This document shows, in pieces, positions 1 to 64,000 of a stretch of 64,000 bases of DNA (its first letter is position 1; every line of letters starts with the position of its first letter). Source of the DNA: Arenicola marina (taxonomy: Eukaryota > Annelida > Polychaeta > Arenicolidae); contig OZ025253.1 in NCBI GenBank assembly GCA_964019135.1, forward strand, positions 8,933,059-8,997,058. The letters run 5' to 3'. A program made the position numbers and the translations under genes. A model generated the notes under the pieces. The model was not told the origin of the DNA, did not search any database, and saw only the letters and a program-made list of their open reading frames with translations.

Positions 1-847
1 CCATTTAGGCAAGCTTTATTGTCATTAATACCTTGCCAACGCAGTAGCGTGAATTGTTTACAAAGTAGAACGCGCGCCCCTCAGAATAATATACCATCGC
101 ATTTAACGCGAAGCAATTCAACAGGGTCCGCCCTTCATACCCTAAATATCCATCATTAGCGCTCTCAAACGCGTGACGGTATTAATACAAAGCGTGTGGC
201 TCCCTCTGACGGGAAGCGGTGTAGTTATCCCGGCCCCTTTCCCTGAGTTATGGACCCGGGCGTCGACCAAATACGGCTCCCGGGCGGAGGTTAAAATCCC
301 TCGACAGAGGTTGTCCATTTGGGGGAGTTGCCCTTCCTCGCCATGAGAAACAACCCCTGCCTAGTAACTATGGTAACTAGCGCAGGGGCCAGATATAATG
401 GGCGATAGAGGGCGTGGTATGTATGGTGCATTATCGCTCAGAATAGTTCATTTCGGCTTTTTGTTTTTATCGGCGTCGGCAGCCTCGTGGCTTTGCGATA
501 TAACGCCCATCATGCGTTATTCATTGCGTTTTCCAAGGCTAATCGAGTGTGGGATTTCCGGATTACACTTTGGCGAGTTGTGGGATCCGGTGAATCTTGA
601 GCAGGCCAATATAATAGCCGACCCGTTATGTGGAAATTTAAATTCATTTGAAATGGCACAAGAACTGAAATGGCACAAGAATTGAAAATGAGGGTTGAAT
701 GTTTGGCCTGTTGCCAGGGACTTGGTAGCGATGCAGCAAGAGCGGCCCAAAGTTCACCCAAAGAATTTAATATTATTTTCATTTCATTGTAAGTTATGAG
801 GTTGAGGATCAAGCATTCTTTCTGCATTGTGTTTTGTTTGTCATTTA
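1..847. other. Unique DNA without a recognisable gene
   Basis: No exon, RNA gene or known repeat is recognisable. Open frames are under 120 codons on both strands, overlap each other and show no familiar domain. The only structure I see is the hairpin at 354-388, listed separately. The interval ends at the TA dinucleotide that borders the transposon-like element starting at 848. Confidence 0.5.
354..388. repeat. Short hairpin-forming inverted repeat
   Basis: The left arm CCCCTGCCTAGT (354-365) and right arm ACTAGCGCAGGGG (376-388) are complementary over 12 pairs with one unpaired C in the right arm. They enclose a 10-base loop. The hairpin sits alone in unique DNA, with no gene nearby that would make it a terminator. 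It could be the relic of a small foldback element or chance. Confidence 0.55.
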
Positions 848-1592
848 CCCAGCAAACACGGAACATTTGCGTAATATTCGTTCAATGTTATTTCCGTGTT
901 TTGTTACGGACGAACATTCCCGTAATATTCGCAGAATGCTACGGACGAACATTCCCGTGATATTCGCTCGGTGTTCTTTCCGTGCTACGTTACGGGCGAA
1001 TTACGAGGATGTTTTGCGAATGGTATGCTTGCACACAGTAACGTTTGTTACGTTATATGCATTGAAATTGGCGACAGGGCGGCGGGGGCTCTGAACAAAA
1101 TGTCGAACTGTGGTCCACCACAAATTGCAACCGCGGTGCTCCACGCCTCAGATAGCGTTGTTCCTCAAAATGTGTGTGTGTGGCGGGGGGGTGGGGGGGG
1201 GGGTCCACCCCTCAGATGGCCTAAATTTTGCATTAAAACAAGGCATTATTCCTCAAAAGGGAGGGGGGGGGGGGTCCAGGGGCTCCGGACCTGCCCCTGT
1301 TGGATCTGCCCATGGGCTGCGATGCACATTAGTACAATTATTTTTGCATATTCAGAACTTTTGCGACGCTTGCTTGCGGAGGATATTGGTGCCTTGGCCT
1401 GTCATCCACACGGTATTTTACTGCTTCATTTCAGTGCACCATCATGTTCGTTTAATGTCTTGGAAGGCTATTCGCCAAAAACCTTCCCTGAATATTAGGA
1501 AAACATTCCTGAACAACATTCCCGGACTGTTTTCTGGTAATATTCCCGTAATATTCGGAGAATGGTCGGAGAATATTATTTTGTTACCTGGG
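848..1592. mobile_element. Candidate non-autonomous DNA transposon with CCCAG ends
   Basis: The left end reads CCCAGCAAAC and the right end, read in reverse complement, CCCAGGTAAC. The element is flanked by TA on both sides (846-847 and 1593-1594), which fits a TA target-site duplication. Inside each end are repeats built on CGTAATATTCG. At the left, a 35-bp unit starting at 906 recurs at 941. At the right, similar AATATTC blocks lie at about 1,540-1,580. The middle has G runs (about 1,187-1,201 and 1,261-1,273). It carries no transposase frame. The short ends and TA flanks suggest a MITE-like element mobilised in trans; the superfamily is not assignable from 10-bp ends. A chance pair of CCCAG motifs cannot be excluded. 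Confidence 0.45.
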
Positions 1593-1594
1593 TA

Positions 1595-2350
1595 TATCAT
1601 ATTTCAACGGGGAAGGCATGGGTATGTTGTATTATTGGGAATATTGTGCATATTTATATCTCATCAGCTAAGTGCCCAAGAACCTTGCTTGTGGTACCCA
1701 TCGTGCTTTAGATAACTACTCATCGTTACCGCATGCGTCGCTGGATCACTCAGAACGTGTTATTAGAGGACATTCTGGTTGTGGGAAATCAAGGTTTAGG
1801 CCGAAATCGACAATCTAAGTTTGCAAACTAAAAATATGCACGCGAATTTTTTTTTATAAATTGTTAACAAAATAAGGTATATTTTTCATTTTCCACCATC
1901 ACAGTACATAATGCCATTAGAAGCAAACAGTAGGTAAAATGATGAAAATCGCGGCAGCATGCAAAAGCATTGGGGTATATATATAATATTTAAAGACCAG
2001 CTAAAGCCTTCACACCGCCCGTACTGGATCTGTATAATGTTTCGTTGAATAACGTATGACAGTACCCTTAGTAGTGTATGAACGAACTGTATGTACTGGA
2101 CCCATGGGTGGCTATAGGGCTACCTTATATTCTAATTTATGTTAACACGTAAATAAATATCGCGCGTATCAAATTGAAACAAAACTGTTTGGGATATTCG
2201 CATTCTCCCAAAATGTACTTGTGTTCTACAAGCACAAGTACGATCATTTGGTTCGATATTCCATATTGTTAAGCAATATTTATGAATACAAAATATAATT
2301 GAGGAATTTGAACTGCTGTTAGACGCGCATGTCGCAGGCTGACAGATGGA
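1595..2350. other. AT-rich unique DNA, no gene seen
   Basis: The interval is AT-rich with many short T and A runs and stop codons in all frames beyond about 60 codons. No RNA gene, repeat family or regulatory cluster is recognised. Confidence 0.5.
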
Positions 2351-2354
2351 TAAG

Positions 2355-2745
2355 GGCAGGAGGAGGGGGAGGAGGGGGTAAGGGAGAGGGAGAGGGAGAG
2401 GAAAGAGGAAGAGAGGGAGAGAGAGAGGGAGATGGAGGGAGAGGGAGAGGGGGAGGGAGAGGGAGAGGGAGATGGAGGGAGAGGGAGAGGGAGAGGAGGA
2501 GGGAGATGGTCAGAGAGATGGAGAGGGAGGGAGAGAGAGAGGGAGATGGAGGGAGAGAGAGAGGGAGATGGAGGGAGATGGAGAGGGAGAGGAGGAGGGA
2601 GATGGAGAGAGAGATGGAGGGAGAGGGAGAGGAGAGGAGGAGGGAGATGGAGAGAGAGATGGAGAGGGAGGGAGAGGGAGAGGGAGGGGGAGGGGGAGAA
2701 AGCGGGAGAGGGAAAGAGAGATGGAAAGGCAGAGAGGGACGGAGT
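2355..2745. repeat. Purine-only GGGAGA/GGAGAT array
   Basis: Nearly 400 bases of the + strand are almost pure purine, built from GGGAGA with GATGGA interruptions. The unit is imprecise and typical of an old microsatellite. The stretch opens frames on both strands (Arg/Glu/Gly-rich on +, Ser/Pro/Leu-rich on -), which are composition artefacts. Long purine mirror-like tracts of this kind can form triplex (H-DNA) and quadruplex structures. Confidence 0.9.
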
Positions 2746-4100
2746 AGCCAGAGTTGCACGGCGTTCCAAGACCTTGATCGAGATCAACGTCAGAGGAAAG
2801 TTGATGTGTAATTGATATCGGCAGCCAACACGGAGACTTAGGCTACGTCGAACGATTGGTGGGCGTGGGGGCAGGTGGCGGGGGCGGGGGTGATGCAGGG
2901 GCAGGTAGTGGCAGGGAGGGGGGAGGGTGCAGGGTGATACGGGTCAATGCTATTTATCATGGTCACCTCAGCTTCAATTCGCCAGGAACTTCCATTCATC
3001 ATCGCTGTGACAATAGCCTGCGTCAGAGGAAAATGTCGCTTGGCATTTGGACCATGTGTGGTGGGTGTGAGAGCATGTGGGGGGGGGGGGGGGGAGTGTG
3101 AAGGGGAGGTGGGAGCAAGAGGACGGTGGGAAAAGGGGGGTGATAGTGAATGAGGGGGTGGGGAGTTGAGTTCGGGAGTTGAATCCTATCATTGCATTCA
3201 GTGCGCAAGCTGTAAGTCCATATCGCAGGACTAAATACGTTTATCCATGTGGATATCGCTATGCGCAATATGTATTCATTAGAGTCCACAGGCAGAGCAA
3301 GAATGGTTGTTCCGAGTGGTCGGATACAGAATAGCGATCGTGCTGTTAAAAGGGAGTAACTCAGTAGCGTCCTACAAGAACTGATGTCACAACTGACACA
3401 GTGACTACACAGACCACCAACAATAAAATGGCTCACACAGCAACATTTCTATAAATATAGACGCATTAAATTCTAACGATCCCTTTCTTATATAAATAAT
3501 GCACGATATAGGTTGGTCTATATTATACATCGAGACAAGAACAGTCACGATTTTATTCCTCAAATGACAGTTCTGTTGTTTTGTTTATCTACATCAGCAC
3601 TTCAGGCTGCCAACTAGGAACCCAAAGTGAAACGAAGCAGGCGGAGAAGCAATGATGGTGTTTTAGATCCCTTTTGTGAGCACTTAACAGTAGCAGTAAC
3701 AATTTATTTCGTATCATCCGCCAGGCCGCCAGCAAAGGTACATAAACAAAAATAAAAACAGTCATAGCAGTATATACAGGCGATATAAAAGGCAAATATG
3801 GAAATCTTCAGTAACCTCTCTGATTTTGCCGGTGGAGAGCAGGCTAAAAGACAACATTTATAAAAAAAAATTGTAACGTTAGACACAAACCAACAATGAC
3901 AAGGATTTTTCTTCTTGTATATAATCACCATTTAACATGCATAAAACAATACCGCAGATGGAGGTCGGAGGGCGCGAGCACACGACATATTGATCTGCAG
4001 CTGAGCCTGCTTAATAACTGGGCCAGGCGCGCTCCTCTATGTCGCGACGGATATGCTTTTGGAAGGGCTGTGGCGTCGGCTGGGAGGGTGCGGTGGTGGT
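2746..4100. other. Unique DNA with G-rich patches, no gene seen
   Basis: G-rich stretches lie at about 2,856-2,935 and 3,078-3,170, including a run of 14 G. The rest, about 3,180-4,100, is mixed-composition DNA without recognisable exons, tRNAs or transposon ends. Open frames here are short and mutually overlapping. Confidence 0.5.
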
Positions 4101-4104
4101 TAAA

Positions 4105-4475
4105 CTAAAATGGGGCGGGGTGGAGTGGTTGTAATTATGTATTGTGGCGATTGAGAGGGAGAAGCGAAGTGGTCGTGTTAGTGGCGGTGGCAGTCGGTAT
4201 GGGGTGGGGGCGGGGGAGGGGGGGGGGCTGGGGCTGGGGTTGAGGGTGACAGCGGCGGCCGCGGTGGGGTGGTGGCCGTGGTGGCCGTGGTAGCATAGGC
4301 GGGGGGCATGTTTCTCAAGCCGTGGCCGCCTACGTAATAGATTGGGTTCGAGGGGCAAAGGGTGGCTTACAGAGATTTGACATTGAGAGTTAGAGGTGTG
4401 TTTGGGCTGTGCGGAGAAGCTCAGGGAGCGGAGGGATGTGGGTGGATCTGGGGAAGAGGGGGGGGGGGGGGCGTA
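4105..4475. repeat. G-rich low-complexity stretch
   Basis: The + strand is dominated by G and T/A-interrupted G runs, with short repeats such as GGTGGCCGTGGTGGCCGTGG near 4,270 and G runs of 10 or more near 4,220 and 4,460. The 244-codon minus-strand frame across it is Pro/Ser/His-rich because of this composition. I do not regard it as coding. Confidence 0.7.
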
Positions 4476-5184
4476 GTGCCCTGGATCTGAGATGCTGGGC
4501 GTCGCGTCTGGATTCGGCCCCATAAGGCAGTAGTTGCATTGAATCTCCGATAGGAGGCGATGTGACAGCCGGGTAATGCACATTGGCTCCACCCAGGGGA
4601 CCAAATCCCCGAGACAGGTTTCACTCTCCCTGTTCATAGGTGACGCTACTTTCGCATAGAGGGTAACGCTGCCGACCAATACAAAGGCAACCTTCCCCCT
4701 ACCCCACCTTCTCCACAGCCCCAAAGGGTTCGGCAATCGGCCCAAAAAATGGATTGTTTTCTCTTGGAAATGATGGGAGAGGGATAGAGGATTCGGGGCG
4801 AGGGCGGGAGGCAGTTAATCCTCAAATGGGGCTCTGTTTAGGGTGAGATATCGACAGGGTGCCGTGGGGAAGCCACGATTCTCATATGATTTTCGCATAA
4901 GCTGCTGACATGCTCAGGTGAACATGTGCCTCAGGCCCCCTTTTCAAGGTCACCTTGGCCATGAACGTCCCAGGCGAGCAAACGTTTGAGTCTATTATTA
5001 GATAGATCCGGGAACGAGATGGGAGGCAAGGTGAGGGATGGGGGTGGGGGGGGGGTGGGCGGGCGGCTGATGGTAATTGGGTGGCCCTGGATTACTGAGC
5101 GATAGACCAGTGACGTTAAGGACAATCGTTGAGCGCCTTATGGACGGCGGGTTCGGCGCCATTTGCATTTTCTCTACGTCATCG

Positions 5185-5192
5185 TGACGTCA
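5185..5192. promoter_or_regulatory. CRE palindrome TGACGTCA
   Basis: This is a perfect match to the CREB/ATF site. It is followed about 100 bp downstream by a ZNF143-type motif core, which makes this a possible small promoter-like segment. No gene start is recognised on either side. One perfect 8-mer per window is expected by chance, so this copy on its own is weak. Confidence 0.25.
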
Positions 5193-5292
5193 GAGCCAAG
5201 AGATAAAGTCGCTTTTAGGTTCAGCATCGAACTTATTGCTGTAGGAAGCAAGCCACGTGACATCCATCTGCCATATACGCGATTATTCTGGT

Positions 5293-5303
5293 GCATGCTG
5301 GGA
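5293..5303 (-). promoter_or_regulatory. ZNF143/STAF-type motif core
   Basis: GCATGCTGGGA, read on the minus strand as TCCCAGCATGC, matches the core of the ZNF143 (SBS) promoter element. The flanking ACTACA half is not present, so the match is partial. It lies 100 bp from a CRE palindrome. No transcript can be assigned. Confidence 0.2.
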
Positions 5304-7329
5304 GTGAGTGTTATGTGAGCAATTACGTTGGCAGTAAATATGTAATGCACGAATAGTGCTATATCTTACAATGAATCTCATTCTGCTTTCATTGCTGTTT
5401 CATGCTGTTCTCCGCCATGTAGGTTTACTATTAAATATTAGCGAACAATAATTCTCCATTAACTAAAGGTATTAAAGGAACAGCGGGACATGTTGGATGT
5501 GTGAGACACTATCTACAAGGAAAGAATCCGACTGGTGTTTTTAGACAAGACGAACTAATCTTCCTTTTTACGTAACCCCCCCCCCCCCCCCGCTACCCCC
5601 CACTGGCTCTCTGCATCCTTACGGCCGCCTCGGTGCCTCACGAAGGAAACACATAAATGAGCAGAGCACCAGTTGCCAGCATTCGAAGCAACTGTAGATT
5701 ACCATCGTGGGGATAAAATATGACTGACTACATGCCCGGATAGGACCGCGGGAGGCGATCACCTACATCGGCGGTATTAGGGAACTTACAGCGGTCAGTT
5801 CACCATGGTCGCATCTTTATGGGTAATCTCTCTCGCAATTTGCTTTTTTTTGCGACAATGAATTTTTGCGACATTTACGCAAACTCATTTATGGGACGGT
5901 CTGCGTTCTGTGCTTTGCAAAGGATGTCGCTAAGCAGTTATAAATGGATTGTTTTACGAGGTTCGAATAGTCGGCAACGAGTGTGACTCGCTGGATGGCG
6001 ATCAGATATGGTGACAGTGGGCCATAACAGGCCATGCAAGCGCTACGGTATCCAACCATTATACGACCTATTTCAGGCAGGCCTTGGACGCCTCATCCCG
6101 AAGGCGTGATTTCCGCACCAGGGGGCCACCATCTGTACGTGGTCATCAGAATCACCACCACGTGCATGAAACGACCGTCCCTTTAGTGCCGCAAGGTTCT
6201 TTGACACAACGGCCATCAATTGGACACTAATCGCCAGCACTATATGACGCTGTCGCTCCGTTGATGAAGAATGTCATTACTTACGGGTAAGAGGCGCCCA
6301 GGAGGGTGGTGGGATGGGGGAAAGGGCGTCTTTATTTGACATAGACGAAGTACGACAGCAATATTTGGTTCTTTATAACGCAGTTAATACGAAAAGATGC
6401 GTTTTTTTCAAATGAGAAAAATATTTTATATGAGAAGTTCATCATGTACAGATGCAGAGCTCAAATATATTGATGCATGAACCGGCCTGACGCACCGAAT
6501 TACACACGTCTTAAATTGGTCGAGTGTGCAAGCAAATTGTTCAAGAAATCAATCACGATGAAGACGTAAGACCAAGAGAGCCAGAGAGATCAGTGGTGAT
6601 TTTAGTCCACTAAGCCCCGTAGCCGTCTAAACCATGTTCGTGAAATAAGCCCCTGGGACTAACTAGCTTAGATAGGCTTTCAGTTTTAGCAGGGAGTCGG
6701 TTAAGAGAATAATTGGGTTTAAGATGATGCCTTAGACATGCGATCGCCTTAAGGTCCTGATGGGTTGAGGGAGGCAGTTGGTTTTTGGAGGGTAATCGGG
6801 TTAAGCATGCAATGAGTGTTATTAGTTTATAGGTGGATATGTTCAGCAGGGCACTTTTTTACCCGACCATTGGTTTAGCGGAAGGATACGTTTATGAACG
6901 CTATCCGTGACCATAATGTGAAGAGGAGATTGGGAGCAAATTTCATGACGTCCCGCCGACGGCACATGAAAACACCGCCACCTGCCGTTCTGCAAAGAAT
7001 TTACCGACTGTCAAAACATTTACAGCGGAAAGGGATATGATTGGTCACTGCCTAGTCGCAGGGTTAGGATATGCCATCCAGCACCGCAGAGATCAAAGGT
7101 TCTCTCAAAGGCAAGCGACTCGGGGGGAACTACATGCGGCGGAATACACACACGCAGCAGTCTTCGTGATGCGGTCCTGGGGACGATTTCCTGCGCGGGG
7201 CACGAGATTGGTTATTTATGCTCTGTGTAAATCTGCCTCATTAGAAGACTCGGAGCGCCTATCTGGCGGGCGGAGTGGGAGGCACAGAACAGGAGCGGGG
7301 ACAGCGCAGGGGCTCATTGCGCCTACGGG

Positions 7330-7735
7330 GGGGGGAGCGGGTGTAGGGTGGCGGACGGGGGTAGGGTGGGGGACAGGGGGGAGGGTGAGGATGGCGGGGG
7401 TATGGTGGTTAACGTGGGTAGGGTGGGAGACGGGGGTAGCGTGGCGGACGGGGTAGCGTGTGGGGCCGGGCCAGGGGGCGGGAGGGGGGTACATATACCG
7501 GGTGTGCGGGGTGTGCGGGGTGACGATGTGCGGTACGATATGAAGGGTTGGTTTGATTCAGGACGTGGAGAGGGTCACGAGCTTCTCCCCCGGAAGGGGT
7601 GGGGGTGAGAATATGGGGGTAAGGAAATTAAGGGGGGGCGGGGGAGGGGTGATTCAGGACTTGGAGGGTGCTGAGAATATAGGGGGAAGGAAATGGAGGG
7701 TTGGTTTGATTCAGAGGAGTAGAGATATTGGGGCA
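7330..7735. repeat. Diverged G-rich minisatellites
   Basis: From about 7,340 to 7,460 the + strand repeats GGGGTAGGGTGGCGGAC-type units of about 20-21 bp. From about 7,540 to 7,735 a longer, diverged unit recurs, marked by GGTTGGTTTGATTCAG at about 7,546 and 7,698 and by GAGAATATRGGGG. The repeated G triplets and longer runs make quadruplex formation plausible. Frames across it on both strands are composition artefacts. Confidence 0.65.
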
Positions 7736-7879
7736 TCGAGCTGAGGGATTGGTGTAGACAAGGACTGGGATAATGGTGAAGATCACGGTCACGGGGTCAC
7801 GGCATGAGGGGTCGTTTGAATGAGAACGTGGATGAGGATGGAATCGCAGGGGTAAGACAACTGATGTGTGGTGGCGTTG

Positions 7880-9411
7880 AGGGTAAGGTGGGTGTTAGCA
7901 ATGGGCTTGTGGGCCAGATGGGTGTTGGTGATGGGTTCTTGCGTAAGTTGATGTTGGTTATGGGTTCTCAGGTAAGGTGAGCGTTGATGATGGGTTATTG
8001 GTAAAGGTGGGTGCTGGTGATAGTGTGGGTAAGGTGGGTGTTGGCGATGGATTCTAGGGTAAGGTGAGCGTTGATGATGGGTTATTGGTAAAGGTGGGTG
8101 CTGGTGATAGTGTGGGTAAGGTGGGTGTTGGCGATGGGTTCTAGGGTAAGGTGGGTGTTGGCGATGGATTCTAGGGTAAGGTGAGCGTTGATGATGGGCT
8201 ATTGGTAAAGGTGGGTGCTGGTGATAGTGTGGGTAAGGTGGGTGTTGGCGATGGATTCTAGGGTAAGGTGGGTGTTGATGATGGGTTATTGGTTAAGGTG
8301 GGTGCTGGTGATAGTGTGGGTAAGGTGGGTGTTGGCGATGGATTCTAGGGTAAGTTGGGTGTTGATGATGGGTTATTGGTAAAGGTGGGTGCTGGTGATA
8401 GTGTGGGTAAGGTGGGTGTTGGCGATGGGTTCTAGGGTAAGGTGGGTGTTGGCGATGGATTCTAGGGTAAGGTGAGCGTTGATGATGGGCTATTGGTAAA
8501 GGTGGGTGCTGGTGATAGTGTGGGTAAGGTGGGTGTTGGCGATGGATTCTGGGGTAAGGTGGGTGTTGATGATGGGTTATTGGTTAAGGTGGGTGCTGGT
8601 GATAGTGTGGGTAAGGTGGGTGTTGGCGATGGATTCTAGGGTAAGTTGGGTGTTGATGATGGGTCATTGGTTAAGGTGGGTGTTGGCGATAGTGTGGGTA
8701 AGGTGGGTGTTGGCGATGGATTCTAGGGTAAGTTGGGTGTTGATGATGGGTTATTGGTAAAGGTGGGTGCTGGTGATAGTGTGGGTAAGGTGGGTGTTGG
8801 CGATGGATTCTAGGGTAAGGTGGGTGTTGATGATGGGTTATTGGTTAAGGTGGGTGCTGGTGATAGTGTGGGTAAGGTGGGTGTTGGCGATGGATTCTAG
8901 GGTAAGTTGGGTGTTGATGATGGGTTATTGGTAAAGGTGGGTGCTGGTGATAGTGTGGGTAAGGTGGGTGTTGGCGATGGGTTCTAGGGTAAGGTGGGTG
9001 TTGGCGATGGATTCTAGGGTAAGGTGAGCGTTGATGATGGGCTATTGGTAAAGGTGGGTGCTGGTGATAGTGTGGGTAAGGTGGGTGTTGGCGATGGATT
9101 CTGGGGTAAGGTGGGTGTTGATGATGGGTTATTGGTTAAGGTGGGTGCTGGTGATAGTGTGGGTAAGGTGGGTGTTGGCGATGGATTCTAGGGTAAGTTG
9201 GGTGTTGATGATGGGTTATTGGTTAAGGTGGGTGCTGGTGATAGTGTGGGTAAGGTGGGTGTTGGCGATGGATTCTAGGGTAAGTTGGGTGTTGATGATG
9301 GGTCATTGGTTAAGGTGGGTTCTGGTGATGGGTCATTGGATAAGGTGGGTGCTGGTGATGGTGTTGTGGGTAATGTGGGTGTTGGTGGTTGGGTCATGGG
9401 TAAGGTGGTAA
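7880..9411. repeat. 87-bp composite minisatellite rich in GGTAAG
   Basis: The basic units are 27 and 30 bp, each starting near GTGGGTG and ending in GGTAAG or GGTAAAG. A 27+30+30 trimer makes an 87-bp higher-order unit (for example GTGCTGGTGA recurs at 8,011 and 8,098). Some blocks carry a fourth 30-bp unit. The left edge (7,880-8,000) and right edge (9,310-9,411) are more diverged. All unit lengths are multiples of three, so the + strand carries open frames of about 84 and 117 codons with a 29-residue repeat rich in Trp, Val and Met. No secretion signal or known repeat protein is evident, so I treat it as non-coding. A T-run plus CAG follows immediately at the right edge. Confidence 0.9.
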
Positions 9412-9412
9412 T

Positions 9413-9425
9413 GTTTTTTTTTTCA
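9413..9425 (+). other. Strong splice-acceptor-like tract after the GGTAAG array
   Basis: A run of ten T followed by CAG and ATTG matches a metazoan 3' splice site. It lies directly after the minisatellite whose units end in donor-like GGTAAG. No coding exon is recognisable downstream, so real use as an acceptor is unproven. Confidence 0.25.
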
Positions 9426-9751
9426 GATTGTCGTAGGTGTCAAGGTATGTGTAGGTGATCCAGTAATAGGCGATTTGAGTTTAGACGGTTTTAAGGCTAG
9501 ACGGTTTAGACGGGTTTGCGTCAGGTGGTCGGAAATTGGAGCTGCATGTGGTCCTGTTTACCGTGTAAGCATAGCCAGAAGGGGCGACCACCATGCTATT
9601 AACCGAGTGGGCAACTGCCCATAGTACCACTACCCACATTTACGTTGGCCCTCAAGATATTATAACTTATTCAGAACAGCCCAGTTTTGCATGGCGTCCT
9701 AATGAGGGTAGCCCTCCCCTGCAGGCCTAGATAACCTCAGTCCGAGGGGAA

Positions 9752-9772
9752 CAGTGGTGCATATCACCACTG
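9752..9772. repeat. Perfect 8-bp hairpin
   Basis: CAGTGGTG (9,752-9,759) and CACCACTG (9,765-9,772) are perfect inverted arms around the loop CATAT. There is no T tract after it, so it does not resemble an intrinsic terminator, and the context is eukaryotic. Its function is unknown. Confidence 0.5.
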
Positions 9773-10246
9773 AAGAACGATTTGGACTTGTCCGGAGGGT
9801 GGATAGAGCGGTGGGGGGGGGGGAGTTATGCAAAAATACTGCCTAGAAGCCGTGATGGAGGCCCCACAGAGAAGACGGCTGAAGCTAAAGGAAGGAATAC
9901 TGCAGTCGTCGCAATCACCGACCATTTGGAGTCAGACATAGGATACAGGGAGAAAGCCGACGGCAATAGTGTAAAGAGCGAAAGGCTCTGGTGCCGTGGG
10001 AGAGGAGGGCTGAGGGTAGGGGTGGCGTGTATGGGATGTAAATGCCGGACCATCCTGCCCGGCAATTGCAGGAATAAAAAGACCATTTGCGGGTGATGTA
10101 AAGCGTCGGTCTGGCTTACATGATGGCGGCACCTTTGATGTCACTGAGTTATTGACCAGCTCAGTCAGATCAATAGAAGCCGACGGCTGGTGGCCAATCA
10201 AGTGTCCCGCAATTCGTTGCTAAGATGTATGTTCCGTGTGCACCAT

Positions 10247-10259
10247 GTTGCTTAGCAAC
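10247..10259. promoter_or_regulatory. Perfect RFX X-box palindrome
   Basis: GTTGCTTAGCAAC fits the RFX consensus (RYYNYY, 1-3 spacer bases, RRNRAC) at every position with a single-base spacer. The symmetry extends two bases on each side, so 10,245-10,261 is a 17-bp palindrome. A further half-site, GTTGCTAAG, lies about 30 bp upstream at 10,216-10,224. In animals RFX factors use such sites in promoters of ciliary and other genes. No gene start is recognised near it. Confidence 0.5.
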
Positions 10260-13200
10260 ATCAGGTCTTATTATTCGTTTAATATATGTATCGTACCTTA
10301 ATGTGTCGCAGCAGACTCGTTTAATTTGTTTGAATACTGCATTCTGCAGTCAATGTAATTAATGTGTTCGTAAATAAGATATACGGCATTGTGTTGATAA
10401 ATAAATTGAAAACGATAATATTCATACCAAGGGGAATTATCAAGCATCGCTTCAAAATGGTAGCGAGTGCGCAATAACTTTCACAGCATCAGTTGGCATC
10501 GTGGCAGTGGCCCTTTAACTTGGGATGGGGACGGCCAGACGGCATCAATATCGTTATAGCAGGATGAACGGCTTTCGTGAATTGGCTTCTATACATTGTA
10601 TAACTGGTCACTGACCTGGCAGCAGCCAAAAGGGGTTTTCTGCCGACATTGATGTTTACGGTCGTTGCGAATTTATTGCATTCAGCCGTAAATTTAAGGA
10701 ATAAACCTCAACTCATGTTTTTTTTTACCAATATATGGTAAAAACCCACTACAGATAATGAAATACGGAGAGAAAATAAGATGTAAAAGGCATATACCAC
10801 TGACCCTTATGGGGTTGACTGACCGACTGACGTATACTGTTCAGTTTTTATATAATGCCCCTGAAATAACGAAACAGATATCCACAGCCTTTGTGTGACC
10901 ATTTTAACTGTTATACATTTTTTACGGTGTGTGTCTGTAACTGCTTTCCCCAGCGTAGGCGGCGCAGCTTTTCGGTGTCGCACTAGAGCGTAGACCTTTA
11001 CGGCGATGGCTTGACGCTCCCAGCTGTATTCCACAGATACCCTCTTGCCATGGTACGCGCAGCATCTCCCTCCTCCCCTCCAGGTTGACCCGGGCCACCT
11101 GCTTTTCGTCTAGTGATCGGTCACGGGCACCAAGAAGCTGTTGGAACGAACTACGAAGGCCATCATTCTTGGGGAAACGCGATTGCTGTCGTATTTAAGC
11201 AGATTTATTATCCCCAATCTGGCAACCAACGCAAGCTGTGCGCAGTGTAAAACGGGGCTGATCCATTTAGCCGGTTGATACATGGTTTGCGTTGTTCTCC
11301 CTTGATCGCCGTTACTTCATCATAATGTAACTGTGAAAACTGAGATTCTACACTCGGGCTATGGCTAAGTTATCACAAATATAATTAGTTTCGACCCCCA
11401 CCACTCCCACCACAACACGATGAAAATACGTCCTCTTGCCGTTATAATAATTGTAGTAAAACATTTATATCTTGAACAGAAACAAATTGTACTGCTCCGT
11501 CAACATGGAAGACAATGATAACTTTCACTTTTCCGGACGATGAGGGTGTTGGTTTAAAAAACTGAAATTTCGGACATTGCGTCGGGGTATCATCAGCTGA
11601 GATCGCTGAACGAGTGTATTGATTGTTCTTGAAGGGCCGCATTGCAGTCTCTGTCTTTTACTCACGTCTCCTCTCCCGGTCAAGGTATGAATTTAGAGAC
11701 ACAACAAAACAGGACTGGTTCTGTAATGTACCTCTCCATCATGTCTTTCGATGACATGACAGCTTGGCTGATAAATCCCAGCCCCATCGCTTCGACCTAT
11801 TTCACCCAAATTCCACCCAAACCGATAAAACACAAATAAAACTGGCACCGTTTTCACTGCGTTGCCCAACAGTCCAATGTGGACAGATTCATCCGCGGAA
11901 CAAAGTTTGGCGCTGTCTGCATAGCTTCCTTTCAATTCCCTGGGGAACTCCTACAAATAACCGTACGAATCTGCATTTACTGCCATGTAGCCCTGTCACC
12001 ACTCTCGACAAGCGAATGGAGAAGCACATAATAATTGGCCGAATAGAATAGCAAAATCTCTCACTGTCACCGTGCATGTTCAGGCAAAATGTAATAAAGG
12101 ATGACAAAGATGACTCCAGTGGCATGCTGATCATTGTCGACAACTTCGCCTGTTCCGTGTGTCCGAGTTGTTTGTATTGTATAATGAGCCAAGCAGGTTT
12201 ATGTAAATCTGATCTTGGCGATCCCGACATATCCCCATAGTAGTTTATTTATCACCCAAAGGGCGAGGGGGGATGTAGAATTGTTGGGGCTGGACCGTGT
12301 ATACACCCATATGGCTTGTTAATCATTTCCTGCATTTCTCGACAACCCGGGAACTGAGTGATATCCATGACATTTCTTCATACCGCTGTTGAAAGGTGCC
12401 AGGCAGGTCGTCTTGATTCGGCATTTGGGCAAGTAATTTATCATTGTCTGGATTATAAGCAGTTTCACTTCTAGGTGGATAAAGCATTTGCCACCTTCTA
12501 TGCCAACTAGGAATTTTATTTTGTTCTTTCAGCCTTCATTGTATCTTCAACCAACGCGAAAAGATGACTCATTTATCGGGAACCATTTATATATATCACA
12601 TTACCATACACGGTTCCGGTGTCGGCAACTGGCGATTGTTTGGCATATATTTCATGTCGTTATTGCAGGATGAATCTGGGCCTGTATTGGCTCCATATTT
12701 ATCCACAGATATGGACTAAGCAGGGTGCAGTAATGCATTCAAGCACCACAGTTATTCTCGCCCCATGGCGATGGTCGGACGTTTGTCAGAGACTACCTAA
12801 CGGGGCACCGTGGATGAATCGTGTCATATTGCCCCTGCGAACATATAACAATCCCCCTGGATGGCGACTGCAAGATGTACGAACAGGAGCTGATCTAGAG
12901 GGAAGGGTCAAAGTGATGGGTCCCGTGCTCATCAACTACCGCATCTTGTCATCGGTGGATGAGATAGAGAGGTATATTGCAATCGCTGGTTCGCCTTCGA
13001 ATTTGCTACTTGACTGACTAGGAACAAACCACAGAGTAAGGCCCTCGTTATCGCATCACCGTACAAGATCCGTGTCAGTGAATTCATGCGTCATCATCGT
13101 TAAATCATGCATCATATTGTGACGCCAGATCAATCAACCAAGAACAAAAATTCGGGACAAAGAACTAATTATATATCGGTATAGGTAAATAGGGGTAAAT

Positions 13201-13827
13201 AAAATTATTCTGCCACGCGATACTCATATTTACATATTTATATACTCAACACTGAATGTTGAAAATTGCCGATGTTATTATCTAGAATTTCAGTGCATTT
13301 AGTTTATTATCTTTTTTATTATAGAGGTCGCGACGTCGTATATATGCCAATTGAATGACAAGTTCGAAGGCTTTATAAAAAGTCCAATATTAAAGTTATG
13401 CTAGTAAACTTGACAAAAATACTTTGACAGATAGCACACAACTATAGATTTCCGCTGTCGTAATCAATATAAAAACAACATCTGACATCGGAACGACACT
13501 ATGACCCACAAAATACGGGAGATCAGTTCTGGACGTAATAATACCGCGCCGATTTATAACATAATGTCGAAATAAAAGTGACGATGCGTAATAAATACAA
13601 TAATAACAGAAAGAAGACAGCCACCAGCAAATGCACAAGACCAATATAATGTGCCATTTCACAAATCGACAAAGAGAGATGGGACTCCCAATCTGCTTGC
13701 TGCATACGGCTTACTATGGTGCTTAATCTGCTTAAATGCGCCGCTGGCCGAGTTTTGTCATGAATGATCACATCCGTAGTTTGTCTTAACGGCTTCTTGA
13801 TGCCTGGGGACTGAGAGTGAAAGGGGC

Positions 13828-13998
13828 GGTGTCGGACGATGGGGGTGGGCGAGAGGGGCAGGGGAAAGGGGTGCGAGATATTTAGGGAGTGGGAGGGTGA
13901 GGGGAGGGGGGGGGGAGGAAAGACGGGGGAAGGGAGTGGGGGAGAACAAGGCGGAGAAGGAAGGCGGGAGAGGGGAGGGGAAGGGAGCGGAGGGGACT
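13828..13998. repeat. G-rich purine tract
   Basis: The + strand is dominated by GGGG, GAGGGG and GGGAGA blocks without a fixed period. Its complement gives a Pro/Ser/Leu-rich frame on the minus strand that I regard as an artefact. The tract contains many G runs capable of quadruplex pairing. Confidence 0.7.
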
Positions 13999-13999
13999 A

Positions 14000-14440
14000 A
14001 TGCGTGGGCGCATACGACTCAGGCCGACTGGACGGGTAACGGGGACTCACAGAGGTGACGTGGTCACAGGCTCGAGATTCAATAAAGGCGGGATCCCGTA
14101 TGGTCTGTGTTCGTCACAATAATAATAATAATAACCATGATTTGATATATTAACTCTAAAGCATATTTGAAAAATGCGGAATAACACCAATTCGCAAAGA
14201 AATGCGATATTAATATCACAAACTATCTAGTTTGTGTGCTTAAAAGGCAATTTGAGAAGTAAATATTTTAGGTCAACCTTTAAGTGTTTCGGTGTTTAAA
14301 GCGTATAGTTGCCTAATTGCCGTTCACACGTCAGAAGGATCAATTTCCAGTCACATTTATTTCGTTCTTTAGCGCGTTATCTGCATTGTCAATAACTTCG
14401 TTAGTATCATTCTCTCTAGCAATAAAAAAACAATTTGGAA
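14000..14440. other. AT-rich spacer with an AAT microsatellite
   Basis: A short (AAT)n run lies at about 14,119-14,136. The remainder is AT-rich unique sequence leading to the 40-bp array. No gene or RNA is recognised. Confidence 0.5.
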
Positions 14441-14685
14441 ATTCGGGCGGCCACTTGTAAGGTTGTATGGTTATTAGCATATTCGGGTGGCCACTTGTAT
14501 AGTTGTATGGTTATTAACATATTTGGGTGGCCACTTGTAAGGTTGTATGGTTATTAGCATATTCGGGTGGCCACTTGTAAGGTTGTATGGTTATTAGCAT
14601 ATTCGGGTGGCCACTTGTATAGTTGTATGGGTATTAACATATTTGGGTGGCCACTTGTAAGGTTGTATGGTCATCAGCATATTCG
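14441..14685. repeat. 40-bp repeat, six copies in a 120-bp trimer
   Basis: Six units start at 14,441, 14,481, 14,521, 14,561, 14,601 and 14,641, each 40 bp and each containing GGCCACTTGTA. Units 1-3 and 4-6 match in order. Units 2 and 5 share the TATAG and AACAT variants, and units 3 and 6 share ATTTGGG. The array therefore grew by duplication of a 120-bp trimer. Only five bases of a seventh unit follow. Confidence 0.95.
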
Positions 14686-16735
14686 TTCCCTTATTGAGGT
14701 ATTGAGGTTGCACTGTTATCGTTTTGCCCCTTGTTTTTGATAGAATGAAATGTTTAACATAATTTAACTTTATTAAAAGTCACAACTAGGTTCGGAATTG
14801 AAGCTACATACTATTATTTCTACGCAATATGATTCCTTGGCCATGACTTGTATGTGTCTGGAATAAACAGTATAAAGATAATAAAGAACCTGAATTGGGC
14901 GGCGGTTTTGTAATAAAACATTTAAATGCGTGATAATGGCGATGCATAATTGCTTGCTTGTACCACAAAAAAGTGGGCAAGCTGTTGTGGTCCTAGCTAA
15001 GCACCCATTGTGCACCCAGCAGGCCATCAATTCTACGTCACCTCATCGACTTCTCGATCAATCAAACTATCATTCGGCGCGACCTATAATGCACAGATCT
15101 CGTGATACCTCGTGAAATACGAGATGTGATATACGTCAGTTAATTCTATCGCCTTCTTTCAAATGAGCTTGAATAACGAAAGCGGCCTATTCACCCGAGT
15201 GCAAAATGTCATATCGCCCTATTACATTAGAATCTTTGTATTAACGGCTCTTTTTGGAAGCCGTCAACTTTTACCCCGCGTGCAATCCCCACGGTGTGAT
15301 GGATAGCGCACATATGAGAAATGGTTCATAAAAATACCATGATCGTGAAAAATGTGAGTGGCGGGCGCGGTTGTGTCGTTAGTGGCTTCACGGCGGTTGG
15401 ACTTATCTTGTTTCGTTGCTGTCCGCCATTGATAATCACTATTTCTTGCTTTCTCCCGCGCCAGCCGATGCATCATATTGCTCGCCAGGCGGCGCTTTTC
15501 TAATGAGTCCCGGGCAAGGTTTTCATAAACTTTTGCATGTCATGCTGACCTGGCTGGGCAAGATCGGAGAGACAGAGACCAGCTAAAACAGGCCAAAACT
15601 TGTGATAGATCACCTGCCAGCCAAGGTTTGGTTGGTCGCCCAGGGTTTCAGGACTTGTTTCTGGGTGACAGAATCGCGTTTGTCAACGCCAAGGGAAAGG
15701 ACCTACGATAATTGTACGACTCACCCCACAAGTGCGAAAGTCGGAATGTTCAAGAAATAAATCAACGAAGTAGGCTGAAAATAATTTGTAATAATTCATG
15801 GATCGTTGTTTATCGATAATTTGTCCTACCACGGTCGATTGGCTACCTGTAATTAACCAAGCCGTGGATCACTGAAGTCGACCATCATCGTAATTAACCC
15901 ATGCCATGAACCGCTCGCCGATTATCATTGGCCAAGGACTGTTAATGAGCCATAACATGCTTAAACATTATGGGACACCAGTAAATACGCCTATAATATT
16001 ATATTTGTGCCCCGCTGCTTTGTGAGTTACTTCATTGTATATACGCTGAATTAACCCTCATTATTAGCATCTGGGAGCGGAGGCATCCTTGTTCCATTTC
16101 TCGGGACACAACTCTTTGTAAATATCTCTGCTATTCTCATATTTCATAACGAGTTTTATTAGGCCTTTATCATCATTTGGGAGCCCAACACACTCGATAA
16201 CACTTTTTACTGGGTCGTTCCATCTTCAAACGCAGCTTGTAAAGACATCCGGTATCCTTTTTATCTCTGTCGATGCAATGATGCCATTATTACTCTTTTA
16301 TGATTCTACTTAGAGCTTAACCGGTAAAATAGTGTTCCAAACTAATTGCGTGACATAATCATATATATATATATCATTCGATTTCTGCGGCCATGAGGTT
16401 ATTCAGTGCGTTTTCGCGGAACTGATGGGGCCCGCACAAGACGGGTCGAGATGGGGTCACTTCCGGCAGACACAATTGTGGCGAGTTTATAGCGGACATT
16501 CGCTAGAGCGTCCATCCACTGGAGTATTATCTCAGCCAGATGGACGTGGGCAAAGCAATAAAATAAGGAATAAATGGCACCACATGGTGTTGCTGCCTCA
16601 GTGTAAGGCGCTTTAGTTTATATAATAAATAGTAAAACTCGTTAGTGGGTTTTAGATTCCGGTCAATGCTTCCGGCAGGATGAAGCATTGTGGGTCGATG
16701 GAGGGAAGAATTATTCCTTATTTTTAAAGAAACTT
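14686..16735. other. Unique DNA, no recognisable gene
   Basis: The interval has mixed composition and open frames under 90 codons. A short diverged duplication around TAATTAACC lies near 15,850 and 15,890, and an (AT)n run at about 16,362-16,373. I see no exon, RNA gene or transposon ends. Confidence 0.5.
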
Positions 16736-16737
16736 TC

Positions 16738-16850
16738 ATTAGAAATATCAGACCGCTAAAGTTAACTACAAACATTCGTTAGAATATATCAGACCACAAA
16801 GTTAACTAAAAATACTCGTTAGAAATATCACGCTGCTAAAGTGATCAATA
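16738..16850. repeat. Three diverged copies of a ~40-bp unit
   Basis: Units beginning at about 16,738, 16,777 and 16,817 share GTTAGAAATATCA and AAAGTTAACTA with small indels. The divergence suggests an old local duplication. It lies 140 bp before the 62-bp satellite but is unrelated to it in sequence. Confidence 0.7.
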
Positions 16851-16988
16851 AACTATCCCCCGATTTAACCATAAAAGGTTTTTGTTTTGTTTTAACCAAG
16901 GAATATGGGATTTGCTACCGTTTTTATGGATGCGTTCATCATTCCAATCCTCTTCGCCATCTTGTCAAGAACAATGCTTTCAATCACA

Positions 16989-17935
16989 CTGGCGAGCGAT
17001 AATGCGCTGTGTTGTTCTGTCACTGGCAATGCGTTCATTCCCCATCGATGCTGGCGAGCGATAATGCGCTGTGTTGTTCTGTCACTGGCAATGCGTTCAT
17101 TCCCCATCGATGCTGGCGAGCGATAATGCGCTGTGAGGTTCTGTCACTGGCAATGCGTTCATTCCCCATCGATGCTGGCGAGCGATAATGCGCTGTGTTG
17201 TTCTGTCACTGGCAATGCGTTCATTCCCCATCGATGCTGGCGAGCGATAATGCGCTGTGTTGTTCTGTCACTGGCAATGCGTTCATTCCCCATCGATGCT
17301 GGCGAGCGATAATGCGCTGTGTTGTTCTGTCACTGGCAATGCGTTCATTCCCCATCGATGCTGGCGAGCGATAATGCGCTGTGTTGTTCTGTCACTGGCA
17401 ATGCGTTCATTCCCCATCGATGCTGGCGAGCGGTGATGCGCTGTGTTGTTCTGTCACTGGCAATGCGTTCATTCCCCATCGATGCTGGCGAGCGATAATG
17501 CGCTGTGTTGTTCTGTCACTGGCAATGCGTTCATTCCCCATCGATGCTGGCGAGCGATAATGCGCTGTGTTGTTCTGTCACTGGCAATGCGTTCATTCCC
17601 CATCGATGCTGGCGAGCGATAATGCGCTGTGTTGTTCTGTCACTGGCAATGCGTTCATTCCCCATCGATGCTGGCGAGCGATAATGCGCTGTGTTGTTCT
17701 GTCACTGGCAATGCGTTCATTCCCCATCGATGCTGGCGAGCGATAATGCGCTGTGAGGTTCTGTCACTGGCAATGCGTTCATTCCCCATCGATGCTGGCG
17801 AGCGATAATGCGCTGTGAGGTTCTGTCACTGGCAATGCGTTCATTCCCCATCGATGCTGGCGAGCGATAATGCGCTGTGAGGTTCTGTCACTGGCAATGC
17901 GTTCATTCCCCATCGATGCTGGCGAGCGGTGATGC
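16989..17935. repeat. 62-bp satellite, fifteen near-identical copies
   Basis: Units beginning CTGGCGAGCG repeat exactly every 62 bp from 16,989 to 17,918, with a 17-bp partial unit after that. Differences are few. A GTGTTG to GTGAGG variant occurs in the third unit and in the last three complete ones, and a GCGGTGATG variant in one internal unit and the terminal partial. Such uniformity points to recent expansion or ongoing gene conversion. Two weak open frames cross it but have no coding character. Confidence 0.97.
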
Positions 17936-18144
17936 ATGATCTCCGCCAAATACGATGCCTCACTATCACCGTCTTTTATCTCTGGAAGTGGTCACCATAG
18001 ATACCAATTCAGATGCGACAATTTGAGTTTTTTTCGGCGTTATTCCTAGAATAAATGGCTCTTATCGACCGGAAGCAGAAACCAGAAACCAGTTGTGCTT
18101 GCTTCTCATTTGAAGTAATAGACTCTCGCTCAGGGAGATTTCAA

Positions 18145-18163
18145 TCACGTGACGTGGACGTCA
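18145..18163. promoter_or_regulatory. E-box TCACGTGAC next to an ACGTCAT half-CRE
   Basis: TCACGTGAC (18,145-18,153) is a full USF/TFE-type E-box and overlaps into GTGGACGTCAT, a CRE half-site. The two bHLH/bZIP-type motifs lie within about 20 bp. No gene start is recognised nearby, so this is only a candidate regulatory site. Confidence 0.25.
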
Positions 18164-19895
18164 TAACGAGATGCGTTATAAGTTGCTGTGCCGCGTGTGT
18201 ATCTTTTTATTAAAAGAGTTAATAACAGTTGAGCAACAGAGGGATGATCAGAGAATATGGGTGACACGGTCATACGGTCTTACCCACTTGTATCGACATG
18301 CGTAGATACGGGGGAACGCAAAATCTTTATGTGGGGGGTCATTAAGTGCAACGAGCGGGTTCAGCGAGTCGACGAGCATGGTGCCGTTTGATTCCTCACA
18401 ATGCCCCAGTCTTGGAACTCCAGTCAGATTAATATAAATGCCCAAGGGTCTTGTTTTTATGGGAGTGAGAAACCACTTGAAAGGCCACCCCTAGTGCTCC
18501 ATCAAAACAAATAAACACACACATGCATTCCCCCTTCCCTCCCACCCTCCTCGCTCCCAACCTCCGTCGTGGGTGTGGTCCTCTATGCTTTCTTTTATCC
18601 CTGGATCTGGCTCAGTCTTTCGGAATTAGCGCTAACTCAGAAGGGAGGAAAGAGTATAAGGAGACGGCTTCCATGGAGGAGGACGATGTCACTATAAAAT
18701 GAGTGGTTGGCGGTACACCCATGGCGGGACAGGGGCTTGGCTGGCGTGGCGTGGCGCCTAGACGGGCATGGAAATGAGAGGGGGCAGTTTGGTGTGTGGA
18801 AGAAGTAAGGAAATGGGAGAGGGGGGGTGGGGGGGGGGGGCAACGTGTCCTTTGTATTAGGCGGATATTTCGCTGATCTCTGGAGTCCCCGAGTGGGACT
18901 CGTATCCGGAAGAGGGTTCGCGAAGCCTCCTCGCACACTATAAATAAAGAAGTAAAAGATCTGGAAGGCACACAGTTGGAGATGCGTCTCTGTCGGGGCT
19001 GTGACTTGAACCTCGACGTGATCCGTCAAGCCACCGACAGCGCCGCAAGAACCCCTAGTGGCAGACCCACTAAACACCAATCAAAAAAACAAAAACACAA
19101 AAAGGCGCAAGACAGAACGGGGGCCCAAGGAGCGGTGTGGGGTTAAATCCTATGTTTTCCCGCTCAGACTGCCTAGCTAACGACGTTTCTCATAATCCGT
19201 TCGGGTCCCTGGCTCAATTGTACACTATTCGACATTCTACCTTGACTTTTTTTCTGTTTCCATTTCGGGGCATTACACAGTTTTGCCGCCTGGTTCCAGC
19301 CTCAGCCAGTATGTCTACTGGGCGCAAATTGCCAATCTTTAAATATTAATCTTGTAACATCGCTAGCGATAGCGATTCAATACTGGACAAGACTTGATTC
19401 ATTTTAAATAAATGCGTGTATTCTTTTGTGAGTGCACTTTGGGCAAGTATTTGATTCACAGTACGTTTCAGGCGACCCGCGTGATTGTTTAATATTACGT
19501 ATATTGTGAGCAAACTGCATAATATACTCTGTTGACAACTCGTAAATCAAATTAACAGCAACAGGATCATACCGACTAAAGTGTAAAGTGAAGCAATAAT
19601 GTATTATGCACAATAATTATAAGTATTCCGCGTATTTTTCCCTTCTTGATGCTGCAATATTTCGGCTCTTTTTGCTAAAATCGATGTAAGATATATTGTG
19701 GCTGTCATATTATAAGCTGCGCCCGTTTAATGGACTCGTTTCTCGCAACTTTTCTTTCTCTATATATATTTCGATTCCTTTATTTTTATTGGCTTAATTA
19801 CAAAGCCTACAAGACACACAATCCATTTGGACCCCAAATTTACATGTCTCGCTGCGTTATTTATATCTACAAAGAAGGAGACACGTGCCCCGCTT

Positions 19896-19910
19896 CGCGC
19901 CATCTATCGG
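19896..19910 (-). promoter_or_regulatory. CTCF-like motif (minus strand)
   Basis: Read on the minus strand the site is CCGATAGATGGCGCG. It matches the conserved AGATGGCGC half of the bilaterian CTCF consensus and three of five bases of the CCASY half. It is one of six comparable matches in the window. Binding would need ChIP evidence. Confidence 0.3.
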
Positions 19911-20939
19911 CGAGAGAGTGAACGGATTTTACCCAAAGAGCTTACAATGTATCCTCTTTTGTCAAAGCAGCACGCCGCGTAATTATCTTGGGCAGCCATT
20001 GCTATTCTTGCAATAATGTCGGTGACAATCCCGCGTGCCCAGTGGCCTTTGAGGACACGTGCTGCGAGATAAGACGGGGGTTTTCAATCTCCACCACCAC
20101 TGTCCCGCTCTCGCTAGGTGGCGTAGCTGCGTAGAGCTGATTTCCGGATCATGGTAAAAACCCGATGGTGACGTCGCGAGTTTAATTTGAGGCCACTTGG
20201 GTGCGTGTTGCCGTGCCAAAGCCGTGCTGTGTGCGGGTAATAGACCATATGGTAGGGAGGGAGGGCTAGGCGGGGGAGGGGCGTGGGGAGGGGGAAGACA
20301 GGGAGAGGGGGGTGATGTGCATACGGGGGCTCCGGCAAAAAGCAGTACAGAGATACGGAGAAATTTGAAGACGGATCCAGAGCCATGGTTTCCAAATCTG
20401 AAGAGAGATCGGGGCAGAGGCCGAGTGACGCGCAGCAGATGATAGATCGAATGGGAAGTTTTAGGCCATCTTTGTGCACGCATCAAGCATGCTGGGCCAG
20501 ATCAATATCCTGGTCTTGGACTATACCCCTTGCCCTCTTGATGACGCCGGGCACACCGGCCGAACTCTGTACTGTGGGGGCGCCTACACAGACTATGTAT
20601 TTGAGCAGGAATCTCAGATATTTCAGGGTATTTAGTAATAGCTAAGTGAGCCGATTGTCAATATTGCTTGAATGAGAATGTCTTTCAGCGATGTATTCTA
20701 ACCAAAATAATATCACATTCGTACCCGAAAGGTACGTATATGCATATGGACAACTATATATAATATATTGAGAAAATATCTAAAAATCTGAACATATTCT
20801 ATTGAATTGTTTGTAGTGAGCTTGTTTACAGTGAGGTTTATGCATGTTTAATTTGTCTTAAGTTGCGGAAAGGCGACCAGAACCGAGACTGCATTGTCTC
20901 CTACGTGGACGGATGCGACGAGGAGACACGTGGTACACA

Positions 20940-21908
20940 TTCGCAGACAGACATATGACACACAGACAGACATATGACACCCAGACAGACATATGACACA
21001 CAGACAGACATATGACACACAGACAGACATATGACACACAGACAGACATATGACACACAGACAGACATATGACACACAGACAGACATATGACACACAGAC
21101 AGACATGACACACAGACAGACATATGACACACAGACAGACATATGACACACAGACAGACGTATGACACACAGACAGACATGTGACACACAGACAGACATA
21201 TGACACACAGACAGACATGTGACACATAGACAGACATATGACACACAGACAGACATATGACACACAGACAGACATGACACACAGACAGACATATGACACA
21301 CAGACAGACATGACACACAGACAGACATATGACACATAGACATACATGACACACAGACAGACATATGACACACAGGCAGACATATGACACATAGACAGAC
21401 ATGACACACAGACAGACATATGACACATAGACAGACATATGACACACAGGCAGACATATGACACACAGACAGAAATATAACACACAGACAGACATAGGAC
21501 ACACAGACAGACATATGACACAGAGACACACATATGACACACAGACAGACATATGGTACCCACAGACATATGACACACATACAGACATATGACACACAGA
21601 CAGGCATATGACACATACAGACATATGACACACAGACAGAAATATGACACACAGACAGACATATGACACACAGACAGACATATGACACATACAGACATAT
21701 GACACACAGACAGACATATGACACACAGACAGACATATGACACATAAACAGACATATGACACATAGACAGATATATGACCCACAGACAGATATATGACAC
21801 ACAGACAAACATATGACACACAGACAGACAAATGACACACAGACAGACATATGACACATAGACAGACATATGATACCCACAGACATATGACACATAGACA
21901 GACATATG
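20940..21908. repeat. 19-bp satellite (ACACACAGACAGACATATG)
   Basis: About 50 units of 19 bp fill the interval. Variants lack bases (17-bp GACATGACACACAGACA forms) or carry CATAGACAG or ATACCCACAGACATATG. Because 19 is not a multiple of three and the unit lacks minus-strand stops, all three minus frames stay open for about 330-350 codons. They give Cys/Val/Ser/Met-rich repeats that are not a real protein. The array resumes at 23,036 beyond an inserted LINE. Confidence 0.97.
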
Positions 21909-23035
21909 ATTGAATTGAATTGAATTGAATTGAATCGGTTTATTGTTCACTTAAATCAGTTACAGTTGTTTGACAAGCTTATACAACATCAAAAGGCAGT
22001 CACATTCAACAAATTAACAGCAGCAGAAGCAAGGCTTATTAGCTGCAGAGCTCATACAAAATACTTCATATTATTCACATATCAGCTAGACTGTGTACAA
22101 ATCATGGAAGAAAAAGAACAAAACAAATAAATACAACAGAAATAGCTTATTGCATGGTAAGTCAGCTAGACTGGATACAAATCATAGAAAAAAAAACAAA
22201 AAAAACAAAAAAAAACAGAAAAGGCTTATTGCATGGTAAGTCAGCACTTCATGGATTTTGGGGATGGACAAATATCTTTGATCCGAGCTCTCGTTTATAC
22301 ACTTCTATTGAATCGGCGTTGAAATTTATTCTATTGCACCATTCGTTGTACACTATACTACCTCTATACTTCACAGTCTTCCGTAGATAATTCGTTCTGG
22401 CCTTAGGTGTGTGGTACAACTTGGATCCTCGAGTACCATAACCGTGTATTTGATAATTATTGATAAATAAAGAGGCAATCACCTTTGGTAGCTGACCTGT
22501 ATAGAGTTTGAACATAAATATCAACATGCAATATTCAGCCATATTCGACAAAGGTACAATATTCAGCTTTCGAAACAGCGGATCTGTATGAGCATTTCTT
22601 TCTACACCAGTAATAATTCTAACAGCTCTTTTTGCAGCACAACAAGTGGCCAAAGATAAGATTGACAAGCAGTTCCCCATAGTTCATGAGCATAAAGAAT
22701 GTATGGATGGATAAATGAGAAGTAGAGCGTACGGAGGGTTTCAGTTTTAAAATACTTCCGAGCTTTAGTAATTACGCCTAAGTCTCGTGCGATTTTTCCT
22801 TTTATATATGCTATGTGTTCCTTCCATGTTAGATTACTATCGATATACACCCCTAGGAATTTCGTTTTTGTGACTTTTGTAATACATTGACCCATTATCT
22901 CAACATTGGTGGAAGCTATAACTTTCTTACGGGTTGATGTAAATACCATGTACTTTTTTTTATTTACATTCAGTGTAAGTTTATTTAAACGTAACCAACG
23001 CACAATGAAATCTAATTCCCTATTTAAAAGGGTTG
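21909..23035 (-). mobile_element. 5'-truncated CR1/L2-like LINE, inserted in the 19-bp satellite
   Basis: On the minus strand the element starts inside the reverse transcriptase. It encodes WLRLNKLTLNVNKKKYMVF and FLGVYIDSNLTWKEH, which lie after the catalytic YADD block in CR1-type enzymes. ILYAHELWG and KRAVRIITG follow, then the RT C-terminal tail ending at 22,249. The finger-palm half with the catalytic aspartates is absent. The frame changes near 22,640, between the ELWG and KRAVRIITG segments, so it is not functional. A 340-bp 3' UTR follows, with poly-A-rich stretches and a partial internal duplication around CAGCTAGACTG. It ends in five ATTGA units (21,909-21,933), a known style of 3' terminus in this superfamily. 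Joining the flanks restores the satellite register, with at most about 3 bp of target duplication. Confidence 0.88.
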
Positions 23036-23375
23036 TGATACCCACAGACATATGACACCCACAGACATATGATACCCACAGACATATGACACACAGACAG
23101 ACACATAGCAGTGGTGGACAAACCGACACACAGAGACACGACACACAGACAGACACAAGACACATAGACAGACACACGACACACAGACAGATACAAGACA
23201 CACACATAGACAGACACACAACACACAGATAGACACACGACACAGACATATAAACGGACAAACGCATGACAGACTGACACACGACACAGACTGACACACG
23301 ACACAGACTGAAACACGACACAGACTGACACACAACACAGACTGACACACGACACGGACAGAAACGCGACACATG
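23036..23375. repeat. Continuation of the 19-bp satellite, diverged
   Basis: The satellite resumes with TGATACCCACAGACATATGA units and shifts into shorter GACACACGACACAGACTG-type units (about 18 and 17 bp) before fading near 23,375. The left side of the LINE ends with the same ATACCCACAGACATATG variant. This supports a single original array interrupted by the LINE. Confidence 0.9.
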
Positions 23376-25590
23376 ACCCAACATCTATAAATATGCAGCA
23401 CGACAGTCAGGAACAGAAGAACCAACATTGGAAAGACCCCCGATAGAGCATCTGGTGTGGACCAGCCACCATAGAGAGAAAGCTCCAGAGGCACGAGGTT
23501 ACCAACAGGGATAATCCGGTAATACTCTCACCATGGAAACGCCACCACGGAGAGACACGAAGGGGGTGGGGTCAATCTCACGTAAAGGCGCAATGCGCAA
23601 TGCATACTCTCCACGGAATATAGGACATACATACAGCAGCCGTTCCACTGCGAAAATCGGGTTATCCCAGTATAATATTTTCACACCCAGTGCATTTCTT
23701 TAGATGAGGCAAGTACTTGAGCTGAGCAAAAAATATAAAAGTAAAGACAAATCTGGCAGGAGAAGCAAAGCCGCGTGCATTTTCTGCCATTTAAACTTCA
23801 CGTAAAGTCTGTAGTGGAGGGGTTTATCCCAGACCATGGTGCCACAATGGGGCACGACCAAGTGGGGACCAGATGGACGTAACCCCTCTGATAACCCCCA
23901 TTCACGGTCTGTGCCGGCGCCATGGTGAACGCGTTCAACCGCGCGCTATTGTCATGGGAAATAACGGAATTTTGCATTTCACATTAAAAAACTTACGCTG
24001 AAATCCCGGCGTCGATTAAAGTGATTTAGCGAGTTTGTGTTTCTGCCCACTGCGATCTATGTGACGTGGGTTGGCCGGGCACGCAGAACCTTTCGGAGAC
24101 GGCTGTCTGAAACAACGGCCACCGAAAGTACGTTTTATCCACCGGGATATCTCGGACAGAAAGTTTTGTTCGAGAAAAAGTACTCTTCGCCATTATAAAG
24201 TCGAAAGATACGTCGCACGAGCGCTTCGAATGGCTTAAATGCGTTCTTTTAAACCATCGTTTTTAATTTTAGGGTTTGGGTTGTCTTGCTACTTCCGCTA
24301 TAGCTAAAATTGATTGATTGATTGATTGATCGTTATAGAAAACTGCCCGGTGTGCATCCATTCGTGTGGTTTGCTCTTTTTTTAGAACCAGTCTCTTAGT
24401 GCGATGGGATCATGTCCAAATAAAATCTGAGTTTATGGGAAATGTTAAATACAAATAAAAGTGTAGGGTTGTAAACTTCTTATCGGCTTAAACCATATAC
24501 GTTCCATTGCATATATTGATGGCACATCCACCATTCTGCACGTACACAGTCGTGGACACCCCGCATCATTTTCATAGTAAAAGCATTGAAGCTCATATTA
24601 AGCGCTATGAGAAGAGATAATAGCGTTCGTTGGGTGCAAAGTCGTTAATGATCGGTTTTAAATTCTACCGGCATTTATTTCATATAACACAATGGTTAGA
24701 TATATGATGTGCCTACGGAATATAACCTGTCATTGGTAATACTTTATGGTGATTACAAACATATAAATATATTATGGAGATGGGTTGACGTGCGAACAGA
24801 TATATTCAGGGTTAAGTCTCAATCCGCACACCTACAATGGTATGAAAGAAGCATTAACGGCCGGGTTGTCTTTTTAAGATTACTTAAGTTAGACAGCATG
24901 CAAACATCGTAGGTTTCGAAGGAACCATATCACCCACGCGTATAGAATCCCAAAATACTTGTTACTGAGATAATTTCAAATTACCCTGCCGCCAGGATGT
25001 CACTAAGATCAGGAATGTGAAGACACGAATGTGACATCGGTGAAGAGTGCTTTCATCTCGTATATTGCACGGCCATAAGGCGTTAAGAAAAAAAATCTAT
25101 GAACACACCAATAGGACCACACCATCTTGGAAGAAGGCAAGTATATATATATGGAATAATCACCCCTAATTGTGCCCTTATGTACGATATCCCGCCTGAG
25201 AAGTCGAGGCTCATCTCTCTTCAACGTCCAAGCCGTGTATCGTGCAAGAACCCCATGAACCATCATCTCTCTGAAGCCTATTCGTGCCTTCCCTTTAACA
25301 GCGATCGAATCACCACGCGAGGATGAACCGTGTACCATCAAACAGCGAACGCTCCTCTCCCTCCAGTATGTAGGGCCTACAGGAGAAGTCGCCCGAGGTT
25401 TCCGTGACATTTGATGGACAAAAAAACATTTCCGTCAATTTGCTGAAATACCAGTCTGGAGCCCAAGATGGGTGTTAAGTGATGGTAGTTGTTATATGGA
25501 GGGGCAGGCGCTAAGATCACAGGGAAGGGAGCGGGCAATATGTTTCCTCGAAAAGAAAAGTAAGCCGAAGTGAAGGCAGAAGGCGACAAA
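23376..25590. other. Unique DNA, no recognisable gene
   Basis: No exon or RNA gene is recognised. A short (ATTG)n run lies at about 24,310-24,330. The minus-strand frame of 133 codons at 25,009-25,410 has no domain I recognise. A basic stretch in it is not diagnostic. Confidence 0.5.
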
Positions 25591-25592
25591 TG

Positions 25593-25662
25593 GAGGGGGG
25601 GGGGGTGGGGGTTGCTGCAGCCCGGAGAGAGAGAGAGAGGGTGGGGGGGGGTAACTTGACTA
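25593..25662. repeat. G run and GA microsatellite
   Basis: A run of about 10 G at 25,596, a (GA)n block near 25,626-25,640 and another G run follow each other within 70 bases. This is low-complexity DNA of a type seen many times in the window. Confidence 0.8.
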
Positions 25663-25799
25663 GAGGGGTTAGCAGGCGCCAACAGAAATAGAAATGGATA
25701 GAAGACGCAGGGCAGGTGATGTCTGGCATCGAGGCGTAATGCATGGGAATTATGGGGATATTTCAGACACGTGTATGCATTACACACAAAAACACTTCT

Positions 25800-26650
25800 A
25801 ACCAGACCAGACCAGTGAGAAAAACAAAAGCAAAGGACGCGGAAATAACGCGAAGGGTCGCGCAGAAGGGACGATAAATGGTGAGGAATGGCGTGAACGG
25901 ACGGACAAAAACGGACCAGAAAAGATGAGAAATGAAGTGTACGGAGGAAAACGGGTCACTGAGGAAGCAAAGAAAAGAAGAGAAAGAGACAAGAAAGATG
26001 CAAAAGGACGAAGACGGGTAGGTAAGGACGCACAGGAATGATAAAGGTTAAGGATTAATGTGAATGGATCGCGAACGGACGAGCAAAGGTAAGAAGTGAC
26101 GCGAAAGGAACGAGAAATGTCGAGAAAGGGTACGACAGGCACGAATGGACGAGATTAAAAAATTACTCGAATTGACCCAGAATGACTTGAAGATGTAAAG
26201 ACCGACGCGAGATGGACGACAACGGGTAGGAATGACGCGAACGTACGATAAATGTCGAGAAAGGGTAAAGACTGACGCGAACGGACGAGAAAGGATAAGA
26301 AATGAAGCAAACGAAGGAGAAATGTCGAGAAAGGGTAAAGACTGACGCGAACGGACGAGAAAGGATAAGAAATGAAGCGAACGGGCGAGAAATGTCGAGA
26401 AAAGGCAAAGACTGACGCGAACAGACGAGAAAGGATAAGAAATGAAGCAAACGAACGAGAAATGTCGAGAAAGGGTAAAGACTGACGCGAACGGACGAGA
26501 AAGGATAAGAAATGAACGAACGGAAGAGTAATGTCGAGAAAGGGTAAAGACTGACGCGAACGGACGAGAAAGGATAAGAAATGAAGCGAACGGACGAGGC
26601 ATGGTCAGTGAGGAAGCGATCGGAGGAGAATGGATGCGAACGGACAAGGA
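25800..26650. repeat. 70-bp repeat array with diverged left shoulder
   Basis: AATGTCGAGA recurs at 26,251, 26,321, 26,391 and 26,461 exactly 70 bp apart, and again about 69 bp on. Each unit also contains GACTGACGCGAACGGACGAG and GGATAAGAAATGAA. From about 25,840 to 26,190 the same words occur in broken order, so the left part is an older, decayed version. Because 70 leaves remainder one on division by three, the minus strand is open in more than one frame, giving Ser/Phe/Arg-rich repeats that I reject as proteins. Confidence 0.9.
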
Positions 26651-28940
26651 GTGACGAAAGGTGACACCGTATAAAGTGCGAGACGGGACGGAGTGACGAT
26701 AGGAGACACCGTATGAAGTGCGAGACGGGACGGAGTGACGATAGGAGACACCGTATAAAGTGCGAGACGGGACGGAGTGACGCTAGGAGACACCGTATAA
26801 AGTGCGAGACGGGACGGAGTGACGATAGGACCGTATAAAGTGCGAAACGGGACGGAGTGACGCTAGGAGACACCGTATAAAGTGCGAGACGGGACGGAGT
26901 GACGATAGGACCGTATAAAGTGCGAGACGGGACGGAGTGACGCTAGGAGACACCGTATAAAGTGCGAGACGGGACGGAGTGACGATAGGACCGTATAAAG
27001 TGCGAAACGGGACGGAGTGACGCTAGGAGACACCGTATAAAGTGCGAGACGGGACGGAGTGACGATAGGACCGTATAAAGTGCGAAACGGGACGGAGTGA
27101 CGCTAGGAGACACCGTATAAAGTGCGAGACGGGACGGAGTGACGATAGGACCGTATAAAGTGCGAGACGGGACGGAGTGACGCTAGGAGACACCGTATAA
27201 AGTGCGAGACGGGACGGAGTGACGATAGGACCGTATAAAGTGCGAAACGGGACGGAGTGACGCTAGGAGACACCGTATAAAGTGCGAGACGGGACGGAGT
27301 GACGATAGGAGACACCGTATAAAGTGCGAGACGGGACGGAGTGACGATAGGAGACACCGTATAAAGTGCGAGACGGGACGGAGTGACGATAGGAGACACC
27401 GTATAAAGTGCGAGACGGGACGGAGTGACGATAGGACCGTATAAAGTGCGAGACGGGACGGAGTGACGCTAGGAGACACCGTATCAAGTGCGAGACGGGA
27501 CGGAGTGACGATAGGAGACACCGCATTAAGTGCGAGACGGGACGGAGTGACGATAGGAGACACCGTATAAAGTGCGAGACGAGACGGAGTGACGATAGGA
27601 CCGTATAAAGTGCGAGACGGGACGGAGTGACGATAGGAGACACCGCATTAAGTGCGAGACGGGACGGAGTGACGATAGGACCGTATAAAGTGCGAGACGG
27701 GACGGAGTGACGATAGGAGACACCGTATAAAGTACGAGACGGGACGGAGTGACGATAGGAGACACCGTATAAAGTGCGAGACGGGACGGAGTGACGATAG
27801 GAGACACCGTATAAAGTGCGAGACGGGACGGAGTGACGATAGGAGACACCGTATAAAGAGCGAGACGGGGCGGAGTGACGATAGGACCGTATAAAGTGCG
27901 AGACGGGACGGAGTGACGATAGGACCGTATAAAGTGCGAGACGGGACGGAGTGACGCTAGGAGACACCGTATAAAGTGCGCGACGGGACGGAGTGACGAT
28001 AGGACCGTATAAAGTGCGAGACGGGACGGAGTGACGATAGGACCGTATAAAGTGCGAGACGGGACGGAGTGACGATAGGAGACACCGTATAAAGTGCGAG
28101 ACGGGACGGAGTGACGATAGGAGACACCGTATAAAGTGCCAGACGGGACGGAGTGACGATAGGAGACACCGTATAAAGTGCGAGACGGGACGGAGTGACG
28201 ATAGGAGACACTGTATAAAGTGCGAGACGGGACGGAGTGAAGATAGGACCGTATAAAGTGCGAGACGGGACGGAGTGACGATAGGAGACACCGTATAAAG
28301 AGCGAGACGGGACGGAGTGACGATAGGACCGTATAAAGTGCGAGGCGGGACGGAGTGACGATAGGAAACACCGCATTAAGTGCGAGACGGGACGGAGTGA
28401 CGATAGGAAACACCGTATAAAGTGCGAGACGGGACGGAGTGACGATAGGAGACACCGTATAAAGTGCGAGACGGGACGGAGTGACGATAGGAGACACCGT
28501 ATAAAGTGCGAGACGGGACGGAATGACGATAGGAGACACCGTATAAAGTGCGAGACGGGACGGAGTGACGATAGGAGACACCGTATAAAGTGCGAGACGG
28601 GACGGAGTGACGATAGGAAATACCACATTAAGTGCGAGACGGGACGGAGTGACGATAGGACCGTATAAAGTGCGAGACGGGACGGAGTGACGATAGGAGA
28701 CACCGTATAATGTGCGAGACGGGACGGAGTAACGATAGGAGACACCGTATAAAGTGCGAGATGGGACGGAGTGACGATAGGAGACACCGCATTAAGTGCG
28801 AGACGGGACGGAGTGACGATAGGAGACACCGTATAAAGTGCGAGACGGGACGGAGTGACGATAGGAGACACCGCATTAAGTGCGAGACGGGACGGAGTGA
28901 CGATAGAAAACACCGCAATAAGTGCGAGACGGGACGGAGC
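26651..28940. repeat. 42/38-bp satellite, about 56 copies, each with a TATA-like box
   Basis: The 42-bp unit contains CCGTATAAAGTGCGAGACGG and GAGTGACGATAGGAGACA. A 38-bp form lacks GACA. Between about 26,790 and 27,300 the two forms alternate, making an 80-bp dimer; further right they are irregular. A minority subfamily has CCGCATTAAG in place of CCGTATAAAG. The unit is CpG-dense and the CpGs are largely intact across copies, implying youth or lack of methylation. Minus-strand frames of up to 366 codons are repeat artefacts. Confidence 0.97.
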
Positions 28941-29750
28941 AAGACGCATACATGCTTCATATGGAGAGTGCCAGGCCACCAGCTACTCGCAACAGCCCAA
29001 CGGGTGGCGTCCAGCCGCACGAAGGCATGTTTTTAGGGCGCCGATCAGTCACATGACCCTTTACCACAGCGGCGGCGGCGGCCCAGCTATGGGCGGTGTG
29101 TCACATCTGGGAGAGCGGTCTCCATCCTCTACGTTGTACGGGCATAATGCATCACGCTGGATAAAGCTCCAGTAAACACCAATACGACAGGAATATATCA
29201 TCTTGTTGAATAAGCTCCACTCACGGTCCCATCTATATACGAGGTATATGACCTCACAGGTTAAATTACCCTTCGTGTAATTGCTTGTGCAAGATCAAGA
29301 TCAATTCTATGTCTTTCTTCGCAAAGAGGTTGGGGTTATTCCCGGTCACATGGCTCCTCTCTGCCTTAAATCTTACCATTGACGCGATATGATCTTAGAG
29401 TTAAAAGTGTACCACTTTATAAATCAGGCAAACAATGTACACATAATGACACACTTTCTGATCATTTGGAGGATTCCACCAAGTGCAGTCGACATCTAAA
29501 AATGTATCGTCTGAACGTTCCATAGAAAACGACGATATATGTATGAAAAAGGACGAGTTGCGGAGAGGACACCAGCGCACGTATACTGCCCAAGCCACAG
29601 CGTCAGGGGAGAGCAAAACATCCTGCAATATAGAGATACAGTGGGAGAGGAAGAGAGCGGTTAAAGTGGGTGGCTGCTGAACGCTCAGACCACTCTAGGG
29701 GTCTGAGAGGGCTGATGGGGAGTTCTTTTTAAAAGAGGTTGGCCACGGTT
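28941..29750. other. Unique DNA, no recognisable gene
   Basis: A short (CGG)n run lies near 29,070. Nothing else is recognisable. The 129-codon + frame from 29,785 and its neighbours belong to the G-rich domain that follows. Confidence 0.5.
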
Positions 29751-31480
29751 GGGGGTTTCGGGTCGGGCCGGCGGGTGAGCGGTTGTGTGTGTGTTGGGGG
29801 AGGGGGGGTTGGTTGGGGGAGCTTATGCGGGTAAGACCCCGTCCTTACCCCCCGCGTTACCCTCGCCCCCCCCCCCCCGATGTGGCAGTCTTGACTCAGC
29901 TGATGCCATACTCGGCGTGGACACGCAATTCCTTCTTCTGACAGTCAATCCATCAGTGGCGGGGCGGGATGGGGTGGGGCGGTCACCAGCGGGGCGGGAT
30001 GGGGGTGGGGCGGTCACCAGCGGGGCGGGATGGGGGTGGGGCGGTCACCAGCGGGGCGGGATGGGGGATAGGGAGGGGGGGGGCGGTCACCAGCGGGGCG
30101 GGATGAGGGTGGGGCGGTCACCAGCTGGGCAGGATGTGTGTGCGTGTGGGGGGGGAGGATGCGGCGATCACTAGAGGGACAGTATGGGTGGGGGTGGACG
30201 GGGGTGCGGCGGCCACCAGCTGGACAGGGTGGATGGGTGTGTGTAGGGAGTTGGTGGAACAGCGGAACAAGATGGAGGTTGTGTGGAGTTTGGGCAGCTT
30301 TTGACGCTAAGGGCGGGGTGTGTGGGCGGGGGGGTGAGGGTGGGGGCGCAGGTTATGGGCCATGGAGATGGCGCTGGGGGTAGGACGGGTTGTGCGGGGG
30401 TATGGGCCGATGGACAGTGGTTGGGTGTGGTGGTAGCACGGGTACGGCTGGTATTGGTATGTATGTGGGAGTGGGGGGGGGGAGAGGGGCGAGAAATCGA
30501 GCAGACCATAAAATAACTACCCGAGGCCCCGGTAGACGGTGTGCGGGATGGGAAGGGGTGGAGTGTAAGTCCGGGGAGGAAGGGGTCTACCAAAGGTCGA
30601 CAGTGGACCGCTGAGGTGTTGTAGGGGTAAAATGGAGGGGTTTCCACCGTTCGGGAGGGCTGGGAGTGATATACGAGGGGAACCCCGACTCTGTCATCAA
30701 CACGTAATACAGGCGTGAAACTCAAAGTTTGAACCCACGTTATCTTCAAGTTTCTTTTTTGCTCAACTTTCATCATACAATAACAAAATGCCTACATCTT
30801 TCACATTCTGCATCTGGTGATCATTTGAACCCCCCCCCCCTCCCTCCCCTCTACTGGGAGAGTGGTGGGATATTTGCCCGATCCTGCTTACACAGAGACA
30901 TAACCTCCCCCCACAGCCAGCTCACTCTGTGAGTACCATGGTCATGTCATCTTCTAGGGGCAAGGGGGCTCGACCAGCAAGGTGTATGCACTCGGGAGGG
31001 GTGGGACGGGGGTGGTGGGAGATGGCGAGGGTGGCATGGGAGCTCGGCGCAGCGGGGGACAGGGTAGGGGTGGGGATAGCAAGTTAGCGGCAGTGAGGGT
31101 GGTAAGAGTGACAGTAGCGGCAGTGGGGTTAGAACGATGGCTGTGGGGGTAGGATTGTTGCTAAGAGGGTACGGCCATCGGGACGGGGCCGGGAGTGGGG
31201 TATGTGACGGTTGTGGAGGGGGCAAGGGTATGGTCCATGGGGGAGTGGTGGGTGAACGAGAGTACGATAGAGGGTGGAAGGGCAAGGGTGGGGGGTGAAT
31301 GAGGCCGGGTGATGAGGGTTGGACGACGGTGGGAGGAGGTGGCGAAGGGGTGGAGGGGGACAGGCTATATATGGTGCGTGGGGATAGGACGACGGTATAG
31401 TGGGTAGGGCGATGGTATAGTGGGTAGGGCTAAGGGGTGGATGCATGGGGTGAGGGCGGTGGTCGTGGGGTGAGTTGCTA
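29751..31480. repeat. G-rich domain on the + strand, with a ~31-bp minisatellite
   Basis: The + strand is strongly G-rich for about 1.7 kb, with a break at about 30,690-30,900. At 29,957-30,135 a unit of about 31 bp containing GGTCACCAGCGGGGCGGGAT repeats about six times. From 30,960 to 31,480 the DNA is built from GGGTAGGG-, GGTATAGTGG- and GTGGGG-type words. Long frames on either strand are Gly/Arg- or Pro-rich artefacts. Confidence 0.7.
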
Positions 31481-32150
31481 ACCTTAACCCTCACCACCCC
31501 ACCCCAACACCCCCGTGGCTATTGCCTACCATTACGATCCAAGTCAATCCCAAAGTTCTAACTGCCTCATCACCCTTCCCATACCCCCTTCCCCCAAGTA
31601 CCCACCTATCAACCCACTCTACCCCGCTACCCCGCGCCCCACCCCGACCGCCCCTGGGGGCCCACTTTATGCATGGGCTCCCGTAATAAACGCCAGTCTT
31701 GGACTCCTCTCTGCCACTTTCCCTCCCCCTTCCCGCTCCTCCATCCGCTCCGCCACCCACTCACACCACAGGCCCCTCCCACCTCTTTAACGGCCCCACC
31801 CGTAATCTGCCGGGCGACGGGGGTCCAACTTGACCCCAATCTTAAATTAGCTCCGAGCTTATTCGCCGTCTTCCCACATAATCTGGCTTATTTTTCAGCC
31901 ATCATTCACTCACTTCTTGAGATGGATTCACAGCCGACGCTCACCTAGCAACCCCCCTCCCTACCATTCCTACCCCCACCTCCAAACTCCAGCCAAGGGC
32001 ATCCCCCCGCCCCCTATCCTCCCCCGCTCGACTCATTCCCGGGCAACCACACTCCCATTAAAAATGTCCCTCCCCACCCCCACCCCCACGCCAACTCAAA
32101 ACTCACCCACACCGTTAGCTCCGAAGGACGGCCGAGCAGGGTGAGAGAGG
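31481..32150. repeat. C-rich domain on the + strand
   Basis: Immediately after the G-rich domain the + strand becomes C-rich, with CCCCACC, CCCTCC and ACCCCC words but no fixed period. Frames across it are Pro/Ser/Thr-rich artefacts. The switch occurs at about 31,480 within roughly 15 bases. Confidence 0.65.
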
Positions 32151-32259
32151 GATTGAGGGTTTGAGGGTTCAGTTGTAATGAGATATTATGGTATTTTGAG
32201 GTGGGCCATTTATACCCTAACTCGTAACCGTGTTTTTTACGTCTCCGCCATCTCCCAGC

Positions 32260-34170
32260 ATAACCTGTTCCACTCTCACTCTAGTTACTCTTCCACTCCC
32301 AGTCCACAGCCATACCCGTCACCCTTTGCTCCTGTCACCCTCACGTTACTCTCACCACTTTCACCTTACCCATCACCCTTGGTCATTGTTCACTCACGAC
32401 TCTCACCATACCCATCACCCTCTTCTTCTTGTAGCCTTCATTTCTACCCTTCCGCCACCCTTGGCCCTTGTTACTTTTCAGTCCCACCATACCAATCACC
32501 CTTTGGTCCTTTCACTCACCACTCTCACCCTGTCCCTCATCCTTTGCTCCTTTCACCCACCACTCTCACCTTGTCCCTGATCGTTTGCTTTTTTCACCCA
32601 TCACTCTCACCCTGACCCTCATCCTTTGCTCCTTTCACCCACCACTCTCACCTTGTCCATCATCCTTTGCTCCTTTCACCCACCACTTTCACCTTGTCCA
32701 TCATCCTTTGCTCCTTTCACCCACCACTCTCACCCTTTCCCTCATCCTTTGCCCCTTTCACCCACCACTCGCACCCTGCCCCTTATCCTTTACCCCTTTC
32801 ACCCACCACTCTCACCCTGTCCCACGTCCTTTGCTCCTTTCACCCATCACTCTCACCCCGTCCCTTATCCTTTGCTCCTTTCACCCACCACTCTCATCCT
32901 GTCCCTTATCCTTTGCTCCTTTCACCCACCACTCTCACCCTGTCCCTCATCCTTTGCCCCTTTCACCCACCACTCGCACCCTGTCCCTCATCCTTTGCTC
33001 CTTTCACCCCCAACTCAACCTGTCCCTCATCCTTTGCCCCTTTCACCCACCACTCGCAACCTGTCTCTCATCCTTTGCTTCTTTCACCCACCAATGTCAC
33101 CCTGTCCCTGATTCTTGGCTCCCTTCACCCATCACTCTTACATTGGCCCTCATCCTTTGTTCCTTTCACCCACCACAGTCACCCTGTCCCTCGTCCTTTG
33201 CTCCTTTCACCCATCACTCTCACCCTGTCCCTCATCCTTTGCTCCTTTCACCCTGTTCCTCAGCCTTTGCTCCTTTCACCCACCACTCTCACCCTGTCCC
33301 TCGTCCTTTGCTCCTTTCACCCACCACTCTGGCCCTGTCCCTCTTCCGTTGCTGCTTTCACCCACCACTCACCCTGTCCCTCATCCTTTGCTCCTTTCAC
33401 CCACCACTCACCCTGTCCCTCATCCTTTGCTCCTTTCACCCACCATTCTCACCCTGTCCCTCATCCTTTGCTCCTTTCACCCAAAACTCAACCTGTCCCT
33501 CATCCTTTGCCCCTTTCAACCAACACTCGCACCCTGTCTCTGATCCTTGGCTCCTTTCACCCCCACTGTCACCCTGTCCCTGATTCTTGGCTCCCTTCAC
33601 CCATCACTCTTACATTGGCCCTCATCCTTTGTTCCTTTCACCCACCACACTCACCCTGTCCCTCGTCCTTTGCTCCTTTCACCCATCACTCTCACCCTGT
33701 CCCTCATCCTTTGCTCCTTTCACCCTGTTCCTCAGCCTTTGCTCCTTTCACCCACCACTCTCACCCTGTCCCTCATCCTTTGCTCCTTTCACCCACCCCT
33801 CTCGCCCTGTCCCTCATCCTTTGCTGCTTTCACCCACCACTCGCCCTGTCCCTCATCCTTTGCTCCTTTCACCCACCACTCACCCTGTCCCTCACCTTTT
33901 GCTCCTTTCACCCACCATTCTCACCCTGTCCCTCATCCTTTGCTCCTTTCACCCACCACTCTTACCCTGTCCCTCATCCTTTGCTCCTTTCACCCACCAC
34001 TCACCCTGCCCTACATCCTTTGCTCCTTTCACCCACTACTCTCACCCTGTCCCTCAACCTTTGCTCCTTTAACCCACCACTCTCCCACTGTCCCTCATCC
34101 TTTTCTGCTTTCACCCACCACTCTCACTCTGCCCCTGATCATTTGCTCCTTTCACCCACCACTCTCACCC
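32260..34170. repeat. Left, diverged part of the 41-bp satellite
   Basis: From about 32,500 the array consists of 41-bp units containing CTCATCCTTTGCTCCTTTCA and CACCACTCTCACCCTGTCC. Between 32,260 and 32,500 the units are strongly decayed (TTACTCTCACC, CCATACCCATCACC), giving a gradual edge. A rare marker variant (TGATTCTTGGCTCCCTTCA with TACATTGG) occurs near 33,111 and 33,583. The spacing of variants here does not follow the 2,370-bp order seen further right, so this segment was not part of that amplification. Confidence 0.95.
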
Positions 34171-37100
34171 TGTCCCTCATTCTTTGCTCCTTTCATCCCC
34201 CAACTCAACCTGTCTCTCATCCTTTGCTCCTTTCACCCACCACTGTCACCCTGTCCCTGATTCTTGGCTCCCTTCACCCATCACTCTTACATTGGCCCTC
34301 ATCATTTGTTCCTTTCACCCACCACACTCACCCTGTCCCTCGTCCTTTGCTCCTTTCACCCATCACTCTCACCCTGTCCCTCATCCTTTGCTCCTTTCAC
34401 CCTGTTCCTCAGCCTTTGCTCCTTTCACCCACCACTCTCACCCTGTCCCTCATCCTTTGCTCCTTTCACCCACCCCTCTCGCCCTGTCCCTCATCCTTTG
34501 CTGCTTTCACCCACCACTCGCCCTGTCCCTCATCCTTTGCTCCTTTCACCCACCACTCACCCTGTCCCTCACCTTTTGCTCCTTTCACCCACCATTCTCA
34601 CCCTGTCCCTCATCCTTTGCTCCTTTCACCCACCACTCTTACCCTGTCCCTCATCCTTTGCTCCTTTCACCCACCACTCACCCTGCCCTACATCCTTTGC
34701 TCCTTTCACCCACTACTCTCACCCTGTCCCTCAACCTTTGCTCCTTTCACCCACCACTCTCCCACTGTCCCTCATCCTTTTCTGCTTTCACCCACCACTC
34801 TCACTCTGCCCCTGATCATTTGCTCCTTTCACCCACCACTCTCACCCTGCCCCTGATCATTTGCTCCTTTCACCCACCTCCCTCACCCTGTCTCTCATCC
34901 TTTGCTCCTTTCACCCAGCACACTCACCCTGTCCCTGGTCCTTTGCTCCTGTCACGCACCACACTCACCCTGTCCCTCTTCCTTTGCTCCTTTCACCCAC
35001 CACTCACCCTGTCCCTCATCCTTTGCTCCTTTCACCCACTACTCTCACCCTGTCTCTCATCCTTTGCTCCTTTCACCCACCATTCTCACCCTGTCCCTCA
35101 TCCTTTGCTCCTTTCACCCACCACTCTTACCCTGTCCCTCATCCTTTGCTCCTTTCACCCACCACTCCCCCTGCCCTACATCCTTTGCTCCTTTCACCCA
35201 CTACTCTCACCCTGTCCCTCAACCTTTGCTCCTTTCACCCACCACTCTCCCACTGTCCCTCATCCTTTTCTGCTTTCACCCACCACTCTCACTCTGCCCC
35301 TGATCATTTGCTCCTTTCACCCACCACTCTCACCCTGTCTCTCATCCTTTGCTCCTTTCACCCACCACTCTCACCCTGTCCCTCATCCTCTGCTCCTTTC
35401 ACCCCCAAATCAACCTGTCCCTCATCCTTTGCCCCTTTCACCCACCACTCGCACCCTGTCCCTCAACCTTTGCTCTTTTCACCCACCATTCACCCTGTCC
35501 CTCATCCTTTGCCCCTTTCACCCACCACTCGCACCCTGTCCCTTATCCTTTGCTCCTTTCACCCACCACTCTCACCCTGTCCCTCATCCTTTGCCTCTTT
35601 CACCCACCACTCGCACCCTGTCCCTTATCCTTTGCTCCTTTCACCCACCATTCATCCTGTCCCTCATCCTTTGCCCCTTTCACCCACCACTCGCACCCTG
35701 TCCCTTATCCTTTGCTCCTTTCACCCACCACTCTCACCCTGTCCCTCATCCTTTGCCCCTTTCACCCACCACTCTCACCCTGTCCCTCATCCTTTGCTCC
35801 TTTCACCCACCACTCTCACCCTTTCCCTCATCCTTTGCCCCTTTCACCCACCACTCGCACCCTGCCCCTTATCCTTTGCCCCTTTCACCCACCACTCTCA
35901 CCCTGTCCCACGTCCTTTGCTCCTTTCACCCATCACTCTCACCCTGTCCCTTATCCTTTGCTCCTTTCACCCACCACTCTCACCCTGTCCCTTATCCTTT
36001 GCTCCTTTCACCCACCACTCTCACCCTGTCCCTCATGCTTTGCCCCTTTCACCCACCACTCGCACCCTGTCCCTCATCCTTTGTTCCTTTCACCCCCAAC
36101 TCAACCTGTCCCTCATCCTTTGCCCCTTTCACCCACAACTCGCAACCTGTCTCTCATCCTTTGCTCCTTTCACCCACCACTGTCACCCTGTCCCTGATTC
36201 TTGGCTCCCTTCACCCATCACTCTTACATTGGCCCTCATCCTTTGTTCCTTTCACCCACCACAGTCACCCTGTCCCTCGTCCTTTGCTCCTTTCACTCAT
36301 CACTCTCACCCTGTCCCTCATCCTTTGCTCCTTTCACCCTGTTCCTCAGCCTTTGCTCCTTTCACCCACCACTCTCACCCTGTCCCTCGTCCTTTGCTCC
36401 TTTCACCCAGCACTCTGGCCCTGTCCCTCATCCGTTGCTGCTTTCACCCACCACTCACCCTGTCCCTCATCCTTTGCTCCTTTCACCCACCACTTACCCT
36501 GTCCCTCATCCTTTGCTCCTTTCACCCACCATTCTCACCCTGTCCCTCATTCTTTGCTCCTTTCACCCCCAACTCAACCTGTCTCTCATCCTTTGCTCCT
36601 TTCACCCACCACTGTCACCCTGTCCCTGATTCTTGGCTCCCTTCACTCATCACTCTTACATTGGCCCTCATCTTTTGTTCCTTTCACCCACCACACTCAC
36701 CCTGTCCCTCGTCCTTTGCTCCTCTTCACCCATCACTCTCACCCTGTCCCTCATCCTTTGCTCCTTTCACCCTGTTCCTCAGCCTTTGCTCCTTTCACCC
36801 ACCACTCTCACCCTGTCCCTCATCCTTTGCTCCTTTCACCCACCCCTCTCGCCCTGTCCCTCATCCTTTGCTGCTTTCACCCACCACTCGCCCTGTCCCT
36901 CATCCTTTGCTCCTTTCACCCACCACTCACCCTGTCCCTCACCTTTTGCTCCTTTCACCCACCATTCTCACCCTGTCCCTCATCCTTTGCTCCTTTCACC
37001 CACCACTCTTACCCTGTCCCTCATCCTTTGCTCCTTTCACCCACCACTCACCCTGCCCTACATCCTTTGCTCCTTTCACCCACTACTCTCACCCTGTCCC

Positions 37101-40100
37101 TCAACCTTTGCTCCTTTCACCCACCACTCTCCCACTGTCCCTCATCCTTTTCTGCTTTCACCCACCACTCTCACTCTGCCCCTGATCATTTGCTCCTTTC
37201 ACCCACCACTCTCACCCTGCCCCTGATCATTTGCTCCTTTCACCCACCTCCCTCACCCTGTCTCTCATCCTTTGCTCCTTTCACCCAGCACACTCACCCT
37301 GTCCCTGGTCCTTTGCTCCTGTCACGCACCACACTCACCCTGTCCCTCTTCCTTTGCTCCTTTCACCCACCACTCACCCTGTCCCTCATCCTTTGCTCCT
37401 TTCACCCACTACTCTCACCCTGTCTCTCATCCTTTGCTCCTTTCACCCACCATTCTCACCCTGTCCCTCATCCTTTGCTCCTTTCACCCACCACTCTTAC
37501 CCTGTCCCTCATCCTTTGCTCCTTTCACCCACCACTCCCCCTGCCCTACATCCTTTGCTCCTTTCACCCACTACTCTCACCCTGTCCCTCAACCTTTGCT
37601 CCTTTCACCCACCACTCTCCCACTGTCCCTCATCCTTTTCTGCTTTCACCCACCACTCTCACTCTGCCCCTGATCATTTGCTCCTTTCACCCACCACTCT
37701 CACCCTGTCTCTCATCCTTTGCTCCTTTCACCCACCACTCTCACCCTGTCCCTCATCCTCTGCTCCTTTCACCCCCAAATCAACCTGTCCCTCATCCTTT
37801 GCCCCTTTCACCCACCACTCGCACCCTGTCCCTCAACCTTTGCTCTTTTCACCCACCATTCACCCTGTCCCTCATCCTTTGCCCCTTTCACCCACCACTC
37901 GCACCCTGTCCCTTATCCTTTGCTCCTTTCACCCACCACTCTCACCCTGTCCCTCATCCTTTGCCTCTTTCACCCACCACTCGCACCCTGTCCCTTATCC
38001 TTTGCTCCTTTCACCCACCATTCATCCTGTCCCTCATCCTTTGCCCCTTTCACCCACCACTCGCACCCTGTCCCTTATCCTTTGCTCCTTTCACCCACCA
38101 CTCTCACCCTGTCCCTCATCCTTTGCCCCTTTCACCCACCACTCTCACCCTGTCCCTCATCCTTTGCTCCTTTCACCCACCACTCTCACCCTTTCCCTCA
38201 TCCTTTGCCCCTTTCACCCACCACTCGCACCCTGCCCCTTATCCTTTGCCCCTTTCACCCACCACTCTCACCCTGTCCCACGTCCTTTGCTCCTTTCACC
38301 CATCACTCTCACCCTGTCCCTTATCCTTTGCTCCTTTCACCCACCACTCTCACCCTGTCCCTTATCCTTTGCTCCTTTCACCCACCACTCTCACCCTGTC
38401 CCTCATGCTTTGCCCCTTTCACCCACCACTCGCACCCTGTCCCTCATCCTTTGTTCCTTTCACCCCCAACTCAACCTGTCCCTCATCCTTTGCCCCTTTC
38501 ACCCACAACTCGCAACCTGTCTCTCATCCTTTGCTCCTTTCACCCACCACTGTCACCCTGTCCCTGATTCTTGGCTCCCTTCACCCATCACTCTTACATT
38601 GGCCCTCATCCTTTGTTCCTTTCACCCACCACAGTCACCCTGTCCCTCGTCCTTTGCTCCTTTCACTCATCACTCTCACCCTGTCCCTCATCCTTTGCTC
38701 CTTTCACCCTGTTCCTCAGCCTTTGCTCCTTTCACCCACCACTCTCACCCTGTCCCTCGTCCTTTGCTCCTTTCAGCCAGCACTCTGGCCCTGTCCCTCA
38801 TCCGTTGCTGCTTTCACCCACCACTCACCCTGTCCCTCATCCTTTGCTCCTTTCACCCACCACTTACCCTGTCCCTCATCCTTTGCTCCTTTCACCCACC
38901 ATTCTCACCCTGTCCCTCATTCTTTGCTCCTTTCACCCCCAACTCAACCTGTCTCTCATCCTTTGCTCCTTTCACCCACCACTGTCACCCTGTCCCTGAT
39001 TCTTGGCTCCCTTCACTCATCACTCTTACATTGGCCCTCATCCTTTGTTCCTTTCACCCACCACACTCACCCTGTCCCTCGTCCTTTGCTCCTCTTCACC
39101 CATCACTCTCACCCTGTCCCTCATCCTTTGCTCCTTTCACCCTGTTCCTCAGCCTTTGCTCCTTTCACCCACCACTCTCACCCTGTCCCTCATCCTTTGC
39201 TCCTTTCACCCACCCCTCTCGCCCTGTCCCTCATCCTTTGCTGCTTTCACCCACCACTCGCCCTGTCCCTCATCCTTTGCTCCTTTCACCCACCACTCAC
39301 CCTGTCCCTCACCTTTTGCTCCTTTCACCCACCATTCTCACCCTGTCCCTCATCCTTTGCTCCTTTCACCCACCACTCTTACCCTGTCCCTCATCCTTTG
39401 CTCCTTTCACCCACCACTCACCCTGCCCTACATCCTTTGCTCCTTTCACCCACTACTCTCACCCTGTCCCTCAACCTTTGCTCCTTTCACCCACCACTCT
39501 CCCACTGTCCCTCATCCTTTTCTGCTTTCACCCACCACTCTCACTCTGCCCCTGATCATTTGCTCCTTTCACCCACCACTCTCACCCTGCCCCTGATCAT
39601 TTGCTCCTTTCACCCACCTCCCTCACCCTGTCTCTCATCCTTTGCTCCTTTCACCCACCACACTCACCCTGTCCCTGGTCCTCTGCTCCTGTCACGCACC
39701 ACACTCACCCTGTCCCTCTTCCTTTGCTCCTTTCACCCACCACTCACCCTGTCCCTCATCCTTTGCTCCTTTCACCCACTACTCTCACCCTGTCTCTCAT
39801 CCTTTGCTCCTTTCACCCACCATTCTCACCCTGTCCCTCATCCTTTGCTCCTTTCACCCACCACTACTACCCTGTCCCTCATCCTTTGCTCCTTTCACCC
39901 ACCACTCCCCCTGCCCTACATCCTTTGCTCCTTTCACCCACTACTCTCACCCTGTCCCTCAACCTTTGCTCCTTTCACCCACCACTCTCCCACTGTCCCT
40001 CATCCTTTTCTGCTTTCACCCACCACTCTCACTCTGCCCCTGATCATTTGCTCCTTTCACCCACCACTCTCACCCTGTCTCTCATCCTTTGCTCCTTTCA

Positions 40101-42125
40101 CCCACCACTCTCACCCTGTCCCTCATCCTCTGCTCCTTTCACCCCCAAATCAACCTGTCCCTCATCCTTTGCCCCTTTCACCCACCACTCGCACCCTGTC
40201 CCTCAACCTTTGCTCTTTTCACCCACCATTCACCCTGTCCCTCATCCTTTGCCCCTTTCACCCACCACTCGCACCCTGTCCCTTATCCTTTGCTCCTTTC
40301 ACCCACCACTCTCACCCTGTCCCTCATCCTTTGCCTCTTTCACCCACCACTCGCACCCTGTCCCTTATCCTTTGCTCCTTTCACCCACCATTCATCCTGT
40401 CCCTCATCCTTTGCCCCTTTCACCCACCACTCGCACCCTGTCCCTTATCCTTTGCTCCTTTCACCCACCACTCTCACCCTGTCCCTCATCCTTTGCCCCT
40501 TTCACCCACCACTCTCACCCTGTCCCTCATCCTTTGCTCCTTTCACCCACCACTCTCACCCTTTCCCTCATCCTTTGCCCCTTTCACCCACCACTCGCAC
40601 CCTGCCCCTTATCCTTTGCCCCTTTCACCCACCACTCTCACCCTGTCCCACGTCCTTTGCTCCTTTCACCCATCACTCTCACCCTGTCCCTTATCCTTTG
40701 CTCCTTTCACCCACCACTCTCACCCTGTCCCTTATCCTTTGCTCCTTTCACCCACCACTCTCACCCTGTCCCTCATGCTTTGCCCCTTTCACCCACCACT
40801 CGCACCCTGTCCCTCATCCTTTGTTCCTTTCACCCCCAACTCAACCTGTCCCTCATCCTTTGCCCCTTTCACCCACAACTCGCAACCTGTCTCTCATCCT
40901 TTGCTCCTTTCACCCACCACTGTCACCCTGTCCCTGATTCTTGGCTCCCTTCACCCATCACTCTTACATTGGCCCTCATCCTTTGTTCCTTTCACCCACC
41001 ACAGTCACCCTGTCCCTCGTCCTTTGCTCCTTTCACTCATCACTCTCACCCTGTCCCTCATCCTTTGCTCCTTTCACCCTGTTCCTCAGCCTTTGCTCCT
41101 TTCACCCACCACTCTCACCCTGTCCCTCGTCCTTTGCTCCTTTCACCCAGCACTCTGGCCCTGTCCCTCATCCGTTGCTGCTTTCACCCACCACTCACCC
41201 TGTCCCTCATCCTTTGCTCCTTTCACCCACCACTTACCCTGTCCCTCATCCTTTGCTCCTTTCACCCACCATTCTCACCCTGTCCCTCATTCTTTGCTCC
41301 TTTCACCCCCAACTCAACCTGTCTCTCATCCTTTGCTCCTTTCACCCACCACTGTCACCCTGTCCCTGATTCTTGGCTCCCTTCACCCATCACTCTTACA
41401 TTGGCCCTCATCCTTTGTTCCTTTCACCCACCACACTCACCCTGTCCCTCGTCCTTTGCTCCTTTCACCCATCACTCTCACCCTGTCCCTCATCCTTTGC
41501 TCATTTCACCCTGTTCCTCAGCCTTTGCTCCTTTCACCCACCACTCTCACCCTGTCCCTCATCCTTTGCTCCTTTCACCCACCCCTCTCGCCCTGTCCCT
41601 CATCCTTTGCTGCTTTCACCCACCACTCGCCCTGTCCCTCATCCTTTGCTCCTTTCACCCACCACTCACCCTGTCCCTCACCTTTTGCTCCTTTCACCCA
41701 CCATTCTCACCCTGTCCCTCATCCTTTGCACCTTTCACCCACCACTCTTACCCTGTCCCTCATCCTTTGCTCCTTTCACCCACCACTCACCCTGCCCTAC
41801 ATCCTTTGCTCCTTTCACCCACTACTCTCACCCTGTCCCTCAACCTTTGCTCCTTTCACCCACCACTCTCCCACTGTCCCTCATCCTTTTCTGCTTTCAC
41901 CCACCACTCTCACTCTGCCCCTGATCATTTGCTCCTTTCACCCACCACTCTCACCCTGCCCCTGATCATTTGCTCCTTTCACCCACCTCCCTCACCCTGT
42001 CTCTCATCCTTTGCTCCTTTCACCCACCACACTCACCCTGTCCCTGGTCCTTTGCTCCTTTCACGCACCACACTCACCCTGTCCCTCTTCCTTTGCTCCT
42101 TTCACCCACCACTCACCCTGTCCCT
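34171..42125. repeat. 2,370-bp higher-order repeat of a 41-bp satellite, ~3.4 copies
   Basis: About 58 monomers of 41 bp (some shortened to 38 or 36) form a 2,370-bp block that recurs nearly unchanged. The marker variant TGATTCTTGGCTCCCTTCA lies in pairs starting about 36,197 and 36,629, again at 38,567 and 38,999, and at 40,937 and 41,369. The distinctive CTCCCTCACCCTG unit recurs at about 34,877, 37,247, 39,617 and 41,986. The last step is 2,369 bp because one extra base (CTCCTCTTCACC) is absent from the final copy. I noticed only scattered single-base differences. The + strand lacks stops in the repeat, so a 2,593-codon frame and several of 770-960 codons exist. They are artefacts. Confidence 0.96.
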
Positions 42126-42210
42126 CAGCATTTGCTCCTTTCACCCACCACTCTCACCCTGTCCCTCATCCTTTGCCCCTTTCACCCACCACTCTCCCCC
42201 TATTCACTTC
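42126..42210. repeat. Right edge of the 41-bp satellite
   Basis: Two further 41-bp monomers with private variants (CTCAGCATTTG) follow the last higher-order copy. The sequence then loses the period near 42,200 and passes into C-rich unique DNA with a C run at about 42,338. Confidence 0.85.
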
Positions 42211-43355
42211 GGCATTCCCCCCACTTTCTGCTTCTTCTCTGTCCTTTCTTCATTTAGCAGCATTTTCCCCCTGACTCGGTACATCTCAGCACACCCCTGG
42301 ATCACCAACCCATTCACCCCTCTCCTACATTACCCTCCCCCCCCCCCCCACCCACTGCCCCATCCTCAACCCCACCGGTCGCCGCGGGCCTCCCTCATTC
42401 CAAGAAACGATGTGAGGCCAAAATATGCAAACGACATGCTAATGAGGGACAGATTGGTCATTCTTTCTGCGATTAGCTTCCGGTTTTAATATTTCAGATA
42501 CTTCAGACGCTACCCAGAAGACGATGAACGCCGCTGAAGGCAAGGTCACCTTACATCATGGGCCGCATGGTGGCGCTGCAAACACACGGACATGTGGACG
42601 GGGAACCCGCGCAGGCGCAATGACTCTCTGCTGGATTGTTGGACAGGGTCGGGGGCCCGCCCTGCAAACTTCCTCACTAGAGACTCCAACATAGAGGTCT
42701 CGCTTGATGACAGTTGTCACCTTATGAACTCAGAGTAGGGTCTCATAACATTCGACTAGCTGGTCACCTGGTAGAATATTTGATACACGTTTCTACCGAC
42801 TATACTTAGCAATATTATTTCATTTTGTAACATAACAGAGTATATATGAAAGAATATTTTCTTAATATTCTTAATTCAACTGGTACAACTGACTATCGAC
42901 TATGCAAGAGCCAGCGCGGGGTCAACAATAAAATGAAGGTAGTTGTATTTTCATTTTTGACTGTCTTTTCTGAATATGCGACCAACACGCTTGATAACAT
43001 TGTCATTTGAGGACCATCTGGTGGATCTGTTTTGGCAGGCCCCAGTTCTACTAGCCCCAAATTGAGAAAAACGCGCCAAAAACACTATGCGCATCTGAGT
43101 CAACGCGCCTACGACCGTCATGTGGACTGAGACTAAAGCTAGCCAACCTTGCAAACCTGACTTGACTCCAGTGACTGCGGTAACGTGCATTCGTATGGGA
43201 GGCTCACTCCGATGTTTTACGTGCACACGCTCGCTTGATCCGTGTAGATATACGTCACAGTGGTGCGCGCTAGGAGACTCTGGGGGACCCTCTTCAGCCG
43301 TTATCTCCGGGCTCTTTTTGCAGGCTCCCGCAGTGGGTTCTCTTCTTCGGCGTTG
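42211..43355. other. Unique DNA, no recognisable gene
   Basis: The interval contains C-rich spacer to about 42,400 and then mixed-composition DNA. A weak CTCF-like match (CCGCATGGTGGCGCT, 42,563-42,577) is present. A + frame encodes GDSGGP at 43,273-43,290 but lacks the other serine-protease features. No exon is called. Confidence 0.5.
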
Positions 43356-43357
43356 CC

Positions 43358-43935
43358 TATGGACGCTCTATATGGACGTCTATGGACGCTCTATATGGAC
43401 GTCTATGGACGCTCTATATGGACGTCTATGGACGCTGTCTATGGACGCTGTCTATAGACGTTGTCTATGGACGTTGTCTATGGACGCTGTCTATGGACGT
43501 TGTCTATGGACGCTGTCTATGAACGTTTTCTACGGACGTTGTCTATGGACGCTTTCTATGGAAGCTGTCTATGGACGCTGTCTATGGACGCTGTCTGTGG
43601 ACGTTGTCTATGGACGCTCTCTGTGGACGCCGTCTAAGGACGCTGTCTGTGGACGCTGTCTGTGGCCGTTGTCTGTGGCCGTGCCTGTGGACGCTGTCTG
43701 TGGACGCTGTCTGTGGACGCTGTCTGTGGCCGTGCCTGTGGACGCTGTCTGTGGACGCTGTCTGTGGACGCTGTCCGTGGACGCCGTCTAAGGACGCTGT
43801 CTGCGGACGCTGTCTGTGGCCGTGCCTGTAGACGCTGTCTGTGGACGCTGTCTGTGGACGCTGTCCGTGGACGCCGTCTAAGGACGCTGTCTGTGGACGC
43901 TGTCTGTGGCCGTGCCTGTAGACGCTGCCTATGGA
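43358..43935. repeat. 13-bp minisatellite (TATGGACGCTGTC family)
   Basis: The unit is 13 bp. The first part (43,358-43,435) carries a dimer with GGACGTCTATGGACGCTCTA. The middle has TATGGACG and the right part TGTGGACG, with GCCGTGCC and GCCGTCTAAGGACG variants recurring at about 60-120 bp, so a higher order is present on the right. Three frames remain open on + and a 137-codon frame on -, as expected for a 13-bp unit without stops. Confidence 0.95.
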
Positions 43936-44428
43936 CGCTCTTTATAGACACTCTCTCTGAGCACTCGGTTTTTACCTCCTCTGTGGGACTCCATTTCCTC
44001 TGTTTGTCGAGTATTTTGCGCTCTCCCTTGGCATTCGCTTTTCGCATTGCCTGTTTTGCGCTTTCATTTCGCCTTCAACGTGGATGTTTTCTTGTATACC
44101 TTCAAAAGCCGCACACGTGACGCTCTCTGGTGGGTGATTTGTGGTCGCTGCATCTTTTCGCGTTCACTCCCGGGGGCGGCGCGAGCGCCCTCTCGCGGCC
44201 TTCTCTTTGGTAAGCGGTTTTTAGCGTCATTTTATTATGATTCCACTGGGTATGATGCTCTGAACGCTCCCTGTTGGCGTCGTCTCTCGATAATCCTTAT
44301 TTTTACCAGGCTTCTCTCGCTTCTTCTATCTCCTTTCTCTCACCCTCTCCCTTTTACTTTCTCGCACCCTCTCCCTACATTTATGGCTCTCGCTCTTATT
44401 CATATATTGTCGCTTTTCTACCTGTTCT
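43936..44428. other. Spacer between two satellites, no gene seen
   Basis: About 490 bp of T/C-rich unique DNA separates the 13-bp and 26-bp arrays. It contains a good CTCF-like match at 44,184 and pyrimidine-rich words near 44,330-44,390 that grade into the next array. Confidence 0.5.
44184..44198 (-). promoter_or_regulatory. CTCF-like motif (minus strand)
   Basis: On the minus strand the site reads CCGCGAGAGGGCGCT, matching all ten bases of AGRKGGCRSY and three of five of the preceding CCASY. It sits in the 490-bp unique island between two satellites. With the site at 46,921 it brackets the 26/54-bp array in divergent orientation. Confidence 0.35.
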
Positions 44429-44429
44429 C

Positions 44430-45965
44430 TTTAACACTCTCTGCGAGACGTTCTCTTTAACACTCTCCCCGATACGTTCACTTTAACACTCTCCCCGATA
44501 TGTTCACTTTAACACTCTCCCCGATATGTTCTCTTTAACACTCTCCCCGATACGTTCTCTTTAACACTCTCCCCGATACGTTCACTTTAACACTCTCCCC
44601 GATATGTTCACTTTAACACTCTCCCCGATACGTTCTCTTTAACACTCTCCCCGATACGTTCTCTTTAACACTTTTCCCGAGACGTTCTCTTTAACGCTTT
44701 CCCCGATACGTTCTCTTTAAGTTTCTCCGAAAGACGTTATCTTTTAACGCTCTCCGCCTGACGTTCTCCTCTTGCCGCTCTCCGCCAGACGTTCTCTTTT
44801 TAAAGCTCTCCGCGAGACGTTCTCTTTACCGCTCTCTGCCAGACGTTTTCGTTTTAAAGCTCTCCGCGAGACGTTCTCTTTACCGCTCTCTGCCAGACGT
44901 TCTCTTTTTAACGCTCTCCCCGATACGTTCTCTTTAACACTCTTCCCGAGACGTTCTCTTTAACGCTCTCCGCCAGACGTTCTCTTTTTAAAGCTCTCCG
45001 CGAGACGTTCTCTTTACCGCTCTCTGCCAGACGTTCTCTTTTTAAAGCTCTCCGCGAGACGTTCTCTTTACCGCTCTCTGCCAGACGTTCTCTTTTTAAC
45101 GCTCTCCGCGAGACGTTCTCTTTAACGCTCTCTGCCAGACATTCTCTTTTTAACCCTCTCCGCGAGACGTTCTCTTTACCGCTCTCTGCCAGACGTTCTC
45201 TTTTTAACGCTCTCCGCGAGACGTTCTCTTTACCGCTCTCTGCCAGACGTTCTCTTTTTAACACTCTCCCCGATACGTTCTCTTAAACACTATTCCCGAG
45301 ACGTTCTCTTTAACGCTTTCCCAGACACGTTCTCTTTAAGTCTCTCCGAAAGACGTTATCTTTTAACGCTCTCCGCCAGACGTTCTCTTTTTAAAGCTCT
45401 CCGCGAGACGTTCTCTTTACCGCTCTCTGCCAGACGTTCTCTTTTTAACGCTCTCCGCGAGACGTTCTCTTTAACGCTCTCTGCGAGACGTTCTCCTTAA
45501 CGCTCTCTGCCAGACATCCTCTTTTTAACGCTCTCCGCGAGACGTTCTCTTTAACGCTCTCTGCGAGACGTTCTCTTTACCGCTCTCTGCCAGACGTTCT
45601 CTTTTTAACGCTTTCCGCGAGACGTTCTCTTTAACGCTCTCTGCGAGACGTTCTCTTTAACGCTCTCTGCCAGACGTTCTCTTTTTAACGCTCTCCGCGA
45701 TACGTTCTCTTTAACGCTCTCTGCGAGACGTTCTCCTTAACGCTCTCCGCGAGACGTACTCTTTAACACTCTCCCTGAGACGTTTTCTTTAACCCTCTCC
45801 CCGAGACGTTCTCTTTAACGATGTCCGCGAGACGTTCGCTTTAACACTCTCACCGAGACGGTCTCTTTAACATTCTCCCCGAGATGGTCTCTTTAACACA
45901 CTGCCCGAGACGGTCTCTTTAACACACTCCCCGAGACGGTCTCTTTAACGCTCTCCCCCAGAGAG
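44430..45965. repeat. 26-bp / 54-bp satellite containing GACGTTCTCTTTA
   Basis: From 44,430 to about 44,720 the unit is 26 bp (ACGTTCTCTTTAACACTCTC plus CCCGAT). From about 44,740 a 54-bp dimer dominates, joining a GCCAGACGTTCTCTTTTTAA unit to a GCGAGACGTTCTCTTTACCG unit (spacing 54 bp at 44,831 and 44,885). Near 45,750-45,960 it returns to 26-27-bp units with GAGACGGTCTC variants. Short simple repeats at both ends flank a dimeric core. Frames are artefacts. Confidence 0.95.
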
Positions 45966-47910
45966 CGCTCTCAGCGAGATGCTCTCTTTCGCTCCATCAG
46001 CGAGATGTCCACAGGGCGCGGTGTTTCATATTGCCGCGTTATCTTAGGTTCAAACCCTCTTTCCCGCTCCCAGTGGCTCTTCTCTCTCGACCTGATGGGG
46101 CTGAGTATACAAACATGGATCTGTGATATCAGCCTCGCCGGCCGGTGCTCTAATTGGGCGGCAATGGAGGCTGCTTCGCTTCCGCTTGTTTTGTGCTTTA
46201 CGGGTAACAAAGTCGAAAACAAAGCCATAAAGATTAACCAGCTGTCGATTGTCCGTGGAGTGCGGCAAATGAGGTGTTATGGTTCGTCGGTCTACACCTC
46301 CATCCCGGCCCCCGCCCCCCTCACTCCCTCTCACACCCCGTACCCACCACCCACCGACGGCCAGGGGGGAGGGGGGGAGTGGGGGGCGGGGGTGGAATAG
46401 GGTCTGACTGCATGGCACGTATGTGGACTCCAGAAAATGCGCATGGAAGAAAAAATAGAGCGGGAGGCTTTCCATGATAGCGAGTCTCCGACAACCACAT
46501 CAAGCCATATGTCTGAAATGGGTGGAGGAAGGGTGGCGGGGGGCGTATCTGATCAGTTCCTGGTAGGGAAGCAATAAGGTGGTGAGATGAACATTGGGGG
46601 GGGGGGGAGGGCGGGGGGGATGTTTAATCGTGTGAGTCGTGATAAAGCCCGGAATATAACACACCACTGGCTGTTTTTTTTCTCGAAACATTAACCACAC
46701 TATTTCAGTTTTCATAACGATTCTGTAAATTTACTATGTAAAATGAATGAAAAACGAGTTTAATTGCAAATGACAAATTAAGGAAATCGTGCGTTATCAT
46801 TACGATATGTTTTGACGTATTCGGGCCAAGCGACCTCTAGCGGCTGCCCCTCGTGTTGCATCATGCCCATTCTCTTCCACGAACCGTGCCGCAGCGAAAG
46901 CCCGCCATGCCCAATCTCGGCCACTAGGGGGCAACCAGAATTAATGATCCACAGCGCGAATGCGCGGAATATCAATGAACGGCTGCGAGGACCCTGGTGC
47001 GTCGGCAGCAACTGTGAAAGTGTTCCCTTCCAAACTAACGCAATTTTATGCACCGCACCGATGTATTTTTACCAACCCTATTTCACGGATTAAAAGAGAG
47101 AGAGGGCGAGACAAGCATAGACTTCTCAGCGCGACTGGTTAACTGAGTACTTCTGTCCCGGGGTAGATTGAAAAGAACGAGGTGCTCGCGTGACATTTAT
47201 TTCAAGTTTACACCATAGTTCTTGGCCTCTTTGGTGGCCTTTAACTGCCCTCTGTGATGGGATGTTTTACAACTTTAACAAGGGGTGCCGGATCCGCCAT
47301 TGTGACAGCCGTGAACACCCTCACCAGGACACGTGGTCCGACACCAACCATCAGCTCGACGCTTTATGGCGTGGAGTTAACGTCAAACATCATTGTCACT
47401 TCCGGCAAGTCGCCAATCTCCTGGTCAGGTTTGGCATGGGATGGTGGGGGGGTCGGGGGGGGGGGGGGGTGCTGGTACCGTTGGCATATCCTTGGGGCTT
47501 TCTTCGTCTGATCCTCCCTCTCGGACTATCCAGGACCCTGATATTAAAGCAATATTCGCTTCACCTCGCAAAAAAGAAGTCGTTGTTTGATGGCAATACA
47601 TCATCACGGTTTTTCCCGTGACATGCCATGCTGTGCTACCACATAGCCACGGGCGGTTGGCGATATGTTGGGGGCTCCAGGGACAAACCTAACGCAAAAC
47701 AAAAGCTGCAGATCCATCGCCTTTCGCAGACGGACGGATGCCAACAACAGCAGGGACAAAGTAAGTCGCTCGACCCGATGATTCGGGTACAACGAGAGCC
47801 AAAGGCCGGGGGTCGATCCCCATTCTGCGAACGCCTATGGCCGGCGCGTAATAAAGGCCCAATTTGTCCTATGCGCCAAGCGCGGGAGGGATATCCCACT
47901 CTGGCTCTGG
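45966..47910. other. Unique DNA with G runs, no gene seen
   Basis: G-rich runs lie at about 46,363-46,395, 46,597-46,620 and 47,443-47,470. Minus-strand Pro/Ser frames across them are artefacts. No exon or RNA gene is recognised. A box-B-like GGTTCAAACC at 46,047 has no matching box A. A CTCF-like site at 46,921 is listed separately. Confidence 0.5.
46921..46935 (+). promoter_or_regulatory. CTCF-like motif (plus strand)
   Basis: CCACTAGGGGGCAAC matches the core CTCF consensus CCASYAGRKGGCRSY at all but one position and is preceded by GG, as in many real sites. It is one of the two best of the six matches here. Function is inferred only from the family's conserved motif. Confidence 0.45.
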
Positions 47911-47911
47911 G

Positions 47912-48022
47912 CTACGTTGCCCACACATTACAAACGTTCATCCCATGGCTCCAGGCTAAGTTTCCCATATATTACAGACGTTTACTCCATGGTTCGGCGC
48001 TACATTTCCAACATTATATGCT
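47912..48022. repeat. 44-bp unit, about 2.5 diverged copies
   Basis: Units begin at 47,912, 47,956 and 48,000 with CTACGTTGCCCACA, CTAAGTTTCCCATA and CTACATTTCCAACA. Each of the first two contains ATTACARACGTT and CCATGG. The copies are diverged and open in one frame, so a coding repeat cannot be fully excluded, but no protein family is recognised. Confidence 0.7.
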
Positions 48023-49555
48023 AAGTTCAGGAGATCTTAACCGTCCCACAAAATATGAATCACACAACATAAGAAATAAAAAGTTCCGAAAAAGAGTAAT
48101 TTATGGTTGAACGACAATTACGGCGTTACTTTCAGAGTGAATATCAGTCGGCAAATTGAGGCCATTGTATGAACTTGTTATGATAGGGCATCAATGTCGA
48201 ATATACAGCAAGATGACTTGACACTTTCCTGAATGCTTGGCCACGCGTGTTTTTAGACCAGTGTTGGCACAAATAAAACCATCTTATTGCCGGAACAGTT
48301 GACTACAAGTTTGCGTGACATGTTTAATTAACAAACACCAATACATCTTATTTCCCAAACGTGCAACACAGTCAATATATGTCACGGGCACGGGGTATAA
48401 AACATGTGTTGGATTTGCAGGATAATCGAATCCCGGGGATAACATCGACATAGATATACACATAATGAACCGTTATCTAACGCCATGGCTGTTCATCAGA
48501 TTACCGGCAAAACCAAAAATCCATACTCGTGACTAATCCAGGCGGATGAAGCAAAAACACAAATCCAAACAAATTGCCTCTGAAGAAATGTTTCCCGTGC
48601 CGAGGTAGTTTATCAGTGCTTATCGTGGGGCGCAGGACCGGTAAAGACGCGACAGACCTCGGCGAGAGTTCAATGACATTAGACGGGTTTAGACGGGGAT
48701 TATCTGGTGGTATACCGTCCTGAGGAATGACATTACAGGCACAATTAGTATAAAAAGGTAATTGGCGCAGCATTCCGTCACCGTGGTATCGGAGTCTGCA
48801 TCACACAGCCGATGCCGCCATCGCAATAACAATAATGTCCTTTATTAGTGATACATGTAGGCATACATGGAAAGCATTCACATTTCGTCCATCGGGATAG
48901 TGTCGGCGGAAGGTTTATGGCATCGCTATCCGGCTAACATCGCACACGGATAAACATGCTGGGAAACGATATAGCAATGGAGTTATTGGCGCTGAAGTCT
49001 TAATTAACTTCACAGGACTATTAGTCAGGGATGCGCATGCTCAAAATTGCATTGATGCATATCAAAAGATGATAATCATATCAAGACAAACTATTTTTAA
49101 ATATATCTTTTAGTAAGAATAATTACTCAATTGAGAATGATTATTTGATTGAGAATAATTATTTGATTACGAACAGCTATTTGTTTGATTTAAGCATATT
49201 TTATTTTGCAATTTGGAAACAGGTAATGCCTATATAAATCACTCTTGCTTATGCAGAGCTTTGCATATACATTGTGATTTGCAAATATCTCGGACAGATT
49301 GTCTGACTGTGTGCTAGTTAACGATGTCTACGTACGACATAGATATTACATGATAATTATGTTAAAGGACAAAACGCAGCAGCAATTTTGGAATTTTGAT
49401 GAGGTAGTATACGCGAAAGTCAAAGTTCCCCATGGGAGATTTTGTACCATCTTGGCAAAAGAGTGTTATATGAACATGCATTCATATTTATTTACACCCC
49501 ATACATGTGTAAATATACACGAGGAACCGTAATATATCGTTTCAACTCAACATAT
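48023..49555. other. AT-rich unique DNA, no gene seen
   Basis: The interval has no recognised exon. It includes an AT-rich block at about 49,070-49,290, listed separately for its motif content, and leads into the 32-bp array. Confidence 0.5.
49070..49290. promoter_or_regulatory. AT-rich block with POU/homeodomain/SOX-like motifs
   Basis: An 18-bp unit (ATTGAGAATRATTATTTG) is duplicated at about 49,132-49,167 and followed by a third, degenerate copy. It supplies several ATTA/TAAT cores. At 49,253 TTTGCATA resembles an octamer site. At 49,270 CATTGT (SOX-like) precedes the perfect palindrome ATTTGCAAAT (49,277-49,286), a POU-type site. Clusters like this occur in developmental enhancers, but AT-rich DNA makes such motifs common by chance. 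Confidence 0.25.
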
Positions 49556-50709
49556 TTTAAGGTCTATACATGCTATCAGTACTAAAGTCTAAGTTATATA
49601 AATGCTATCAGTACTAAGGTCTAAGTTATATAAATGCTATCAATAGTAAGGTCTAAGTTGTATAAATGATATAAGTACTAAGTTCTAAGTTATATAAATG
49701 CTATCAGTACTAAGGTCTAAGTTATATAAATGCTATCAGTACTAAGGTCTAAGTTATATAAATGCTATCCGTACTATGGTCTAAGTTATATAAATGCTAT
49801 CAGTACTAAGGTCTAAGTTAGATAAATGCTATCAGTACTAAGGTCTAAGTTATATAAATGCTATCAATAGTAAGGTCTAAGTTATATAAATGATATAAGT
49901 ACTAAGTTCTAAGTTATATAAATGCTATCAGTACTAAGGTCTAAGTTATATAAATGCTATCAGTACTATAGTCTAAGTTATATAAATGCTATCCGTACTA
50001 TGGTCTAAGTTATATAAATGCTATCAGTACTAAGGTCTAAGTTAGATAAATGCTATCAGTACTAAGGTCTAAGGCCTACACATGCTATCAGTACTAAGGT
50101 CTAAGGTCTATACATGCTATCAGTACTAAGGTCTAAGGTATAAACATGCTATCAGTACCAAGGTCTAAGGTACATAGATGCTATCAGTACTAAGATCTAA
50201 GGTCTATACATGTTATCAGTATTAAGGTCTAAGGTCTATACATGCTATCAGTACTAAGGTCCAAGGTCTATACATGCTATCAGTGCTAAGGCATAAGGTC
50301 TATACATGCTATCAGTACTAAGGCCTAAGGTCTATACATGCTATCAGTACTAAGGCCTAAGGTCTATACATGCTATCAGTATTAAGGTCTAAGGTCTATA
50401 CATGCTATCAGTACTAAGGTCTAAGGTATACACATGCTATCAGTACTAAGGTCTAAGGTCTATACGTGCTATCAGTACTAAGGTCTAAGGTCTATACATG
50501 CTATCAGTACCAAGGTCTAAGGTATATTCGTGCTATCAGTACTAAGGTCTAAGGTATATACATGCTATCAGTACTAAGGTCTAAGATCTATACGTGCTAT
50601 CAGTACTAAGGTCTAAGGTCTATACATGCTATCAGTACCAAGGTCTAAGGTCTATACATGCTATCAGTACTAAGGTCTAAGGTCTATACATGCTATCAGT
50701 ACTAAGGTA
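49556..50709. repeat. 32-bp satellite, about 36 copies, two subfamilies
   Basis: Units contain AAGGTCTAAG and GCTATCAGTACT with a 32-bp period. The left half (to about 50,060) carries GTTATATAAATGC and the right half GTCTATACATGC. A seven-unit block of 224 bp is duplicated in the left half; its CAATAGTAAGG marker occurs at 49,641 and 49,865. The right half is AT-poorer and irregular. No coding potential is seen. Confidence 0.95.
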
Positions 50710-51630
50710 TAATTCTGAGCGTTGTCTGTCATATATCACATGACCCGTCCACCCGACATAAGCCTTAACCCGGTTTAGCCTATGTGTGCACATACATGGC
50801 ATGAAACAGCGATTCTATAATATCTTTGGTTGTGTGATGTCCGACCTGCGTGACAATTCTCACAGCCTTATTAGCCTCACTCGATGGGCTGTTCCTGTCA
50901 AAGTACACCCCCCTAAACCCCCACCCCCAACCCACGTATCTTTCATTTGTAGACATTCTGCGGAAAGTAGCAAAAGTCGTCCGAGGTCGCTACAGTCTCC
51001 GGGCGGCCGGAAGGGTCACGCCAAGACAAAGCGCCCCCTAAACTGAGATCCTAATGCCGAGAGCTAAGTACTAGATCTCGTCCGTGAGAACCCACGTGAA
51101 GTATCGTGCCAGACCTCTTATTGGCTCTTAACGCCTGATTGGTCGCCGATTCTGCAGGGGGAGACGCATACCTGGGTAGGGTTGGGGACGATGGGGTTTG
51201 GGTGTTGGGGGGATGGGGGGTGGGGGGTGGGGGTGGGGGGTAAGGGCCAGGGATGGGTCCAGGAGAGGGAGAGGTGGGGTCGAACGCACGGGTGACAACG
51301 GAAGGCAGACGACGAAGAACTAGTGCCAGGGGAGACCGAAGGATTAGTGTCAAGAATAAATGAAAAGTATTCGTGTTTCGGGGGGAGCTATTTGCACACA
51401 TTGGCTGCCCTGAGAGGTGAAGACGGTACGTTATGCTGTGCAGTTTGGGCATTTTTGTTTTCGCCTAGCGTGTCCTTTTTGGTGCATTTATCGGCTCTCT
51501 TAGTATAAAAAGTGTTAATGGTAGCCACGCAAATGTAGAAATGCACAACGCCAGCCATGTAGTGACAGAAAGCACACACAATTCAAGTGCGGGATAAAGG
51601 GGAGGGGGGGGGGGGGTGAGGGGTTATATA
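50710..51630. other. Unique DNA with a G-rich patch, no gene seen
   Basis: A G/T-rich stretch lies at about 51,175-51,250 and a G run at about 51,600-51,616. Open frames are short and Pro-rich on the minus strand. No RNA gene or repeat family is recognised otherwise. Confidence 0.5.
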
Positions 51631-51636
51631 TGGTTT

Positions 51637-52119
51637 CCAGCTACTTTACAACGTTAAACTAATGTTTGTTTTTCGTTTACAAATAAACGTTTGTAAGTTA
51701 AACTGAAAATTAACGATTCGAAAAAAAGTTTATGGGTTAGCATTCACATAAAATTGATTTTTTTTAACCATTTGATACAGGTCTAATATAAAGCCGTCTT
51801 CGGTAGCCCAATGGTTAGCGTGCGTGACTTTTAATCTCGCGACCGGGGTTCAAACCCAAACCTGGCAGAGGTGAATTTTCGGAGGTCTATGACGTCGGCT
51901 ACCACACCGTGGGCCATCCGCTCGGGAAATACGCAGTGACACAGAGTGTACGAAGGCAGGAAGGCTAGATATTCGTTTAAAAAATGGATTACAGTTAATA
52001 TGCAAACGTTAATTTAACATGAGCAAAATTACGTTAGAATAACGTTAACATATATTGTTAGTTAAACGTAGCTGCTAACGTTCACCTAACGTGAATATAA
52101 CGTTGGCATACTATCTGGG
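51637..52119. mobile_element. Candidate MITE with CCAG ends and AACGTTA subterminal repeats
   Basis: The left end CCAGCTACTTTACAACGTTA and the reverse complement of the right end (CCCAGATAGTATGCCAACGTTA) agree at about 16 of 21 positions. Both ends are followed inward by repeated AACGTTA, ACGTTTG and GTTAAAC words, mostly at 51,650-51,720 and 52,005-52,105. The element encodes nothing. A tRNA-derived SINE head lies in its middle. I could not find a convincing target-site duplication. The CCAG termini resemble those of the element at 848-1,592, suggesting a related family. Confidence 0.5.
51797..51960 (+). mobile_element. tRNA-derived SINE, tRNA-Lys-like head
   Basis: Box A TAGCCCAATGG (51,804-51,814) and box B GGTTCAAACCC (51,847-51,857) are separated by 32 bases, the spacing of a true tRNA. 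An anticodon loop CTTTTAA gives TTT (Lys). The acceptor stem (TCTTCGG) has no partner 3' of the T arm, and the T stem is broken after two pairs, so this is not a functional tRNA. About 90 further bases without tRNA character follow. It is read as a SINE or tRNA relic inside the MITE-like element. The 3' limit is approximate. Confidence 0.6.
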
Positions 52120-53593
52120 AAGGTATTCCGCGCTAGTCCTCAAGTCCGTCCCACTTGTAACACGGTGTGCCGCGCCTCTCACTAAGCGTATGTAAATTAA
52201 AAGCAAGGGCTTCATGTGAAATCCAGGGCGCCAGTGTCAGCCCCAACCAGTCCCGGTCCCCGCGGCGTATCGGGTAGCGCGGGGATTGGAGGGGTGAAGC
52301 GGACGGCCGGGTGAGGTGAAGAGGTCGGGGGTTGAACGGATTGGCCCGGCGAGGGGTCCGCTGGTGCCGGGACCAATCTTCCGACCCCAATAAGGTCTAA
52401 TGGGGGATGTTACAGCCTCGCCATCCCATTGTCTTAAGCGCAATGGAGGGCGTTTTTTGTGGTGGGTACCCATTCAGGCATTCCGCTCGAGGAACGCGAC
52501 TGTATGTATTCAGGGCATGGCGCAACAAGATACCCGGATGTGCAGATCGGGTAGCGGCCGCTGTCCGCGAAGGACAACCGGAAGTGTGCAGTGCGCAGGA
52601 CAGCCGTATGAACGCGTAAAAAAGTGGGGACGAAGGTTCATGATTTATCTCGTATATCAAGATTTTCATCTTTGCGTATGATGGCCTTGCTTTACATAAT
52701 CTCCATGTCGGCGCAGTCTGAGTTCGCGGATGGCCGAACGAACGAGTTGCGAAAGCCAAAGCAATCTTCTTCCTTTTAACGACCAGCAACGGTCGTTACG
52801 AGGGACCCCCATCAGCTCGCCTCACCCTCAATAATAAATCCCACTGCCCCCCGCCCCCCCCGCCCCCGCCACCGTTATGCCACCGTCCAGACGCCCCCTC
52901 CCCTTCCCTCGCCACACCCCTCACCCCACCCCCACCTCCATCCACCCACCACAATGAACTGAATAAATCCTTCGGGGTATTGTATTAGCGATCAGCATGT
53001 CAGTGCCTACAAAATGCAACCCTGCTCATAGCTCTGAATGAGGAATCTAGAACCCCCCCCCCCCTCTCCCTCCCTCCTCCCGTCTCCCCAACCACCTGCC
53101 TCAGCCTTAATGGGTTGTTTGTGACTGCCGCAAAGGTTAGAGACATGAGCTTCCACTGGCCATGTCGGATAACAACCGCCGGGTGTATTCTAAGAGTAGA
53201 GACTATTGGCAGCAGACGTTGAGATATGAACTTTATTACTCGTGATTCGGAAGGACGACAATTGGTACTGCACTTGGATATTAGTAATATGTGCCACGGA
53301 TGCACAGCTGCTTCGGTGCAATTAAACTTGATCTTCACGGAGATCCGATGCTGACTTCACTGAAGTGACAGCTGCCGAATAACGTCGTCAATGCGGTCGT
53401 CTGATGACGCAATGAGACGCGACACGAAACAACAGGACGCTTCCACTTCATCATGTACAGATCAATGGCCCACAATGTATACAACAATAGTGACACATTA
53501 TAAATACCATGGTATACATAGAAAAGTCATATATTCCAACTAACCTGTGGGATCTTGAACAATTTCAACAAATTTGCCACTTGTATGGAGGTG

Positions 53594-53608
53594 ACGCTAG
53601 ATGGCGCT
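53594..53608 (+). promoter_or_regulatory. CTCF-like motif (plus strand)
   Basis: ACGCTAGATGGCGCT matches all ten bases of the AGRKGGCRSY half of the CTCF consensus and three of five of CCASY. It faces the minus-strand site at 56,295 across the CRE-bearing inverted-repeat segment. Confidence 0.35.
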
Positions 53609-53903
53609 GCCACCACGCCGGCGATCATTTCCGGTTGTTCCCCGTCCTTGCAGCCCTCGGTTGTTCCGGCGAGCTTAGTGACGGAACCTGCAAACAAGGA
53701 TGCCTCGTTAAAATAGCTATTACAATCAGGTTGCACGAAATAATTCTGACGGAGGCCGGGGGAGGGGGGGGGGGGGGTGGTGTATGTTGGAACATCCGTA
53801 GAGATGAGAGATACTGCGAGAAGCGACATACGGTAGATTTCTATCGTAACACAATGCCAGCACTGCAGTCCGCCTTCGTGCGGTTTACGTAAGCCACATG
53901 GGC

Positions 53904-53911
53904 TGACGTCA
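53904..53911. promoter_or_regulatory. CRE palindrome TGACGTCA
   Basis: A perfect CREB/ATF palindrome, the first of six in the last 10 kb of the window. It lies about 80 bp before the left arm of the inverted repeat at 53,985. Confidence 0.3.
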
Positions 53912-54291
53912 CCATAACATGTACGCATCTTTCCCACCTCGCAATAGTTCCGTACATGTGTACGCACGTGTGCTGTAACAGGAGCCCTATAGGGCAAAAC
54001 AGTTCTCGCGATCGGGCCGCGAGACTTCAGTTTTGGGGACAAACAAGCACACGTGATCCATGTTGAAGTATAGGCAGCTATAAGTCAATTTCTTTCCAGG
54101 TGTATTCTAAAGACTATGAGTACCATTTCACTGGCTATGGGGAATGTACGTTACCATATTTGGAGTTGATGAAGCGCAGAACTTTTGGAATATAAAACGA
54201 AAAAAAAAGTCTTCAAAACACTCGAAAGCTAAAAATAACATTCTAAATTTAGCCCTGTACCCGGGCTTTCGCAATTTCCCCAAACAGCGAA

Positions 54292-54338
54292 TGACGTCAC
54301 AGAGTTTCGCGTGCCTCCGTGGTAACAAAAATGGCGAC
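54292..54338 (+). promoter_or_regulatory. CRE plus YY1-like initiator, promoter-like
   Basis: TGACGTCA (54,292-54,299) is followed 28 bp later by AAAATGGCGAC (54,328-54,338), which resembles the YY1 element found at starts of housekeeping genes. The ATG inside it (54,331) opens only 27 codons. A good donor (TTG then GTAAGT) lies at 54,500. A second CRE palindrome follows at 54,554. The arrangement resembles a CpG-type promoter and first exon, but no protein is recognised. Confidence 0.3.
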
Positions 54339-54553
54339 AGCAAGTGATCGACTTCACCATTCCGCTGTCAAAATGTGCAGTGCATGGAGTAACAGCACAC
54401 GGATGCGTCATTAAACCACATGGTAGAGATACAATGAGACCAGTTGGATGTTTTGGTATCACTATTGGACCGCGAAAAAACTAAGCTTCTTCATTGTTGG
54501 TAAGTTTTCTGTTTGAAGCGTTGCGCCAACGTTGTCACTGGGGAGTATCCGTG

Positions 54554-54561
54554 TGACGTCA
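54554..54561. promoter_or_regulatory. CRE palindrome TGACGTCA
   Basis: A perfect CREB/ATF palindrome 262 bp from the one at 54,292. Further TGACG half-sites follow at about 54,810-54,830 (CACGTCACGCC and TACGTCACAG on the + strand). Confidence 0.3.
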
Positions 54562-54950
54562 TAATAACTCGTTCGCGTAGGAAATGCAGAAAAACGTTAC
54601 TTTCGCAGTCGTATTTTCCCGTCGTAACAAATATTCGTCATTGTGATGGCGCAAACGAATACAAAATATGTCGTCTATCCGTTTTGTAAAGCTATATTTC
54701 TTAAATATTCTTAATTATATCGCTAGGCCTTCCGCAATGGAGCCACCCCTCGGCGCCTGGCTTTTGCGCAGGTAGTCTGGTTCCCAGTCTCTCTCTTTGC
54801 GTAACATACACGTCACGCCTACGTCACAGATAGTCACGATATTAGTGTGTGCAGAGATTCTAAACTCATTCCGAACACGTGCTTCGTTTGTTTGTCCCCA
54901 AAATGAGTAAACCGGAAGTCTAAGCGAACGAGACTTTATAGCCCTATTTT

Positions 54951-57595
54951 GCAATTGAATGGCGTCATAACTATTCTACGACTACATTAAATGTCCCACA
55001 TTAGGTTTCTTGTTTGTTTCTGCTCATTTCACTGCGGAAATTTGCATACCATGTCGTAAGCTAGCCAGTGGTTGAGCCAGTCAAAGTCATCAATTTTGTA
55101 CTTGGTGCGCGCGGGCGATTATTTCACCACATTTTTCGTTTGCCTACATTAACGCAACAAACAATCAAGATACGGACGTCGTGACTCACGCTAAAGTCCG
55201 CCATAAGACGGCCATTTTTAATTTCGTTTGTCAATTTCAATATTGTTAATCCAAGTACATGCAAGTCATACAAAGTGATAACAATCGTAAACAAGCTTAT
55301 ATAGAAATCAATAAAAGTTCTACGGGCTCTCACTTGGCGTTGATACATATATAAGACAAAGATTTCGTAGAAATTAAAGAACCTTGACAAGATATTTTGG
55401 TGTTACAGCAATTGCAAATGCATATAAACATGTATCTTTTGTCAACTAAAATAATATGGTTTCGCAGTATTTGTTCCCAGTGGGTGCAACATTTCCCAGC
55501 AAGAAATTTGGTCCAGTTAAATGACGCGACCGACCAGTGTAATGTATACTGAATAAGTCAATGGCTGCCACAATGTTAAGCGTAACTGGTATTAGCTAAA
55601 GGTAGAATATATATAGTAACACGCATACGAAACAAATGAAACAAATGCCTTTGATGTATCGGCCTTATTAATCCCCTCTAACAGGGAGTGGGGTATAGAC
55701 AGTTGTCATCGGACATCTAAATCAAAGAAATTTTATATGAACAGTTGACATTGCAATATGCCTGTTAGGCCGACTTATCAACGAGTCCCGGGTGATCAGC
55801 ATAGGATGACGTTTGAGCCCAGGTTCAGGCGGTATATATACGATAACAAAACGTTCGAAGCAACGCTCGGTCAACGGCAATCTACTGGCAGACTATATAG
55901 TCCACGTCAAATTTAACTATTAGAATTTTCCTACACACTCGAAAATTGCAAATTACTCGAAATTGTAATCAAATATATATTCGAAGTTTGGCACCAAGTA
56001 CACAACTGCTTAGCATGTACTGTCCTACTAGTAGCGTACCGGACGAATTCATTCGCTTTTGATTAAATAGAATCCAAATTACTCGCGAACTATGAGTTCG
56101 ATGAAGGTCAAAGACGAGAAGCGCTTTGAACTTTGAGACCGTTATTTTTAAATAGTACAACGAAAACGTAATGTCTATACGTCTCAAAATATGCATCGAT
56201 GAATATATCTTAACAACCATCAACAACGATTCGAGGCCTTTGAGATCAACCGTAAGGTTGGCAGTTATGTGGGGCAGAGGTGACGTGAGGAACGAGCTCC
56301 CTCTGCTGGGAGAGTGGGTCAACGGCTCACACAGTGACACCACGTGTCAACGATTTGGCTGTTCAATTCAGCGCTCACAAAATGGTATAGGCTTCAAAAT
56401 GCTATGGACTTTGGGGCTCAACGTTCCGACATCTCAAATCTAGGATATGTTTTAGCCACAGAAACTGTCGGTAAGATGCTGCAGATGAGTCGAACAGATT
56501 GTTCAAAAAGAATGCTTTGTATCAACGCCGTGTGAACTGCGGGATACCATGTATCGAAACTAAATGACACTTTCATTAAATAAGACCTTTTTTCTCGACC
56601 CCGGGCATACCCCCACCCCCTACCCCTTGTAACCAATCAAGTTCACATCAAAATGATCGCATAAAAAGTCAGCAGCCACAACACACGGTGACATATTGTG
56701 GAGGCCCCTGGAGCAACCCCGACTCAATAATACTGTTTTATGGCCAGGCATTTCATGGCTAGGAGAGCTGAACCTCGCAGGCACCGGCATGGAAAGCCTG
56801 GAGCCTCCTCCCGGGGTAAGCGAGGTCCTATGTCTTGGTCACTGCCGGGGAGGTTCACGGAAAGGATTCCACGGGACTTCGTTATCTATGAGGCTGCAGA
56901 CCTGTAAAACTAGCTTAAATTGCGGTCGGCGAAATCCTGACTTGAAGATTGCTTCTTTTTGTTTTATTTGTTGTTTTTGTTTTCAATTCCTTTGCTTGGA
57001 GGGTTCAGTGAAGTTTTTGGTCAATGACCTAGAACAAAACAAGCAGTTTGTCAAGATACCACGGCATGCTACGGGAGATATACGGGGTAATATAACAGGA
57101 AATATATATTAGATGACGTGGGTTATTTCAGTAATAATAATTTGCACATAACAAAACGGTTAACCTATACATGGCGCTTACTTTTGCATGATCTGCATCC
57201 AGCCTATGAGAGACAATCGTGCCATACGGTGCTGATACATATCAGCAGTTATCCCCGGATCATACTTTCAGGGCATTTCATAGATTTAGGGAATAAATAA
57301 TCATAGTGTTCGTACGATTTATTACATTTTATGGCTGTGTGTTTGTTTGGTTGCGTTTACATATAGGGAAAGTGGGGGAAAATATGGATTATTTTGGAGG
57401 AGCTTGATGAGGGGTGTGGGGGGTCGTGATAGCCTAGGTAGGTAGAGCTTACGGCACAAAGCCAGAGACCGAGGTAACAATCTCCCCTTGCTGCCCGCGC
57501 CCACTAATGCACAATACTTATTATGGCGTCAATGGGGATTCTTCTCACCACCCCTGCACCACGGTGTGTTGATATCACCCCATTCATCTGTAACA
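54951..57595. other. Unique DNA, no recognisable gene
   Basis: The interval is mostly AT-rich with open frames under 140 codons and no recognised domain. A CTCF-like site lies at 56,295. There is no RNA gene or repeat array. Confidence 0.5.
56295..56309 (-). promoter_or_regulatory. CTCF-like motif (minus strand)
   Basis: On the minus strand the site reads CCAGCAGAGGGAGCT, matching CCASYAGRKGGCRSY at 14 of 15 positions. With the site at 46,921 it is the best match in the window. It is convergent with the plus-strand site at 53,594. Confidence 0.45.
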
Positions 57596-57599
57596 TCAC

Positions 57600-57870
57600 C
57601 TGGGGATGGAGAGAAGGAGCTGTGTTTGGTGGAGGGTGGAGGGATGGAAGGTGAAGGAACAGTAGGGTGGAGCGGTGGGGAGGAGGAACGGTGCCTGGTG
57701 GAGGGCTGGAGGGGTGGAGGTGGAGGGGCGGAGGGGTGGAGGGGTGGAAGAGTGGAGGGGTGAGGTGGGTGGAGGTGTGGAGGGGTGGGGGTTGGAGGGG
57801 TATTGGTGGAGGGCTGGAGGGTGGAGCGGTGGTGGGTGAGGATTGGAGGGGTGAGTTGGGTGGCCGATAG
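57600..57870. repeat. GGAGGGGTGGAGG low-complexity repeat
   Basis: The + strand is built of GGTGGAGGG and GGAGGGGTGG words with an approximate period of 8-9 bases and drifting order. Complementary frames are Pro/Ser/His-rich artefacts. Multiple G runs allow quadruplex pairing. Confidence 0.8.
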
Positions 57871-58992
57871 GTATTTCATGAGGTGCGTGGCTGAGGCAGC
57901 CATTACACATGTCTGGCTTAATGCACTTTTCCATTGACCTAAGAACCCGGGAAGTCGGACGGCTCTTAAAAGGGTGTTTCCGTATTGTCCGCGTCCTACT
58001 GTGGAAGCCCTCTCTTACCAAAGGTAGGGAGGTACGAAAAAAGTGATGGTGGTCACTGTAATCGCTGGGCCTCTGGGCTTAGCAGGCATTATGTTACAGA
58101 GGCTGTGTGGGGACATCCACTCCCAAGCTAAGTGCTCAAGATGTCTGCCGGCCTCCCTCTGTTTGGCAGGGAACATCGGTCGTTGGAGACACTTTCTCAA
58201 TTTTTATTGTCCAGAAACAAATATCGTCTTTGAGTAATGTACCATTGTCATTCGTGGATGCTTTCCCATTTTGCATGCAGAAAGCAGTTTTTTTCAGCCA
58301 ACTATGCTCCAGGCGTGATCCGTGCACCGCCTGATCCCGTGATAAGGCCTTCGTAAGGCCCGTAGTGTGTCTATATAAAGACTCTAAATTGATACGTTTA
58401 GGCCATTTTTTGTCAACCTAAGGGTTAATCTAGGTTATTTCGTTTAGACCCTGTGAGTTTGCAAAATGATATATTGTAACTCGATCGCAGATGGCGAGGA
58501 GAGGTTGCAAATTAGACTGCAAGTTTTATTTGATAGGTACAGCATAAGGGGCGTCTGAATGGGGAAATACAGATAAGGTCATCATTGTGCACGTTCGCTA
58601 AGTTGGAAGGAAGGCAATGTTTTTTTGTTTACAGAGCTGTTTGGCGTGCAGCATGTTTACAATAGCAAACAGTCTTCTAATATTAAGGCTATGGAATATA
58701 AATGTCGAGAGTGAAAGGAAACTCTGAACTCTAAGCTAAAATTTAGGAATTTAAGGAGCAGAATCCTATGTATCTGAATATGCATCCAGATATGATGGAT
58801 CTATATGGGCCCATAATAATATGACATTGTGTTCTCAGCATGCCGCTTCGTATGAATACTGTTGTTAGGATACACTCGTGTACATCTTGACGAGGAATTA
58901 TGGCTCTGGCCTAACTTAGCGGATATAGCCAATAATACTCTTGTTTGCTACAATTTAAAGCGCGGTCCTTAAGTGCGGGTCGAAATTATTTA

Positions 58993-59000
58993 TGACGTCA
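58993..59000. promoter_or_regulatory. CRE palindrome TGACGTCA
   Basis: A perfect CREB/ATF palindrome in unique DNA, 501 bp before the next one at 59,494. Each is preceded by TTTA immediately upstream (TTTATGACGTCA), a 12-base identity. This hints that the two flanks derive from a shared source. Confidence 0.3.
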
Positions 59001-59493
59001 CTGGCTCTGGCAATACCCGGATACGTGCTGACCTGTCGCAGTTATGGCGGAAACCTGGGGTCACGCAAGGACGTCAAGCAATTCAGTGTGACTTCCCCGG
59101 AGAGTGCCAACCGCGACATCGCTCATCCGGCACAACACACGGGCAGTCAGAGCCAAATGCACTCTGATGGCCTGGGATTATTTATACCGCTTTGAACCGG
59201 AAGCCAGCTATAATATCTTCACTGGCTATTTGCTTCACTATTTATTTCTTGACCACCAGCGATGGCGGACGGATGTATTCTTCCGCCGGTAATTAAATAG
59301 CCGACCAGAGTGCCGGTGATCAGCCAGGTATATTGTTTATTTATGTCGCGCCAGGCCGGAAGCTGAGAATTATGGCTTTACCGAGCGATTTCCTGTCAAC
59401 CAGCCGCGGATGCAAAAAGCCTTTTCGCCATCGCTTGCCTATTAAATCACGACTCCATCTGGCCGGCTGCAGACAATAACTGCGGATGGTTTA

Positions 59494-59545
59494 TGACGTC
59501 ATCATGTCTGGCGATCGGCTTGGCCTGGGATATATATATATATAT
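59494..59545 (+). promoter_or_regulatory. CRE followed by a TATA-like tract
   Basis: TGACGTCA (59,494-59,501) is followed about 30 bp later by GATATATATATATATATA. A CRE 30-40 bp upstream of a TATA box is a common metazoan promoter layout, but the AT run may be a plain microsatellite. No downstream exon is recognised. Confidence 0.25.
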
Positions 59546-61287
59546 ACCCACCACATCTGTCGCGGAGGCATTCCGTGTGGTCTTCGGAGTGAAGCGGTGA
59601 AACAACTCACGGTCGTATCTCGAACAGACTCAGCCGGGAGGACAGCACAAAACGTAGCGCCAGATACAGAGATGTATGTTTGGTATTTGGCGAGGGGACA
59701 CAGCTGGTATAGATATTATCCACGCTTGCTTCCTTGCAGCAAACCCTGGACGGCAGACCGAGTCGTTGAACATTCAAACCCCACTTATGTCTTGCGACCG
59801 TTTCCTACCAACCCATTGCATCGCACGGCTTCCTTGGGCCGGTTTAGATTTGGCGTACACGCAGTTGATCTAAAACACGAATCCATCCATCCATCTATTG
59901 CGACAATAATTTAGGCCCCACTGCCATCAGCTCATTACTCATTAGATGCTTCTGGATGTAACCTTTAAACCGTGGATTTGTGGTAATGCCGTCTTTACTA
60001 ATTTGGTCCATCAGTTTCGTTGGTCAACAAGAAATGATGATGAAATAATCTGGATTTAAATAAGCGTAGAAGTAAAAAATAAATATAATACGTTATTTAT
60101 TTCCTCATTGCTACCGTATTACCACAAATCGCCCGCCCCATGCGTCCTCTACTCCTTACCTCGCCAGGACATGGCGATATGTGCTTCTACTTTTAATGAC
60201 AAACCCTGTTAGGTGTTTCCCCCGCCACGTTATTTGTCTTACCGGATGTATCCTAACACGGTCTGGTCACCGGCGAGACAAATAGGTTGATTACACTCGG
60301 ACGCCTCACCATATTAGGCACATTCGTCTTCTTCCGCCAGCCTGTCATGGATCCCATATCTCTACGCCTGCTGCGCACTACGCGGACTCATTACCGGCAG
60401 GTTTTTTGGCCGTGAAGCGCTTCGCGGAGTCGGAACCCTCTTGGTGGAGGGAGATAGGAAGGTTTTTTTTCCGCTTTTGGAGAAGACGTATAAGGTTGGG
60501 GCTTGGTTCAGTCTAAGACACTTTAAAGACTGCGCCTTCCAGGCCAGCGAGATATGGGGGAGATTAACTAGACAATAATGCAACCTAGAGGAGGGGCTGG
60601 CTGTGACGTAACGCGTAGTGGGGTGGATGGGCCTATGGGGACGTATAGAAGGATTATTCTGTCCTTGCTTGATACAGTTCAATCCTTGGAAAAAATAGGG
60701 GTCTGGCTCTTATCTTCTTACCATTGTTTGCAAGAAAGGTTCATATATATATATATATAGCTATGGATCATATATTCCATTTAAAGATCGCTATGAGGCA
60801 GAGTTTTCGTCCGACAAACGAAATGTACGAGATAATGAAACGAATATACCATTGTTCGTTGAAACAGCCCCCGATATATGTCAACGAGCCTTTCAAAAGG
60901 TGGAGTTTATGCGTCCTATCTGAGCCCACGTCTTGATCCCGCTGTCCAGTTGCCAGTAAACATGGCCACCGCTGCGGGCAGTAGGACAATGGGGGGATGG
61001 CCCACTATCCGGGTGTCTGTGTATGAACCATGGCGACCCGACCGATAGGGTAATGTATATATATAGAGAGATATATATATACATAATCGTGTAACAGCGA
61101 ATGTTACGTCGTATGTCATAAAATTTTGTTGAGATCGTGCTTCTTACGTCGCTACACAGGGGAGACTTTAATACAAAATGATGCTCGTTCTCGACAGCAT
61201 TACACGTTATGCCGTGGGCGTGTTATTGGGGGGCCGGCGGGGAGTTTAGTGTTGAGGCATTGTCCCTACCTAGTGTACTCGCTGAAA

Positions 61288-62382
61288 GGTCACGGTAGCT
61301 TGTTTCATCTAACAGGCCCACCCCTCACGGCCCTGCCGGCTATCCACTCCATACGACATAGGTCAAGGTAGTTTGTTTTATCTAACGGGCCCACCCCTCA
61401 CGGCCCTGCCGGCTATCCACTCCATACGACATAGGTCAAGGTAGTTTGTTTTATCTAACGGGCCCACCCCTCACGGCCCTGCCGGCTATCCACTCCATAC
61501 GACATAGGTCAAGGTAGTTTGTTTTATCTAACGGGCCCACCCCTCACGGCCCTGCCGGCTATCCACTCCATACGACATAGGTCAAGGTAGTTTGTTTTAT
61601 CTAACGGGCCCACCCCTCACTGCCCTGCCGGCTATCCACTCCATACGACATAGGTCAAGGTAGTTTGTTTTATCTAACGGGCCCACCCCTCACGGCCCTG
61701 CCGGCTATCCACTCCATACGACATAGGTCAAGGTAGTTTGTTTTATCTAACGGGCCCACCCCTCACGGCCCTGCCGGCTATCCACTCCATACGACATAGG
61801 TCAAGGTAGTTTGTTTTATCTAACGGGCCCACCCCTCACGGCCCTGCCGGCTATCCACTCCATACGACATAGGTCAAGGTAGTTTGTTTTATCTAACGGG
61901 CCCACCCCTCACGGCCCTGCCGGCTATCCACTCCATACGACATAGGTCAAGGTAGTTTGTTTTATCTAACGGGCCCACCCCTCACTGCCCTGCCGGCTAT
62001 CCACTCCATACGACATAGGTCAAGGTAGTTTGTTTTATCTAACGGGCCCACCCCTCACGGCCCTGCCGGCTATCCACTCCATACGACATAGGTCAGGGTA
62101 GTTTGTTTTATCTAACGGGCCCACCCCTCACTGCCCTGCCGGCTATCCACTCCATACGACATAGGTCAAGGTAGTTTGTTTTATCTAACGGGCCCACCCC
62201 TCACGGCCCTGCCGGCTATCCACTCCATACGACATAGGTCAGGGTAGTTTGTTTTATCTAACGGGCCCACCCCTCACTGCCCTGCCGGCTATCCACTCCA
62301 TACGACATAGGTCAAGGTAGTTTGTTTTATCTAACGGGCCCACCCCTCACGGCCCTGCCGGCTATCCACCCCATACAACATA
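61288..62382. repeat. 73-bp satellite, exactly fifteen copies
   Basis: Units beginning GGTCAAGGTAGTTTG repeat every 73 bp from 61,288 to 62,382 with no indel. The first unit (GGTCACGGTAGCTTGTTTCA, ACAGGCCC) and the last (CCACCCCATACAACATA) are the most divergent, as expected for array edges. Internal variants CACTGCCC and GTCAGGG recur 146 bp apart near 62,090-62,280, showing a dimeric order on the right. Every unit carries GGGCCC and, at its start, two near AGGTCA half-sites in direct repeat. Confidence 0.98.
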
Positions 62383-62635
62383 CCACTTAGCACGTAACAC
62401 CCAATCGCAGCGACCCAACTTCACTTGTGGTACGTTCGACCTTCGCACCGGCCGCTTGGACTGGCCTAGCGGAGGAATACTCCGTCAACAGCCAAAACAG
62501 GCCATCTAACTAGGTCACTCTGTGACGGGCTCCATGATTTTAGAAGACCGTGGGGGCATCCTTCAGTAAGACACACACAGATACCCAGGTCTCCAGTGTG
62601 CTGTAGAGATATCAGCACACCATGCTTCAAGGAAC
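62383..62635. other. Short unique spacer
   Basis: The spacer of about 250 bp between the 73-bp array and the SINE head contains no recognised feature. Confidence 0.5.
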
Positions 62636-62880
62636 GCCCCGATAGCTCAGTGGGTTAGAGCATTCCCTGGCCACCTGATCGAGAGCCTAAGGACACTTGT
62701 ATTGGTGGTTCGAACCCCGCTATGGTCATGTCTGTGTGGTGGCAGGATAAAGATCCCATGTCCTAGCTTCTTCGTTTACCACAGGGAGGTGGCTCCGCTC
62801 TTCCCTTCCTGCTCCCATGTAAGCGATAGGAGGAGAATTGGTTAAAGCGTCCTGAATATACAACCAACCACACCACGGGT
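62636..62880 (+). mobile_element. tRNA-derived SINE with perfect A and B boxes
   Basis: Box A TAGCTCAGTGG (62,643-62,653) and box B GGTTCGAACCC (62,707-62,717) match the RNA polymerase III consensus exactly. The D arm folds (GCTC with GAGC). The A-B gap of 53 bases is longer than in an ordinary tRNA, the anticodon arm does not fold and the acceptor GCCCCGA has no 3' partner. It is therefore a SINE head or tRNA relic rather than a tRNA gene. About 160 bases of non-tRNA body follow; the 3' limit is uncertain and no poly-A or target duplication was found. Confidence 0.6.
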
Positions 62881-63264
62881 TATCTCACAGATGAAGAAGG
62901 CCCCCTTCCCCCAGTCGATGTGTTAAGATGACGTTAGTCAAGTCGTCGGATACCTTCCTGAAACGCCGCCTGGAGCGCCCCCAGCACAGGCTGATGTGAT
63001 ATTAGAGTACCAATGCTTTCTGATTGCTCTACGGGGAGGTGTTCAAGTATACTGAATACCGGTCATTTCCGTAAACGAACCCGGTCCTTCCCACCTCTGC
63101 AGCCCCCCCCCCCTTTCCGCCCCCAACCTCACCCCTGCCTCTCGCCCCTCCCCCCCTCTCTCTCTCTCACACAGACCCACGGACATTGTCGGCTACGTCC
63201 TGGCGCTACAATTCCGTTCTCGGGGTCACCGCCCATCGACTATTAAATAACCCGCCGCGATCGA

Positions 63265-63279
63265 GACGCCCCCTGTCGG
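63265..63279 (-). promoter_or_regulatory. CTCF-like motif (minus strand)
   Basis: On the minus strand the site reads CCGACAGGGGGCGTC, matching nine of ten bases of AGRKGGCRSY and three of five of CCASY. It lies 28 bp from a CRE palindrome. Confidence 0.3.
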
Positions 63280-63306
63280 CTTCAGACAAAACCCTCTGAT
63301 GATGTA

Positions 63307-63350
63307 TGACGTCATATCCGCCCAGACGCCGGTCCTGCATACATAAAGTC
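63307..63350 (+). promoter_or_regulatory. CRE with a downstream TATA-like element
   Basis: TGACGTCA (63,307-63,314) is followed about 25 bp later by TACATAAAG, a weak TATA-like element, and then by GC-rich sequence. The spacing suits a core promoter reading rightward. No exon is recognised downstream, so this is speculative. Confidence 0.25.
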
Positions 63351-64000
63351 GGTGAGTTCGGGAGGCTGCAGGATCGGAGCGCAGACGGCGGGCGGTCCAG
63401 AGCCCACAGCCCCCCCCCCTCCTCCTCCCCCCGTGGTATCGGGGAGGACCGCGCCCATGGCGGTCCGACAATAAAACAGATGAAGAGATATGTCTGTAGA
63501 TATGAATCATGAAAGGGAAAGGCCACAGAGGTTTGGCGGTGGGTACCAATGAGGAGGAGGAAGCCGGCGACTTATTCTGTCGTCTTCAAAGAGTAGTACA
63601 TTGGCAATACAGATGAATCAAGGGGCAAAATCATAATCAATCGAATGTGTAAAAATGCCAATTTTGGTCTGTTACACCTGGAGCAAACTTTTATATAGCT
63701 TTTTTTTGAAGTGACGCATTTATACCAGCAGAAACAATAACATACATTAAATACACAGTCTACGTCCTTGGTCGGTGCTTAGGACGTTCCGTTTAGACCG
63801 TTCAATAGCGTAGTTTTGTGTGTGCATGTAATCGTTATAGATGTATGCATGTATTACATATGATATAATAAAATATATACTTATCTGCATTTATATACGA
63901 GTCATTAAAGAAATCGCTGAAACTACGGTGTTTGCATTAGCGGTGTTGCGTTTCATTGCAATTGATTATTTGGGCCTGATCTTGGTGGTTTCAATGCCGG

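What the first reader, a model, noticed from the sequence alone, without database searches (positions are those of the whole stretch)
34171..42125. A 2,370-bp higher-order repeat built from ~58 monomers of 41 bp, ~3.4 nearly identical copies
Marker monomers recur at exactly 2,370-bp steps (36,197, 38,567 and 40,937; likewise 36,629, 38,999 and 41,369), with only scattered single-base differences and a single 1-bp length change in the last copy. Neighbouring monomers within a block differ much more from each other. This is the organisation of centromeric-type higher-order satellites: old monomer divergence, very recent block amplification. The left 1.9 kb of the same family (32.26-34.17 kb) lies outside the amplification and preserves an older state.
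Basis: seen in the sequence. Interest (0 to 1): 0.7.

Follow-up and report, generated by a model that had tools for sequence, protein, structure and literature searches.

The report
One-locus minisatellite with block duplications
The 2,370-base repeating block is real, but it belongs to an ordinary tandem repeat found at a single place in an invertebrate genome rich in such repeats, and nothing here links it to a centromere.

Summary
A 41-bp tandem array (32,496-42,201 by TRF, with a degenerate left edge from about 32,250) repeats from 34,171 on in blocks of 2,370 bp, 59 monomers each, 3.4 copies. Neighbouring full blocks are 99.7-99.8% identical; monomers within a block average 86%.

The centromere reading is not supported. 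At up to 3 mismatches the consensus monomer has 130 matches in the 867-Mb assembly, and 130 in this window. The site lies at 8.97 Mb of a 46.5-Mb contig; the left flank is single-copy. Weaker matches elsewhere are, where examined, G-rich minisatellites with other periods; distant kinship with some is not excluded.

Best explanation: a locus-specific, probably functionless minisatellite grown by homologous unequal exchange at several scales (11, 12, 17 and 59 monomers). The middle block looks like a recombinant, B3-like on the left and B1-like on the right, as a 2-to-3 expansion would leave (three shared sites). A different 40-bp single-locus array on C1 has the same architecture (2,437 bp at 99.9%, lag 4,515). 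The left part is not purely older: 33,563-34,172 is 99.7% identical to block 1. Toy neutral simulations did not reproduce so large a block share. New member of a known kind.

The parts
32250..32509 (+). probable degenerate left edge: 6 diverged monomers (mean 9.2 mismatches to consensus each, gaps not counted); forced alignment, only the last few bases (from 32,496) lie inside the TRF array
32510..33562 (+). left 41-bp monomers; 32,592-33,518 is an older copy (97.1%) of block stretch 35,678-36,604
33563..34172 (+). copy of 34,240-34,849, lag 677 bp = 17 monomers, 99.67% identical: a recent duplication outside the block train
34171..36540 (+). block copy 1 (B1), 2,370 bp, 59 monomers
36541..38910 (+). 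block copy 2 (B2); mosaic: B3-like at the left end, B1-like at 37,288; private variants at 36,673 and 38,776
38911..41279 (+). block copy 3 (B3)
41280..42201 (+). partial fourth copy (P4); 41,306-42,191 is 98.9% identical to 34,197-35,082

Best explanation
A locus-specific minisatellite (VNTR-type array) in an invertebrate genome. A 41-bp monomer was tandemly multiplied and its copies diverged. Homologous unequal exchange (crossing-over, or an equivalent replication or repair process) between misaligned copies then duplicated runs of 11, 12, 17 and finally 59 monomers. The 59-monomer block went from two to three copies when B3's left part joined B1's right part to make B2. Shown: single locus at the tested stringency, block identities, mosaic sites, a parallel case on C1. 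Inferred: the exchange mechanism, the order of events, and lack of function.
For: Single locus: 130 matches in the genome and 130 in the window; the left flank (821 bp) matches only itself. Block borders: lags 432, 472, 677, 2,370 and 3,086 bp span 11, 12, 17, 59 and 77 monomers (counted from monomer start to monomer start, so the whole number is partly by construction), and no truncated monomer stands at a border: the only short ones, 28 bp, lie inside the copies. Mosaic B2: B2 and B3 share states at B1 coordinates 34,278 and 34,355 that differ from left copy, B1 and P4; B1 and B2 share G at 34,918 where B3 and P4 have C; B2 has private variants at 36,673 and 38,776. Genome habit: 24% of the window outside this array is tandem repeat. 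Of the 13 other arrays tested, 6 hold a segment of 500 bp or more at 98.5% identity or better, 2.5 or more monomers apart, while neighbours are below 93% alike (cut-offs set after seeing the table); the C1 40-bp array, whose 94 matches all list at one locus, has 2,437 bp at 99.9%, lag 4,515. Of 150 flanking frames only two gave weak Pfam matches, E 0.001 and 0.0021.
Against: The mosaic rests on three shared sites, and gene conversion could give the same pattern. Of the 13 other arrays, 5 show no such segment and 2 are too uniform to tell. Simulations of neutral exchange never gave a block share as large as observed (0.49 of the array) with comparably diverged neighbours: 0 of 240 runs reached 0.4 and 7 reached 0.2; in a second design 70 of 180 runs had neighbours below 0.92, none reached 0.4, 3 reached 0.2, and 60 of the 70 had lost all identity. 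Monomers of the best-matching arrays elsewhere resemble the 41-bp unit more than shuffles of themselves do, so a wider kinship is possible. No reads, second haplotype or expression data were available.
Confidence: 0.86

Rival explanations
1. Centromeric or pericentromeric higher-order satellite: the array recruits kinetochore or heterochromatin and was amplified as such.
For: Block structure resembles alpha-satellite HORs: low identity within, about 99.7% between blocks.
Against: One locus of about 10 kb in 867 Mb at <=3 mismatches; in most studied animals and plants centromeres hold megabase-scale arrays and the most abundant tandem repeat (PMC4053949, passages). The same architecture occurs at the single-locus C1 array.
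Confidence: 0.02
2. Assembly artefact: a loop in the assembly graph, or two haplotypes joined head to tail, repeated one or two real blocks.
For: A loop passed twice would also give a middle copy with B3's left and B1's right part; block differences of 0.2-0.4% are of the size that heterozygosity can have (recalled).
Against: B2 carries private variants (36,673, 38,776), and B1 and B3 have their own. No other contig holds the array. The assembly reaches telomere repeats at the start of C2.
Confidence: 0.07
3. A coding repeat: the 2,608-codon open frame at 34,139-41,965 encodes a repetitive protein; 2,370 is divisible by 3.
For: Very long open frames. The three + frames hold 14, 7 and 4 stops in about 3,235 codons, fewer than the mean of 33 in 200 base-composition shuffles.
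Against: All three + frames are nearly open at once, because a stop-poor unit that is 81% C+T is repeated; shuffles ignore that. A 41-bp unit shifts frame at every monomer, and the step into the last copy is 1 bp short.
Confidence: 0.02
4. A regulatory or structural element: the 9.7-kb strand-biased C+T tract forms unusual DNA (G-quadruplex, triplex, R-loop) that acts on a gene or stalls replication and so drives its own growth.
For: 81% pyrimidine on one strand; 140 overlapping loose G-run motifs (loops up to 12) on the other.
Against: Only 5 strict G4 motifs (loops up to 7); no gene recognised in 150 of 305 flanking frames. Nothing here tests function.
Confidence: 0.05

Closest known systems
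Minisatellites / VNTR loci of animal euchromatin (for example human MSY1, PMC2599865, abstract and section list seen)
   Same: Unit of tens of bp, array within 0.5-30 kb (PMC8122249, passages), variant monomers, single locus
   Different: Here the last events copied 59 monomers at once; MSY1 length mutants changed 1-3 units in a 77-unit allele (abstract)
Higher-order repeats of primate alpha satellite and of candidate centromere repeats (PMC4053949, section 11 read)
   Same: Multimers much more alike than the monomers within
   Different: Single 10-kb locus, 41-bp monomer, 3.4 copies, no abundance, no centromere evidence
40-bp array C1:74,424,440-74,436,075 of the same genome (L021)
   Same: Single locus (94 matches), neighbour identity 0.70, kb-scale near-identical segments
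   Different: Another monomer (alignment to the 41-bp unit is reached by 5 of 200 shuffles); lags 4,515 and 1,256

Membership tests
Minisatellite / VNTR | Unit of about 10-100 bp in tandem (range recalled) | tested here: met
   41-bp consensus, 241.9 copies by TRF
Minisatellite / VNTR | Array of 0.5-30 kb at one locus | tested here: met
   130 matches in genome, 130 in window; about 10 kb
Minisatellite / VNTR | Length polymorphism between alleles | not testable with these tools
   no reads; the array is on one contig only
Higher-order repeat (organisation) | Multimers more alike than monomers | tested here: met
   0.999 same position across blocks versus 0.857 within
Centromeric satellite | High copy number, shared by chromosomes | tested here: not met
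   single locus at <=3 mismatches
Centromeric satellite | Centromere protein binding or primary constriction | not testable with these tools
   no ChIP or FISH data
Protein-coding repeat | Reading frame kept by selection | tested here: inconclusive
   all three + frames nearly open; fewer stops than composition shuffles, but shuffles ignore the repeat; 41-bp unit shifts frame

The most novel reading that the evidence does not exclude
This genome has unusually active large-block exchange, so that single-locus minisatellites across it become higher-order arrays without any centromere function, with something beyond neutral exchange (for example homology-reinforced misalignment or break-induced copying) favouring blocks of tens of monomers.
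Probability: 0.25. Interest if true: 0.42.

Novelty: new member of a known kind. Interest (0 to 1): 0.18.

Why it matters
It is a clear example of higher-order repeat structure at what looks like a single non-centromeric locus, so block structure alone should not be read as a centromere signal. The genome, with about a quarter of the rest of this window in tandem repeats, would be a good place to measure large-block exchange.

Tried and rejected
Homologues elsewhere: a 2.4-kb query gave 73 matches at 65-84% identity. I looked at 8 fetched loci (L009-L016, three of them one array on C9) and 8 overlapping or further 10-kb regions (L020-L027), not at all 73 places: their arrays have units of 6, 14, 20, 21, 25, 26, 39, 40 bp and so on. 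I first took this as composition only. A check weakened that: of 10 monomers, 9 picked through their similarity reach scores that 0-8 of 200 shuffles of themselves reach, and 1 not so picked (L036) is reached by 27 of 200. Picking the best of a whole genome can explain this; shared short motifs are not enriched clearly in 173 kb not chosen by similarity (GGGTGAGAG 4 against 6 for the reversed control; GACAGGGTG 6 against 0; GGGTGAGGG 22 against 6), though one 14-mer of the unit has 167 matches in the genome against 14 for the reversed control, many of them in this array and in a few clusters.

Genes: no Rfam match and no tRNA; of 150 open frames (the longest of 305 of 55 codons or more, mostly outside tandem repeats), one matched PufX (E 0.001) and one ANF_receptor (E 0.0021), weak among 150 tests; not followed.

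Organism: MHC class I gave no match, but no control genome rang either, so nothing follows. Mitochondrial COX1 (C762) has in-frame TGA (13) and, by my recall of the conserved sites, AGR at serine sites, ATA at methionine sites and AAA at lysine sites: the invertebrate code. The PDB search of COX1 did not name the species; I name none.

Simulation: neutral exchange did not reach the observed block share; the homology-dependent version was badly tuned (arrays homogenised or lost all identity).

Random sampling for an unbiased control was not possible. The comparison arrays were picked by similarity (L020-L027), are in unplaced contigs (L028-L037), or are in the window; of 22 arrays of 1 kb or more, 14 went into and 8 were left out (L019; L022 at 1,898; L027; L030; L031; L032; window 49,558 and 61,287).

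Papers: searches. Seen: PMC4053949 (passages and section 11), PMC8122249 (passages), PMC2599865 (abstract and section list). I make no claim that this array is absent from print.

Full report
What is there. The window is C6:8,933,059-8,997,058 of an 867-Mb assembly in 762 contigs; C6 is 46.5 Mb and C2 begins with telomere repeat. Mitochondrial COX1 reads with invertebrate-code features (site judgement recalled). A tandem array of a 41-bp unit, 81% C+T on the + strand, spans 32,496-42,201 by TRF, with a probable degenerate edge from about 32,250.

Block structure. From 34,171 on the array repeats with a period of 2,370 bp, 59 monomers, for 3.4 copies. B1 against B2 matches at 2,366 of 2,371 columns, B2 against B3 at 2,363 of 2,370, B1 against B3 at 2,362 of 2,371. 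In one 59-monomer span there are 44 monomers of 41 bp, 12 of 39, 2 of 28 and 1 of 42; 48 are distinct; they average 0.857 identity, neighbours 0.861, same positions of successive blocks 0.999. The longest run of identical monomers at a fixed offset is 50, against at most 3 in 100 shuffles.

More than one level. Other duplications lie inside and beside the blocks: lags 432 (11 monomers), 472 (12), 677 (17) and 3,086 (77). The stretch 33,563-34,172 is 99.67% identical to 34,240-34,849, so the left part took part in recent change; 32,592-33,518 is 97.1% identical to its block counterpart. The lags were counted from monomer start to monomer start, so whole numbers are partly by construction; what speaks for homology-guided exchange is that no truncated monomer stands at a border, the 28-bp ones lying inside the copies.

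How the third block arose. In an alignment of left copy, B1, B2, B3 and P4, B2 and B3 share states at B1 positions 34,278 and 34,355 that differ from the left copy, B1 and P4; further right, B1 and B2 share G at 34,918 where B3 and P4 have C. B2 is thus B3-like on the left and B1-like on the right, as one misaligned crossover between two-block arrays would give; gene conversion could too. B2 also has private variants, which argues against a mere assembly loop. Only three shared sites carry this inference.

Not a centromere family. The consensus monomer at up to 3 mismatches has 130 matches in the genome and 130 in the window. DNA matches elsewhere (73) are, in the loci examined, minisatellites with other periods. 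They share short G-rich motifs with this unit beyond what shuffles give, which selection of the best matches can explain; unselected sequence shows no clear enrichment. The left flank is single-copy; the right flank holds a dispersed repeat. Centromere repeats are usually the most abundant tandem repeat of a genome (PMC4053949, passages).

A habit of this genome. Tandem repeats cover 24% of the window outside the array. I tested 14 of the 22 arrays of at least 1 kb for long near-identical segments: besides this one, 6 of 13 have a segment of at least 500 bp at 98.5% identity or better, 2.5 or more monomers apart, while neighbours are under 93% alike; 5 of 13 do not (one, L025, has 499 bp); 2 of 13 are nearly uniform and say nothing. 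The cut-offs were set after seeing the table and the loci were not randomly chosen. The strongest is a 40-bp array on C1, 94 matches at one locus, with 2,437 bp at 99.9%.

Against my reading. Toy models of neutral exchange with block sizes up to 90 monomers did not reach the observed share of 0.49: 0 of 240 runs reached 0.4, and 0 of the 70 comparable runs among 180 in a second, badly tuned design. Either the array was caught soon after an unusual amplification, or exchange favours existing block lengths, or the models are too simple. Lack of function is inferred: no gene, RNA or tRNA was recognised, but expression and chromatin were not testable.

Noticed in passing
window 42,665-43,110: Right flank holds a dispersed repeat: 43 matches besides itself at 67-84% identity on many contigs, from 40 scored of 292 candidates; possibly a SINE (label recalled).
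   Followed up: partly
window 7,881-9,408: G-rich minisatellite (TRF period 87) with block repeats: 552 bp at 99.5% (lag 552) and 304 bp at 99.7% (lag 291).
   Followed up: partly
L035 (C500:809-10,000): 78-bp tandem array on an unplaced 81-kb contig; 877 genome matches to a 41-base piece, only the first places listed, those all on C500; 1,979 bp at 99.7%, lag 1,806. A better satellite candidate than the finding.
   Followed up: partly
window 16,989-17,935; 61,287-62,382; L019 3,909-5,645: Three minisatellites (62-, 73- and 51-bp units) with 98-99% matches between copies, so probably recently amplified.
   Followed up: no
C10:21,475,283-21,485,009: Cluster of a 14-mer at spacings that are mostly multiples of 67 bp, probably another large minisatellite with irregular, block-like spacing.
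   Followed up: no
window about 32,000: Cumulative GC skew peaks here: G-rich minisatellites lie to the left and C-rich ones just to the right.
   Followed up: no
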